From Pleodorina starrii (taxonomy: Eukaryota; Chlorophyta; Chlorophyceae; Chlamydomonadales; Volvocaceae), in assembly GCA_030267565.1 (NCBI GenBank), contig BRXU01000022.1:1260001-1324000 (forward strand): a stretch of DNA of 64,000 bases. The letters are read 5' to 3'. A model generated the notes under the pieces. It worked only from the letters and a program-made list of their open reading frames with translations, was not told where the DNA came from and ran no database searches. Positions 1 to 64,000 of this stretch are shown here, one piece after another. Positions within the stretch are counted from its first letter, which is position 1; every line of letters starts with the position of its first letter. Made by a program: the position numbers and the translations under genes.

Positions 1-3000
1 GCCGGCGGCGGACCCGCGCGCCCCATTGATGTTATCCCGGGTGAGGGTCGCCAGCGTGGCTGCCAGCTGCATGTTGCCCCGCCGCCTCGCCAGTTCCGCC
101 ACCTCCTCCAGCGGATCAACATACGGCCGCGGCAGCAGCTGCTGCTGCTGATGTGGCGGATGGGGAGGGAGGTGCAGTTTGGGCGGCAGGAGGTGGGGCG
201 GCAGCTGCCGCCGCAGCGTCGCGCCTGCGTCCGTCGAGCGTTCAGGCGGCGGGGCCCTTACAGGAGCGCCGCCGCCGCCGCCTGCCGCCGCCGCGTCGCC
301 CTCACCCCACTGCACGTACCGCCTGTTGGGTTCGCCCGGGCTGCGCGGCTTCTGCGCCGCTTCGGGGCTGTAGCGCGTCGGCGGAGACGACGGCCGGCGC
401 TGCGTGCGTGTCGGCGAGCCGCAGGCGGGGCAGATGCCCTCCGCTTCCGCTTCCTCCGCCTCCACTTCAGAAGCGGAGGAGCTCAACCCGAAGCCCGGCA
501 CGATCGGCCGGCGGCCAGGGCCAGTCGACTGCAGCGGCCCGCGCGCCGGCTGGGGCTGCTGATGCGGCTGCCGCTGCACCGGCAGTAGCCCCGGCGCCAG
601 CGCGGCCCGCGCCGGCTGGCTCCGCAGCGCCTGCCGCAGCGCAGCCCGCGCAGCGGTCGCTGAGGCGTCGCTCTCGTCGCCCGCATCGCCGCTGAGGCTG
701 TCCCGTTCCACGTCCCCGTCTCCGCCCGAGGACTCAAGACCCACGAGGTGCAGCCGCAGCTGCTGCTGCTGCTGTTGCTGCTGCTGCGGTGGTGGCGGTG
801 GTGGTGCATACCCGGCTGAGGCCGGCCCCTGGCGGCGGATGAGCTCCTCAGCGCTGGGGAGAAAGGTCGCTAGCAGGGCCGCCACCGCGGAGTTGCTGCC
901 GCCGCTGCTGCCGCTGCTGCCGCCGATGGACGGCTGTGGTGCGGCACCGCGGCCGCCGGCCACCGCCGCCGCCGCAGCGGCAGTGGCCGAGAGCAGCTGC
1001 CGCGCGGCTGCGGAGGGCTGGAGACCTGCACCGACTGCGCGGGGACCACCACGGTGGTGGTCAAGTGCCGGTGCCGGTGTCGGCGCCGCCGCCGTGCGAG
1101 CAATCGACTCTTGATCGCCGTGCGGGCCCGCGGCGTCCGCCGCCTCGGCTTCGCCCACAGCCGCCGACCAGGCCGCCGCCGCGTCACGCGCCTTCGCGCT
1201 GGCCACCTCCAGTCGCCGCAGCGCCGCATCCACCGGGTGTACCGCGTCGCGCACCTGGACTGCGTCCACGGTCGCAGCAGCCGCCGCGGCGCCATCCTCC
1301 GAGGGCGGAGCTGACGACGATCCAGCGCCGCCCGCATCGGAGCGGCCCGGCAACACGCCGGCGGCGGCGGCGGCCAGCTCCTCCGCGTGTTGACTGCTTG
1401 TTGCCGGGCCGGAGGCGGCGGCGGCGCGAAGGGGCTCGCTGCCGCCGTCGCTGGAGGCGTCCGAAGCAGCAGCGGGCGCCGCCGCTGCCACCGCTGACCC
1501 CCCCACGCCGGCGCGTGGCGTGAAGATGGGCGCACCTGGGGCGCTGAGCGTTGACGCCCGCAGCAGCAGCGCATCAATTCCGTCCAGGCCCTGCAGGCCG
1601 AGGGACGACCCGGCGGCGGCTGCGGCTGCGGCGCCGCCGCTGGTGTCCGCCTTGGCTGCGCGCCACGCCGCGGCGGCGGGGCCGTAAGCACCGCCGGCGA
1701 CGGCGCCGGCGGCGGCAGCGTATCCTGGCCTGCGCGGCGAGGACATTGCGGATCGGGACCTGGCCTCCAGCTCCCCCAGCAGCGCCTCCACTTCCGCCAT
1801 GTTGGGATGGTGGTGATGGGGCGGGGCCTGGAGCGGCGGCGGCGGGTAAGGCGGCGGTGGCTGCGGCGGCAGGGTCGGAGGAGACTGGGAGGAGAGAAAG
1901 AGGCGCCCGTCGATTACCGGCTGATGGTGGTGGTGGTGGTGCTGCTGGGAGGCGGCAAATGCGGCGGGGAGCAGCGGCTGGGGAGCTCCGGCCGGATGCT
2001 GCTGCTGCTGCTGAGGAGGAGGCAGCTGCAGCTGCAGAGGCTGAGCCTGGAACAGCTGTGGCTGCGCCCCGAGTGGCTGCGTCGCTGGCTGTGCCCCGGA
2101 CAGGACCCAGGCGGCGGACTGAGCGGCGGGGGCCGCCGTGAACACGGCGCCCGGCACACCCACGCCACCGGCCACAGGGACCCACGGCGGCGACTGCAAC
2201 TGCAGGTGGAACTGCGGCTGGGACTGCGGCTGCGACTGCGGCTCCTGCGACTGGCAGGGGAAGGCGGCGGGCGCAGCGTACTGCCCGGCAATGCCAGTTG
2301 GCGGCGGCGGGGGTGGCAAGAAGGTCAAGCCCGCCGTGGCGGGGTCACAGCCGCTGCCCGGCTGGTGCGCCGCGGTGCCGCCGTGGGCGGCAGGCTGGTG
2401 CGCCGGCGCCGCCGGCAGGCCGGACACGTCCAGGGATGCGTCGCTCATACGGGCCAGCGAGGCCGGGGGCATACACGGCACCATCGCGCCTGCGCCTAGG
2501 CCTGGGCCGGTGGGCCCCGCCGGGCGCCGCGCTGCCTCGTCGGCTTCAGCCGCAACTACGTCAACGACGCGCATGCCGCCAAAGCTGGTGGTGGCGGCGG
2601 CGCCGCCGCCGCCGGGCTCGAGCGGGTACGGCGGCGAAGGGCCCTGCGCCGCCGCCGGGGTGAGCTGCGGGCCCCTTGGGGGGCTGCCCGGGCGCTGGCG
2701 CTTCTGCGGCTGCCCCAGCTCAAGGAGAGCCTGTTGCTGCAGCCGCCGCCCCACGTCCGCACCCGCCCCCAGGTACACAACCCCGGAACCACCGCTGCTG
2801 CCTCCGTCCAGCCACTCCGACCGATCGGATGGCGAAGGGATTGGACTCAGCGGCAGCGGCCCCCGGCGCGGCGCACGACCCTCCGCCTCGACCGCGCCAT
2901 GCGCCGGCGCCACCGCGCCGCCGTTCCCAGGGAACGGCGGACGCGCCGACCCGCCGCGCCACCGCGCCTCCGCCGCGCCCTGCTTACAGACACCGCCTCC

Positions 3001-6000
3001 GCCTCCGCCGCCTGCCGCGCCCAGCAGCGTCAGCTCCGCAGCGCTGCGTCGCAGCGCCAGCTCCACGCCTCCGGCTGCTCTGCTTCCTCCGGCGCCCGCC
3101 TCCGGCTCGCCCTCCGCCTCCGCGACTGCCTCCGTCAGGTCTGCCGTGGTGCGCCGCGACCAGTCCTGCAGCGAGCCCGGACTGGCCAGGCTGGCGGTGT
3201 CCTCCGAGGAGGGGGAGGAGCCGGCGGCGGAGTCAGCGGAGCCGCTGCTGGCCCGGGGACTGGCGGCGTGGGCGCTGACGGCGCGAGAGGACGGCGAGCG
3301 CCGGCGAGAGCGGGAGCTCGAGCGCCGGCGCGGGTGGGGCTGCAGGACGACCTGGAGGGTGTGTGCCGGCGGCGGCGGAGCTGCCGCCGCCGCGGTGGCG
3401 GCGGCCCACTCGGCTGGCTCCACCGCGCTGATGGCGCCGCTGCTGCCTCGGCCGCCGAGGTTGCTGCTGGTGCTGCTGCTGCCGCCACCGCTGTGCTGGC
3501 GGATCTGGGCCAGGAGTCCGGGCTCGGGGGCGCAGCTGGCGGTTTGGACCAGGGGAGAGGAGGACCGCGCCAGGCCCGGCGGAGGCAGGGGCGGCGCCGG
3601 TGGCGGTGGCGGATGCGCGGCGGAGAGCTGCGCGATGCCGCCGGCAGGGTCCGGCTGGGCCTGTGCGGCCGCCGCCGCAGCGGCCGGGTCGGCGGCGGGC
3701 TCGGGGGCGAGGGCGTCGAGGAAGCCGCTGCTGGCGCGGCCGACGGTTGTGACGCCGCCCTCCCGCATCTGGAACAGCGGGCCGGGCTCGGGCCGCGCGC
3801 TGGGCTCCAGGACCCGCGAGGAGCTGGAAGAGCCAGGGCTGTGCTGCAGCATCGGCTGCTGGGGCTCCTGCTCTTGCTGGGGCTGCTGCTGCTGGGGTTC
3901 TTGCTGCTGGGGTTCCTGCTGGGGTTGCTGCTGCTGCTGTTGGGAACCCAGCTGGGTTGGCTGTTGGTAGCTTGGGGCAACAGCCGGCGCGGATGTGGCC
4001 GTCCCCTGCGAGGAAGCCATCGCAGCCGCAGCCACATCGGCATCGGTCGGCTGCGGTGCAGACTCGGGTGCCGTGGGGCTCTGCGGGCCGTGCACAGATG
4101 CGGCGGCGGCGGGGGCGGCGCCGCCGTTGCTGGACGGGGTCGAGTCGGGGGCCTCCAGGCTGCTGAGGGAGCGGTTGCTGGCTCGGCCCACGGTGGTGGT
4201 GCCGCCCTGCCGGATCTGGTACAGCGGGCCCGGCTCGGGGGGCACGCTGGCGCTGAACATCCGGTAGCTGGGCCCCCGAGGAGGTGGCATGGACGTAGGC
4301 GACGACGACGACGAGGATGACTGCTGCTGCTGCTGCAGTTGCGGCTGCAGGTGTTGCGGGGCCTCCGGGGGGGCGAGCACCGCCGCCGGAGCAGCTGCCG
4401 GAAGCTGCTGCGGCACCGCCGCGCCGACCGCACCGGCACCCTCGCCCGGCACGGACGCTGCCGGCGCTGGTGCAGGAACCGTGGTGGCTGACGATGCCGC
4501 TGCTGCCAACGCCGGCAGGGGCTGGGTGGTGGCTGCGGCGGCGCCGGTGGGCGAGTCCTGCGCTTCGTTGGGGAAGGGCGCGCCGCTGGCGCGGCCCACG
4601 GCCGCTGCCGCGCCGCCGCCGGTGGTCTGTCGCACCTGCGACTGGGGCCCCGGCTCCGGGCGGCAGCTGGCACTCACCGCACGTGCCGAGGCGGCCGTGC
4701 TGGTGGACGGCGGCGCCGCCCCTTCCCGCCCTCCCTCGCCCAGCTCCCGCCGCACCGCGACCTCCAACCGCTCCAGCCGCTCCCGCAGCGCCTCGCCGCT
4801 CTCCCTGCCGACCTCCGCCGCCACCATCATGCTGGGCGGCATCGGCAGCAGGATGGGCCCGGCGCCTCCGCCGGACAACCCCGCCAGGCCGCCCGTCTGC
4901 ATCATCCGGTTGTACCACTGCTGCCAGGCCATGTTCTGAGTCGCCAGCGCACCCGCCTGGCCGCGCAGCTCCTCCACCTCCCCTAACGAGTAGGCGTGGG
5001 AGGTCCGCACAGAGGCGGCCGGGGAGGACAGCCCGGACTCGGTGTCCGCCCGGCCGGCGACGGAGCCAGCGCGCGGCGGCAGCGGTGGCAGTGTAGCCGC
5101 GGCGTATGGAGGGCCAACTGTAGCGGCGGCGTGATGGTGCCGCTCCGCTTCCAGCTCCGCGGCGGCGGCCGCAGCGGCGGCGGCGGCGCGGCCCGCCGGT
5201 TGGACCAGGGTGCGCCAGGCGTAGAACACCCTGCGGGCCCGGAGGACAGGAGGGCGGGGCGCCGGCAGCCCGGCAGCGCTTGGCGGGGTAACGCACACGG
5301 TACGCGTTTGGCACTGCCAGGCCAGGGGCCCACCGCACGTCCCCAGTCACGTGCGGCGCTTCTTTGTGCCGGTGTGGACGCTCCCTGGATTCCTTAGCGG
5401 CAGCCTACTTGGACGGTGCCGTGCGAAGGGACCCGTGCGCGCGCACGCATCGACGTACAGCGCCACGCGCGGGAACCCTGAACGGCGCCATGTCCTCTCC
5501 GCGCAACAAACGGAGCGCGCCAACAGCACCACCTCGTCTGTGTGCCTGCCACCCGCGCCACCCCAGGTCCATTGCAGTGCACCGCCACGCCCGCGCGCAC
5601 GCACCCCTCTGCACGCACGGCCGCACACACCCGCAACGCCGCACACACGCACACAGGCTGCACACACGCCGTACACGCAGCAACGCGCCCGGGCGCACCT
5701 GCACAGCACGGGCCACTCCTCGCGTCGCTGGCGCTCCGCCGACGCGAACGCCGACCAGGCCTGCATCACCCCGGCCAGCAGCCGCCTCTCCGCGCGGGTC
5801 CGCAGCAGCCGCGTGCATGTGGTCAGGTGCTGCAGCGACATCACCGTCGCGTGCTGCCAGCCGGACAGCACTGCGGGGCGGGGCGGGGCGGTGCCGGGCG
5901 GCAGGGGTCGAAGCCAGGCGCCGCCAGGGTGGGTCGGGTCAGCAGGCGAGAGGGTCGGGAGGGCAGGCAGGGAGGGACAACTGCGACGCTGGTGGGCCTC

Positions 6001-9000
6001 GGGGCTGCGCTGTCGACGCTGGTGGGGCCTCCGGAGGGCAGATACGGATCCAGATCCAGGGGCCCACAAGGCCCTCCCGCCCACAACTGGTTTCTAGTTT
6101 ACGTCGCCGCAGGCTGCTTTCCCCCACTGGACGGCAAGAGAGCACATCTGCCTTCGCTGCCGTTGCGCCTGTGCGCTCGGGGCGGCATGCACGGCCGCGG
6201 CCCCTTGCCCGCGCCAGTGGGGACCTTACCCTGCCGCTTGACGCGCGTCCACACCGCCGCGTATCGCTTCTCCGCAGCCTCCCGCGCCTCCGCCGCTTCC
6301 GCCAGCCCCAGCCGCCACGACCTCACCGCCCGGTCCAGCAGCGACAGCCGCGCGTCCCGCTTGTCCCGCTGCTTGCCCGCCAGCCTGCTCCGCAGTTCCA
6401 CCACCTCCACCCGCCAAGCCATCAGCACGGCGCGCCTCATGCGCTCCGTGCGCCGCGCCAGCAGTATCACGCACGTTCTGCGCAGCCGCGCCGACCGACG
6501 CGCCAGCTGCCACCAGGCGGCCAGGCAGGCCGCCACCAGGCTGCGCACCAGCCGGCGCGCCATCGCCATCACCGCGCCGCGCCTGGCCCTGCCCTCCGCC
6601 GCCGCCGCGGTCCAGCCCTGATAGCACCAGCTCAGCAGGAGCTGCCTGCGCCGCACCCCCAGCCGCGCCGAGGCGGCGCGCAGGCGCGCGCGGCGCGCCG
6701 CCGCCAGCCGCCAGGCACGAAAGGCGGTGCACGCGTGCCGCCGTGGCAGAGCGGCAAGCCGCGCCAGCGCCGGCAGGCGCGCGCGAAGGAGCTCGGCCAT
6801 CGCGGCCGTGGCGGCGGCGCCGCCGCGGCCGCCCGCAGTGCTAGCGCCGCCAAAGGGCACCATCAATAGGCGCAGGACGGACTCCTGCGCGCCGTCCCCG
6901 CTGCCACCGCCCGGTGGAGCTGCGCCGGCTGGCGCGTGCAGCTGCGGCAGCAGCACCTGCGGGAACGCCCCAGGCGCTGCGCGCCGCGAGCCTCCGCCGC
7001 CCCAGCTCGCCGCCTGCATGGCATCCAGTAGCTGTACCTGCAGCGCCGCCACGTGGCTGGCCACAAACCAGGCGCGCAGCACGCCGCGAGCAATGCAGCG
7101 CCGCCACCTGGTGCCCAGCAGGCGGCTGAAGCCCGCGAGGCTTGCGCTGCGTGACGCCCAGTGCCGCCACCCGCGCAGCGCCCGGCGCGCCGTCGCCGCC
7201 GCGCGCTGCCGGCAGCAGGCCCGCTCGGCGCGCGCCCGCGCGCCACGCGCCGCCAGCGCGCGCAGCGCGCCCCGCAGCAGCTGCCGCTCGTAGGCCTGGC
7301 GGCAGCGGGAGAGCTCGGCGATGCCGGACCGCACGGCGGCGCAGCGGCGCCGCCAGCCCTCAAGCGTACGCAGCGCCAGAGCGCGGCTGTGGGTGAGCAT
7401 CGCCGCACCCCACTGCTCCCGTCGCAGCTCCACTACACCTCGCCAGGCGCAGAAGAGGCAGGCCAGCCGGCGGCGTCGCAGCCGGCGGCTGGCCAGCGCG
7501 GCGGCGGCGCGCAGGCCCCGATCATACAAGGCCGCCCGGGCCCACGCCCGCACGACCTTCCGGAGCCGCGCCGCGCAGTGCTCCGCCACGAGCCGCCGCC
7601 GCGCAGCCGCCCAGGCCTGCGTGCAGCCGTGCCAGCTGGCGAGCGCCGCCGCGACGGCAGCGCGGCGCCGCATGCGCGCCACCGCTGCCGCGGTGGACTG
7701 CAGCTGCAGGTTCCTCGCGGCCAGGCGGCCCCACGCCGCCAGCACGCGGCGCGCCAGCGCCGCGCGCCGGCTTGCGCCCACGCAGCGCTCCAGCGCGCCC
7801 GCCAGCCGCGCAGCCGCCGCCGCAGCGCCCCCGCCTACGCAATCACCGACGTGACGCCCATCCCCGAAGCCGGCCGCGGCGCGCCAGGCGGCAAAGGCGG
7901 CCGGCAGGCGCCTCTGCTCGCGGCGCTCGGCCATGTGCTCTGCGGCGACGCGAAGCGTCGCCGCGACGCGGCCCGCCACCAGCCAGCGCCGCAGCACCCG
8001 GCCCGCCAGCTGTTGTTTCCTGATCAAGATAAGCAGCTCCACGCGGCGGTGCCGCGCCGCCGTTAGTTCGACGAGGGCGCGCCAGGCGCACCAGACTGCG
8101 CCGATGCGGCGCCGCGCCGCAGCCTCCGCGAGGATAGCGCCGCGGGCGGACAGCTGCCGCCGCTGCTCGCAGAGCGCCATCCAGGCTTGGAGAACGGCGC
8201 TACGCGCCGCCATCACGGCGGCGGCGAACGAAGCATCGGCGATGCTGCGCGCCGCCGCCAGGTGGCGGGAAAGGGAGTGCCAGTGCGCCAGCGCGGCTGC
8301 AAGCAAGGTCCGCTGGCGCCGGAGCCCAAAGGCGGAGAGAGCGTGCCTGGGGCCGGCGAGGGCGCGTGGGACGTGACGATTTCCAATCCAGGCAGTCTGG
8401 CCACAGCGATTCAGGCCGATCACGATGGTGCATGGAGTGCGGCAAAGCGTACATGAGGGACAGCACGACGGGTGAATGACAGGGCTACAAGTTGACGAGG
8501 CGTATCACCGGCGCGGCATGGTCGCCTGAAGAAAATTGCGAGACGTGCTGGCGCGGAGCTGAAGCCGCACGCGAGGGTCCACGGGGGTTGCTGGTCAGGT
8601 TGGGACATGCGTTCGCTGCACCGCGCGCGATACAGCGTGAAGGCACCATGGGATCAGGTTGTCTACTCGGGGTCGCACCTCTGTGCAGCGGCCGTCTCCC
8701 GCCAGCCCTGCACGATCCGCAGCGCCCGCCGCCTCGCCATCTGTGCGCCCGCGGCCTCGCCGCGCAGCCGCAACACCCGGCGCTCCTGGGCGCACCTGGC
8801 GACGGGAGGGGGCCAGAGGAGGGGATTACGAGTGCGAGTGCGTCGTTGGGATTGGCTGCAGCAACCGCCCCCCTGGATAACCATGTAGTCCAGAACCCGA
8901 GGAGGGGAGGGATAAAGCAGGCGGCGGGGAGGGGAGTGCGGGCAACGGTGGCCCTGAGGAGGGGCACGGATGATGACGACGACGAAGCCAGAAAGGGAAT

Positions 9001-11408
9001 GTCCGTCGTGGGCCGCGCGAAACGGGGGCTAGCACCGTAACTAAGTCGCACCTGCTCCAGGCCGCCAGCACTGCCGTGCTGCACCGCCGCCGGCGCCGCT
9101 GCTGGCACAGCTCTTGCACGCGTCCCAGTAGGGCGCTGCGTCTTGCGCGGGCGTGCCACCGCTGCAGCGCCCCCGCCAGCCGCCGGGTGTGGTGCCGCGC
9201 CCAGCACTGGCAGGCGAGCATGCTGCGGAAGAGGGGCAGCGCGTCCGCATGAGGAAATCAGCGCATCGGGTTTCGGCCCATCTGTCGGCTGGCGGCCAAG
9301 CTCAAGGAGGCTGAGAAGAGCAGCTCAGCAGTTTGCCACGCGTCACATGGTACGCACTGGACCAGGGGTTCGCCGGCTGCTGGTGGATGGGCCAATCCTG
9401 CCACCGAAGCACACCCCACGTAGCGTAACGCAAGTGCCCTCTGCACGCTATAACCCTTTCCCGTCGTCCCCTGAGCCTCACCGGCAACCCAGTCGCAGTC
9501 CACATCCAGTCCAAACCACGCAATCCCAACGCAACACGTCGCACTTCACAAGATCCCGCCGGCCGGCCGCGCCGGCCCTCCGTGATATCGACATGTAACC
9601 CCCCGACCCCTCCAGCCGCGCCTGTAAGCTTCTGCCAATGCCCGACTTTAATTACCCTACCCTCTACCCCTCCCAAATTCCGGATATGGTGCGGCGCTGC
9701 ACCAGACGCGACCCACATCATGTGCCGCGCGTGGCGCTCCCCGGCCGCCTGCTGCTGCATCGCCGCCCAGGCTGCCGACTGCAGCCGCCGCTCGCTGTGC
9801 GCCGCGGCCTCCTCCCTCCTGCGCCTCGTTCTGCGCGCCTGGGCCCTCCACAGCCGGAATGCCAGGTAGAGCGGCCACTTGGTGACCTTGAGCACGTAGC
9901 CCCGCACCACGTGGTGGGACAGCTCCAGGGCGTCGTCCTGCAGGGAGGAGCTCACCGAGGCAGCGTGCTCCAGGGGGGGAGCCGAAGAGGCGGCACCTGC
10001 AGCGGCAGGAGAGGGTCAGGAGAGGGTAGAGTGTGACAATTTAGAAGAGGGAGAGAGGGAGGGAGAGGGAGCGTGGGGGGCCGGGAAGGCAGCGGCGGTG
10101 GCGACGGGGGCGACGGCAGCGGCCCGGAGAGGAAGTGTTGGGGGGCCCGGGGTTTGATGGAGCAGCGCACGGCAAGGTGCTGGTGGCGTTGTGCGCTTGT
10201 GCGATGGTGGATGGCGTTGACGCCCCGGAGCCCGACTGTGAAGCAGCAACGCTGGTTCAATCCAGGAATCCAGGCCGCACCACAGCGTACCTGGGAGCTG
10301 TTGGTCGGTCGCGTGGCCGGTGACGGTGTCCAGCTGCTGAGGTGGCGGCTGAGGCGGCTGCAGAGGCGGCGGCAAGGCCGGCAGGTGGCGCGGCGGCGGC
10401 GGAGGGGGCAGCGTGCAGCCCACCCTCCAGGCGCGCACACTGATCGTGATGGTGGGCACCCTGCAGGGAAAGGTACAAGGTTTGATACCGGGTGGCCAAC
10501 GGCTGGCTCGGTGAGGCGGTGCGCATGCTGGAAACCCCCTCGTGACGCAGAGACGGGACCAGCAGGCAGGCAGGCAGGCGGACAGGCCACACGAACGGGA
10601 GGGCCCCGGCCCACGACACACGCTACACGCTCGAAGGGTTTGAGCACCAGACGACTTACTGCCTGGAAGTAAGGCATATGGCGGGGCTCTGCTGCTGCAG
10701 CATGCCTTGGTACACAGCCTCTGCCTGCGGCCCAGGGAGGTACCAGGCAGAGGGGGGAGGCCAAGGGTGTCGGTCGGCAAAATGTTGGCATGGGCCGTGT
10801 CTGGAAAGCCTTCGCATGCGGCCGCAACGCAGCCCGATTGTCCACCCAGCCGGCAGGGCTAGGATCGAGAGGATATGTTGCATTAAATTTGGGTACGGTT
10901 GGGATAGCTGATTTGAGGTACGGGATTGCTGGTGGGAGGCAGGGATTGGCCGGCACGAGGGATAGGGCTTCTCACCTTCCACTGCTCCCACACGCCCAGC
11001 CGTGGCGAGAAGAACACCAGGTTGGGTGTTTTTTTACGGGCTTGGAGAAATAGCCCCTCCAGCATGGGAGATCGCAATCCCAGCCATTCGCCCTGCTCCA
11101 CGACCTCCAGGCAGGCTGCCGGCTCAACGGCCCCATGTGGTGGGATAGAGCTCAAGTACAACAAAGCAGGTCCCCCATCATCCTGGTCGGCTGGGCGCAC
11201 CTACGCGTCATCGCATAGCGCGGAAAGCTTGGTGTCGGGCGCACTTGCAGAACGGCATGGCGCGTTGGGATGACGGGCGCACCCGAGCCTGCTCCATGCC
11301 ACAACTTACCGCGTAAGCTGTTGAGCTCTGTACAGCCTCAAGAATAATCAGCTCTCCATGGGTAAGCCGCGGAACGCAGCGCAGAACTTCCGCTGCGTTC
11401 GGGGGCAT
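1..11408 (-). CDS. Sfi1-type centrin-binding repeat protein (partial, runs off left edge)
   Basis: Ten-exon model on minus: 11408-11310, about 11182-10976, 10724-10660, 10460-10291, 9996-9717, 9222-9052, 8795-8679, 8346-6230, 5870-5699, 5230-1. Phases agree at every junction; the acceptor of exon 2 is the weakest (11200 is also in phase). At least 2876 aa. Residues about 215-1145 hold roughly 25 short helical repeats built on a hydrophobic-x-x-Trp core (for example VLQAWMALCEQ, VLRRWLVAG, VFYAWRTLV), the hallmark of Sfi1 centrin-binding repeats. Exons 2-4 encode a beta-rich piece (LFLQARKKTPNLVFFS) vaguely like a beta-trefoil repeat, then a Pro tract. The last exon is 1743 codons with no stop: a low-complexity tail containing a four-copy PEPG motif, poly-Gln and a lone CPACG. 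Known for the family: Sfi1 repeats bind centrin in centrosome, basal-body or contractile-fibre linkers. Inferred: a basal-body or nucleus-basal-body connector scaffold. The C-terminus is outside the window. Confidence 0.85.
3495..4665 (-). repeat. Four-copy PEPG coding repeat in the Sfi1-protein tail
   Basis: Read on minus in the frame of the last exon, four spaced copies of a motif occur near 4659, 4230, 3800 and 3525. Their cores are PEPGPQSQVRQ, PEPGPLYQIRQ, PEPGPLFQMRE and PEPGLLAQIRQ. Three of them continue, after a few residues, into VGRAS (TTVGRAS in two copies). Spacing is irregular (90-145 residues), so these look like short linear motifs in a disordered tail, not a folded tandem array. 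Their conservation inside otherwise drifting sequence supports this frame as the coding one. Confidence 0.75.
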
Positions 11409-11583
11409 TGGTTGAGGTTGACTCCACCGTTTCGACAGGCTGAGCCTTCATTTTCGCTCTAGCATTTTGCTCGGTCGCAAACATGTAAGCATGCGGCTGA
11501 ATTGGGTTGGTCTGGCTTCAAAGGGAACGGGCTGTCATTCGCTACAAATGGATCAATCGCCATTTCATAATGATGTTATTGGC
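11409..11583. promoter_or_regulatory. Left remnant of a divergent promoter; upstream ORFs of the Sfi1 gene
   Basis: This gene-free strip lies between the Sfi1-gene start (minus) and the left transposon end. On minus, an upstream ATG at 11451 opens a 37-codon ORF that overlaps the main start out of frame and stops at 11338. Another ATG at 11463 opens a five-codon ORF. If transcription starts above these, they would reduce initiation at 11408. Together with 22148-22224 it reconstructs an original intergenic space of about 250 bp between two divergent genes. No TATA box was recognised. Confidence 0.5.
11577..11583. repeat. Target-site duplication, left copy (TATTGGC)
   Basis: TATTGGC directly abuts the left TIR and is repeated exactly at 22141-22147 directly outside the right TIR. 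The bases beyond differ (T before the left copy, A after the right copy), so the duplication is 7 bp as read. Zisupton-type elements are usually described with 8-bp duplications. Confidence 0.88.
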
Positions 11584-11705
11584 CAGCTAGGTCACCCGGT
11601 AAGAAGTGCCGATATAAACGGTATGATGATTTTGGCAGGATACAGATTTTAACGGCATACGACCACACTTTGACCAGAATTACGGCGAACACGGAAGCAC
11701 ATTTT
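11584..11705 (+). repeat. Left terminal inverted repeat of the KDZ element
   Basis: It begins CAGCTAGGTCACCCGGTAAG. The reverse complement of 22019-22140 matches over all 122 bases with two substitutions about 20 bases from the tip. The repeat contains no ORF; long TIRs usually hold the transposase binding sites. Confidence 0.93.
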
Positions 11706-11875
11706 ATACAACAGTAATCAGCATTCGGTATTCTATTTACACCAATTACACAGGGATACATGTATTGTCGTAAATAAGTTGCAAACTTCTGAATATAGAA
11801 GGTCACGTTTCGGACCACTATTCGTGTCCTCTAACGACACACAGACCGCTATGCTTGTCCAATTTACTCTTTAAT

Positions 11876-14800
11876 ATGGCCGAGAGTGAGAAGAAACTTC
11901 GGCGGCTTCCAAACAAGATCTCTATCGGTGTATCTTGCTGCCCTGGCCATTCCACACCAATTTCAGCTCGACGACAGCCTAGACCTGGCCAGTTGGTGCC
12001 CCGGACTGCGACAAAGCGCCTGAAAGTAAACTATCCCGTCGAGGACGTAGCTGTAGACCAGGACACAGATCTCCCGCCAGACCATCCGACGGGCCCGCGT
12101 CCGTACCGCACGCCGGATACTCGCACTTGGGCCGAAAGGCAGGAAAGGCAGGAGGCGGCGTGGGGGTTCCAGTTCCCCGAGATCCAGAAGCAGCTCTTGC
12201 GGAACGCAGCAATTCACGCGCAAATTAAGCGCGACGTGTCGGCCACTCTGCTGGGGTTAGTCCAGACCCGCCTGGATGGACTGACTTCCACCTGGCGCAC
12301 GCAGCACAGCTGCGGAGACCCGCAGCACCACCCCGGCAATCTGGATGGACGGTTCAAGCAGGATCTGGCGACGACCGTCCGTTATATTGGCCTTCTATCC
12401 TCTGGGCCGTTGTACGTACCTGCGGTCACCTGCCAGATGTGCCAAGTGCAGTACGTACCCCACCCAGTCGAAGCAGGATGCTTCCCGAGTTCCCCGGTCG
12501 ACCCCCATGTCTGGTACGACCTACACGTACATGAGGCGTACAACGTGCTCGGGTTGGAAGGGCTCAGCGCTACCGGTAGGTAATCGACAGACGACATACC
12601 AGGCATGGAGCGGCGCAGCAGACCGGACACAAAGAACAACATGCTTGACTCTTGATGTCTGATCAGTCGTTCAATCAAACGCTCCGTGTTTTTCACACAC
12701 CCAACCCTCCGTATAGCCTGCGTTCCCCCCTTCACGCGACTCGCTCCACTTACCCGCGCACCCTGCCGATCTGTTGCGTGCCCCCCAGACTCCTACCCAA
12801 CGTACCCCATGATGTCCCGCGCTTCCCACTCTGCCAATGTCATCCTCACACCATTATTTACCCGCGCACCCCACCTTCCGCAGACTTCGCTGAATACGTG
12901 GAAGAGAGTACTGGCGAGCACGTGGATGACCGTCAATTCCTGGGCTCGTTCTTGCTTACCTGCGGACGTCGGGAAGCGTGGACACCCTCGAAGCGCTCGG
13001 TGTGGAAGGCATGGACACGGGGCCTTTCGCGGACTGCCCCATCTGTGCAACGCTGCCTAAACCCGCTGAAGGTACGACCACACAGCTTCCCCTTTATAAA
13101 ATGCCACATTGCAAGATTGGTATTTCGCGTTTTTGACCGCATTTCCCGGTAGGCGCCCTTCCCCGTGGGTACTAGAAATTTAATGAGGCTCCTAGTAGTG
13201 GATAGTCAGGGGCCCGCGGCTGTAAGCGGAGTCTCAAGGCAACGCCCCCCCCCTACTGCGGGTTCGCTACCTTGTTGTGCGCACGCGGTTCTCGCTGGGT
13301 AGTTCGCATTCTGGTCCGGCGGGGGGTAATAAGAAGGGCCCGGGGCGAGGGGAACGCAACGCAGTTACCTGGAATATTACCTGAGGATTACCTGTTATCT
13401 CCAGCAGAAAGAAAGCGAGCGCGTGGCCGCGTCGCCGCCGACCAACCCCAGACGGACTGGCACACGACAGCGGGGCGGCGGGGGGATCCCTTGTCCGGAG
13501 GTCCCCACGGCAATGTCGAGCTTGCAATGCCGAGCAACCACCACCGAATCCATCATGGCAAGTACGACATTGCGTTCCCCATGACCACGAGGCCTAGTGA
13601 CAGTGTGATCGACGTTGTTGTCACACCCCAATATGCCTGTCATGTACTCCCTATTTCAGGCCCGGAGACGTCGCCCGGGGAGGAGCCCGGGCCTCAGCCA
13701 GCTTACCCACTGGCAGTGTCGCTGGACGCCGTAACCAAACTTGGTCACTATGCGAACTGCGGGACTGGTTCGGGAAATTCCCTAGCTCACCTTGACCGGT
13801 ACTTCGGACCTGTTGACGCGCGCGTCAGCTCCGCGCACTCGGCCGGGAAGCTCGACTTGCGCAGCACGATAGGAGATCCCACGCTTGACTGCACACCCTT
13901 TGATGGGGATGCACCATGTGTGTCATCGCTCCACTGTGCGCGCCCTGACGCCCCGTCCGCCAGTGGGCCATGCGACATTCACGGCGTTTGCGGTGCTGTG
14001 TGTATGCATACAGTCCCGCTGCGCAGCGTCTTCTGCGATATGCGCACACCAGAGCAGTTTGCTTACTATCTCCTGATGCTGGGTCACATCATCCAGCAGC
14101 GGCCTGACCTGAAGCACGTGTACATGGACTTCGGCTGCCGCATCGCCAGTACTTGGCAACGGTATGTTGCCAAGCACCCCGAGCTGCCCCCCGAGGCTGC
14201 CGGGCTGGAGATCATGGTCAACTGGATGCACGGCAACGGCCACGGTGTCGCGTGCCAGCTGACCAACAGCGGGCGGTACAGGAAGGGAGCCGGGCGCCGT
14301 ATCGGCGAGGAAATTGAGCAGCTTTGGAGCGGCACCAAGGTGTGTTACCGAATGCACGTTGAATCGCTGTGTCGTCTTTGCATTGTGGAGGAAGGTCTCT
14401 CACGTCGTCTCCCGCTCGTACCCCTCGTGCAGCCCGTGGCGGGCCTGGTTCGGTACATGACGCAGGCGCGCAGACGGGACTTTGTCGAGGCGGTTCTTAG
14501 GTCCCTGTCGCGCAAGAAGTTCAAGAAGATGGTCAAGCTGCTGGAGATGAAGTACCGTGACACCGTGAAGCTAGCCAGTAAGGAATGGTTATAATTTAAA
14601 GTGAGGGGGTTCGGGTTTCAGACGTTATCGTTGACGTGTTCATTGCCACGCAGACGAGGGTGTGGCGGAAGTGGCCAAGGTGGTCGACGCTGCTGCACGT
14701 GCCGGCGTGGTGGATCTTCCAGCGGCAGCAGCGGAGTACGTGCAGTCGGTGGTGCCGACCAGCAAGGACGCTGCGCAGCCGGACGAGGCTGCATGGCAGG

Positions 14801-15918
14801 TAGGCGGCAGTAATGGGTTGGGTGTGAAAGGGATGGTAAGGATGGCACTTACACCTAGCGCTTACGCAGGTGGAGTACGTGTTGCTCCGGCTGCGCGAGA
14901 TGGAGCTTAGGGCCCTGCAGGGCAAGGCGCCCTCGTTGGCCGTCGTGTCCAGTGCTTCCGCTGTGGCTCTGGCCGCCGCGAGCACTGAAGCCCAGGTTGC
15001 CAAGCTCCGGGCTGCTCTCACGAAGATGGAGATGGCGCGGGAGATGAGCCCTTTGGAGCGTGGCAAGTGGAAACCTGGCTACCCACTGTTTGACGCCGCC
15101 GTGCAACGTCTCAAGGAGCGAGAGGTGCAGAGGTATGGGCCGGGGCGGGCTGGGCGCACCTGTGGTGTCTGGGCAGGGGGTCGTCGGCAACCTCGAAGGA
15201 GCGGACAGAGGCGGCAGGGGAGGGCGGGGGGGGGGGGGGGGGGGCGCGATGACATGTGACCGCGGGGAGAGGAAGCACTACCCCTTTTGGAAGCCGTATG
15301 TATACTTAAGTTCATCCCGCTCCTGTCGGCTTCGCCTCATGGTAGTAACCAATCGACCCATCTTCCCACTACCCCGTCCCTAGGTGCCAGGCGCGCGTCG
15401 AGACGCTGGTGTTGGAGATACATCAGACGCACGCCGAGCGGGAGCTCGCGGGGGCCACGGACAAGGACGCGAAGCGGAGCCAGGCGCGGGCCCGCCGTAA
15501 GCGCGCGCAGATCCGATCCATGCTCGAGGAGATGTACGTGTGGCAGGGCGTGGGGGGTGACGGGCAAGAAGTGGTCGTGAGGTTAACTGAGCAGCAAATA
15601 AAGCAGCTGTACGTTCCGGGGGAGCTGGCGCCCTGGTGCACACCGTCCAGTGGCGCAGCAGCCATGCGGCGACACCACGGCCGCCTCTTCCACGAAGCCG
15701 ATGCCGCCCTAACGCGCTCCCGCGAGGAGGTTGGGTTCTTGCGGTATGAGATGTCCCGTCTGGGCACGTGGCTGAGGAAGGCCGCGCTGTGCGTTGAGGC
15801 CGCGCGCCAGAAGAAGCTGGGGGTATGTGCAGGGAGTGTGTTCCTGTTGGATGGGCACCTCAGGGCTATGGAGGCCCTGCAGTCCGAGCTGACGAACAGC
15901 CGCATCCCCAGCGTTTAG
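11876..15918 (+). CDS. KDZ transposase (one apparent frameshift in exon 2)
   Basis: Six exons on plus: 11876-12575, 12884-13071, 13405-14577 (start 13408 also fits), 14654-14799, 14870-15132, 15384-15918. Total is about 1001 codons. It starts at the first in-frame ATG. The N-terminus carries a cysteine cluster (CQMCQVQYV, then GCFPSSPVDPHVWYDL) and later CPICATLPKP, as in the CxC modules of KDZ transposases. The DDE core is in exon 3: SLDAVTKLGHY; HGVCGAVCMHTVPL; YMDFGCRIASTW; and HGNGHGVACQL followed by RRIGEEIEQLWSGTK. These supply the expected D, D and E. The last exons are helical, ending near FLRYEMSRLGTWL, matching KDZ C-termini. Oddity: in exon 2 the frame used up to about 12945 does not reach the CPIC frame after about 12965 and no intron fits between, so one base is lost or two gained. 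The 3' signal TGTAA lies near 16435. Assignment to KDZ is firm; activity of this copy is doubtful unless the shift is an assembly error. Confidence 0.85.
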
Positions 15919-18106
15919 TTTTGATTGTTGCCTCGGGGATGATGCCGCATCGGCCCACTTATGTTAATAGGTTCAGGACTGTATCGGTATGCACGGGTGC
16001 CGGGGCACAGTTGAGATTGCAGGGGATTTTTAGCTCGAGTTTGCGGACTTACACCCTCCGGAGGACTTCGGGTTAGGGGACCGACCGTGGGGACCAGCCG
16101 GCTTACCACCTGCGTGTACAAGTACTTGTTACAATGGGCTCCAGACCCCTAGAGGGTCCTTTGTCTGGGTGTGGTAGGGCGGTGTGTGGCGCAGCAGGGG
16201 GGTGGGGGTTTCGCCCGTGGTTTTCGCCGGGCCTCGGCCCGGCTGTGGTTGTCGCCCTGTTGGGGCGGTGGTTCAGGTGTGTTCTTGCCGCAGCGGCGGC
16301 GGTTCGATGGTGCGCGGTTGCGGTTTGGGGTCGCGCCGCGGGGTGTGGGTTTCGTGTGGGGTGGCCGCACGCTCGGCTGGTGGGCGGCTTGGGGAGCCGT
16401 GCGCGCGGCTGGTGTTAGGCTGAGTTCTCCTGCAGTGTAAGGGCCCTTGGCAGTCGGTCCCCGCTCCTCGTCTCGTTCGCTCTTTTTCAAAAGCACTTTC
16501 ATTCAGCTTGGCAGCTTCGGCAAAAGCCACAAGATTACAGGTTAAGGGAGACAGGAGCACAGAAGTGAATCTGGAGGGTGCATTTCCCATTTTAATACGC
16601 TGTATCGCCGGCCATTCCTGCCGGCGCCACTCACATCCGAATTAAATGCCAAGGCACAGCGCACCACAGCACAGCGCAACGCAATCCAGCACAACCCCGG
16701 TCACGCTGTCGCTAATCGCATTGGTGGGTCACAGGAGCCCAAAGTGATCAAAGCATGCCCCAGATCGCATCACACCACCAGCCAAGACACAACCCGAGGG
16801 GATGTAGATGGATCCATGGGACTCTGTGGCGGGCTGGGGATACAAGCTTCAGTGGGAACGGAAGCAGGAGAAGCGTGGAAGGGCCTGAAAGGCAGGGAAT
16901 AGGCAGGGGCAGAGTAGCGAGTTAAGGGCAGAGAGTACCGAGGGGCGGTGAAGAGCAAAGGAGTAGCAAGAGGCAGGGAATCAGGACAGTTAGGGCGGGG
17001 CTCGCACCTGTAGAGCCGCGAAAATGGGCCCCTCGGTGGGCAAGGCGGTCGGAGAAGGGAAGGAAAAGGCTTTGCCGGGGACCGGCGGCGCAGGAAGGGT
17101 AGGCCGCAGCCTCGAGTCCACAACCCTAATGAGGGGAGTCACCTGCGAACCCGGCGGAGTGAGGCCCGAGGTGTTGGGAGACGAGTTCCAGGCGGCAAGA
17201 CGCACCGTGGACGGTACCGGGATGGGGGAAGAGGGACCAGGCGGGGGCGCGGAGAGGTCCAAGGTGGGGCTGAAGGTCGCCGCGAGAGAACTGGCGGGCC
17301 GCTGAGAGATCAAGCGGACCAGGGGAGAGCCCGCCCGCCGTTTCTGCGCAACCCGGGTGGGTTTAGAGATAGGCGAGCGCTCGCGGGTCGCTGGCTGGCT
17401 TACATTGGAGCATAACAGCACCAGAGGCGCACAAGAATTGGCTCCAGTCGGGCCGGACCGGTCGGAATCCAATGCAGCCGCGAAGCCGACGAATCCGGTC
17501 TGCATACCGGTAGCTGTCTTAACTGTACTCGCTGCTCGTACGCCGTGCGTGGCCGGGTTAGCGTGGCGCCTTTGGGCTGCGACCCGGCACCCCCCTGTGC
17601 CCTCTGCGCTTTCAGTGTGACGCGGTGGCCGGATTAGCGTGGCGCCTTTGGGCTGCATCCCAACCCACCGAACGCATATTACAGCTGGGCTCCTGTTATA
17701 CCCCTATCGTTTCAACTGTACATTGGGCAAGCCCTCTCCTTGGGATAAAGTCTCTCATTCGGGCGAGGGAGGAAGGACTGCCCACACAACAAGTCCAAAA
17801 CCCGCGCTGCCCACAGTGCGTGCCCTCCGACACGAAAATAGTCACCAGTGGCACACGCCCCTTCAAAAAGGAAACCCTCATTTAGCAAAGCGGAGGGCGC
17901 AAGCTCACCGCACCATGACGGTGCTATGAAGGCGCTGCTGCACCATGACGGCGCTACTGTAGCTGTGCACCAATAACTAAATTTTATCAATCCTGTAAAT
18001 AAGATAGGTTTGCGAACAAGCGACCATTCACGACTGTACGGCAGCCTACACACGTACAACGGTAAGTAACAACCTGTAACGCCATTTAAGGGTCGAACTA
18101 TCAAAA
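15919..18106. other. Spacer between the 3' ends of the two KDZ genes
   Basis: This 2.2-kb stretch has no convincing gene. 15919-16450 reads as the transposase 3' UTR, with TGTAA near 16435 and a G/T-rich structured stretch at 16150-16420. 16600-16720 has a short CGCCGGC hairpin and CAGCGCA-type micro-repeats. 16990-17600 holds a minus-strand Pro/Ser-rich open frame with a possible donor after 17011, which could be an exon but has no clear partner. A 76-bp-spaced direct duplication lies at 17547-17660. Confidence 0.5.
17547..17660 (+). repeat. Direct duplication, period 76 bp
   Basis: Two copies of a segment of about 37 bp lie at about 17547 and 17623. The invariant core is TTAGCGTGGCGCCTTTGGGC, preceded by GTGGCCGG. 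It lies in the spacer between the convergent KDZ genes and has no known role. Confidence 0.7.
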
Positions 18107-21100
18107 CTACGAGGAAAACGCCACCGCGATTCGGCTGTAGACCCTTTGCAGGATCTCGGCCCGGTTTGGAACCGGGCATGCGAGCGCTCGGAGCTCGTCA
18201 TACAGCTGCTGCACCCGGACACCGTCGGGGTTAGGCGCCGCCAGCGCACTCTCCACAGCGGCAACCTTCGCGTCCCAGTCTAGCGCAGCGGTGTCCGCTC
18301 GCACCCGAGGGTCCGCTTGCACCCCGGGCCGGATGCCATCAACACCCGGCACCGCGACCGCGGGGTCCCCGCGGGTGACCTCGCCCCGGGCGCCCCTGGG
18401 CTTGCTTGGGACGCCGTGAGCAATACCCGCCGCCTTGGCCGCCTTCTTCCAAGCGTCGATAAGCTTGTCATCTGGCATGGCGCCCACTGCGACATTGATG
18501 CTGCGCCAATGGGCGATGGCCTGGTCCCACGTGATGTCCCTCTGGTCCTCGATCATCTTGGCGAACGCCTTGATCGTCCCCGCCCTCTGCAAACACAATG
18601 TAGTGACGGGTAAGGGTCTCTGTGGATAGTAGACACAGACAGCTACTGGCACGGCTTACCTGCCCTTTCTCGAATCTTGTCCCAGGCTCGGCGGCTGCAG
18701 TGCGCGGCTGCTGCTGCTGGTGGTTGGCAGCGATGGGGCCCGTCACCTGCCCTTCCGGTGGTGGCGGTGGAAAGGGCACCGCTGTAGTGCGGGCTTGTGG
18801 GCCCATCCCCGACGGTCCGGCGGCGCCCACCAGGCCCGCGGCCGTGGTCAGCTGTTGCTGCTGCACCTGTGGATCCGGAGCCTTGGCGCCGGTCGCCAAT
18901 CCGCCAAGGTGTGGGGCTGGTCTGGCCACCAGCGTGTGCACCACCTGCTGTGGCCCCGCAATCGGCATGGCGGCGGCGCCAATTATGGCATCGGCATGGC
19001 GGCGGCGCCCCCAATTACCGTAGCCCCTCCTATTTCTAGGCCTTGAACCGGGCGGCAACCCGGGCCTACCCCGCACCACGAATCCCGCCTTGTTACGGCA
19101 GGAAAGACCCTCCTGCAGCTTCCGTACTGAGCTAAGCCAACATGTCCAGTTCGCAGTCCCTCCCCCACTCCCGCACACACACACACACACCTGCATCTGG
19201 CGGCACACACCCACCCCTTGTCGTACTACGTGCCGCCGTACCCATCGGGGTTTCGGCGCACTTGTAAGCTCCAGCCGCCATTGCAAGCGCCCGACTGCTG
19301 GAGGGTCAAGATGTTGCACTTCGGGCACACAATCGATGTCACGCGGTTCTTAGCCTCCATATTCTTCTTGTGGTCACTGAACCACCTCGTTTGGATCTTG
19401 CGTTCCTCCGCTTCCAGGAGTTTCGCCTCGAGGTCGGACGCAGGGGGCTGCTGCACAGGCAGCCTGTTAGCTTCAGCTGCCGCTCTGTCGTATTTCCACA
19501 CGAACCTCATCAAGACACGCTTGCGAAGGAAGTTCATGCCTTGCTGCTTGTTCAGTACATCCAGCGCATCTTTGACCATGGTTTTACGGAGGTTGTCATC
19601 GGCGTGACCTGGCGACGCTGCCGCCGCCTCTGTGGCCAACTCCTCCTCCGCGGCCAACTCCTCGTCCAACCCTTCATCAAGGTATCCTACGTCTGCCTGT
19701 TGTTGAGCCGGTGCAACGGCGGCTGGGCCGACCTCCGTCCTCGCTGCCGGCTCGCCACCGGCCGCCGGCGAGTTCTCGGCTGCCAGCTGGCCACCGCCTG
19801 CAAGGGGGGGTGGCTGCTGAGGAGGTTGCTGCTGCAGCAGCAGGGTTGCCGGCGACAAGGCTGCCAGGTCGACGGGTGCACCCGCACCGTTCGCGCGCGT
19901 CGGTGGTGTCGGCTGCTGAATAGGATGCTGCATTAACGGTACCGCCCACGGCAAGGCAGGGAGGCCACCTGGCCAGTCGTTGCCGTCCACGTCAGGACCA
20001 TCGTCTCGGAGTAGAAATGAAAGGTAACCAGCGGCTGCTAGCTCCTCCAGCGGCTGCGGCTGCGGTGGTGGCTGCGGGGGAGGCTGTTGCTGCAGTGACA
20101 GCGTCGCCGACGACGGCGCGGCGAGCCCGGCGGATGAATCCGAGGGGCTGTGGCGAGCCACTAGCTCCTCCAGCGGCTGCGGTTGCGGTGGTGGCTGCAG
20201 GGGAGGCTGTTGCTGCAGTGACAGTGTCGCCGACGACGGCGCGGCGAGCCCGGCGGGTGGATCCGAGGGGCTGTGGCGCGCCGCTAGCTCCTCCAGCGGC
20301 CGCGGCTGCGGCTGACGGCCGGGCGGCCAGGTGGCCAGGACGGCGGGTGGGCCAGCGCCGTCGGTGCACGGCGGCAGCAGCCCCGGCTGCGGAGGCTGCT
20401 GTGTCGGCAGCTGAGATAGCTGCTGTAGCTGCATTGGCCGCATACCGCAGCGAAATCCCAGCTTAACTTTTCTAATGGGCGGGGCCGCCGCCGCTACGAC
20501 AGCGGGCGGACGGGCCTCCTCTGGAATGGACTGTTGCTGCCTCAGGCGCGACTGCGGGTCCTGTGGCTGCGTCGCCGCTGGAAGGGCCGAAAAGGCGCCA
20601 GTGTCGCCGATGGAGGGCGGCGCCGCATCAGTCGTGGTCGGGGACCCTACACAACACAGGACATGCATCCTTCGATGGCACGATCCATGCATAGCGAGGG
20701 GTACCAGCGCGCCCAACGACCCAGCTTATCGCACCTGGATTGAACCACATATCCTCGCCACGTCGCAAAGGGGCCTGCCGTGTGCTGTCGTTCTCCTGGC
20801 GCAGTTCCTCCGTCATGTACTCCACAAGGCTCTGCAGTACCATAATGCCAATACTGAGTGTCAAACCGCCACCATAACGACAAGAGGGGCACTTGCAAAG
20901 CTGCCAGACGCTTACCATGCCGTTCCACCGATCCCTCCTCAGTCGCATGACTAAGGGGGTGGGAGCCCGCCGTTTCCGTGAAGACAGTGGGTCCGCAATC
21001 GCCTCAGCCGTCCGGCCCAGCTGTATGTGCAGGTCCCAAATCTCTTGGCCGGTGCGCAAGCGAGGGCCTTCTTCGGACTCCACTGCAACGCACTGCGCCG

Positions 21101-21833
21101 GAACCTCGAGATCTCTGCACAAAGAACCGTGTTTCGGTCGGGACAGGGCACACATGTACACGAGGTTGGGTGTCTTGTTCACCCTGCCCAGTAGAACCCA
21201 CCTGCTGGTGGCCAGTACGTGGTCCTGGATGACATCTGCCAGGCCAACCCACTTTGCGACTTGTTGGAAGTCTGCCCTGCAAGCTTCCCTAGCACGCTCA
21301 TTTGGCAAGTTGCCTGCTGCCAGGACCTCCTCAAATGCCGTGTCGAGGGCTTCCTAGAAAGCTTGGGGGCTCTGGCCAGCGCGCTCCCCCTGGACCAAGT
21401 CAAAAGGAATGGGGCATCGGGGGGTGGGCTTAGGGTTCGCGGGGAATCGGGGTGGGGATAGGGTTGGATGAGGGTTGGGGTTGGCGCGGGGGTTGAGGCA
21501 TTAGGGTTGCTGCTGGGTACTTGGGCCAATTATGTGTATGGGGCATATCCAGGCCCACTTCTCAAATTATAACCCCTGACCAGTACTTGTGCATCACTGG
21601 CACGCGCGCGCACGCACCTGCCCCCGCAGGAACGCGACGCCCCGGTGTGCGACGTCGACCACGGAGTACACGAAGTTCTCCTTGTTCCGCTGGAAATTCA
21701 CAGACCTATTATGCGTTCCATAGTATGTAGAGCAAGAGGCCTTGCTTCGAAAGCTTCTAATGACTGCGTTGGAAAGTTGTTCTGAAGCCATCGTCATGCT
21801 TTCTTCTACGTTCTCGACTTCGTGCACCATCAC
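18107..21833 (-). CDS. Large companion gene of the KDZ element, unknown function, zinc-binding motif
   Basis: Six exons on minus: 21833-21618, 21353-20916, 20831-20735, 20646-19262, 19112-18660, 18586-18107. All phases agree, giving an intact 1022-aa product. It starts MMVHEVENVEES. Residues about 73-250 are compact and globular-looking (SRWVLLGRVNKTPNLVYM; GQEIWDLHIQLGRT; EDMWFNP). A central Pro/Gln/Ala region carries tandem 41-residue repeats. Then comes a basic helical segment (KDALDVLNKQQGMNFLRKRV) and a Cys cluster split across the exon 4/5 junction (CPKCNILTL, then CNGG, then SCRNKAG), suggesting zinc and nucleic-acid binding. The C-terminal exon is alpha-helical (ITWDQAIAHWRSINVAVGAM). 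I recognise no family. Placement inside the TIRs and convergence with the transposase imply a role in transposition or control of it. The minus-strand TGTAA signal is near 17683. Confidence 0.8.
20035..20320 (-). repeat. Tandem 123-bp (41-aa) repeat inside the companion gene
   Basis: Two full copies and a partial third of a unit reading LEELVARHSPSD, then SAGLAAPSSATLSLQQQPP, then Pro/Gln. Unit starts are visible on plus at the repeated CTAGCTCCTCCAGCGG near 20039, 20161 and 20284. The length is a multiple of three, so copy-number change keeps the frame. Confidence 0.8.
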
Positions 21834-22018
21834 CGGTCAACCATAGTCAGGCCTACGAGGCGGTCAACGCATGCCAGTGTTGGCATTAGACGAAAGCGCT
21901 GTCAAAAAGTCAGGTCAATGCGGCCGGGGAACCCTTTGGTTACATGCACTATCTGGCAATTGCAAATGCTTGTATTCCAAATAAATGCTATACCGAATAC
22001 TGTTGTATAAACTGACTG

Positions 22019-22140
22019 AAAATGTGCTTCCGTGTTCGCCGTAATTCTGGTCAAAGTGTGGTCGTATGCCGTTAAAATCTGTATCCTGCCAAAATCATCA
22101 TACCGTTTATATCGGCATTGCTTACCGGGTGACCTAGCTG
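22019..22140 (-). repeat. Right terminal inverted repeat of the KDZ element
   Basis: This is the mirror copy of 11584-11705. On plus it ends in ACCGGGTGACCTAGCTG, immediately followed by the target-site copy TATTGGC. It lies 85 bp upstream of the start codon of the OPR-like gene. Confidence 0.93.
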
Positions 22141-22147
22141 TATTGGC
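22141..22147. repeat. Target-site duplication, right copy (TATTGGC)
   Basis: This is an exact partner of 11577-11583, abutting the right TIR. It marks the element end to the base. Confidence 0.88.
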
Positions 22148-22224
22148 AATATGCAATATTTCAGCGCAAAGTACCAGATAATTGTTCAGAAGATTTCGAT
22201 ACAATAAGTTGTAGTGCAACCGTC
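22148..22224 (+). promoter_or_regulatory. 77-bp remnant upstream of the OPR-like gene
   Basis: Only 77 bp of host DNA separate the transposon's duplicated target from the ATG at 22225. Whatever drives this gene is now either inside these 77 bp or supplied by the element's right end. The strip is AT-rich, with no recognised core element. Confidence 0.45.
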
Positions 22225-25046
22225 ATGCAAGGTCATGCCAGTCGGCTAGGAAATCTCCTGCTTGGCCATGCATTGCAGCGCGGAAAATTAGCTGCCGTAT
22301 GCTGTGAATGCATTCAACTTCCTGCCGGCGCATGGCGCTTCTTCGCGTCTGAGACCGCCAGCACACCATCCGCAGCACAGCGGCGGGCGCAGGCGGCTCG
22401 CACAGTGCCCTTCCTGACGACCGACGACTTTGGGCGGCCCACCGTCATCCACCGATCCTCCGGACCTAGGGCACACGAACTTCCGGGCAACCAAGCTTCC
22501 GGAACTTCGCACGATGCCACGGACGACCTGCCCACGGCCGGTCGTAAGAGGAGACCCCACCGCCAACAGTCCGCTGAGAGGACTCAGCCCTCAGACGGCC
22601 CTGACCCGGCACGCCGCGTTGACCGGCCGAAACACTCCCTGGATGCTCCCCCCGAGCCCCGCCGCAAGGCCGGGCCGGCACCTCCCACCGACGTAACCGC
22701 CGCTGCCGCCGCCTCGTCCTTACCTCTCCCCGCACGGCCCCGCGCGCGCCGCAGCGGCGGCACCGCCGTGTCGGCTCCAGGGACACCGCTGGGCCCCGCC
22801 AGTCGCGACCGCCAGCTCACCTTCCGCCTGCTCAAGGCCAGCTCCCTCCGGGAGGTAGACCAGCTGCTGGCCGGCCACCCCGCTCCGGGACCAAACGTCA
22901 TCCACCTGGCGGCTGCGGCCCGCCAGGCGGTTCTGCTGGGCAGCCTGCCGCAGCCGCAGGAGACGCGGGAGCTGCTGGACAGGCACCTGAAGCGACTGGC
23001 GGAGAAGACCGCAGCGGCGGCGGCAGAGGCGGCGGCGGCGGAACGAGCAGCGGCGGCGGAAAAGGCAGCAAGGGAGGGCCCAGCCCAGCACGCTGGCACA
23101 GGAGGCGACGCGGCGGCGGGGGCGCCGCCGCCGGCGCCGCCGGCGCCGCCTCTCCGGGAGGTGGGAGACGTCCTGTGGGCGTACGGAAAGCTGCAGTGCA
23201 AGCCGCCGGCCCGCGCTTGGTCGTCCGTGCTTCGCCCCGTGCTCCTGGACCCGGCGGCGTGGCAGCAGCTGCGGGAGGCGGCGCAGGCCGATGAGGCGCG
23301 ACAGCAGCAGCGGCGGCGGCAGCGGGGGCGGCAGCAGCCTCCGGCCGCTGCGCCCGGGGGGGTCACCGAGGGTGATGTGCTGGGTAGGGACATCAGTAAG
23401 GCGGCGGTGGCGCTGGCGCGCATGAAGGAGCTGGATGCCCAAGTCTGGCGGCTGCTGGCGCGCACCGCCGCCGCCGCGGCGCCGGACATGAGCCCACGCG
23501 CGCTGTCGTCGACGCTGTGGGCCTTCGGCTCGGTTCGCATGACCCACGGGTCGCTCCTGGCGGCGTCCGTGCGGGCCATCCACCCCAGGCTCCGTCAGCT
23601 CAACGCCCAGGACCTGGTGTGCGCAATGTGGGCCCTGGCGCGGCTGGCGCCGCCCATGGAGGCCGGCGCCGCCGCCGCCAGCAAGGCCGCGGCTGCCGCC
23701 GCGGCGGCGCGGCGCCTGCTGTACGGCGACCTTTCCGACGCCGTGCGGCGGTGCCTGCAGCTGCGCGGCTTCAAGCCCACGGAGCTCACGACGCTGATCG
23801 GCGTGTTGGACGAGATGGCCGAGAGCCAGCAGCTTGTCGTACAGCCGGGAGGCGGCGGCGGCGGCGGTGGTGGCGGCGGCTCGCTGGCCGTCAGCCCGCG
23901 GCTGCTGCGAGTGGTTAGCCAGGCGGTTCGGAAGAACAGCTCGTCGCTGCCGGTGGGATCGCTGGCGGCGGCCGCGGACGCCTTCCAGCGGCTGGGCCAC
24001 CACGACGCGGCGCTGTATCGGGCACTGGCGGCGGCGATGGGGCAGCGTCTGCGGCACATGGAGCCTCGCCACCTGCTGCGCGCGGCGGCGGCGCTGCAGG
24101 CGGCAGGGCACAGCGACCGGCCGTTCTTCGGAAAGGTGGGAAAGGGGGGCAGGAGGGTGGAGCGCGAGGGCGGTCGGCGGTGGCCCGGCAGAGAGGCGGA
24201 GGCAGTGGCGGGCGTGGGACTGGCGGCGGAAGAGGATCAGGGAGAGAGAGAGGGCAGTGAGGGAGGGGGAGCGGGGGCGGGGGCGCTGCACGTTGGGGCA
24301 CCTGCATGCATGCGGGCGCCGAACCCCCTTCCGCCCGCCAGGCGAGGAAACAACACCTGCCCCGAGCGGCCTGGTTTCCCCTGGACAGCCCTCATGGGCC
24401 TCATCCCGTTATCCGAGGCGACGGAGTGCTTCGCTTCGCGACAACACATCCGCCCAACCAGTGGGGACGCAGCGTCCAGAACATCCCCGCCCCCACACAC
24501 TAAACGAGCAGATAGAACTGAGCCCCTTGAGCAGCATCCCTGGAGCCTTATCCCTCAGGCCGGGGCCCCTACACTGCGAAGACTCCGTCAACCCCAATGA
24601 CTCTCATAGACACGGAACACAGCATATGCATGCCGCCTCCCCCTCCCCCCCCTCTCTCTCTCTCGCTCGCGGGCGCCTGTCCGGCCAGGTGCTCGAGGCC
24701 GCCAAGCCCCGGCTGGCCGCCTTCAAGCGCCACGAGCTGCTCGCAATGGCGGAGCTCTGCAGCCGCCTCACCGGTGGGGCAACTGACGGGGCCGACGGCG
24801 CCGGGGCCGCTCCCGCCGCCGCCGCCGCCGCCGCCGCCCCAACCGCCGCCGTCGTGGACCCTGCGGTGGCTCGGGCCTTCCTCCACTCCGTCGTGCAGCT
24901 CGCGGTATCGTCCGTGGAACCAGTACCACGAAGCGCCAGCGGCCGCCGCCGCGCCGCCGCCGCCACGCCTTCGGCCGGCGGCGACGGCGAGGCGCTCCCT
25001 GAGGGGACGGTCGCCTCGTCGTCGTCGTCGTCGTCGTCGTCGTCCT

Positions 25047-25094
<48 letters not shown>

Positions 25095-25726
25095 GTGCCT
25101 CCATGCGGGAGCCGCTCCGTCTGCGGCACTGGCACCGGCTGCTGCGTGCGGCTGCCGCCGCCGGCTGGCACGACGAGGTCCTGGCGGGGCGCGCACTGGA
25201 CGCGCTGCTGCGGGAGCTGCGGAGCGCCCGACCCGCCTGGCTCAACACAGTCCGCATGCGGGCCGCTGAGATGTCCGCCGCCGCCACCGCCACTGGGACG
25301 GCGGCGGCGGAGCCGACGCCTGCAGTGGCGCTGGGCGAGGATGCCGTGTACGACACGGCGGCGGCCGACGTGGCGGGTGTGGTGCGTACCGCCGCGGCGC
25401 TGGGTCTGGGTCGGCGGTTAGAGGCGGTGGAGGCGGCCGTGACGGCGCTTCTGGAGGCATTGCGAGTCGCGGAGGAGGCGCAGCAGGAGCAGCAGGAGGA
25501 GCGGGAGGAGGAGCAGCAGCAGGAGGAGGGGCAGCCTGGCGTCAGCGGGGGGCATGGGCGGCGGCCGGAGGAGGTGGTGGCGTTGTCGCCGGCAGCTCTG
25601 GAGGAGTTGCAGGACGGGCTGGCGTTCTTCGGGCCGGCGCTGGGGACGCTGGAGAACCGGCGGATTCGGATTGCGGTGCAGGCGCTGCGTCAGCGGCTGG
25701 GGCTGTGGCGGGCGGAGCGGGGGTGA
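22225..25726 (+). CDS. OPR/HPR-type organelle RNA-binding repeat protein
   Basis: Two exons, 22225-24135 and 24689-25726, joined in phase 0: 982 aa. An in-frame stop lies just upstream of the ATG. The first 45 residues (MQGHASRLGNLLLGHALQRG, rich in Arg/Ala/Leu, few acids) resemble a mitochondrial or plastid presequence. After a disordered linker come helical repeats. One is typical of RAP-protein N-regions (LLKASSLREVDQLLAG), and several have the octotricopeptide/heptatricopeptide signature: VGDVLWAYGKLQ, ALSSTLWAFGSVR, LVCAMWALARLAPP, ELTTLIGVLDEMAES, LLRAAAALQAAGH, HELLAMAELCSRL. Gly and Ala/Ser homopolymers interrupt them. No RAP domain was seen at the C-terminus, which ends in a Gln/Glu-rich stretch and a helical tail. 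Known of the family: nucleus-encoded factors for processing, stability or translation of organelle RNA. The transcript target is not predictable. TGTAA near 26740 may end the 3' UTR. Confidence 0.78.
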
Positions 25727-28246
25727 GGCCGAGGATAGGTATTAGGGTGAAGGTGAGGGTGAGGCGAAGTGGGGGTGGGTTCGTCCGCTGCGGGGAGCCC
25801 AGACGGGTGGGGCGGCGAGGGCCTGGTGTTGGGGCCGGCAGGGGCGCTGCACCTATGGGGCCAGCCTGGCCGGTTGGCGGGCTGGACTTCGGACCTCGGA
25901 CCCCGGACCTCGGACCCGGCCGTCACCGTGCGTGGCTCGGCGGTGTCACCCAGTCACCGGTATGTTGCGCTCACGGTGAGACGCCGGTCGGTGCTGTCGC
26001 TGTCGTGGTGCTGTTCGGGCCCCTCGGGCTTGCGGCTGGGCGTCGGCTGCTTCCGGGATGAGGGGGTTGTGCAATTTGTACGGCGGCGGCTGGGCGGTGG
26101 TTTTCGCGTCACGGGGAGCTGCCATGCGGCCCAGGGCCGGAACACCTGCCCCATCCGTCATTAGTCCATCGCGTTTGCCAGGTAACGCGTGCATCGGTGT
26201 ACCGCCTGGAGCGCTGGAGGTTGTTTCACGTGGTGTACTCATGGTGGCGGTGGCAGTGGGGGTGGTGGGCTCCAGGCCCACCGAACGGTCATTCGGAGGG
26301 TCGAGCCAGCCAGCCAGCGGGCTAACTGCTTGTATGCTGCAGGGGTGGGGTGGTGGTCGGCCAGGAGTGAGACCGAGGGGGGCCGAGATGGCCCGCAGGT
26401 GGGGCACTGCAGTGCACTGGGCGAAGCGAAGAGAGGCGAGGCGTGGTGTGGCGAGGCGCGGTGGTGAGGCGGGATGCTGTTACGTGTGGGGGGGACGCGG
26501 CTTTTGTTTGCACGCACTCGGGGGGTTAGGGCGCGGGTGGCGACTGGCGAGGGGGATGCTGCTGGGCGGGCAGGGCAGGGGTTTGGGGGGTCGCTGCCGG
26601 GCAATGGGGCGAGCCTGGCACGCTTTGGTGGAGGGCCGAGCCCGTGCCTCGCCTCGCCTCGCCTCGCCTCGCCTCGCCCTGTGAGCTGCAGCAGGCTGAG
26701 ACAGACGGGCGTCCCGGGGCGCCAGCGCAAGAAGTGACGTGTAAGGCTGCGGCTGGGACCTTAACGAGGTATCAACAAGCCGGGGCGCGGCAACACATCC
26801 GCTGCGGCTTCTCGCGTTCACGAGTTTGCCCACCGACGCAGGATGCGTGTGTTGCTACCGGTATCAATGAGTAGCCGCTGAAGGAAGGGGCATCTCGGGA
26901 AGATCGGAGCAGGTAGGCGTCCCGTGCTTCGGCGTCGGAGCGGCATGCGCGTAGGTAGGTAACACGAAGTACATCCGCTGTTCATGATTGCCAGGCCCAA
27001 CCGCGGTGCCGACCGGTACTGAAAGTGGGGTGCGGTGCAAGTTTGCAGACCGTTTGAGCAACTGCCGCGATCTTTGTGGGAGGCGCGCCAGGCACACTTG
27101 AGCAGCGTTCTTTCTAAACCTAAAGCATACGTTGGGTTAGGCTAGTATGTTCGTTCCAATGCGGGCCGCGGGCCCGCGGCCGACGTTTGGGGCTTCAGTT
27201 GGTTGTGCACGTCGTACACTTCGACCGACGACCTTCCATTCTCCTGCGCCGATGTACGAGCAGAATATTTATGATATGGTTCAGACTGTGATCCCGAAAA
27301 ATAGCTCCTGGATGCGCTACAATGCAGCCGCAACCGCTTACACAAAATAACGCGTGTCTCCAATTTGTAACTTCGACCGCGGACACGAACCTGACAGGGC
27401 GAGTGAAGGACGCTTTGAGTGTTGATCTCATAGTGGAGACGGCTTCGTTTCTTCGACTCCTGCTCGCAGCCGACCTTTTGCCGAACGGTGGGTGACTGGG
27501 TGAGGCTGGGTGTATCGTCATTGAGAAGCTTACGGTTAGTGAGCCGACATTGTTTTCCACAGCATGCAAATGCATAATTATCAATTAACTGCATCAGTGT
27601 GAATGTTCATGTCGAACACCAGCTATTGTTGTGGCTAGTGGCCACGCGTCGAGTTTTTGAGACGTGGGAGCTGCAGAACTGCCTGCGGAAATGGGCTGAC
27701 GACCCCCTACTGTCATTTTGCTTATACAGAGTGCCTCTATTTCATGCAGCGTCTTTTGAATGGCCGTTTGTGAGGATTTCGGTTTCCGTAATCTTTGTCG
27801 GCACACACGCTTGAAAAGCTCGGCATTGATTTTGACGATTGAATTATCACCATTATAAAACTTTAAAGTCTGATGCCATAAGCTTGGTAATGCGCAGACC
27901 GGCCGCGGCTTAGTTGGTCTCACGAACTGGTTCTGCAACTGTTCGGTTACGTTCGCTCTCCTTCGTTTGACACTTGAATCACGCACATGGAAATCCAGTT
28001 TATTAGGTTTGATGCCTGGACGCTTTATCAGGGCCTACCTGGCGGCGAACAGTTTTCGTCGAATTCCGAGACAACTGACCGTTGGCTCGCCATTTCCGAC
28101 GCCGTCACACCACACGACACTCCGGATCGGGCGCACGTTCGCCGCCATCGGTCCACGGCTCCACGCAACATTCAGCTTGCAAACTGACTGTTTAACCTAA
28201 CCAGACTCCCTCAACCGCTCGCACCGTTTCGGCCGCGCCCGACACA
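25727..28246. other. Intergenic region, no supported gene
   Basis: 2.5 kb. 25727-26740 is probably the 3' UTR or flank of the OPR-like gene. A CGCCT pentanucleotide array lies at 26647-26679. 26900-28246 is noticeably richer in A/T. It holds weak open frames on both strands (for example 27987 plus, starting MEIQFIRFDAWTLYQ, and 27986-27594 minus) without splice or motif support. An 18-bp perfect palindrome GGCCGCGGGCCCGCGGCC lies near 27164. The A/T shift could mark an old insertion or the 5' region of the next gene. Confidence 0.4.
26647..26679 (+). repeat. CGCCT pentanucleotide microsatellite
   Basis: About six uninterrupted CGCCT units downstream of the OPR-like gene. The same unit recurs at 38553-38586 in an intron of the PPR gene. 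Confidence 0.9.
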
Positions 28247-30667
28247 ATGTTCATGTGCACACGCCACAACCGGCAAAGCGCGTCACCTGCATCCGTTCCT
28301 CTCCCCTTCGATCGCACCAGAACATCAACCCCACACCCCAAAAAATCTTCCTACTCCCACGCCCACGCGCCCACTCCCCTATCCCCAGGCGGCCTCTACA
28401 CCGGTCCCTGGGCCCAGCTCTCGGTGCAGCGCTACACATGCCACTGGCTGCCACTGCTGCTGCGCCGGGACCAGCCCAAGCAGCGCGAGGCGCTCGTCCC
28501 GCCTCTTGACGTGGCACTGGTGTGGGCGCTGCACCGCGCCGCCGATCTGCACGCCTACGTGGAGGACTGCGCCGCCGTCGCCTTCGCCTGCTGCGGCCCC
28601 GAGCGGGAGCCGGAGCTGCTCAATGCCGGCCCCAGCCAGGCGCTGGCCTTCAGCGACGGAACCGACCAGGCGGGGGCGGGGTCCTGCAAGGTGGGTAGGA
28701 GGGTGGCTGCCCGGCTGGCTGGCTGGTTGGGGAGGGTTGGTGCTGTGTGGTTGGGTGGGTGGGTGAGGCAGTGGGGCTGTGATGCCTCCCGGTTGAGTGG
28801 GGGGTGGCGGTGGTGGCGGGTGCAGGGCTCCCTGGAGGCACAACTACAAGTCCGGAGGGATGGATGGATGGGTGGATGGATGGATGGGTGGATGGATGGA
28901 TGACAGCTTTGCAAAAGTGAAGCGTCTTCGGGAAACCGGACACAACGATCGCCAGGCCAGCCAGGCAGCACCTCACGGTGGATGTCCCTCACCCCCCTCC
29001 CTCCCCCATGTCGGGCCGCCATATCTACTTACGGCAGCTGCTTTGATAATTGAAATGCGCCGCATCGTGTGCTTGTTCACGGGAGGCTGGAGGACATCAC
29101 CGCAGCCCCGCCGCCCTGATCCTTGCCGGGTTTGTCTTTCGGGTACCCCGCACTCCGGTACTCCTGCACCGCCCCCCAAAACCCTAAAACCCTAAAACCC
29201 CGCCCGCCGACAACCCCCTCTCGGCGGTCACAGGCCTGGCCGGTCTGGCCCGACAGCGGCGGCGGCGGCGGCAGCGGCCCTTCGCCGCAGCAGACGCCCC
29301 CCCACCGCAGCAGCTCCAGCTCCGGTCGCTCGTCCGCAACCCGTACGACATCTCAGCAGCCGTACTGGCCCCCGCAGCTGGGCCCCCGAGCGGCTGCTGC
29401 CGGCAAGTCCGCCGGGTCTCAAGGCCACCCCCATCATCACCCCCATCACCACCCCCATCACCACCAACAGCAGCAGCGCGCCACGCCCGGTTCCTCCCTT
29501 GAGCAGCAGAGGGCGGTCCCCTCCCGGGAGCTCTCCAGGGAGAATGAGGACATGCGGGGCCGGCTGGTGGCGGCGCTGCCCACCGCTGGGTGGCTGCTGA
29601 CCCGGCTGATGGAGGCGGGTTTCACGGGCACACGACCGGACCTGGAGCGGGTGGTGGACAGGTGGGCGGTGCGTGTGCGTGTGAGTGTGCGTGTGCCCTG
29701 AGCCCTCGTCCCGCCCCCACTCCCCGAGTGTGCTCCGCACCGCACCGCAGACCCATCCGCTGCCCTGCCCTGACCGCCCCTCCCACCTCCTTCCCCTACC
29801 TGCCCTCCCCCCTTCCTCCCCCCCGCCGCCGCCGCCCGGGCGCTCAGGTACTGTCGGCTGCTGCTTCTGGCCCAACGCCACCAGTTCGAGTCGCTGCTGT
29901 TCCCCCCGGATGTGCTGCTGGTGTGGTGGGCGCATAGGGCCCATGTGGGTGCCTACCTGGCGGATATGGACCTGCTCATGGGCTGCCCCTTTGACCCCCT
30001 CATGCCCCAACTGGATGATGCACTGCTGGCAAAGTGGGTCTGTGGGTCCGTGTGTGGGTGGGTGTGGATGTGTGTGGATGTGTGGGTGTGTATGGATGTG
30101 TGGGTGTGTATGGATGTGTGGGTGTGTATGGATGTGTGGGTGTGTATGGGTGTGTGGGTGTGTATGGATGTTTGTGTGTGTGGGTAGGGGTCGGGCCGGA
30201 TGTGGGAATGTGTGGACGCCCCGGACCGCGGTGCCCCTGGGGGAGGCGAGGATTACGACAGTCCTCCGGGCCGGGGAAGCGAGCAGTCGGTCACCGGTAC
30301 ACGGCGGCCAACGGAGCGCACCTGACACGTCCACATAACACCTGACGCACGACAGCACCGCCCAGCGCCTTCCACACCGATGCCAGCCTGCCAGCCCCGG
30401 CCCCGCCCCCTTGCTGCCACCCACCCGCCTACCTACCCACCCGCCACTGCCCTTATTGCAGACGCACCGCTGAGCTGTACGAACTCGAATTCGGTGAGCC
30501 GTACGACATGTCCTACCCCGCGGCCGTCACAGCGGGCCCCACCGGGCGCCCCCAGCCGCACACCGCCATCGCCTCCGTCCCCCCGCACACCGCCATCACC
30601 ACCTTCCCCCCATCGGAGAATCTGTCGAGGATGCTGGGGCCGCTCCTCCGCTGCTTCGAGAGCGGTG

Positions 30668-30709
<42 letters not shown>

Positions 30710-31765
30710 ACAGTGGCCCGGAAGGCGACGGTCGCGCCTCCCCCTCCTCCTCCTCCGGACGCTCCTCATCTCCCGCGGGTCAGGGCAGCCTCCCCTGGAG
30801 CCTTCGGGCCTCCGACGAGGGCCGCCTCAAGCCCCCCGGGTCGCAACCGCAGCAGCCGCCCGAGCTGACGCACCAGGGCCCTGGAGGCGGCGGCGCCGCC
30901 ACCGACCCCACCTGCAGCCCCAGCGCTGGTGTTGGGAAGCGCGGCGGCGGGTGGGAGGGCCGGGCCACGGGCTTACGGCTGGCGTCGCAGGTGGCGAAAG
31001 CGCTGACGTGGCTCCAGCGAGGGCTGCCGCGACGGAGGAGGAGAGCCGGCTCTGGGGAGGAGCTCGCGGACATCGGGGCCGGTCTGAGGCCGGGGCCGGG
31101 GGCGGGGCTCGCCCGGCCTCCGGCAGGGGCTGGCTGTGCCGTGACGTCGGCGATGACGCCACGGTTAGACTCGGCGTCGGCTGCGGCGGCGACGGCGTCG
31201 GCTGCTATCCCCATCGCAGTGGACATGACAGCTACAGCAGGTGCAGGTGCAGATACACTGCTGTTGGAAATGGCGCCGGAGCGGGCAGCGGGAGGCGCAG
31301 CGACACCAGTGGGGATAAGCGGCCGCGACACGGCAGCGGCGGCAGCGGCGGTGGCCTTCGCCGCGGCTAGCGCCGATGGCGACATCGCTGCCGCCGCCGC
31401 GGTGGTGGCGGCGGCGCCGCCGGGCCTGCCGCTGGTGCTGCCGCTGTGCTTCGAGGCACTGGCACTGTTCAATCAGGTAACGATTGGCAATGCCTCGGGC
31501 TGCATCGGCCGCCACAGGTCCAGCACGGGCGCGCAGACGAGCCTAACCTGGACTCCCCCGCCGGAGGCCGTACCGAGAGCCGGCGCCGCCGTACGATACC
31601 TGCTGTGGATAATGGAGCGAGAGCTCGCGCGTACGACAAGTACGACAGCGGCGGCGGAGGCCGGTGCTGTGCGCTGCGGTTGCGGCGGGGGCGGCGGGGA
31701 TGGGATGGGCGGCAGGCGGCTTCACGGTGTGGCGGCGCGCTTGCTGGGAGGCCGCTGGGCTGCCT

Positions 31766-31799
<34 letters not shown>

Positions 31800-32211
31800 G
31801 GGCCGGAGGGGAAGGGAGGCGGCGGTGAAGGCGCTTGTCAAGGGGGTGGCGCGACGGGCGGCGGCGTTTGGGTCGTTTGGCTGTCTGCCGATGCGTTCGG
31901 ACCATCCGTTTTGGAGGGACTGCTGCCCGGCGGCGTTTGCGCTCGGGGCGGCGGCGGCGGCGGCGGCGGGTACGACAGCGGCGGAGCCGCGCGGTGGCGG
32001 CGTGGGGATGCAGCCGGCGCCGAGTGCAGGCCTGCGGGCGCTGCTGAAGTGCGAGGTGTGGGAGGCGGCCGTGGCGAAGGCGGTGGCGGCGGCGACGGGG
32101 GAGGCGGCGGCGGCTTCGGGTGGGAGGGGGGGAGGTGGGGCGCTGGCGGCAGGGAAGCAGAGTGTCAGGAGGGGTGGTGTCGCGCGATCTGGGCGCCGCA
32201 GCTACGGCTGA
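28247..32211 (+). CDS. DUF1399 / glycine-rich-domain (GRDP)-like protein
   Basis: Four exons: 28247-28690, 29234-29661, 29848-30033, 30462-32211; phases agree, 935 aa. Two copies of the DUF1399 core are visible. The first has [13 protein letters not shown], then [15 protein letters not shown] and DC. The second has [16 protein letters not shown], then [17 protein letters not shown] and ADM. They match the family pattern of RY..(F/W)L, PP.DV..(V/I)W..H. A conserved follow-on motif starts exon 4 ([14 protein letters not shown]). A His/Gln-rich linker separates the repeats. The C-terminal 550 residues are low-complexity Gly/Ala with islands such as [14 protein letters not shown]. Plant GRDPs are linked to stress and hormone responses; the biochemical activity is unknown. 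The start is uncertain: a good acceptor just before 28388 would allow an upstream first exon. Confidence 0.75.
28857..28902 (+). repeat. GGAT/GGGT tetranucleotide microsatellite
   Basis: Perfect and near-perfect TGGA/TGGG repeats in intron 1 of the DUF1399 gene. Confidence 0.9.
29176..29201 (-). repeat. Interstitial telomere-like repeat (CCCTAAAA)
   Basis: CCCTAAAACCCTAAAACCCC on plus is a little over two units of TTTTAGGG on minus. It sits in intron 1 of the DUF1399 gene, about 30 bp before exon 2. TTTTAGGG is the telomere unit known from Chlamydomonas reinhardtii. Confidence 0.8.
30062..30172 (+). repeat. 18-bp minisatellite in an intron
   Basis: About six units of TGTGTATGGATGTGTGGG, slightly degenerate, in intron 3 of the DUF1399 gene right after its donor site. 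The array is open in all plus frames and produces Cys/Val-rich spurious ORFs. Confidence 0.88.
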
Positions 32212-34608
32212 GGGACCAACCGACGGCTGATGGGAGGGAGGGAACAAACGCGGCCTCGGGAGCCAGGGGTCGGCGCGGGAGCAGCTCGCGCGCGCGCAGC
32301 GTCTGTTTGGATGGGGGTTGGAAGGGTGTGGGAGAGCTCGAGTGGGTGTCATGCGCATTCGTGAGCGGAAGAATATATGCACTACAGAGCTATGCCAGTT
32401 CCCTAGCGCGCGGCAGTTGCCAGTCGTAAATAAAATTGCGTGTTGAGACGTTGCGCTTGCCGGAGAGGAGGTCTGGGTCGTTGGCGTGAGCTACAACTCG
32501 GAAGGTCTGCCTATAAAGTTGTTATTATAATGTTATTATATATCGGCGACGAGCATTTTGCCGGCGCCGTCCTGCTTGCGCGCATGTTTGGTTATATGCG
32601 AGATACCACAGGGGATCGCTCATCATCGTGACGGTGGGTGACCAGCGTGATTGACTTAACTGAACCTCCGGAGGAGAAGGAGGAGGAGGAGAAGTAGGAG
32701 GAGGGCTTAGAATGCGAGCCTGCTGTGAGCCTCGAGGCAGGCGCAGGACTACCCGCTGACTACCTCCACCCGATGTCTCGTCAGCTGATGCAGGCTGTAT
32801 GGCTGTTGGGCGGATTTGCATATATCCGATACCGATATCGTTGTGGAAGATTGATAAATAAATTGCTCTGTGAGCCTGCTGGCTGACTGGTTCTCGCCTC
32901 TGGATGGGAACTGCTAAGTGCTGATGGAGCCGCGAAAGGCCGCGATAAAGTTATGACATAATTATTGCATGGCCCCAGCATTTTAGAGCCCATGACTGTG
33001 CAAGTGTGCATGAGCGGAAGAGACGCGTGTGCGGCGGGTTGCGAAGACCTGCGAAGAGTCCTGGGCCCGGCCATGCCATCTTAGGACCACGCACGATTTT
33101 ACCTCGATCTTGCGCGTGCGTTCTTCCTACGAATGGCACCGCGGAGTGATCTGCGCGCTGCAACGCAAGTACATGTCGTGAGGTGCAAAATCGTAGATTG
33201 AGGCCGACCCATGGGTCGCTTGCGAGGAGCAGCAGGATGAAAGGCTGCGAGGCTCGCGGAAGCGAGAGAGGCTAAGGCGCAGCGCGCTGCTCCTTAGCCG
33301 CACCTATGATGTAAATGTCTATGTTTCCTTGGACATTGTCAGGAAGCCTACGTAGTTTCGGCAACTGGGTTGTTTGATGGCTGTCCGCGGCCGCCGGCAT
33401 TTGGGCGGCGGCGGAGTTGAGGGGCCGGTGTCAAGGTTGTTGCGGCCGGGGTGGATCTGGATGTGCGAATTTCACAGCGCGACGCGTCAGAGTGAAGCCC
33501 ATCTGTGCCTGGGCGTGAAGGCCCACATCGGGCGCGAGGGTGTACGGCGTCCAATGTCTGGTGTCACTCACGCACGCTCCTGGAGAATCCGCCCGTCGGC
33601 GGCTCTCATTAATCAAGAGCGGCCCGCAACCCATGATTCCATCCATTGTACATCTCTTGCCAGCAATCTAATCGAACCCATCCTCTTTAAGTTGTTTAGT
33701 TGACCTACAACGCCCAAGCTCCGTCTCTGCTCTCGGCCGGCCGACCGAGCGCTTGGCCCCGTTGGGTAGGGCGGCTTAGCGCCCGAAAGGTCTTTCGAGC
33801 CTTTTCCCGGGCGATTTTGTGTGGCAGCGCTGTGTTGCCGCGCTCGGCCCCGCGCTTTCGTGATTTTTTGCACAGGGCGGCCAGAGAGCGCTGATAGGCA
33901 GCAGGCAGCGTCACAGCCAGGTAGCAGCGCAGCAGTGTTATCAGCGGAGCTGAACACAGCCAGCAGGGTAGTTGGTTGGTGAGCAGCCAGACTCGACTAG
34001 ATCTTTTTGGCGCGGGACCTCGTTGGCTGCACACACGCCCATTTCGTCAGTGACCCAAGCCTAGGTTGTGTCCTCGCACCTTTTCCTGCGATAACACACG
34101 TGACAACGTTGAGTTGTGAAAAAAAAGCAGGCAACAGCAGACGAGAGCAGCGCAGATCATCTCATCCGCCCCCGTGAGCAATCCAGCGGAGCATCAAGGT
34201 GGTTGCGTTAACTCGACGCTCCGTTCCGTGAGTTCCGCCCCGCAGCTCCATTTCGTGGTCATTTCGGCGCCGCCCTCTCTGCCGCGCCTCTGTTCTGTGC
34301 GGCCGTTCTCGCAAGCTGCTCGCACAAGCCGCCACAGCAGCCTTCCTTCGGCCGCCATCGAGCCCAGCCAGCAGATCGCCCACATCGCAACGTGTTCATT
34401 TTTGGTTTTTTTTGGGTGGTGACAAACAGCAGGAAGCGCCAACCGGAAGCGCCGGCAGCCCGCGACCCCTCCGAACAAGCAAATCGCAGCCGCAGCCAGA
34501 TCCGGTACCTAGGACCAATACCAGTACCAAGAACTGCACCAGTCCAATTGCGCAATCCTTGATTGTTTTTTAATCAGCCCATCACAGCTCAGCAGCCGCC
34601 CGGAGAAA
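32212..34608. other. Intergenic region and 5' region of the PPR gene
   Basis: 2.4 kb with no supported gene. TGTAA near 33309 may end the DUF1399 transcript. A 30-bp near-perfect palindrome lies at 33270-33299. 34080-34608 reads as leader of the PPR gene (T-rich patches, no upstream in-frame coding). Short Arg/Ala-rich open frames here lack motif support. Confidence 0.45.
33270..33299. repeat. 30-bp near-perfect palindrome
   Basis: Arms GGCTAAGG and CCTTAGCC enclose a second palindromic core containing AGCGCGCT. Only one base pair is mismatched. It could form a stable hairpin in RNA or a cruciform, or be a binding site or the tip of a small element. Confidence 0.7.
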
Positions 34609-37600
34609 ATGATGCAGCAGTCAGCCTTCAAGGCGGTCTCGGGCGCGCCCTCGGACTTCTCCGCGGGCGGTCCGGGAGGCGGCGCCGCCGCGCCGCCGGC
34701 CGCCTTCACCGCAGCCGACCTGTCCTCCGCAATCGCCGCCCTCCAGATCCAACAGCAACAACAGCAGCAACAACAGCAGCAGCAGCAGCAACAGCACTAC
34801 CAGCACCCGCACCAGCGGCAGCAGGCTTCGTCGGCCGCCGCGGCCGCCGCCGCCGCAATCGCCGCCGCGCACGCCGCGCAGGGAGGAGACGACGGCGGCT
34901 CCTTCCTCTCCCAGCTGCCGTCCCTGGCTAGCCCCGCGCCCGGCGGCGGCGGCGGCGGCAGCGCCTTTGGCGGCGCCGGCGGCCAAGCCGCCGCGTCGTC
35001 GGCGCTGTACGGCACTCCGCCGCCACACCACCACTCCTCCGCGACGTCGGGCCACTACACCGGCCGCGGCGGCCTGCAGGGACCGGGCAGCGGCAGCGGC
35101 TTCGCCGTCATGGGCGGCGGCGGCGGCGGCGGCTGGGCGACGTCGACGCCGCCGGCGAGCCCGGCCCCGCACGGCGGCTTCTTCACGCCGCCGCATCGCG
35201 GGTCGTCGGCGGCGCAGCAGCTCTACAACACGCCGCCGAGGGGTATGTATTGGTTGGGGGCGGGATTTGTTGATGTGGATTTGGGAGGGAGTGGGGTTTC
35301 GGGACCTCTCTTGTTTTGCAGGCGGCGGGTGACTGACGAGACCGAGGCTTTCTTCCTAGATTTCTTTGTCGCGGCGCTGTACCGCCCCCCCCATGTGGTG
35401 CGATTGCAGTGGCTTAGCGCCCATAAGTTTCTGCCTGCGTGCGTGTTGCTGCGAAGGCAGTTGTCGCGCACGCGGCCTCATGCGTGTGCGTGTGCGTGTG
35501 TGTGTGCGTGTGTGTGTGTGTGCGTGTGTGTGTGAGGTTAATGTGAGGTGTCCCGTGGGTCGGGCGGGTCGGCGCGGGTGCCCCAGGCTGTCTACCAGGG
35601 GTCCCTCGGGATTTCGTCGCGCACCTAGATCCAGATCCAGATCAAGACCAAGACCAAGATCCAGATCCACCGGCGTCCGTTTTGCATATTTCCGTACATG
35701 GCTCCCATGGCATCCCACTGCACGACCCACATCAGATGTGATCACATCAGATCAGATTTCTTGATGCGCGGTTGTGTACCCGTGTGTGGCACCTGTGTAA
35801 GCGTGTAGTGCGATGTGGTTGTGATGTGTTTGTGATGTGATGTGATGTGTTTGTTGAGGGGGCTTACCTGCCGACTTCTGGGGCCTTCAGGCAGCCGTGC
35901 AGTACAAGCAGGCAGGTAGCGGACGCAGATTCGGAAGAAGCGCACCCGACTCTTAACGGACCCTCGTCTGGAGGCCGCAACCTTCGCGCGTGCCTGCATG
36001 CCCCTCCGAGCGCGCCCCTGCATGCCCCTGAGCCATTACCCCAACAGAGTCAATGCAATGCAAGTATCCGTTACCCAAAACTCAAACCCGAACATCCGCA
36101 TTCCCGCGCAGGCCCCTACTCGAGCCTCGGCCGTGGCGGGCCCCCCGGAGGGGCCGTGTACGACATGAAGAGGTACGGGTGTACGGCATTGGTTGCGACG
36201 AGCGCGAGTGCAGGACGGTCGGCGAGAGTGCACTCTGTGCTTATGTGCGTGTGTGTGTCGTTATTAGGATTAGCTGTTGCTACTGCTCGATGCGTTGTTT
36301 CATTCGCTTCCATTCGCGCATTTACTGTGGGCGGGCGAGAGCCGCGATCGATCGCCTGCCCGCCGCCGTGCACAGTCGCGATGGTGTCACGCTGCGACCC
36401 ACGACCCTCAACGGCGGCTTTACTCTTAAGGATCGACTGCCGTACATTCCCATTATGCCCCCTTTGCCGTACGCTGTCCTCCTCCCCGTTCTTTGTTGTT
36501 TTCCTCGCAGTCTGACCGCCGCCGTCAATATGGCCGCGGGGGGCACCGGGGACATTCGCCGCATCTTCACCGCCGCCACCTTCAGGCCCCGACTGCCGGG
36601 TGGGGTTTGGGGGGGAAAGCGGGGGGGGAGGGGCGTCCGGGGTTTTTGGGTATGTGTGTGTGCGTGTGTACGTGTATACAGGAAGGCGGGTGCGACCGCT
36701 ATTGAAATCGCGGCTGGGTGCATGCATGCATGCATGAAGGCATGAAGGCAGGGCGGGGTGGGGTGCGTGTTGGGGGCAGGGCAGGCAGGCGGGGGGGGGG
36801 GCGTTGTTACGTTCTTCGCCTTTGCATCCATTAACCTTACCAACACCCCAATACGCACACCCTACACTTAAACACACCCAAACACACATCGCTTTTCGGG
36901 TTGATTTATCTCGCTCACCGACATCCACGCAAACCCACCCCCCCTCCCCCCTCCCCTCCCCCCTCCCCTCCCCCTCCCCCCCAACCGGCTCCAGGTCTGA
37001 CCAAGTTGGTTAGTCAGCTGACTCGCGAGGGTCAGTGGTCCAAGGGCCTCGAGGTGTTTGACGCACTCGACTGTGTGGGGCTGCTGCCCGACACAACAAT
37101 CACCAACGCCGCGATATCGGCTTGCGACAAGGGGGGACAGTGGGAGAAAGCGCTGCAGGTAGGGTGTGTGTGTGTGGGTTGGTGGGGGTGGGCGGGGAGG
37201 GGAGGGAGGGGCGTGTGTTTCGTGTGCGTGTGCGTGTGTATTTTCCCAGCTGCTGCTTGTCTGTGTGGGGTTGGGGTTGGGGTGCGGGTTTTGACGCTGA
37301 CCCCCGATTTCACCCGCCTCGACCCTCTCCCCCTCCTAAGTCAACATAATCAAATGTACACATTCTTTCTTCCCCCTCCACCTCCCTCTCGTCACCCCCA
37401 CCTCAACCAATCCCTTCCCGCTTTCCGTCGTCTTCGTCGCCTTCCCCCCCCGACACTTCAACCAATCCTTGCCCCCCGCGACACTGTCTCACAGAGAGAA
37501 GGACGAGTAACAAGAAAAGCGCACTGAAAAGTGAACTCGTCCTCCCCCCCTCCCCTGTCCCTATCCCCCCTCCCCCCCCTCCCCCCTCCCTCCCCCCTCC

Positions 37601-38306
37601 TCCCCCCCAGATCTTCTATGCTATGGAGTCCTGGGGTCTGGGTCGAGATGCCATCACCTACTCCGCAGTCATATCGGCACTGTCCAAGGGCCGCCAATGG
37701 AGCCTGGCTATTGACGGTGGGGGGGGGTGGGGGGGGGGCTGAGGGGGGAGGGGGGAGATGGGGGGGGGGCTGTGGACTTTGGGCGGTCATTCCTCCTCCC
37801 CGGCTCCCCGGCTCTCCGGTCTGGTGGTAGTACAGACGGATCTCGTCCGGTGAACCTCCCTCGCGAACCACTCTCTTGTTGTTGTTGCGTGTGCGTGCGT
37901 GTGTGTGTGAGTGTGTGTGCGTGTGTGTGCGTGGATTCGGAGCTGGCCTTGTTCGCAGCCGTATCTCTGTCTTGAGGGGCAGCGGGGCTCCTCCAATCCG
38001 ACCTAGCAGCGGCATTGGCAGCAGCAGCAGCAGGAGCGGTTGTGTGAACATCGGCCGGCCGGGTTGAGGCTCTTTGCAACTGTCCGACTTCAACTCGCCC
38101 TCCCCCCCGCCTCTCCAAAACCCCCCTCCCCCCCCCTCCCTCCCCCCCCCAGTTTTTAACCACATGTGCGATCACAACATTGAGTGCGACGCCGTCACGT
38201 GTTGCTCGCTGATCACCGCTCTGGACAAGGGAGGACAGTGGCAGCTGGGGGAGCAGGTGAGGGGGGGTGGGTGGGGGTGAGGGGGGTGAGGGGGGTGAGG
38301 GGTTAG

Positions 38307-38343
<37 letters not shown>

Positions 38344-41300
38344 TGGAGGAGAGGGGGGCCTGCGTCGTCATGCTCTGTCGTCCTCGCCGCCGCGCCGCAC
38401 CGTTTCCCCCCTATGACCCGGCTGCGGCCGGAGCAGCTTGATCAACAACGTTCGCAGTGACTCGTTCTTTTATAAAGGAGCATATCACTCCCTGAACCCC
38501 CCTATGACCCCATCGCGATCCTTCCGAACTTCTGTCGCCCTCCGCCGCTTATCTCGCCTCGCCTCGCCTCGCCTCGCCTCGCCTCGTCGCGTCAGTGCTC
38601 TGTGGGTCCATTTCAGTGCGCTCTGGACCGCTTGGATTCGCTGGCATATCCAGATCCGATCCAGATCCAGATTTTGATCCAGATTTAGATCCAGATTTCG
38701 AAGATCTCGTCACGGTTTGGATCCCACCCCCGAACGAACGACCCGATGCATTACCTCCCTGGTCGGTCCCTTCCCACACACCCCTCCCCGCACCCTCCCT
38801 CCCCCCCCCTCCTCACACACCCCCAGGTCTTCTTCCAGATGTACGCCGACCACCCCCAATTCAAGGTCCTGCTGCAGTGCATGGATGACGACGTAGCGGC
38901 AGTGGCGCCGTCAGTATGTACGGCAGCGGGTGGCGGCGGAGCCGCCGCCGCGGCCGCCGCCGGCGCCGGCGGAGCCGGCGGACTCTCCCGCACCGCCTCC
39001 GCCGCCGCCGAGACGCTGCTGTCGGCCCTCACCGTGCCGCTGCAGAAGGGGGCCCGCGGCGGCGATCCCGGAGACGTCCTCTCCGCCGCCCTTGGCGGCG
39101 ACCCCGTCGGCGGGCTGTATCGTACAGGCAGTACGGCACACGGCGCCGGCGCGCTGTCGCCAACCGGCATGGCGCGGATCGATGAGGAGGGCGGCGGCGG
39201 CGGCGCCGCTGGCGGCGGCCCGACGGCGGCGGCGCCGGCTGGCGCCGACGGCGGCGCCGCCGCCAGCGGCGGCAGCAAGTGGCGCAACGTGGTGGCGGGT
39301 GACGCTGGCGGCGGCGGCGGCAGCATGGGCGGCGGCAGCAGCTATCTGGACCTGTGGGACCGGCGGGCGGGTGCGCGGGCGGCCAACTTCCCCAATGTCA
39401 TCATTCGCAGTCCCGCCAGTATGTCGCCGGCGGCCGCATCGCTGCAGCACCACCCACAGCACATGCACACCCACCCGCAGGTGCGTGTGTCAACGGAGGG
39501 AGGGAGGGGGGGAGGGGGAAGGGGGGAGAGTGCTGTTGAGCATTTATTGGAACAGGAACAGACGCGTAGAGGGATTCCCCATCCGTTTGAGACGATGAGT
39601 ATGACGACGGATGCGGTACACCACCGTCGCGATGGCTTTGGGGATGCCGTCCGACGCCCGCCTGCCAGAAAGAGAACCTGGTCAAGAAGACCCTTAGCGC
39701 TTCCGAAATCCTAACAGCCCTCGAACAGTCCACAGGTCATCTCTTGACGAAACCATTTCCCCCGCCCGTGTCCCCCCCCCCGTTCCCCTCCCGCAGACCC
39801 CCACCTCCTCGGCCCACTCCCCCGCCCACACCCCCACCTCCACCCCCGGCCCCAGCTCCGCCTCCTGTGGTCTGCCCCCCAGCACCCCCGGGGGTGGTGT
39901 GGGCGGTGCTGCCAGTTCCCTGTGGTCTCTGCCCTCGGGCGGAAATCTGTCGGATCTGTCCTCGGGGGCATTCGGCGAGGTGTTGGCGGTGAGAGGGGGG
40001 GGACTGCGGACTCGGGGCTTTCAGGCTTTGGGGGGGGAGGGAGGGAGGGAGGACATGTGGTTGCCAGAGGTCGGCTGGGCGCACTGGTTGGGCGCACTGG
40101 CTTGTCCGCATTGGGCGGGTCACCCAGCTGAGAAGGGGATGGGAGGGAAGGGAGCGGAGGGGAGGGATGGCGCGCGGAGGAGAGGCACCTCTCTTCAAAT
40201 TCCCCCCGTCGCCGCGGCCCCGGGGGTGGGGAGTCGGCTGTAGGGGGGGAGGGGCGCTGGGTTGCTCACCCCCCTGCGCGGCACACAAGCACGTGTCAGG
40301 AGTGCGAGCAAGCGGGGTGTATGGGTATTGTATGTGTGTTCGTCAATCCAACCTCCCAATCAGGCCCCCCCCCGCCCTCCCCCCCCCCCCGCAGTCCCCC
40401 GGCGGCCCCCTGCCCCGCACCAGCTCCACCTCGGGTGTCAGCGGCAGCATCTCCTTGTCGTACGGTCCCCCCTCCCCCCACCCGGGTCAACGCGGACTGC
40501 TGCGCACCTCCTCCCTCAACACCAAGAAGTCCGCACCCAACCGGGTGTGCTGCAACGCACTGCTGGCAGCGTACGCACGAGCCACACCGACACAGGTGAG
40601 TGGCTTGAGGGGGGCAGGGAGAGATGCGGGTGACGGGGCTGGGTGGGTGCGGGATGCTCAGGTCCCTCCCGGGGGGGGTGGGTTTACGGCGTGCCCCGGT
40701 GTGTGTATGTGCCGGTGAGTGCCCCGGGGCGGTGCTGACTGCTGTGCGTGACGCGACGTGTCGTGTCGTGTTGTCCTGGCGTGACGTGGCGTGCGGTATC
40801 GGGTCGTCATTTGGGTTGTGTTTGGCTGTGTCGGGTTGGCCTTGCGGCCCCCCCCCGGTGTGTGGGTGTGTGTTTCTCTGCGGCAGAGGGTAGTGCCGGG
40901 CAGGTTGGCAGGCAGGGCAGGTTGGCAGATTGGCGGCGCAGGGAGCCTGGGGGGCAAAGCGGGGAAGGGAAGGGAAATAATCCGATTGAGGCTTTGCCCG
41001 CTTTCCAGGCAAAGCCCTCGATCGCCCCCTCCCCGCCTCCTTCCCCCCCTGCCTTCCCTCTCCGCATTGCACCTCCTACAACCTCCTCCCCTCCCCCCCT
41101 CCCCCCCCTTGGAGTGCAGTGGCAGAGGGCCATTCGGCTGCTGGAGCTGATGTGGCAGATTGGGGGGGAGCTCTGTCCCGACATTGTGTCGTACAACACA
41201 GTCATCAAGGCATGCGGAAACGCAGGGCAGGTGGGTGAAACAATGAGTGTGTGGGGGTTGGTGGTGAGGTGGTTGTTCGTTCTCGTTTGTTCTCGTTTGT

Positions 41301-44300
41301 ACGACGCTATGTTGGGGGAGAGATGCCGAAAAGGGGGGGAGCAAGGGGCTAAAGGGACGGCGGAGCTGCGGAAGAGACGTAAAGAGGGGATGATCGGCAG
41401 TGGGAGGCGGCGAGGTTTGGGGTGCCGGGTGGGGTGTGTCGTCAGGGCAGGGCAGGGCAGGGCTGTTGTCGTGTTCAGCTGCGATGGCGTTATCGCAATG
41501 CAGCTGCCAGAGCGAGCCAGCGAGAGTGAGAGTGAGCCGCGATTATCCCTACCCCCGCCCCCCTAGCGGGAGACCTCCCCTTCGAGCGCCTGTTGAGGTA
41601 CCGCATTCTCGCTTGCCGTACCGCCGCCGCGACCTCCCTCCCCCAGCTAGCCGCCCTCCCCCCACGACGACGACCTGCATCTCGTCTCCCGCCACCTCGC
41701 CTCCCCCACTTGTTTCCCCCAACCCCCTTCAAGACCGGCCTTCTTTAAGACTAAACATCAGTAGTAATCAAACACACACTTTGTTTACCGTCCACGCGCC
41801 TATCCCCGGGTACGGTAACCCTCCTTCTCCGCTTTCGGAGTTTGTTGAGCTACTCCCGGGCCCCCCCTCTCGCCCCGTGTGTATGTGTATGTGTATGTCT
41901 GCCGCAGGTGGAGTTGGGTTTCAAGGTGTACGCGCTGATGCGCCGTCGCGGTATCGAGCCCACCGTGGCCACGTACGGCACCCTGGTGTGTATTGCCGCC
42001 GACGCGGGTGCCTCCCAGCGGGTGATCGAGGTGTGGGGCTGGTTGAGGGCTTCGGGACTGGAGGTACACGTCACCTGCGCAAACGCCTACCTGTCGGCAC
42101 TGGTCAAACAGGTGGGGGGGAGAGGGGTGGGGGGGCGGGTGGGGAAGAGAAGGATGGGGGAAGGGAGTGGGGGGTGGGAGTCGGGTGTATGCGTATGCAT
42201 GTGTGTGTAGGCTGGGGAGGGAGGGGGTGGGGACGGAGAAAGAGGGGTGTAAGGGGGGGAAAGGTGTGGTGAGGGATGGGCAACGGCGGGAGGAGCGCAC
42301 GCGTGTATGTGTGTATGACTGAATGCGTGCGTGTTGTGTGCGTGTTGTGTGCGTGTTGTCTGTTGTGTGTTTCTGTCCCCTGCTCTGCCCCGGGGGGGGG
42401 GGGGTAACCCATGCGCATTGGGGGGGGGGGGGTACCGTATTCGGAGCTGCGTGCCTCCCCCGACTAGTCCCTCCCCCAGTCAGACTGGGACAAGCACGGC
42501 CGGCTTACTACCCGGGGGGGGGGGGGCGGGTTGGCCCCTTCCCCCCGGTCCCCGGTTTCGTTCCTGCCGTGGCCGCCTATGCCTTTATTGCTCCCCTTCT
42601 CCTCATATCCTATGTCCACTGCCATCTCAACCCGACCCGGACACCCCCTCCCCCCCCACGCAACGGGGTATCCTGTTCCCCCCACACACCACCATCCCGA
42701 AGGGCGAGTGGGACGCCGCCGTGTCGTTCTTCCGCTCCCTGATGCGCCCCGGTGGCCCCTGCCGCCCCAACACCATCACCTTCAACACCCTCATGGCCGG
42801 GTACCTGGACAGGAGGCAGCCGGAGCAGGTGGGGCTGGGGGGGTGGGGGGAGGGGGAGAGGAGAAGGAGTGCGGGGGAGAGGGCTGTGGAGGTACCGGTA
42901 GGTATGCCTCATGCGCGCGCGGGTTTGTGTGTGTGCGGGTGCGAGGGCTGGGCTGCACTCTTTTGGTCGGGAAGGCAGTCCGCCCGTAGTCCTCCTTGGC
43001 CGGGGTGTCGTGCAAGCTGCCATCCCTGTCCCATCCCATCCCGGGATTTGTGTGCCCTATCTGCAAGGACCCCTCAATCCCCGTCATCAGGTCCACGGAT
43101 CGGTCCCGATGTACCCCTACTCCCATCGTCTCGCCGACCCAAAAAGTACACACATACACGCACGCCCTCACAACCCCCCCCCGCCTCCCTCAGGTTCTTG
43201 CTCTGTTCCAGGAGCTCCAGGGGGGGTGCGGTCTGGCCCCCTCGGTCACCAGCTACAGTCACCTGGTGGCGGCCTATGGGGCGATGCAGCGGTGGGAGGA
43301 TGCGTTCAATGTGGTGGCGTACGTGTGCAGGTGAGGGGGGGGTGGGGGGGTCGAGATGGGTACCCGGAAGGCACCGCAGCGGAGCGGAGCGGAGGCGGGG
43401 GGAAGGACAGGACTCAGGAGGGGGCATGGGCAGGGCAGGGGAGAGTCGGGTACTAGGGGTGTGTGCGTGTGGGTGTCGAGGGGTTGTCGGCGTCTGTGTG
43501 CCGCGTTCGCTCTCCCCTCCTGTCAAGTCCTCGTCTGCACGCTAGAGAGGCGGCCACCCCTCCTGCATCCCTGCCCCCTCCTCCCCTGCACCACCCCCCG
43601 TCCCCTTCCATCTGCAAACAGATGCGCATTTCACACTGGTAGGCCCTCTCCCTTGCCCCCTGCAAATTCATTCAACCCCCTCCCTCCCCCCTTTCCCCCC
43701 CTCAGGCCCGACAGCACCGTCCGCCCCAATGTGGCCATGTTCACGAGCCTCTTCCTAGCTCTCAAGGAGGCGGCGGAGGGGGCGGCGGCGAGCGCGGCAA
43801 GCGGCGACGGCACCGCCACCGCCGCCGCCGCCGCCGCCCTGCTGGGCCTGGCACGACACATGCACGACCTGCGCTCGCTGCTCAAGGTACGACACATCAT
43901 GTCGCGTTATATCGTGTCGTGTCGTGTATACGTTGAGTATGTCTTGTAGACGGCATGGAAAGTAGGTGTGTGGACTCCTAGGTCGACGCGACGCGACGCG
44001 ACGCGACGCAATGTATGTGTGTACCTCGCAGAGAACAACCGCTTCATCACACCCGCTCTCCCCCACCCACTCACCCCTATCCCGCCCCCCAACGGGACTC
44101 TTCAGACCCCCACTGCCCCCCGCTCCCACCGCCCTCCCAATACCACACTGACCTGCGCTTTCCCTGGCCTGGCCTGCCCTGTGCCGTCTCCGCCGCGAAC
44201 CTGCCCCCACCTGCACCCGACACATACATACAAATACGTGCACAGATATGCACATACACGCACAAAACTCTCCTCCGGCCCCCCCTCTCCCTCCCTCCCC

Positions 44301-47300
44301 CCCTCTCCCCCCCCTCAGATGTACCCCCACCTTCACCCTGACACCGCCTGCCACCGCGCCATGATCGGAGCTTTCGCCGCCGTGGGTGAGGTGGACGTGT
44401 GTGTGGAGCTGTTTAATGTGCTGCTGCTGCTGGTCACACCCGCACAGCAACAACACCACCAACACCAACACCAACACAACCAGAACCAACAACAACAGCA
44501 GCAGCAGCAGCAGCAGCAGGGCGGCAGCGGAGGTAATGGAGGTAATGCAACTGCGGGTGGCGGGGGCCAGCAGCCGTCGGAGCAGGGGGGCAGCGGCAGC
44601 AGCCCGCGCGGCGGCGGCGGCAGCGGAGGAGGAGAGGGGCCGGCTGGCGGGGCAGCGATGCAGCCCCAGCAGCCTCTACAGCCTCAGCAGCCCCAGCAGT
44701 TGCCAGCCAGTGCTGGAGGTGTGGATGCGGAGGTGGCGGCACAGGTGTTGGGCGCCATCTGCATGCACCGGGCGTGGGACAAGGCGGTGCAGCTGCTCAA
44801 GGTGCTGCAGGTAGGAGGTGTTGAGAGGGTGGGTGGCGCGAGGGGTGGGGGTGGTGAGAGGGGTGGGGTGGTGAGAGGGGCTGCGGGGACGTGTCAGAAT
44901 CTCAGAAGGGGGAATGTGGGAGTTCGTTTCCGGAGGGCAGTGTTTTGGTGGTTGGTGGGTGACTTGAGGTTTTAAGGTTAAAACCGCACAACTGCGGCTG
45001 CATGACTCATGACTCCAGAAATCCGCTCGCTACTCACCCCCCGCGCGGGTGTCGCCTTCTCGGGAGCCGCCATCCCCACACCGGGGGCCACCCCCCGGTT
45101 TCGATGGCCTCTCGGTTTGTGGGATATGGATACGTGCCCCCCTGCACGGACATGACGCGTGTACGACATTTCCCGCCCAAATGTACTGCACATTGTACTG
45201 CAGGAGCACGGCCCCCAGCTGACTGCCCCCGTTCTCCGTACCGTACTGGAGGCGATGGCCCTGGACCGGGCCTGGACCGCGGTGTACAGCGTACTGCAGG
45301 TTCGTACGACAAAGTACAGCAGTGATGAAGTCGACGGGGACGGGCTTCCCATCCTCGGTGCATCGTTTCGGCATGCATTGCACCCGGGGAGGGGGGGGGG
45401 GCCTGCTGCAATGGGTGCATATGTGTGGTATGTGTATGTGTATGCATATGCCGGCGCGTGGATGGGGCTCGACAGCAAGCTGGATGAGCATGTTGGGGTT
45501 ATGTATGTGTATGTTGTGTATGTGTGTGTGTGCGCGTGAAACCCTCGAGCGCTCGCCGCTCCCCGTCCCCGTTTTCCCCCCCCCCCCTCTCCCCTCTCCT
45601 CCTCTCATCTGCCTCTCCTCTCAACCGCCGCCGCCCCGTGCACGTTGGCAGATGTTGTGCGGCCCCGGCCCCGCCTCTGCCGTACTGGACGAGCTTGTCG
45701 TATCCTTCAAGGAGTGCGGCTCCACCGAGCTGTTGTTCCTGGCTCTGCTGGCAGCCAAGGATGAGGCGGGGGCCTGGGGCGAGGCGCTCAGCATGTTCCA
45801 GTGGTTGCAGCAGGTAATAGACAACTATCTAGCTGGGTTATACCTAGCTAAAGCTAGGTCTTAGATCTATGTAATCTATCTGTCTATCAATCTACTAGGG
45901 TAGCTCAGTAGCGAAAGTGAGTGGGTGGACGGGTGGGTTGACTGTTTCGAAGCCCTGAAGGAGCGGCGCCGACCTGCCTACCTACCTGATGTCGAGTAAC
46001 TCCCTTTTACGTAATGTGACCCATGGGTCGAATTGAGCTGTGGGTGGTGGTGGTAGGGGGGCGAGTAGTACATGTTTCTACTACTGCATTCCAATCCTAA
46101 AAACAGCCTAACAGCAGAATCCGCCTTTGGGTCTGATATGGGATGTGCATCTGATACGTGAGGGTGCCTGGTACCAGCCGGTGCCGCACCGCAACTAACG
46201 ATCAACTGTTCGACCGGCCGTCAAACAACCCCGCCCTTGCCTCGTTATCATATCCCTTCGCACCGCCGGCCCGCCCTCCTCTTGTCGTACAACCCCCAGG
46301 TCGCCGTGCCGCTGTGCCGCTCCCCCGACCTGTACCGCATTATGTACGAGGTGCTTGTCGTACGCGGAGGCGTGGAGGGTCTGAGGCACGCCATCGGTCT
46401 TTGCCGCAACGCACACGACATGGGTGGGTGGGTGGCGGTTGGGTGGCGGTTGGCGGGCGGTTGGGGTCGTTGGGAGGCAAATGCCGTGAGTGTGGGGCAT
46501 AGGGAAGGGGCCACGCGTCGTGGTTTGTTGTGGGCGAGTGAGGGGCGGCGCTGAGGCGGAGGAAGGCGACACGCCCGGGGCCCTGCTGCCCTGCTGCCGT
46601 ACCCCTGGGTGGTCCCATTCCCCGCGTTCGTCCAGTGCTGCCAAACCAGTTCTCGCTCTGTCGTCAGTACCGACTGCCGTCCTCACCCCAGCCCCTCGCG
46701 CCGCTACCTTGCCTCCCCATATCTCCCCGCCTCGTTTCTCCCCATCTCACCTGCTCTCCCCCACCCCATCTCTCCCCACCCCACCTCTCCCCACCTCGCC
46801 CCCAATCAAGCAGGCGTCCTCAATTGGTACGTCCGCCCGCAGCCCCAGCCCCAGCAGCCCTCCGCCTCCTCCACCTCCGCCTCCGCCTCCGCCGCCGGCA
46901 GTAGTCCCCGCGGTGGGCTGCTCCCCGGCAGCGGCTCTGTGGCAGTGGTGCTGGAGGGCTACAGCCGCATTGAGACCATTGTGACGTTGCTCAGTTGGCT
47001 GCAGGAGGTGCAGCAGGCGGCGGAGTGAGTGGAGGCAGGGGAGGGAGGGAGGGAGGGGGGAGGGGGGGTAGGGGGGTAGGGGAGGAAGGGCGGGAGTTTC
47101 TGGCAGGGGCAGGGGCAGGGGCGGAAGGAGCCGCGCTTGCACCAGGGGGGGGTATCCACGTATAGGCCAGGGGGGGGGGCAGCACTTGCCGCGCTCGCAG
47201 CTGCCCTTTATGGTCGTAATGCTAACAGCCCAATCGTCCAATGCTGACAACCTCACAGGTCGGGCATCCGGCTACCGGGGCCCTGGGTCGACATTGTGGC

Positions 47301-47927
47301 GCCAGACGGCGGAGACGCCGCGGCCGCCGCCGCCGCCGCGGCCGGCAACCCCGCCGCCGCCGCCGCCGCCTCTGCCCTGATGCTGGATGGGGAGCATGTG
47401 CGACCCGCCATCGCTCTGGTCCTGGAGGGCCGGATTGGGGAGCTGCTGGGGGTGGGGCAGGAGGCGGAGCCGGAACAGAGGTACGGCGAAGCAGTACGAC
47501 TCCTCACGCGCCCAAGCTAACTCAATAGTCCTGTAACCTATTTCAAATGTCGATACAGCAAAAAGGCAAATACATCATGAACCTGCGTTTTGGGAGAAGG
47601 GGAACACCCTACCCTACCTTACCCGCGTTCTGCCGCTCTCTTGCCTGCCAGCTGTCCCTCTCCCCCCCCGCCTACCTACCTGCCCGACTGTCTCCCCCTT
47701 CCCGCCCCCCACCCCCCAGGGCGCTGTTCCCGCTGAATCGGCCGGTCCGCGCCTACTACGGCTCCGACCCCGCTCACCCCGGCCTCATCCGCGTAGAGAC
47801 CGACTCCATCTACCAGGCAATGGGGCTGGGGATGGGCATGGGTATGGGGCTCCAGGGGCTCCAGGGGCGGGTACCGACCAGCGCGGGCGCGGGTGCGGGC
47901 CTGGGTGCTGCTGCTGGCTGTCAGTGA
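34609..47927 (+). CDS. Pentatricopeptide repeat (PPR) protein, 21 exons
   Basis: Exons: 34609-35242, 36112-36172, 36511-36599, 36995-37158, 37611-37716, 38153-38256, 38827-39480, 39797-39988, 40395-40595, 41120-41230, 41908-42111, 42703-42828, 43194-43330, 43706-43886, 44319-44810, 45204-45299, 45652-45813, 46300-46423, 46814-47024, 47259-47480, 47720-47927. All phases agree: 1492 aa. The N-terminal 230 residues are poly-Gln/Ala/Gly. Four PPRs at about 262-395 follow (GQWSKGLEVFDAL..LLPDTTITNAAISACDK; GQWEKALQIFYAM; RQWSLAIDVFNHM; GQWQLGEQVFFQM). A disordered insert of about 320 residues comes next, then about eight PPRs at 715-1010 (LCPDIVSYNTVIKACGNAG, IEPTVATYGTLV, CRPNTITFNTLMAGY). A helical C-terminus contains a poly-Gln interruption and GYSRIETIVTLLSWLQ. 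PPR proteins bind organelle RNA sequence-specifically. MRL1- or MCA1-like roles are possible but I see no diagnostic motif. A targeting peptide is not obvious at this start. Confidence 0.9.
35487..35535 (+). repeat. TG/CG-interrupted dinucleotide repeat
   Basis: A (TG)n array with CG interruptions in intron 1 of the PPR gene. It explains a Val/Cys-rich open frame there. Confidence 0.85.
35627..35670 (+). repeat. GATCCA / GACCAA hexamer repeat
   Basis: Six to seven imperfect hexamers (GATCCA, GATCAA, GACCAA) in intron 1 of the PPR gene. A related GATCCA array lies in intron 6 (38646-38703). Confidence 0.8.
38309..38341 (+). repeat. (GT)n microsatellite
   Basis: About 16 uninterrupted GT units in intron 6 of the PPR gene. 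Confidence 0.92.
38553..38586 (+). repeat. CGCCT pentanucleotide microsatellite
   Basis: Six to seven CGCCT units in intron 6 of the PPR gene. The same unit is present downstream of the OPR-like gene at 26647. Confidence 0.9.
38646..38703 (+). repeat. GATCCA hexamer repeat
   Basis: A degenerate ATCCAG/ATCCAGATTT array in intron 6 of the PPR gene, related to the array in its intron 1. Confidence 0.8.
43983..44009 (+). repeat. GACGC pentanucleotide repeat
   Basis: Five GACGC units in intron 14 of the PPR gene. Confidence 0.85.
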
Positions 47928-49178
47928 TCGGAGAGGGATCGGCAGCAAGAGGAGAGACGAGTTGCAGCGCAGGGAGAATGAGGTCAGCTAGCCGGCGGCG
48001 GGGGAGGGGGGGAGAGTCGGTACAGTAGCTAGGAAGGAATGCAGCGGACGGAGGGAGGGAGAGGGACCCGGGGCGGAGTGGGGTAGGTGAGCGCGCGAGG
48101 AGGTAACGGGGTGGTAACGGGTAGGGCTGTGGGCGCGCATCTATCCGCGATTGCTGTTGAAAATTGACAAAGTCACTCAGTCTGCCCAACTGCCCAACTG
48201 CCTAACTGCCCGATGACTTGGCCAGTGGGTGGGGATGAATGAATGCGTATCGGCGGGTGGGCAGGCAGGCAGGCAGGCAGGCGGGTAGGGAGGCGGATCA
48301 GCTTCTTAAAACAGGTGTCTGAGCAAAAAGCGCACCCCACTGCGGCGTTCGGTGTGTCATGCGCTGTGGCTGAGGAGAGGTTATCGTCAGAAAGGCCGAA
48401 GAGGGGGGGGGGCGAAGACCACTGGCGTAGCAGCCATACGGATGTACGGAAGTACGGACGTTTGCGGATACGCTGCGGGATGCCAGGGGGAGGTGCCGCT
48501 TCTCACGCCGATTCTCACTTGTTGCATTTCGTTGATTCAGTTTGTTGGTTGGGCCGGAACCTTGGATTTGGTCGGGAGTTTCCGCAATGCGGTTGCGGAG
48601 GAGCTCCAGTAATAACGACTCTGGGTGGCACTCTCCGGGGGGGCGGTGAAGGGGATTCGTTGGGGCCAGAAGCTGGGATCGGCGGATGACTGGTTCGGGG
48701 TTCGAGGGCGGCAGGGGGCGGTTTACGATACAGGAAGGATAGCGACCTCAACAAATAAGTGGCGATTTGGGGGCACACGCCGATTTGCGGGCGGATGGCG
48801 TGATGTGAACGGCGGCGACGGCGGTGATCCGGCGGCGGCAGATTGGAGCAGTGCCGGCATCAAGATTCCATCGACATTCTGTAGTACGTACGCACCCACC
48901 CCAGGCAACACAACATTCGTTTCACCTGCGAACTGCAATGCAACAGCAGCGCGGAGACGACCCCGTCTCTCCATTCCGTCGCCGCGCCGCCATGCATGCG
49001 TTGAGGGCAACTAAAAAAAGTGATTGAGAGGTTGTGGTACGGCCTGTACGGCACAGTGATGATGTTTGCGCACGGGTACGTACGGCATTACGTGAGGTGG
49101 GCATCATTCGTTCGCGCTCACAGGAGGAAGAAGATACAAAATTGTGCTGATAAGGATGCACGTTGGGCCCACCTGAGG

Positions 49179-49253
<75 letters not shown>

Positions 49254-52200
49254 GGAGGCGGCGTGGTCAACCACCAGGACGTACGGCGAGGAGGCGGAGC
49301 GAGGACGAACACGCACGCGTGGTTCGAAGCGAGGAGAACACAGTGCTCTGTGACTGCGCGGTCTAAGGGTCAGGAGGGCAGCAGGAGGGCCAGGACGGCA
49401 ACCGGTTGCGGTGTAGGGCGGAGCCGACATCCGACAACGAACCCGCCGGATCTAAGACTGCCCTCCTTATGTAGGTTTGATGTTCTGTTTGTACGGCGCG
49501 AATCAGGAAACCTTACTACTTACGTAAGCGCCGACCACTCGGCGCGACGCGACGTGCCCGGGTTGGTGGCGTGCTCGCGTCGATCGGTGACCCCCTACCT
49601 CTCCAAACAACAACATTTCGACATTTCGACACCATTTTTCGCAAAATCGTGAGGGCGGAAGCTCTGTCGACACACAGCGGAAGCTGCTCATCACAACGTG
49701 AACGCTGCGTGGTTCGGGGGCTGCTGGATCTCCGTGCGCGCTCGCGCTCGTGCTCGCGCCATGGTTCCTTGCCCGTCGCTTGCCCCCCTTCAGTGGCTTT
49801 TTGATGTATGCAGTTTTGTTTTCTCCGCACTGAGCGGCAGCGGCGGCGGCGGCGCGCACGTGCCAATGGCGAATCAGAGTGCCGTACTTCGTACTATAAA
49901 AATAAGGACCGACGGGCGGCAGGCGATGCGTGGATGGATAGATGGCTTTGCGAGCTCTAAACGAGTGAGCAGGATCGGACGGGGACAGCGGATGAAGATG
50001 AAGCAAGCGGGGCAGAGCTTTTGTCTGGGGGGCCGGTGTCCGTCTGTGCGCGTCGTAGAGGTCGCGGGCCGGCGCGTGAGTTGCCTCATTCGACGTCGAA
50101 GTAGTGGGGTTAGAAGAAGATTTCCACCATCCATCCATCCATCTATCCAGCAGCTGGTGGGTCGGTTGGCCGAAGATTTCGAATCATGCAGAGATGTCGA
50201 ATCCTTTTGCATGGAGACTGTTGTTTGTAGCAGCAGCAGTAGCTAGTGTGGCTGCGGGAGGGGGGCAGTAGTAGTCGATTCATTTGGGTGATTTGTGACG
50301 CGCCTCACCATGCGTTTTAATAAGCGATAGCTGTGTGTGTTTGGCGGGGGAGGCGGGGGCGGCGGCAGCGGTGCGAGTTTTATGTGCGGTGCCTACCTAG
50401 CTGCAGGCGGAAGACGAGGCGGTCTGCAGCAAGCGAGGTAACCGCCTGTGTGCCTGTGTGTGTGCGTATGTTTGTGGTGGTGGTGGCAACCTACCGGAGG
50501 TAGAGTGTGGTGGTCTTGGAGCAGCCCAGACGGGGCCGATGCACGATGAAGGATTTGGTTTGTGACGCCGCCGGTTGTGATTTGAGGGACAATAACGTCC
50601 GAAGGTTTCTTGTCCACTTTGTTTCCGGCGCCCTGCTGGCCCCATTCGGGGGGGAGACATACATTTGGGTTGCGCCGCGTGCTGCTGTCGTCGTAGCGTG
50701 AATCCGTACTTGGCTGTCGCCGCCGTGATGTGATGTGATGTGATGTGAGTCGGAGAGTCTGAAGTTTGTGAAGGAAATGTGCTGCTGCTGCACGCTTTGT
50801 GGACATCTATCCGGTTGCCAGTCGGTCGCCACCACCAGTACAGTACAGTCCAGTTCAGTCCAGTCCAGTTCAGATCGGGGAATGCGCGATAGATGACTCA
50901 GGCCAGCCGGCCGCGATGACGAGGCAGCAGGGGGCCGGGGCGGAGCAGCAGAGGCGGGGCGGGGTGTGTATGTCGACGGTGGTAAGGTCGGTTGCGAGCT
51001 TGCGACCCCACTTACACTCCGTTCGTTGTAACATATGTATGTCTAGTTGATGTTTGTGTATGTGGTACGATGGCTCACAAAATGTGGGCAGTTAGGGGCA
51101 GCCAGATGTACGTAGCAAGCCAGCAGCCAAAGGCAGCTAGCGTGGAGAAGGCAGCAGCAGCAGGGGTCTCTGACCCCCCGGGGCCAGCGAGCTGCAGTCC
51201 ATGTCGTACGATCTAACCCCCCATAGCTAGATAGCTAGATACCGGCGGTTGGCCCAACCCACGGCTCCAAGCGGACGAGGGTGCCGCCGTACGGCGGACT
51301 AACAAAGCAGCTGCCGCGCACATGCAACGTACGACAGCGGATGGGTTTAATACGGCGGATGGACAAGCGCAATGTTGTATGTGGAATTGTTGGCATCAAA
51401 GATGTTACATCAGTGGGCCCCAAATAGAGCCTCGGAAGGGCCGCTGACTACGTACGTACTTACGTACGGCCATCTCCCTCCCCGATCGATCGCCCGTCCG
51501 GGAGGGAGCGAGCGAGAAGGCGTCGAAGCCAGAAAGGTCGAAATAATGAACGCACAACACTCGCACGATCATTCATGAAGAGATGCATGCATGGCCATGG
51601 GGGCTACTACTGTCGGTCACGGGTAACAGCGAACAACGAACGGTTCCAGCAAGCAAGTGCGTCAAAGCAAGCAATAATGCGACATGTATGTGCGTATGCG
51701 CGCGCGGTAAATCATTGGCAGCTAATCGACACAGCGAACCGACACGGCGATATGCCTCGCCACTCATCAATAACGTTACGGTGCACCTCACGTCGGTGCG
51801 TGCCGGCCGGAACCTAGCTCATACGACTCGTACCAGGGTACGACATAAATGCCGCTACGAATCTATCTAGGATCTAAAGTCGACCAGGCCGATCAAAAAG
51901 GAGCTCTCTCGCTCCTGACTCGATCACTCTCGCCAGCTAGCGGCTCGTCATATGCTAATCAATAAAGCTCTACGTATCTGGATAGTGTCCAAGAAGCCCA
52001 ATCATTGCGCAACCAACGCTAATAACGTCAAACTTGTCAAGCTCTCATCATTATCTTGTGCCCGCCGGCGCCCCACATCCCCTCACATCGGGTGGGGCCC
52101 AGCCAGCCAGCCAGGCAGGTTGGCATGTTAATATGATGTTAGATGATGGGGTCACCTAAATAGTCCGTACGGTACGACAATAATCACCGCCCCCCTAATC

Positions 52201-52525
52201 CCAGGTCGGTCTCACGCACTCGCACCTCGCACGGCCGGGGGCACTACCCATACTAGGCCATACATACGCGGACAACGTAACCGACTACAACTCTAAACAA
52301 CGCGGGTTGGAGCTACGAATGGTTCTTGTCGTCACGAGAGAACACACTCACACATACACACATACGGGAGCTATCGTTCGTGTCACGAGGGAGGGAGGGA
52401 CTTGAGCGAGGCGGGCTCGTCCGCTCCGTTGGGGGCCCTTCAACATTGCAAATCACGCCTCGAGTAGTCGAAATCACGTCGTCCGCCAGCGAGCAAGCCA
52501 CCTATCTATCTAGCTATCTATCTAT
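47928..52525. other. 4.6-kb gene-poor region between convergent genes
   Basis: No ORF here has splice support, motif or sensible composition. Contents: the 3' flank of the PPR gene; a 70-bp (GT)35 array at 49181-49250; CAGT-type repeats near 50830-50875; many TACGTA/GTACGG palindromic hexamers; and TCTATC repeats at 52500-52530. TTACA near 51405 and 51012 could serve as minus-strand polyadenylation signals for the gene at 52526-53742. TGTAA near 51027 could serve the plus strand, which would make the PPR 3' UTR unusually long. Confidence 0.4.
49181..49250 (+). repeat. Long (GT)35 microsatellite
   Basis: 70 uninterrupted bases of GT in intergenic DNA, the longest simple repeat in the window. 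It may be collapsed or length-variable in assemblies. Confidence 0.95.
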
Positions 52526-53742
52526 CTAACACACCTCGCGGCGCAGAGCAGCGGTGAGGGCACTTCGCCGCACAGCGGGGCGCGTGCTGCCGCCGCCCAC
52601 TGCCGCGGCGCCCGGCTGCACTGGCACCACCACCAGGCCCGGGGAGGCAGGGGCAGAGACCGGCACCGCCGCTCCGAAACCCGGCGGCGGTCCGCGGCGG
52701 CAGACACGTCCGGAGGCGGGCGCGCACGACGATGTGGCAACCGCGGGGGCGGTGGGGGGCGCGGGTGCGGAGGCCGCGGCGGTGCCGAAGCCCGGCGGCG
52801 GTCCGCGACGGCAAACGCGTTCGGCGGCGGGCGCGGGCGCGTAGGCGGAGTCTGCTGCTGGCTCGAATCCCAGCACCCGGTCCTTGGGCACCACCTTGCG
52901 CAGGAGGGCCGATATGTCCCGCTGCACCTGGCGGCGGTAGTGCCCCTCGCGCTGAGGGAAGCTGTCGTACAGCTCCCAGTACACCGCATTCGGGCAGGTG
53001 GTCTCCGGGCGGTTCTCCCGGAAGCCCCAGTTCCACTGCCGCAGCAACACGTCGACATCCGCCTGGGGAACCGCCCAGGGCGGAAGCGGCAGGGGCGCGG
53101 ACGTGGCGGCGGAAGCGGAGGGGGAGGAGGAGGAGAACGAGGCGGCGGCGGCGGCGGCGGCGGGCGAGGAGGAGGCGGCGGGTGAGGACAGGTCCGCTGC
53201 CGGGAGGCGGAGACACGCTACCCGGCTCGTGGTGGTGGTGGGGGAGGTCGTGGGGTGCGGCTGGTGGCTGCAGTAGCCCGCCGCCGAGGGGCGCTCGTCG
53301 GCGGAGGCGGTGGCGGCGGTGGCGGTGCTGCTGCTGCTGCAGCCCGGGAGGGAGATGCGGTGCAGTGGGGATGAGGAGGCGCTGGTGGTGGGGCTGGATG
53401 AGGACGAAGGCCGTGACTCCTCGTCGTCATCGCTCACATTGGCCGTGCCGCACTCTGCAAATCGTTACGGAAGGCACAAAGATAGAGCGGAGGGGGGGCG
53501 ACAACGTAAGCAAAGAAGCAAGGAGACTCCGCCGAACGCAGCTGCATTTATTCCCTGCCCGGCGCCACGCGCATGCGTGATGCATGAACAGCCCACAGCA
53601 TAGTACGGTATGGCCCCACGACATTTATGGACGGGCATGCAAGCTCATCGACCTTTGAAACTGTGTCAAACTAATTACCTGAAGACGAGCTCCGCGTGGT
53701 CGCGAGGCCGCAGCTTGGGCGGCGGCCTCCGAGGACCGCCAT
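52526..53742 (-). CDS. Unknown Ser/Ala/Pro-rich protein with a conserved-looking core
   Basis: Two-exon model on minus, 53742-53679 and 53454-52526, joined in phase 1: 330 aa, starting MAVLGGRRPSCGLATTRSSS. The large exon has no ATG of its own near its start, so an upstream exon is required. The 87-bp open interval 53765-53679 is flanked by good splice signals and could also be an internal exon of a longer gene. Residues about 25-150 are low-complexity acidic/Ser/Ala. A compact core follows (VDVLLRQWNWGFRENRPE, CPNAVYWELYDSFPQREG, DISALLRKVVPKDRVLGF). The tail repeats RVCRRGPPPGFG twice, 35 residues apart. I recognise no family. It is convergent with the PPR gene. Confidence 0.5.
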
Positions 53743-54980
53743 GCCCCTCCTGGCGGCACAAGCACCTGCAAAGTTGGCCATCAGAGGATATCGTGAGTCT
53801 GCTTGTCACACCGAAAGGTAAGGATGCAGCATTGGTTCATTGCGAGAGATGCGGAGACCGCAAAGCAAGGGCACAGCATGGGCACAGCGACTCGAACGGC
53901 TCAAATGGCTGGGGTGACCGGACAAAACCGAAGCATGCGGCGAGCCCAAATGCAAATCAAAGCCTTGGGAACGCTATAAGTCGTTTATCTCATCGGTATC
54001 CAGCTTACCGGCTGTGGAAGTCGCCCGCCGGCAGTTCCTCCGGAGGGTAAACTGGATCAACCAGTCAAGACTGGACAGGTATGCAGCGTCCATTATAACG
54101 TGAGAAGGCTTAAAGGTTTGATTTCACTTTAGTGTTGAAGCAAAGTGATTGGCCGCGACGAGCCGACAACCTCTTCGACTGGCAAAGGCGCATGCAAGCC
54201 TTGAACCCTGTGAGCTATTTCAATTGCTGTGAGCAAAAGTTCTTTATGAAAGGCGCGTTGTTGTGTGGGGTAATGTGTTGGCGGGTTTTAACACATTCAG
54301 CAGTCACCAAATTGTCTAGTCGTTCGAGAAGGCGTGAGGTGACTCCAGAGGTACGCGTTTCGATATAGCAATGTATAGAGGTTAAAGGGAATGACTGAGT
54401 CTGAGTTTATGAGAAAACTCCGATTGGGAAGGCGGTTGGCAGTTGAAGTACGGATGGCACAAAGTAACGCGATATGCGCGGCTCCGCATTCTTTTATAAG
54501 AACTGTAGCCTCCCACGGTGTATGTGAAACGTTCGGCGACCTGGCTGGGGCGCCCAGATTGTGGCGGTCAAGTCGTTCCGTGGCTTGCTTCGGCACGTCC
54601 CAAACCTCTTGGTCGGGGCTAGGGCACGCTTCGCTCGGCTTCGGCTTTCCCCAAGCAAGGCATCGTCCCCCAAGGACTGTTGAACTGGGCGGCTGCATTG
54701 CGGTGCAAACGTCCGTGTCAACAGTCTTAGATACATGTAAGGTTATTTGACACAGGAATAGGTGTGGGAAGGAAGCGCGCGGCCCAGGGGTCAGGCGCGG
54801 TCCCCCAGGGCGTACTCACTGCACGCATCCCAGCAGACACATCTACAGGCGTTGGACACAAACACGCACATTCACTGGCATTGCGCTGTCATTCGTTGTA
54901 TGAATATGTGTTACTGCGAACGGCGTGGGTTGGGTTTAGATCTAGGTTTACACGGTTTACAGGGTTTTAGGGGTTTTAGG
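53743..54980. other. Gene-poor stretch with one coding-like minus segment
   Basis: Mostly AT-richer unique sequence. On minus, 54736-54300 is open and reads like protein (GRCLAWGKPKPSEACPSPDQ, then EVWDVPKQATERLDRHNLG) after a possible acceptor near 54735. Its P-DQEVWDV segment faintly recalls TGQEIWDL in the KDZ companion gene, so it may be a fragment of a related element. Confidence in an expressed gene is low. Confidence 0.35.
54955..54980 (+). repeat. Interstitial telomere-like repeat (TTTTAGGG)
   Basis: GGGTTTTAGGGGTTTTAGG directly abuts the outer end of the 476-bp palindrome. It is preceded by degenerate GGTTTA units from about 54930. Confidence 0.78.
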
Positions 54981-55456
54981 CGCTTCCTACATGGTATCGT
55001 CCTCCTCAGATCCAGTACCTGGCATTCATCCTGGAGCACCTCTGGGCGCTAATGGACAACCCGCCGCCGGGCACGACGAAGTGCTGCAACAATACATCAC
55101 TAAATGGCGGTTGCGTACCAAGTGGCCGTGAAGAGGGCCTGCCACTGGTCCCCCAAAAACCACACTGGCGTGCTTTACGCCTCCCTTTTGTATATGCTAC
55201 CGGTAGAGCGGCGGGCTGCAGTTGTCGCCTCCACGGACCTAACCGGCATATACAAAAGGGCGGCGTAAAGCACGCCAGTGTGGTTTCTGGGGGACCAGTG
55301 GCAGGCCCTCTCCACGGCCACGTGGTACGTAGCCGCCACTTTGTAATGTTGCAGCGCCCCGTCGTCCCCGGCGGCGGGTTGTCCATTAGTGCCCAGAGGT
55401 GCTCCAGGATGAATGGCAGGTACTGGATCTGAGGAGGACGATACCATGTAGGAAGC
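54981..55456. repeat. Large inverted repeat (palindrome), arms about 210 bp
   Basis: The arms are 54981-55196 and 55247-55456 with a loop of about 50 bp, roughly 90% identical by eye with several indels. Outer ends are CGCTTCCTACATGGTATCGT and its complement. Each arm, read toward the centre, encodes related protein text (FILEHLWALMDNPPPG in one frame; ERACHWSPRNHTGVLYA in another). This shows that a piece of one gene was duplicated in inverse orientation. Confidence 0.85.
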
Positions 55457-55995
55457 GACACAGCTAGATAGTGTCGTAGCCAAATACGTGTCCAACCACC
55501 ATACCGACACATACAGGCGGACCTAGCATTGTGCTGCCTGGCGTGAAGGTGGTCGACTAACCCCAGCCTCCAGGACACGGAAGAAGGGTGAGGCGTCGTC
55601 AACGCCACAAGGGGGGCCGTGTGCCTGGGCGGGGCCACGGGGCCAGCGCTGCCGCTCGCTCCAGCCGCGGACCGTGGCACAACAAAGCGGCGCGACGCCG
55701 CCGACGAGGACAGTCCCGCCCATAAAGAAGGCCCCGCCGATGAAGACGGTCCAGCTGAAGACGACGGTCCAGGTATGGCAAAGGCCGAAGCAACTCCTGA
55801 CGGCCGCTGGACCTTCAGAATCAGCCCCTGAAGTGATCGCTGGCAAGCATCCAGACGGGCAGGGGCGGCCGCCGCCGTGTGATGTGGCCGGCCAGCACGC
55901 GCCTCCGGCGACGGCGTATACGCGAGCATGATGGGCTCCACGGCTGGGAGGGGGGTAGGTGAGGGGGAGGGGGTGGCGGGCAGGGCAGGGTGGGG

Positions 55996-56617
55996 TTGGA
56001 GCGTGGAGGGTTGGGGCGTGGGGGCCGGGGCAAGGCCCGGGCAGGCGAACGGGGCCGATGCACGGCGTGAAGGGGGGAGGCAGGGCGCACGGCGGCGAGC
56101 TGGGAAAGCGATGGCAGCGCAGGGTGATAGCCAGTGCCGCGCCGCAGAAGGTGCCGGCAGGCCCACGCGGCAGACACCCCCACGCGGCAACATGTCGCAG
56201 TTGGCTGCACCCACCTCCCACCTCCCTCGTTACAAGCTCCCACCCACCCCCTCGTCACTCTCACCACCCACACGGGGCTCCTGCTTGACGAGCACGGGGG
56301 CGGCGACCAGCAGTCCCAGCAGCCGCAGCCACCGCCCCGCCACACCGCCGGGCCACACCGCCGGGCCACCGCCGCGGGCCTCTGGCGACGGCGTGTCACC
56401 AAGGACGATCGGATCCATGTCTGGGGCGGGGCGGAGGGGGGTAGGGAAGGGCGACGGAGGGTTGGAGCGTGGAGGATTGGGCCTTGGGGGCCGGGCAAGG
56501 CCCGGGTAGGTGAACGAGGCCGCTGCGCGGCGGCGGAGAGGAGGCAGGGCGCACGGCGGCGGGCTGGGAAAGTGATGGCAGCGCAGGGTGATAGCCAGTG
56601 CCGCGCCACAGAAGGTC
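55996..56617. repeat. Direct duplication, two copies of about 156 bp, offset 466 bp
   Basis: 55996-56151 and 56462-56617 align over their length with scattered substitutions. Shared blocks include GGCAGGGCGCACGGCGGC and CAGGGTGATAGCCAGTGCCG. On minus this is the intron preceding each of the two TPSPEAR exons. Confidence 0.85.
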
Positions 56618-56914
56618 ACGGTAGGCCGCGCAGGATACCCACCGCATTCACAATAGCAACTCACGGCATGCGCGTCTGCACCCACACCCGCTCGCCTCAC
56701 GACTCACCGCCTATAGTGCTAAAGCATATACATGTGTACTTCCGATACTGGAAATGTGAATCTTCTCTGCACCGGGCATAACGCACCGACCGCCTACGCC
56801 GCAGAACTCACCGGGCTCAGCAGGGCGAGAGCGGGGCATCTCCGGGCCGTAGATGCGACCTACAGTAAAGTCGTGTGCACCGGACAGATACCTTCTCAGT
56901 TCTTGCTCCTTATA

Positions 56915-58037
56915 TATAAATGGAGGGGAAAATGGCGGGGAAGACGAAGCAAAATGCCGTAAGCGCGCCTTCCCGCCTTGCATGTTTGAAGGTGAAACGT
57001 TCATGGAATTTGTAATAGATTGCCTAAAAAGCAAGAAGCATGCAAAGGCGCAACGAAAAAATGAAAGTTCAGTTTAGGTTCCAAGGAGTTTGTATGTTTG
57101 TTCTTGTTCCATGAGCGGTTGTACTGTTCCGGGAACAGCAATGGATCTGTTCCGGGAACGGACCTGTTGTCCTGTTCCCAGCGATGGTCTCGTTTTTTTG
57201 AGCGCCAAGAAAGCGTTTGGAAGGGACAAGGAAGCCGCGCGCGGTAGAACTTGGAGCTGTGGAGTTGCGCGCTCCATTTGAATGACCGGACCACGACTGC
57301 CGTGGCTTCGACACTTTTGCCGATCGATGGTGTTCATCTGTACCCCTCCCGAGACGTCGGAGCACGTGGGCTGTGTTACCGTTCATGATTGACTCATTCA
57401 TTTCCTTGCTTGGCCTCCCGAGCCGACAGTCCCCGGCGGAGACCCGCACCGCGCGCCCCCCTCTTAAGAGACATGCAGCCCCACATCTCAGTCACTTCGC
57501 TGCGAGTTCGTCTTTCTCACCACGTCACCTCCTCACCCCCCACGTCTCGCACGCGTTCGCCCCCGCCACGGGTTGCACCCGCCCGCGGGCCAGCCCGAGC
57601 GACGGCACCCTTACCAACACTTCCGCAGCGCCCTGGGTCCCCTAAAGGCCCACACCACATAACAACGAACGCTCACCCGGGTTCCTGTCGATAACATGGC
57701 CGCTGAAGGCACCCCAGCCCCTGCTTCGCTGAACGCCCCGCCACGCACCTCACCAAGAGCTCCTCCAACGCGCCACGGCACCTAATCACCCAGCGCCCTA
57801 GCCGCCCCAATCCTCCCCAGTCGTCAGCCTGACGCCCCGATTAGCTACGCCGCATACCCCCCGCGCAACCAAACACGTCGCCCCACGGCACACGACAGAG
57901 GCGATGCGCCCGTCCCACGCTGCCGACGCAGTCGCCAACCGCCCGCTAGTCCTACCCCTCGCCTCCCAAGACCTTAGTCACGAGATGCGGGCACGACTAC
58001 AACATCGGCCCGACGTCAGCGGCCCCCTCCCGCCGAA
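56915..58037. other. Intergenic region, no supported gene
   Basis: 1.1 kb. 57125-57180 carries a cluster of GTTCCGGGAAC palindromes (two perfect, one half site). 57420-58037 is C-rich on plus without motif-bearing ORFs and is probably the 3' flank of the minus gene ending at 58038. Confidence 0.45.
57125..57180. promoter_or_regulatory. Cluster of TGTTCCGGGAACA-type palindromes
   Basis: Perfect 13-bp palindrome TGTTCCGGGAACA at 57125-57137, GTTCCGGGAAC at 57149-57159 (24 bp away), then the half-like CTGTTCCCAG near 57172. TTCCGGGAA also occurs at 61217-61225, 35 bp before the start of the rightmost gene. This could be a transcription-factor site or a degenerate repeat. Confidence 0.4.
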
Positions 58038-60494
58038 TTACCCCTCGCCCCCCGCAAAGCCCTGCCCCCTGCCGGGACTCCCGCCTCGCCGATGCGGGGA
58101 AGCCGACCGGACGGCCTTCTGCTTGAGCGCCACGAACGTGGGCCGCACCCGCTCCTGTGCGCAGACAAGGCAGCAGCAGCAGCAACAGCAAAGGGGTGAG
58201 GGGGGCCAGGGGTGAGGGGGGCGGGGGCACCACACGCAGACAGGCAGATGATGGTCGTGAAGACGAGGAGTCCACGACGACGGTCCATGGGACCAGGGCG
58301 CCGTGGTCCAAGCCGCGTGTGGGGCAGGGTGCTGCCTACGGCCAGGCTTAGGTCCACATATTTGACGTGTCCCCCGCTAGATGCGCCGATGCACCGCGCG
58401 GGAGCACCCCCGTGCTCCATCCCCCCCTGTGAGACGTGTCCTTCTCCGCCTTGCCCCCCCTGCTCGCCCGTATCGCCTCACGCCTTCTCCTTTCGTGGTG
58501 GCAGTCCTCTTTGCATCAACGTTCACGTCCACACACCCCGCTCCCCACATCGCCCCCCCCTCCTCCTCCTCATCATCACCACCGCGGCCCCCTCACCAGA
58601 CTGATGGGCAGCTCCTGGTGCGCCACCACCTCATCCAACGTGGGGCCATCCAGGCCGGCGATGTACTGGTTGGTGGTGGCAGCCAAGGGCAGAGCCGCCG
58701 CGCCCGCGCCGCCCGCACTCCCCGCCGCCGCCGCCGCCGCCCCTGCCGCCGCCGCGGCGGCTGCCTGCCCCGCCAGCCTCGCCGTACCACACGTGTACTG
58801 CCGCTGCACGTCGCGGATCTGCGAACACAGCTGGTCGTACGAGGGCGCCACGATAAAGGGCGGCGGCCGTGAGCGCAACAGGTGCTCCGCCGTGGCTGGC
58901 GGCGGCGGCAGCAGGTGCTGCGGCTTGGCTGCCATCTTGGATGCCAGGTAGGCGCGCGTGAAGGTGGGGTGCATGCCCTGGTTGGGGATGGAAGCCGGGA
59001 ACAGCGCCGAGTCGCGCGGCCCCTCCGCCGCCGCCTCGCCGCTGTCGGTGGAGCCGCGCGCCGGCTGCCGCGCTACCATCCCCACCGGGCTCGGCAGCCC
59101 GCTGTCGAAGTCCGCGGGGCTGGGCGGCGGCGGCAGCGCCGACACGTCAAGCCGGGAGGCCTCCACCTCCGCCGCGGCCTCCGCCGCGGCGGCGCCTCCC
59201 TCCCCTCCGCCCTCCTCGCCCTCCTCCGCCACGCCCTTGACGGACGTCAGGAAGGTGCGGTCCTTGTCGTCCTCGGGCCGCGGCTGCTGCTGCTGCTGCG
59301 CCGCTGGCGCCCGGCCGGCGCCGGCCATGACATGCTCCGGAACCACGGTCTCAAAGGAAATGAGCGGGCCCTTGAGCAGCGCCTTGCGCATGCGCGCATC
59401 CACCACCACCAACTGGTCCAGAATGGAGTCCAGCGCCTCCAGGTCGCTGACGCTGCTGACGCCCCACGGCGGCGCCGCCACGAAGCCGCCCAGCGGGCCG
59501 CCGCCGCCGGCGGGGGGCCCCCCTCCGTCGTCGACCCACATGCCGCCGCCGTGCTGCCTGCCCGCCGCGATGGCTGCCTCCGCCGCCGCCATGACCTCGT
59601 GCGCGAACGCCGCCGCCTGCGCGTCGTTGGGCAGCCGCCCGCCGTAGTCGGCGCGGAGCTCGTCCAGATGGGCGGTGTACGGCAGGTCGTACATGCCTGT
59701 GGCGTGGGAGCGCGCGCTGCCGGCGCTGGCGCTGCGCGGATTTTGTTGTTGTTGCTGTTGCTGTGCGGCAAGCGCGGTATCCAGCTGCTGGCGCATGGGG
59801 TTGTTACGCATGAAGGCGCTGGGGGGCTTCCGCTTGGGCTGGTAGGGGTGCGAGGCGGGGGTGGGCCCGGGCAGCATGGAGGGGTGCTGGATGAGCGGCT
59901 GGACCACCTCGCCCTGCTGCTGCTGCTGCTGCCGGTCCCCGCTGCCGTGATGGTACTGCTGATGCCGGTCGCCTTGCAGATGTGAGGCGGCGGAGGGGCT
60001 GCCCGTGCGGGCGGTGCTGGGCCCGGTGCTGGCGCCGGGGGTTGGGGCGAAGCCGTGCAGCGGCGGCAGCTTGGCGTTCGGCTGGCCCCCCGTGGGGCCG
60101 TCGCTGAGGTGCTGCGGCGCGGGCGGCTGCATGGTCACCGACGTGATGGGGCCCCACTGGCGCTTGGATTCGTAGGAGTTGGCGCTGGAAGCGCGCTGCT
60201 CCTTGACCGCGGCCATGGCCTTGACCTGGCCCGACAGCCGGCGGGCCGCGCTGCTGCCCCGCTCGCCGGTATCCGCTGAAGGCGACAGAGACGGCAAGAA
60301 GTCTCCATAGGTGCTGGGTGGGGTTATGACCTACAAAGTTGGAGTGGGTTGCGCATTTGTCGGGAACGGAAGCTTGCGCCGTGGCCGCGGATGTTGTCTG
60401 GGCGTCGATAGCGCGGTTGCGCCCTGTAACTTACGGTGGTCTGTGGTGGAGGCGAGAACACCTCGTTCAAGTTGATAGCAGCTGCCTTGGCCAT
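58038..60494 (-). CDS. Unknown low-complexity protein, three exons
   Basis: Exons on minus: 60494-60435, 60330-58597, 58154-58038, all phase 0: 636 aa, starting MAKAAAINLNEVFSPPPQTT. Right after the first junction is TPPSTYGDFLPSLSPSAD, then RRLSGQVKAMAAVKEQRASS. The middle is Gln/Ala/Gly/Pro-rich and contains compact islands: MYDLPYTAHLDELRADYGG, ALDSILDQLVVVDARMRKAL, LISFETVVPEHVMAG. The C-terminal part has FIVAPSYDQLCSQIRDVQRQ and an Ala tract, and ends in a short basic exon (VRPTFVALKQKAVRS). No transmembrane segment or targeting peptide is evident. I do not recognise a family. The island-in-disorder layout suits a scaffold or adaptor. It shares a 765-bp divergent upstream region with the gene at 61260. 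Confidence 0.75.
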
Positions 60495-61259
60495 GGCTTC
60501 GTACTTTAGCAGTGGCTTGTTACGTCTTGTTGCTACCTATAAGGGGCCGCGGGCCGACCGCGGAACCCGCTATCTCAGTGACCAGGCTCCTACAATTTTC
60601 GTTTGTTGCATCTGTCGTAAGTTGTCCAGCGCGAAACCAGGCTCGAATTGGGCCGGGAGGAAATCATGTTTCTTTGTACACAGAAGACTGCACAGTTTAC
60701 TATATATTCCACATTGACTTGACAGCGACTATTCCTTGCCAATGATTTGCAGAGAGCAGAGCGCTAAGCACCGTTCTTGTTGGCAAAGCCGTACAAATTG
60801 CCGTTTTCCGTAGCAGCGAGGAGGCAAAGCACGAATCTGCAGGTACCGTCTATCTTGTATGGTTGCCACTTCATGGATGCAGCGTTCTGATTGACAGAGA
60901 GCGTCTGACTGCACGGGTTCTGCCCTAACCGCCGCACACATATGGAACACAGGGACTTGTTGCATAGCAGATCGCCCCAAGCTATAAGACTTGAAATTTA
61001 GACTTGCAAGTATGCGGCTACTCGGCCATGGATCTCGCTCGGCGCGAGTGGCTAGAAACCATTGGCGAGTCAGGGCGATTAATGCGGGACCGTTCCATGT
61101 CCGCTGGCCACGGCAACACCTGCTGGGCGTCGTTCCTTCTGCAAGCCGGCGAAAGGTAGGGTAGACTTTCGGGGTAGGCGTTTGATCGTGGCGAGGCAAG
61201 ACCAGCCAGGGGGAAATTCCGGGAACAAATCGTTGAATTGTCGACTAACATCTGCGCCC
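60495..61259. promoter_or_regulatory. Divergent intergenic region between two head-to-head genes
   Basis: 765 bp between the ATG at 60494 (minus) and the ATG at 61260 (plus). It is richer in A/T than the flanking exons. TTCCGGGAA lies at 61217-61225, close to the plus start. The region holds no supported ORF and presumably contains both promoters and leaders. Confidence 0.5.
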
Positions 61260-64000
61260 ATGCAAGGCAGCGGGGCTCACACAGCCGTCTGTGGCCGCCG
61301 TCGCTCGACGACGCTAGCCGACGTGGTCCTCAACCCGCGCTCCTTCATCCAGCCCCTTCACGCCTGGCGGCGACTGCGCTCTGTCCGAACTGACGCGCCT
61401 ACTCCAATCCTGGCAACCACAGCCGCTAGCACATTGCCTAGGCCATGCTCCGTCCTGGGCTTTGCTCCACCGCAGGACCCGGGCGCCAGCGCTCGGCGTC
61501 CGCGTCCGAGGCGCAGCAGCGACGACGACGACGATGACGACGACGACGATGACGACGGCGGCGCCGGCATCGCCAGCCAGCTGTACGACCCCTCGGGGTT
61601 GGGCGCCGCTGACGCCGACAGCGACCCGGACGCCGCCGCGCTCGCCAACTTTGTGCGCGCCCAGCAGCTCGCCGTGATGCGCCGCGCGCGGCTGAGCGCC
61701 GCCGCCGACGCGACCGCGGCGGCGCGGGTGCGCGACGCCGGTCTCCAAGAGTACCTGGCCTCTCAGGGCCTGGGCTCCATCTCCCAGTTCCGGGAGATGG
61801 CGGAGGAGGAGGGGCAGCGCACACTGGAGGAACTCCAGGGTGGGCGACGGGGGCGGGATGGGCACCGGGGGCGGGGCGGGCACCGGGGGCGGGACGGGCA
61901 ACGGAGGCGGGGCGGGGGCGGGCGGTCCGTGTGGGCAGCGCCGCGCTGGTCAGTCAGCCAGTCAGTCAGTCGGTCGGCGGCAGGCCGCGTCTCCTCGCCC
62001 GTACCTACGGATTGGGGCACATGGTCGCATGGCGCATGGAGGCGGGATGTGACATCGCGCGGCCGTCACATCGGACCCGTGAGAGGCCCGTCTCGGGAGC
62101 CGTGCTCGCCGTATGCCACATTCACACACATACACACACATATACACCTGCCACATGCGAGGGTGCCCTGGCGCACCCCTCGTGCTGTCCCCCTCGTGCT
62201 GCCAACGCGGACGGACTGTGCGGCCCGTCATGCAACCGCTCCGTCTGCGCCCTAGCATGGCCCGGCCATACCCATCGCCGAGCTGACGCGGTGACGTTAA
62301 CGCGCCCCTCCCTTTCACACCCACCTGTCCTGCCTCCCTTTGCCCTCCCGTTGCCCTCCCTTTACCCTTCCTTTACGCGCCCCTCCCCCGCCTCCCTCCC
62401 TCCCCTTCCTCCCCCCCTCCTCAGCGGCCGACCTGGCGGCGCTCAAGGCCCAAGTCGCCGCCGCGGGTGGTGACCTGGAGGCCGACTGGGCCGCACTGGA
62501 GGGCTCCCGCAGCACCACCGGTCTGGCCAAATCAGCCCCGGGGGTGCGAACAGGCGCCAAGGGGGCACCGCTGCCGGAGGACGCGCTCCTGGCGCCGCCG
62601 TCCAACCCCCGGGTGGGTGCGGCTACGTGTGCGTCTGTGCGTGTGTGTGTGCGGGCGTGCGCCTCCCTCTCCCCGGTGCGGTGCGGTCCCCGTGCGGTGC
62701 CGATGCGGCTCCGATGCATTCCCATGTGTCCCAGCCTTGTGGGGTGAGGGGCGGGTGGGGTCGGGTAGGGCCGGAAAGCGGCGTGCTCCTGGGAGGGAGG
62801 GAGGGAGGGAGGGTGGGCCTCCTGGAGGCGGTGGTGCCTGGCTACCGTTGGCGAGTGGGGAGGGTAAGTTGCCGGTTCCAAGTAAGAAAGGAGGAGATGA
62901 GGGAGGCGGAAGGGCAAAGTGACGCCGGGAGGCTGTGTGCGAGCGGGTGGGCGGACGGGCGCGGACGGGACTGCAGCAGCCGAGCGGGGGCGCTCCGCCA
63001 CCGTCCGGAGCTCGCAACGGCGGCGCGGCCCTGACCGGACTTGGGACCGGGGGCGAACGGCCGGCCCGCCGTGCGGCCGTGTGCCCCCTCCCTCCCCCCC
63101 CGGGTGGCGGCTTTTGGACGCGGACGGAGCATTTTCCCGCCTCGAGCCCGCCTAAGGAGATACCCCCGGTACCCGCAAAGGAGTAACGGACTAAACCCTC
63201 CCTCCTGTCCTGCCCTGTCCTGTCCTGCCTGCCTGCCGATGGAGCAGGTGGACCGCCTCCGGTCCAGGTCGCAGCAGATGCGGCGCAAGCGGCGCCTCTT
63301 CGACCCCGCAGACGGCGCCGAGGCCGACGGCAGCCTGTACGACGAGCCCTACAGCGGCAGCGACAGCGACGACGGCTTCGATACCTTCGACGACTACAGT
63401 TCCTCCAGCTTCAGACAACAGCCCTCCGCCGCCGCTGGCGGCCCGGTGCTGATGCGCCGGCCGGGCGCCGCCGGCGCGCCGCCGCCGCCGCTGCCGCCAA
63501 AGCCCAGCAACCCCTTCCTGACGCTCCCCCGGCGGCCCTCCGATGTGGGGGAGGACGCCGAAGCTATTCTGGAGCGCATGATAGACCAGGACTTGGAGTC
63601 GGTGCAGCGGCAGCTCCGAGCCGCCAGCGGCAGCGCCGACGCCGACGGCGACCTGTACGACGACGACGGGTACGACGAGTACGGCAACCTTCGGCCCGGC
63701 GCCGTGGCGCCGGGCGCGGAGAACGACGAGTACGGCGACCGGATGCTGCGGGCGCTGCGCGGCGCGCTGGGAGGGCAGCCGGGGGCCGGCGGCGCCGGGG
63801 CGGAAGGCGGGTTGGTCGCGCGGCCGGCGCGGCCGGGAGCGCCGAGGGCCGGGGGCCGGAGGCCCTCCGGCGGCGGCGGCGGCGCCGCCGCCGCCGCCAG
63901 ATTGGCCGCCGCGCCTCCCGACGACTACGACGCGCTTGCGGAGCTCTTGGAGTCGGTGGGCGGTGAGCTGGAGCAGCAGCAGGGGGGCGCGGGGCTCGGT
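61260..64000 (+). CDS. Unknown protein with organelle-targeting-like N-terminus (partial, runs off right edge)
   Basis: Exons: 61260-61839, 62425-62612, and 63248 onward, open to the last base; phases agree. At least 507 residues. The N-terminal 75 residues (MQGSGAHTAVCGRRRSTTLA, Arg/Ser/Thr/Ala-rich, nearly no acids) look like a plastid or mitochondrial presequence. Next come a run of 12 Asp, a helical segment (ALANFVRAQQLAVMRRARL; LQEYLASQGLGSISQFREMA) and a coiled part in exon 2. Exon 3 is acidic and Ser/Gly-rich with recurring Tyr-Asp text (GSLYDEPYSGSDSDDGFD; DLYDDDGYDEYGNL; AENDEYGDRMLRAL). No family was recognised. The acceptor at 63247 follows GATGGAGCAG. The C-terminus, and possibly a recognisable domain, is outside the window. 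Confidence 0.65.
61517..61559 (+). repeat. Poly-Asp coding tract (GAC/GAT)
   Basis: About 12 consecutive Asp codons (mostly GAC, some GAT) directly after the putative targeting peptide of the rightmost gene. The mixed codons suggest selection on the protein, not recent slippage. Confidence 0.85.

Follow-up and report, generated by a model that had tools for sequence, protein, structure and literature searches.

The green alga Pleodorina starrii carries a defective, probably trans-mobilized KDZ transposon from a new low-copy family

The locus analyzed here raises the question of whether a segment of the Pleodorina starrii genome bounded by long terminal inverted repeats (TIRs) is a complete DNA transposon and, if so, how it came to sit where it does. 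The window, i.e., the whole stretch of 64,000 nucleotides that was analyzed, corresponds to positions 1260001-1324000 of contig 22 of P. starrii NIES-4479, a bisexual strain whose assembly was built from PacBio and Illumina reads; three P. starrii strains have been assembled (PMC10256686). All genome searches were performed on the NIES-4479 assembly (136,057,477 bases in 95 contigs). We found that positions 11584-22140 of the window are a complete KDZ DNA transposon with the following boundaries:

11584..22140, plus strand: complete KDZ transposon, the window copy (C22), 10557 bp, from TIR pairing, copy search and ends
11577..11583, no strand: left target site duplication TATTGGC, perfect flanking 7-bp repeat
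22141..22147, no strand: right target site duplication TATTGGC, perfect flanking 7-bp repeat
11584..11705, plus strand: TIR on the transposase side, starting CAGCTAGG, from arm comparison
22019..22140, minus strand: TIR on the gene 2 side, 2 mismatches to the other arm (positions 21 and 23)

The TIRs of C22 are 122 nt long with 2 mismatches (arms 11584-11705 versus 22019-22140), and the termini are CA..TG. An unaided reading of the sequence, the preliminary description, had proposed a green-algal KDZ transposon with exact ends, and the TIRs, the TATTGGC flanks, and the PF18758 domain described below all bear this out. A promoter scan relied on a bacterial consensus and was of no use for this algal DNA.

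With the left arm as the query against the genome, we identified at least 14 TIR matches, comprising five full-length pairs, three single ends (on contigs 38, 1, and 39), and one weak match (81%) on contig 5, for which no second end was found in the 9.9 kb examined; the match and copy counts are lower bounds. The full-length copies, all with head-to-head TIR pairs, are C22 (10557 bp), C2 (10554 bp), C1a (10673 bp), C24 (11018 bp), and C1b (12703 bp), and TIR positions 21 and 23 differ between the two arms in all five. The other copies for which the preliminary description had suggested a TIR search in the same genome are therefore present. Among ten 200-bp flanks of the five full-length copies, no cross-matches were detected (E ≤ 0.001); therefore, homology ends at the TIRs, and a continuation of homology past the element ends into host DNA is ruled out.

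Perfect 7-bp duplications flank four of the five full-length copies, and all four are different (TATTGGC, TCAAAAC, GTCATAA, and GGCAGTT). An 8-bp duplication was also considered and rejected, as a one-base extension fails in either direction at all four sites. A 7-bp duplication is the rule of this family (4/5 copies). When the flanks of the five copies were inspected, C1b had no target duplication, which the 7-bp rule does not account for. The joined flanks of C1b match two nearby paralogous unoccupied stretches with no break at the insertion point (194 bases at 90% and 164 bases at 80%), so that the unoccupied sequence is known by paralogy; the left-side share of these matches is only 34 and 32 bases, where the paralogy ends. 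At this site, nothing appears to have been duplicated or lost. The joined flanks of C22, C2, C1a, and C24 gave no uninterrupted match in this one haploid assembly. The empty sites anticipated in the preliminary description were consequently recovered only as the paralogous stretches for C1b.

The element contains two large convergent genes, as had been described for C22. The first, on the plus strand, encodes the transposase:

11876..12575, plus strand: transposase exon 1, from the splice model and homology to P0003
12884..13071, plus strand: transposase exon 2, out of frame from a base lost after 12953 that 3/5 full-length copies retain
13660..14339, plus strand: transposase exon 3, with the KDZ catalytic core (SLDAV, YMDFGC, GEEIEQLWS)
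14433..14577, plus strand: transposase exon 4, same splice in P0001
14654..14799, plus strand: transposase exon 5, same splice in P0001
14870..15132, plus strand: transposase exon 6, same splice in P0001
15384..15918, plus strand: transposase exon 7, ending at the stop, same splice in P0001

In C1a, C24, and C1b, the transposase gene is open and has seven exons and six GT..AG introns encoding 885 aa, and from exon 3 onward the splices are identical in P0001 (PLESTM_002075400), an annotated protein of the male strain. The spliced product of the sister copy C1a, to which we applied the profile search recommended in the preliminary description, scored 100 bits against the KDZ domain PF18758 (cut-off, 26.6) and 11.8 bits, below the same cut-off, against CxC3. 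Eight genomic matches to PF18758 were found, C22 among them. As had been noted, the transposase has the three acidic positions (two D and one E), which are encoded in exon 3. In C22 and C2, these positions lie downstream of a shared 1-bp deletion in exon 2, after 12953, which is not located in a homopolymer. The transposase of C22, previously taken to be intact, thus loses its frame before the catalytic domain.

In the closest-relative comparison, 99% of the transposase query aligned to P0003, an Edaphochlamys protein, with 48% identity. D478, E538, and E541 (P0003 numbering) are invariant in the 15 aligned proteins, while the first catalytic D is kept wherever its segment exists, the segment being absent from P0011, P0012, and P0015. 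Both the alignment and the fold prediction used 15 of the 17 transposase relatives (P0016 and P0017 were left out). PF18804 (CxC3) is carried by 6 of the 11 Haematococcus relatives. An AlphaFold model of P0003 (15 sequences; mean pLDDT, 67) places D478 directly after a strand and E538 and E541 in a helix, and this predicted order of strand and helix is consistent with an RNase H-like core; a PDB structure search with the same model returned nothing at E ≤ 0.001 (best, 0.26). Comparing C1a and C24, we found the transposase exons to be less diverged than its introns, with 8 differences in 2658 exon positions and 13 in 1372 intron positions (Fisher P = 0.010). The synonymous/non-synonymous counts in the transposase are 5/3 (C1a-C24), 4/3 (C1a-C1b), and 1/2 (C24-C1b; ratio, 0.65), and with so few substitutions they are weak evidence of selection for function.

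The second gene, gene 2, runs on the minus strand from 21791, convergent with the transposase gene:

21618..21791, minus strand: gene 2 exon 1 (MASEQLSN...), from the gene model and sister proteins
21202..21389, minus strand: gene 2 exon 2, spliced as in 5 annotated sister proteins covering the exon; TAG here (base 21356)
20916..21114, minus strand: gene 2 exon 3 (DLEVP...NGM), from the gene model and sister proteins
20735..20831, minus strand: gene 2 exon 4, end placed at a GT donor
19226..20646, minus strand: gene 2 exon 5, which enters the replaced segment; stop at 19226-19228; P0023 ends alike
18981..19257, no strand: replaced segment, 277 bp, with no match in C1a or C1b; region missing from C24
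18107..18586, minus strand: last gene 2 exon of full-length sisters; here, the stop separates it from the frame upstream

Reading 21115-21201 as coding was rejected, as the annotated proteins show an intron there, and a later acceptor for exon 2 was likewise dropped. Exon 5 is Pro/Gln-rich and contains 123-bp (41-aa) repeats. The replaced segment introduces an in-frame TAG at 19226-19228, and its part at 19005-19255 (251 bp) matches contig 5, at 1.11 Mb, with 86% identity. A diverged relative on contig 2 at 7.88 Mb has the C1a/C1b form of the segment, and the form in C22 is therefore derived. In addition, C22 and C2 share a CAG-to-TAG change at 21356 that the five other copies examined do not have; a later acceptor directly after this TAG could avoid that stop. 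The annotated sister proteins are 1209 aa (P0019) and 1252 aa (P0026, PLESTB_000044600, the model of which starts at a later exon), and residues 37-1252 of P0026 match C1b at 100%. The supposedly intact 1022-aa gene is therefore a shortened form and, with both genes of C22 damaged, the copy cannot be called near-pristine.

Our best guess is that the product of gene 2 is a partner of the transposase. The alternative that gene 2 is a captured or drifting, repeat-rich passenger rather than a working part of the transposon is one that we take seriously while holding it to be somewhat improbable. Its Pro/Gln-rich composition with variable 123-bp repeats would fit a passenger, as would its state in four copies: it is broken or shortened in C22 and C2, is missing a base at 20481 as well as the end of its last exon in C1a, and lacks the GACNGGW stretch in C24. 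Neither P0019 nor a 695-aa model of gene 2 gave a Pfam match above the cut-off, and its last exon searched separately produced only a sub-threshold match. Among the proteins searched, gene 2 was seen in P. starrii only, and no relatives outside Pleodorina were found (8/8 and 6/6 matches were from P. starrii); the first search scored the 7990 candidates sharing most words, so that low-complexity words may crowd out distant relatives, and the second used residues 1-235 of P0019 only. On contigs 2 and 51, short gene 2-like pieces (41-44% identity) hint at further relatives. Against a passenger, gene 2 is found in all five full-length copies and in 2 of the 3 single ends, all nine markers tested are present in C1b, long annotated genes occur in other strains, and the diverged relative on contig 2 retains the order of segments.

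How, then, did a copy with a frameshifted transposase arrive at this site? The only differences between C22 and C2, at 15234 and 15243-15245, fall inside one G-rich tract; the two share all lesions, while their sites are unrelated and their perfect 7-bp duplications are different. As the twins are nearly identical and carry common lesions, yet differ in site and duplication, the damage most likely preceded the insertion of at least one of them; their identity suggests very recent movement. Since its transposase is frameshifted, C22 probably moved with enzyme from sister copies. We consider it likely that the defective C22 is a cut-and-paste element of a new low-copy KDZ family in P. starrii and that it was probably moved in trans. 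In the mechanism that we propose, a two-gene element bounded by 122-bp TIRs encodes a KDZ transposase and a second, convergently transcribed protein; the transposase would cut at the CA..TG ends in what we infer to be cut-and-paste chemistry, and insertion with a 7-bp stagger would generate the 7-bp duplications. The 1-bp deletion cost C22 its transposase frame and made it a defective, non-autonomous member, the replaced segment shortened its second gene, and intact sister copies would presumably supply transposase in trans to the damaged C22 and C2.

The main rival to recent transposition in trans is that C22 and C2 owe their identity to gene conversion or template repair, the frameshifted copy having been immobile after the damage. 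Conversion predicts what is seen in that the two copies have all lesions in common and are identical outside the G-rich tract. However, the identity extends to the terminal base of each TIR and ends there on either side, and a 10.5-kb conversion tract ending exactly there is less likely; moreover, the different 7-bp duplications mark two separate insertions. We therefore regard conversion as unlikely. That C22 is autonomous, its frameshift being a sequencing error or bypassed by alternative splicing or frameshifting, is highly improbable: we found nothing in favor of it, the deletion is identical at two loci and outside any homopolymer, gene 2 of both copies has another two lesions, and the altered gene 2 end recurs in the female-strain protein P0023. 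Transposition in trans remains our preferred reading. A bolder version of it, an obligatory two-protein volvocine KDZ system in which the transposase and a lineage-specific, repeat-bearing partner move doubly damaged full-length copies in trans with a 7-bp stagger, strikes us as doubtful.

These results support that the Pleodorina element is a new family within the known KDZ superfamily, the picture of which it leaves unchanged. For a colonial green alga, it provides a well-resolved family in which the ends are exact, the 7-bp duplications are replicated, and open copies coexist with damaged ones, among them a near-identical twin pair. With three strains assembled (PMC10256686), movement in trans, the length of the duplication, and whether gene 2 is required can all be tested. 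We found no paper on this family in the open-licence literature, and the P. starrii genome paper, in the text available, mentions transposable elements once (PMC10256686). The rarity earlier ascribed to an algal KDZ copy was overstated: such elements have been annotated in Chlamydomonas-group genomes (PMC8226300), including C. reinhardtii (PMC10828217), and in Ectocarpus (PMC12477816), and PMC12477816 also cites the movement of a 31.7-kb element in C. reinhardtii. KDZ elements also occur in nematodes (PMC9297572) and fungi (PMC12730594, PMC12810828).

The Pleodorina element has the TIRs and a target duplication within the 4-8 bp published for the KDZ superfamily (PMC12810828, PMC12730594), i.e., 122-bp TIRs and 7 bp at 4/5 copies. 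The preliminary description had set this length against the 8 bp of the Zisupton lineage; the difference from Zisupton stands at four of the five copies, and there is no conflict with KDZ. Fungal Kyakuja, as described in PMC12730594, likewise has a KDZ transposase, a 7-bp duplication, and 5'-CA..TG-3' termini; unlike the Pleodorina element, which has 122-bp TIRs and a different additional gene, the fungal Kyakuja described there (two families) lack TIRs and carry a TET/JBP gene. Kyakuja-3_cRei of Chlamydomonas reinhardtii (PMC10828217) is, like our element, a green-algal KDZ element with imperfect terminal inverted repeats; it was observed within a gene, and by its description it has an 8-bp duplication rather than 7 bp. 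Because fungal Kyakuja lacks TIRs and Kyakuja-3_cRei makes 8-bp duplications, we leave the KDZ sub-lineage of the Pleodorina element unassigned; it was compared with Kyakuja by description and is not filed there. Cryptococcus neoformans KDZ1, KDZ2, and KDZ3 resemble it in size (about 9-11 kb), in having TIRs (139-241 bp), and in their KDZ transposase (PMC12810828). The 4-8-bp duplications of KDZ2 and KDZ3 include 7 bp, whereas KDZ1 makes 8 bp, and the Cryptococcus transposases carry CxC1 (PMC12810828), whereas that of Pleodorina has only the sub-threshold CxC3-like match (11.8 bits). Edaphochlamys debaryana HYH03_014087 (P0003; 48% identical, query coverage 99%) has the same KDZ domain but belongs to another species and is known here from its protein rather than from element ends. 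Finally, the giant KDZ elements of Ectocarpus (PMC12477816) differ in belonging to a brown alga, in generally exceeding 10 kb and reaching 30.3 kb, and in containing nested insertions, while they share with the Pleodorina element accessory genes, an often pseudogenised transposase, and a mobilization in trans that their authors inferred.

The second, minus-strand gene of the transposon carries a tandem repeat whose marker count differs among the full-length copies.

20038-20311: gene-2 tandem repeat with a unit of 123 bp (41 aa), also present in the copies on contig 24 (C24) and at the second contig 1 site (C1b)

Counting the repeat marker LEEL[VA]ARHSPSD, we found two occurrences in each of the window copy (C22), C2 and C1a, six in C24, and seven in C1b.

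In the single-ended copy on contig 39 of the genome assembly (G000:C39:982722-998141), approximately 12 kb separate the gene-2 exons from the last exon, which indicates that this copy is interrupted or rearranged. A lone TIR-like stretch on contig 5 (G000:C5:4765244-4765349, locus L020; 81%) had no partner end within the 9.9 kb examined.

An open frame starts directly at the right end of the transposon in the window.

22138-24600, plus strand: open frame adjoining the transposon

Because the first in-frame ATG lies approximately 85 bases from the element, the transposon may have inserted in the 5' region of this adjoining gene. The product of the frame, taken from 22204, scored 22.7 bits with the FAST_1 profile, below the cut-off of 27.4.

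We also observed a second, very diverged KDZ-like locus at G000:C1:8717424-8718225 (matches L026, L028, and L059; 24-31% identity) and an additional KDZ match at C2:7482206. P0002 (PLESTM_001078600), a KDZ protein annotated in the male strain, is 69% identical to the protein of the present transposon, and none of the scored candidates in the NIES-4479 assembly matched P0002 at the 69% level. Based on these sequence comparisons, P0002 possibly represents a strain-specific sister family.
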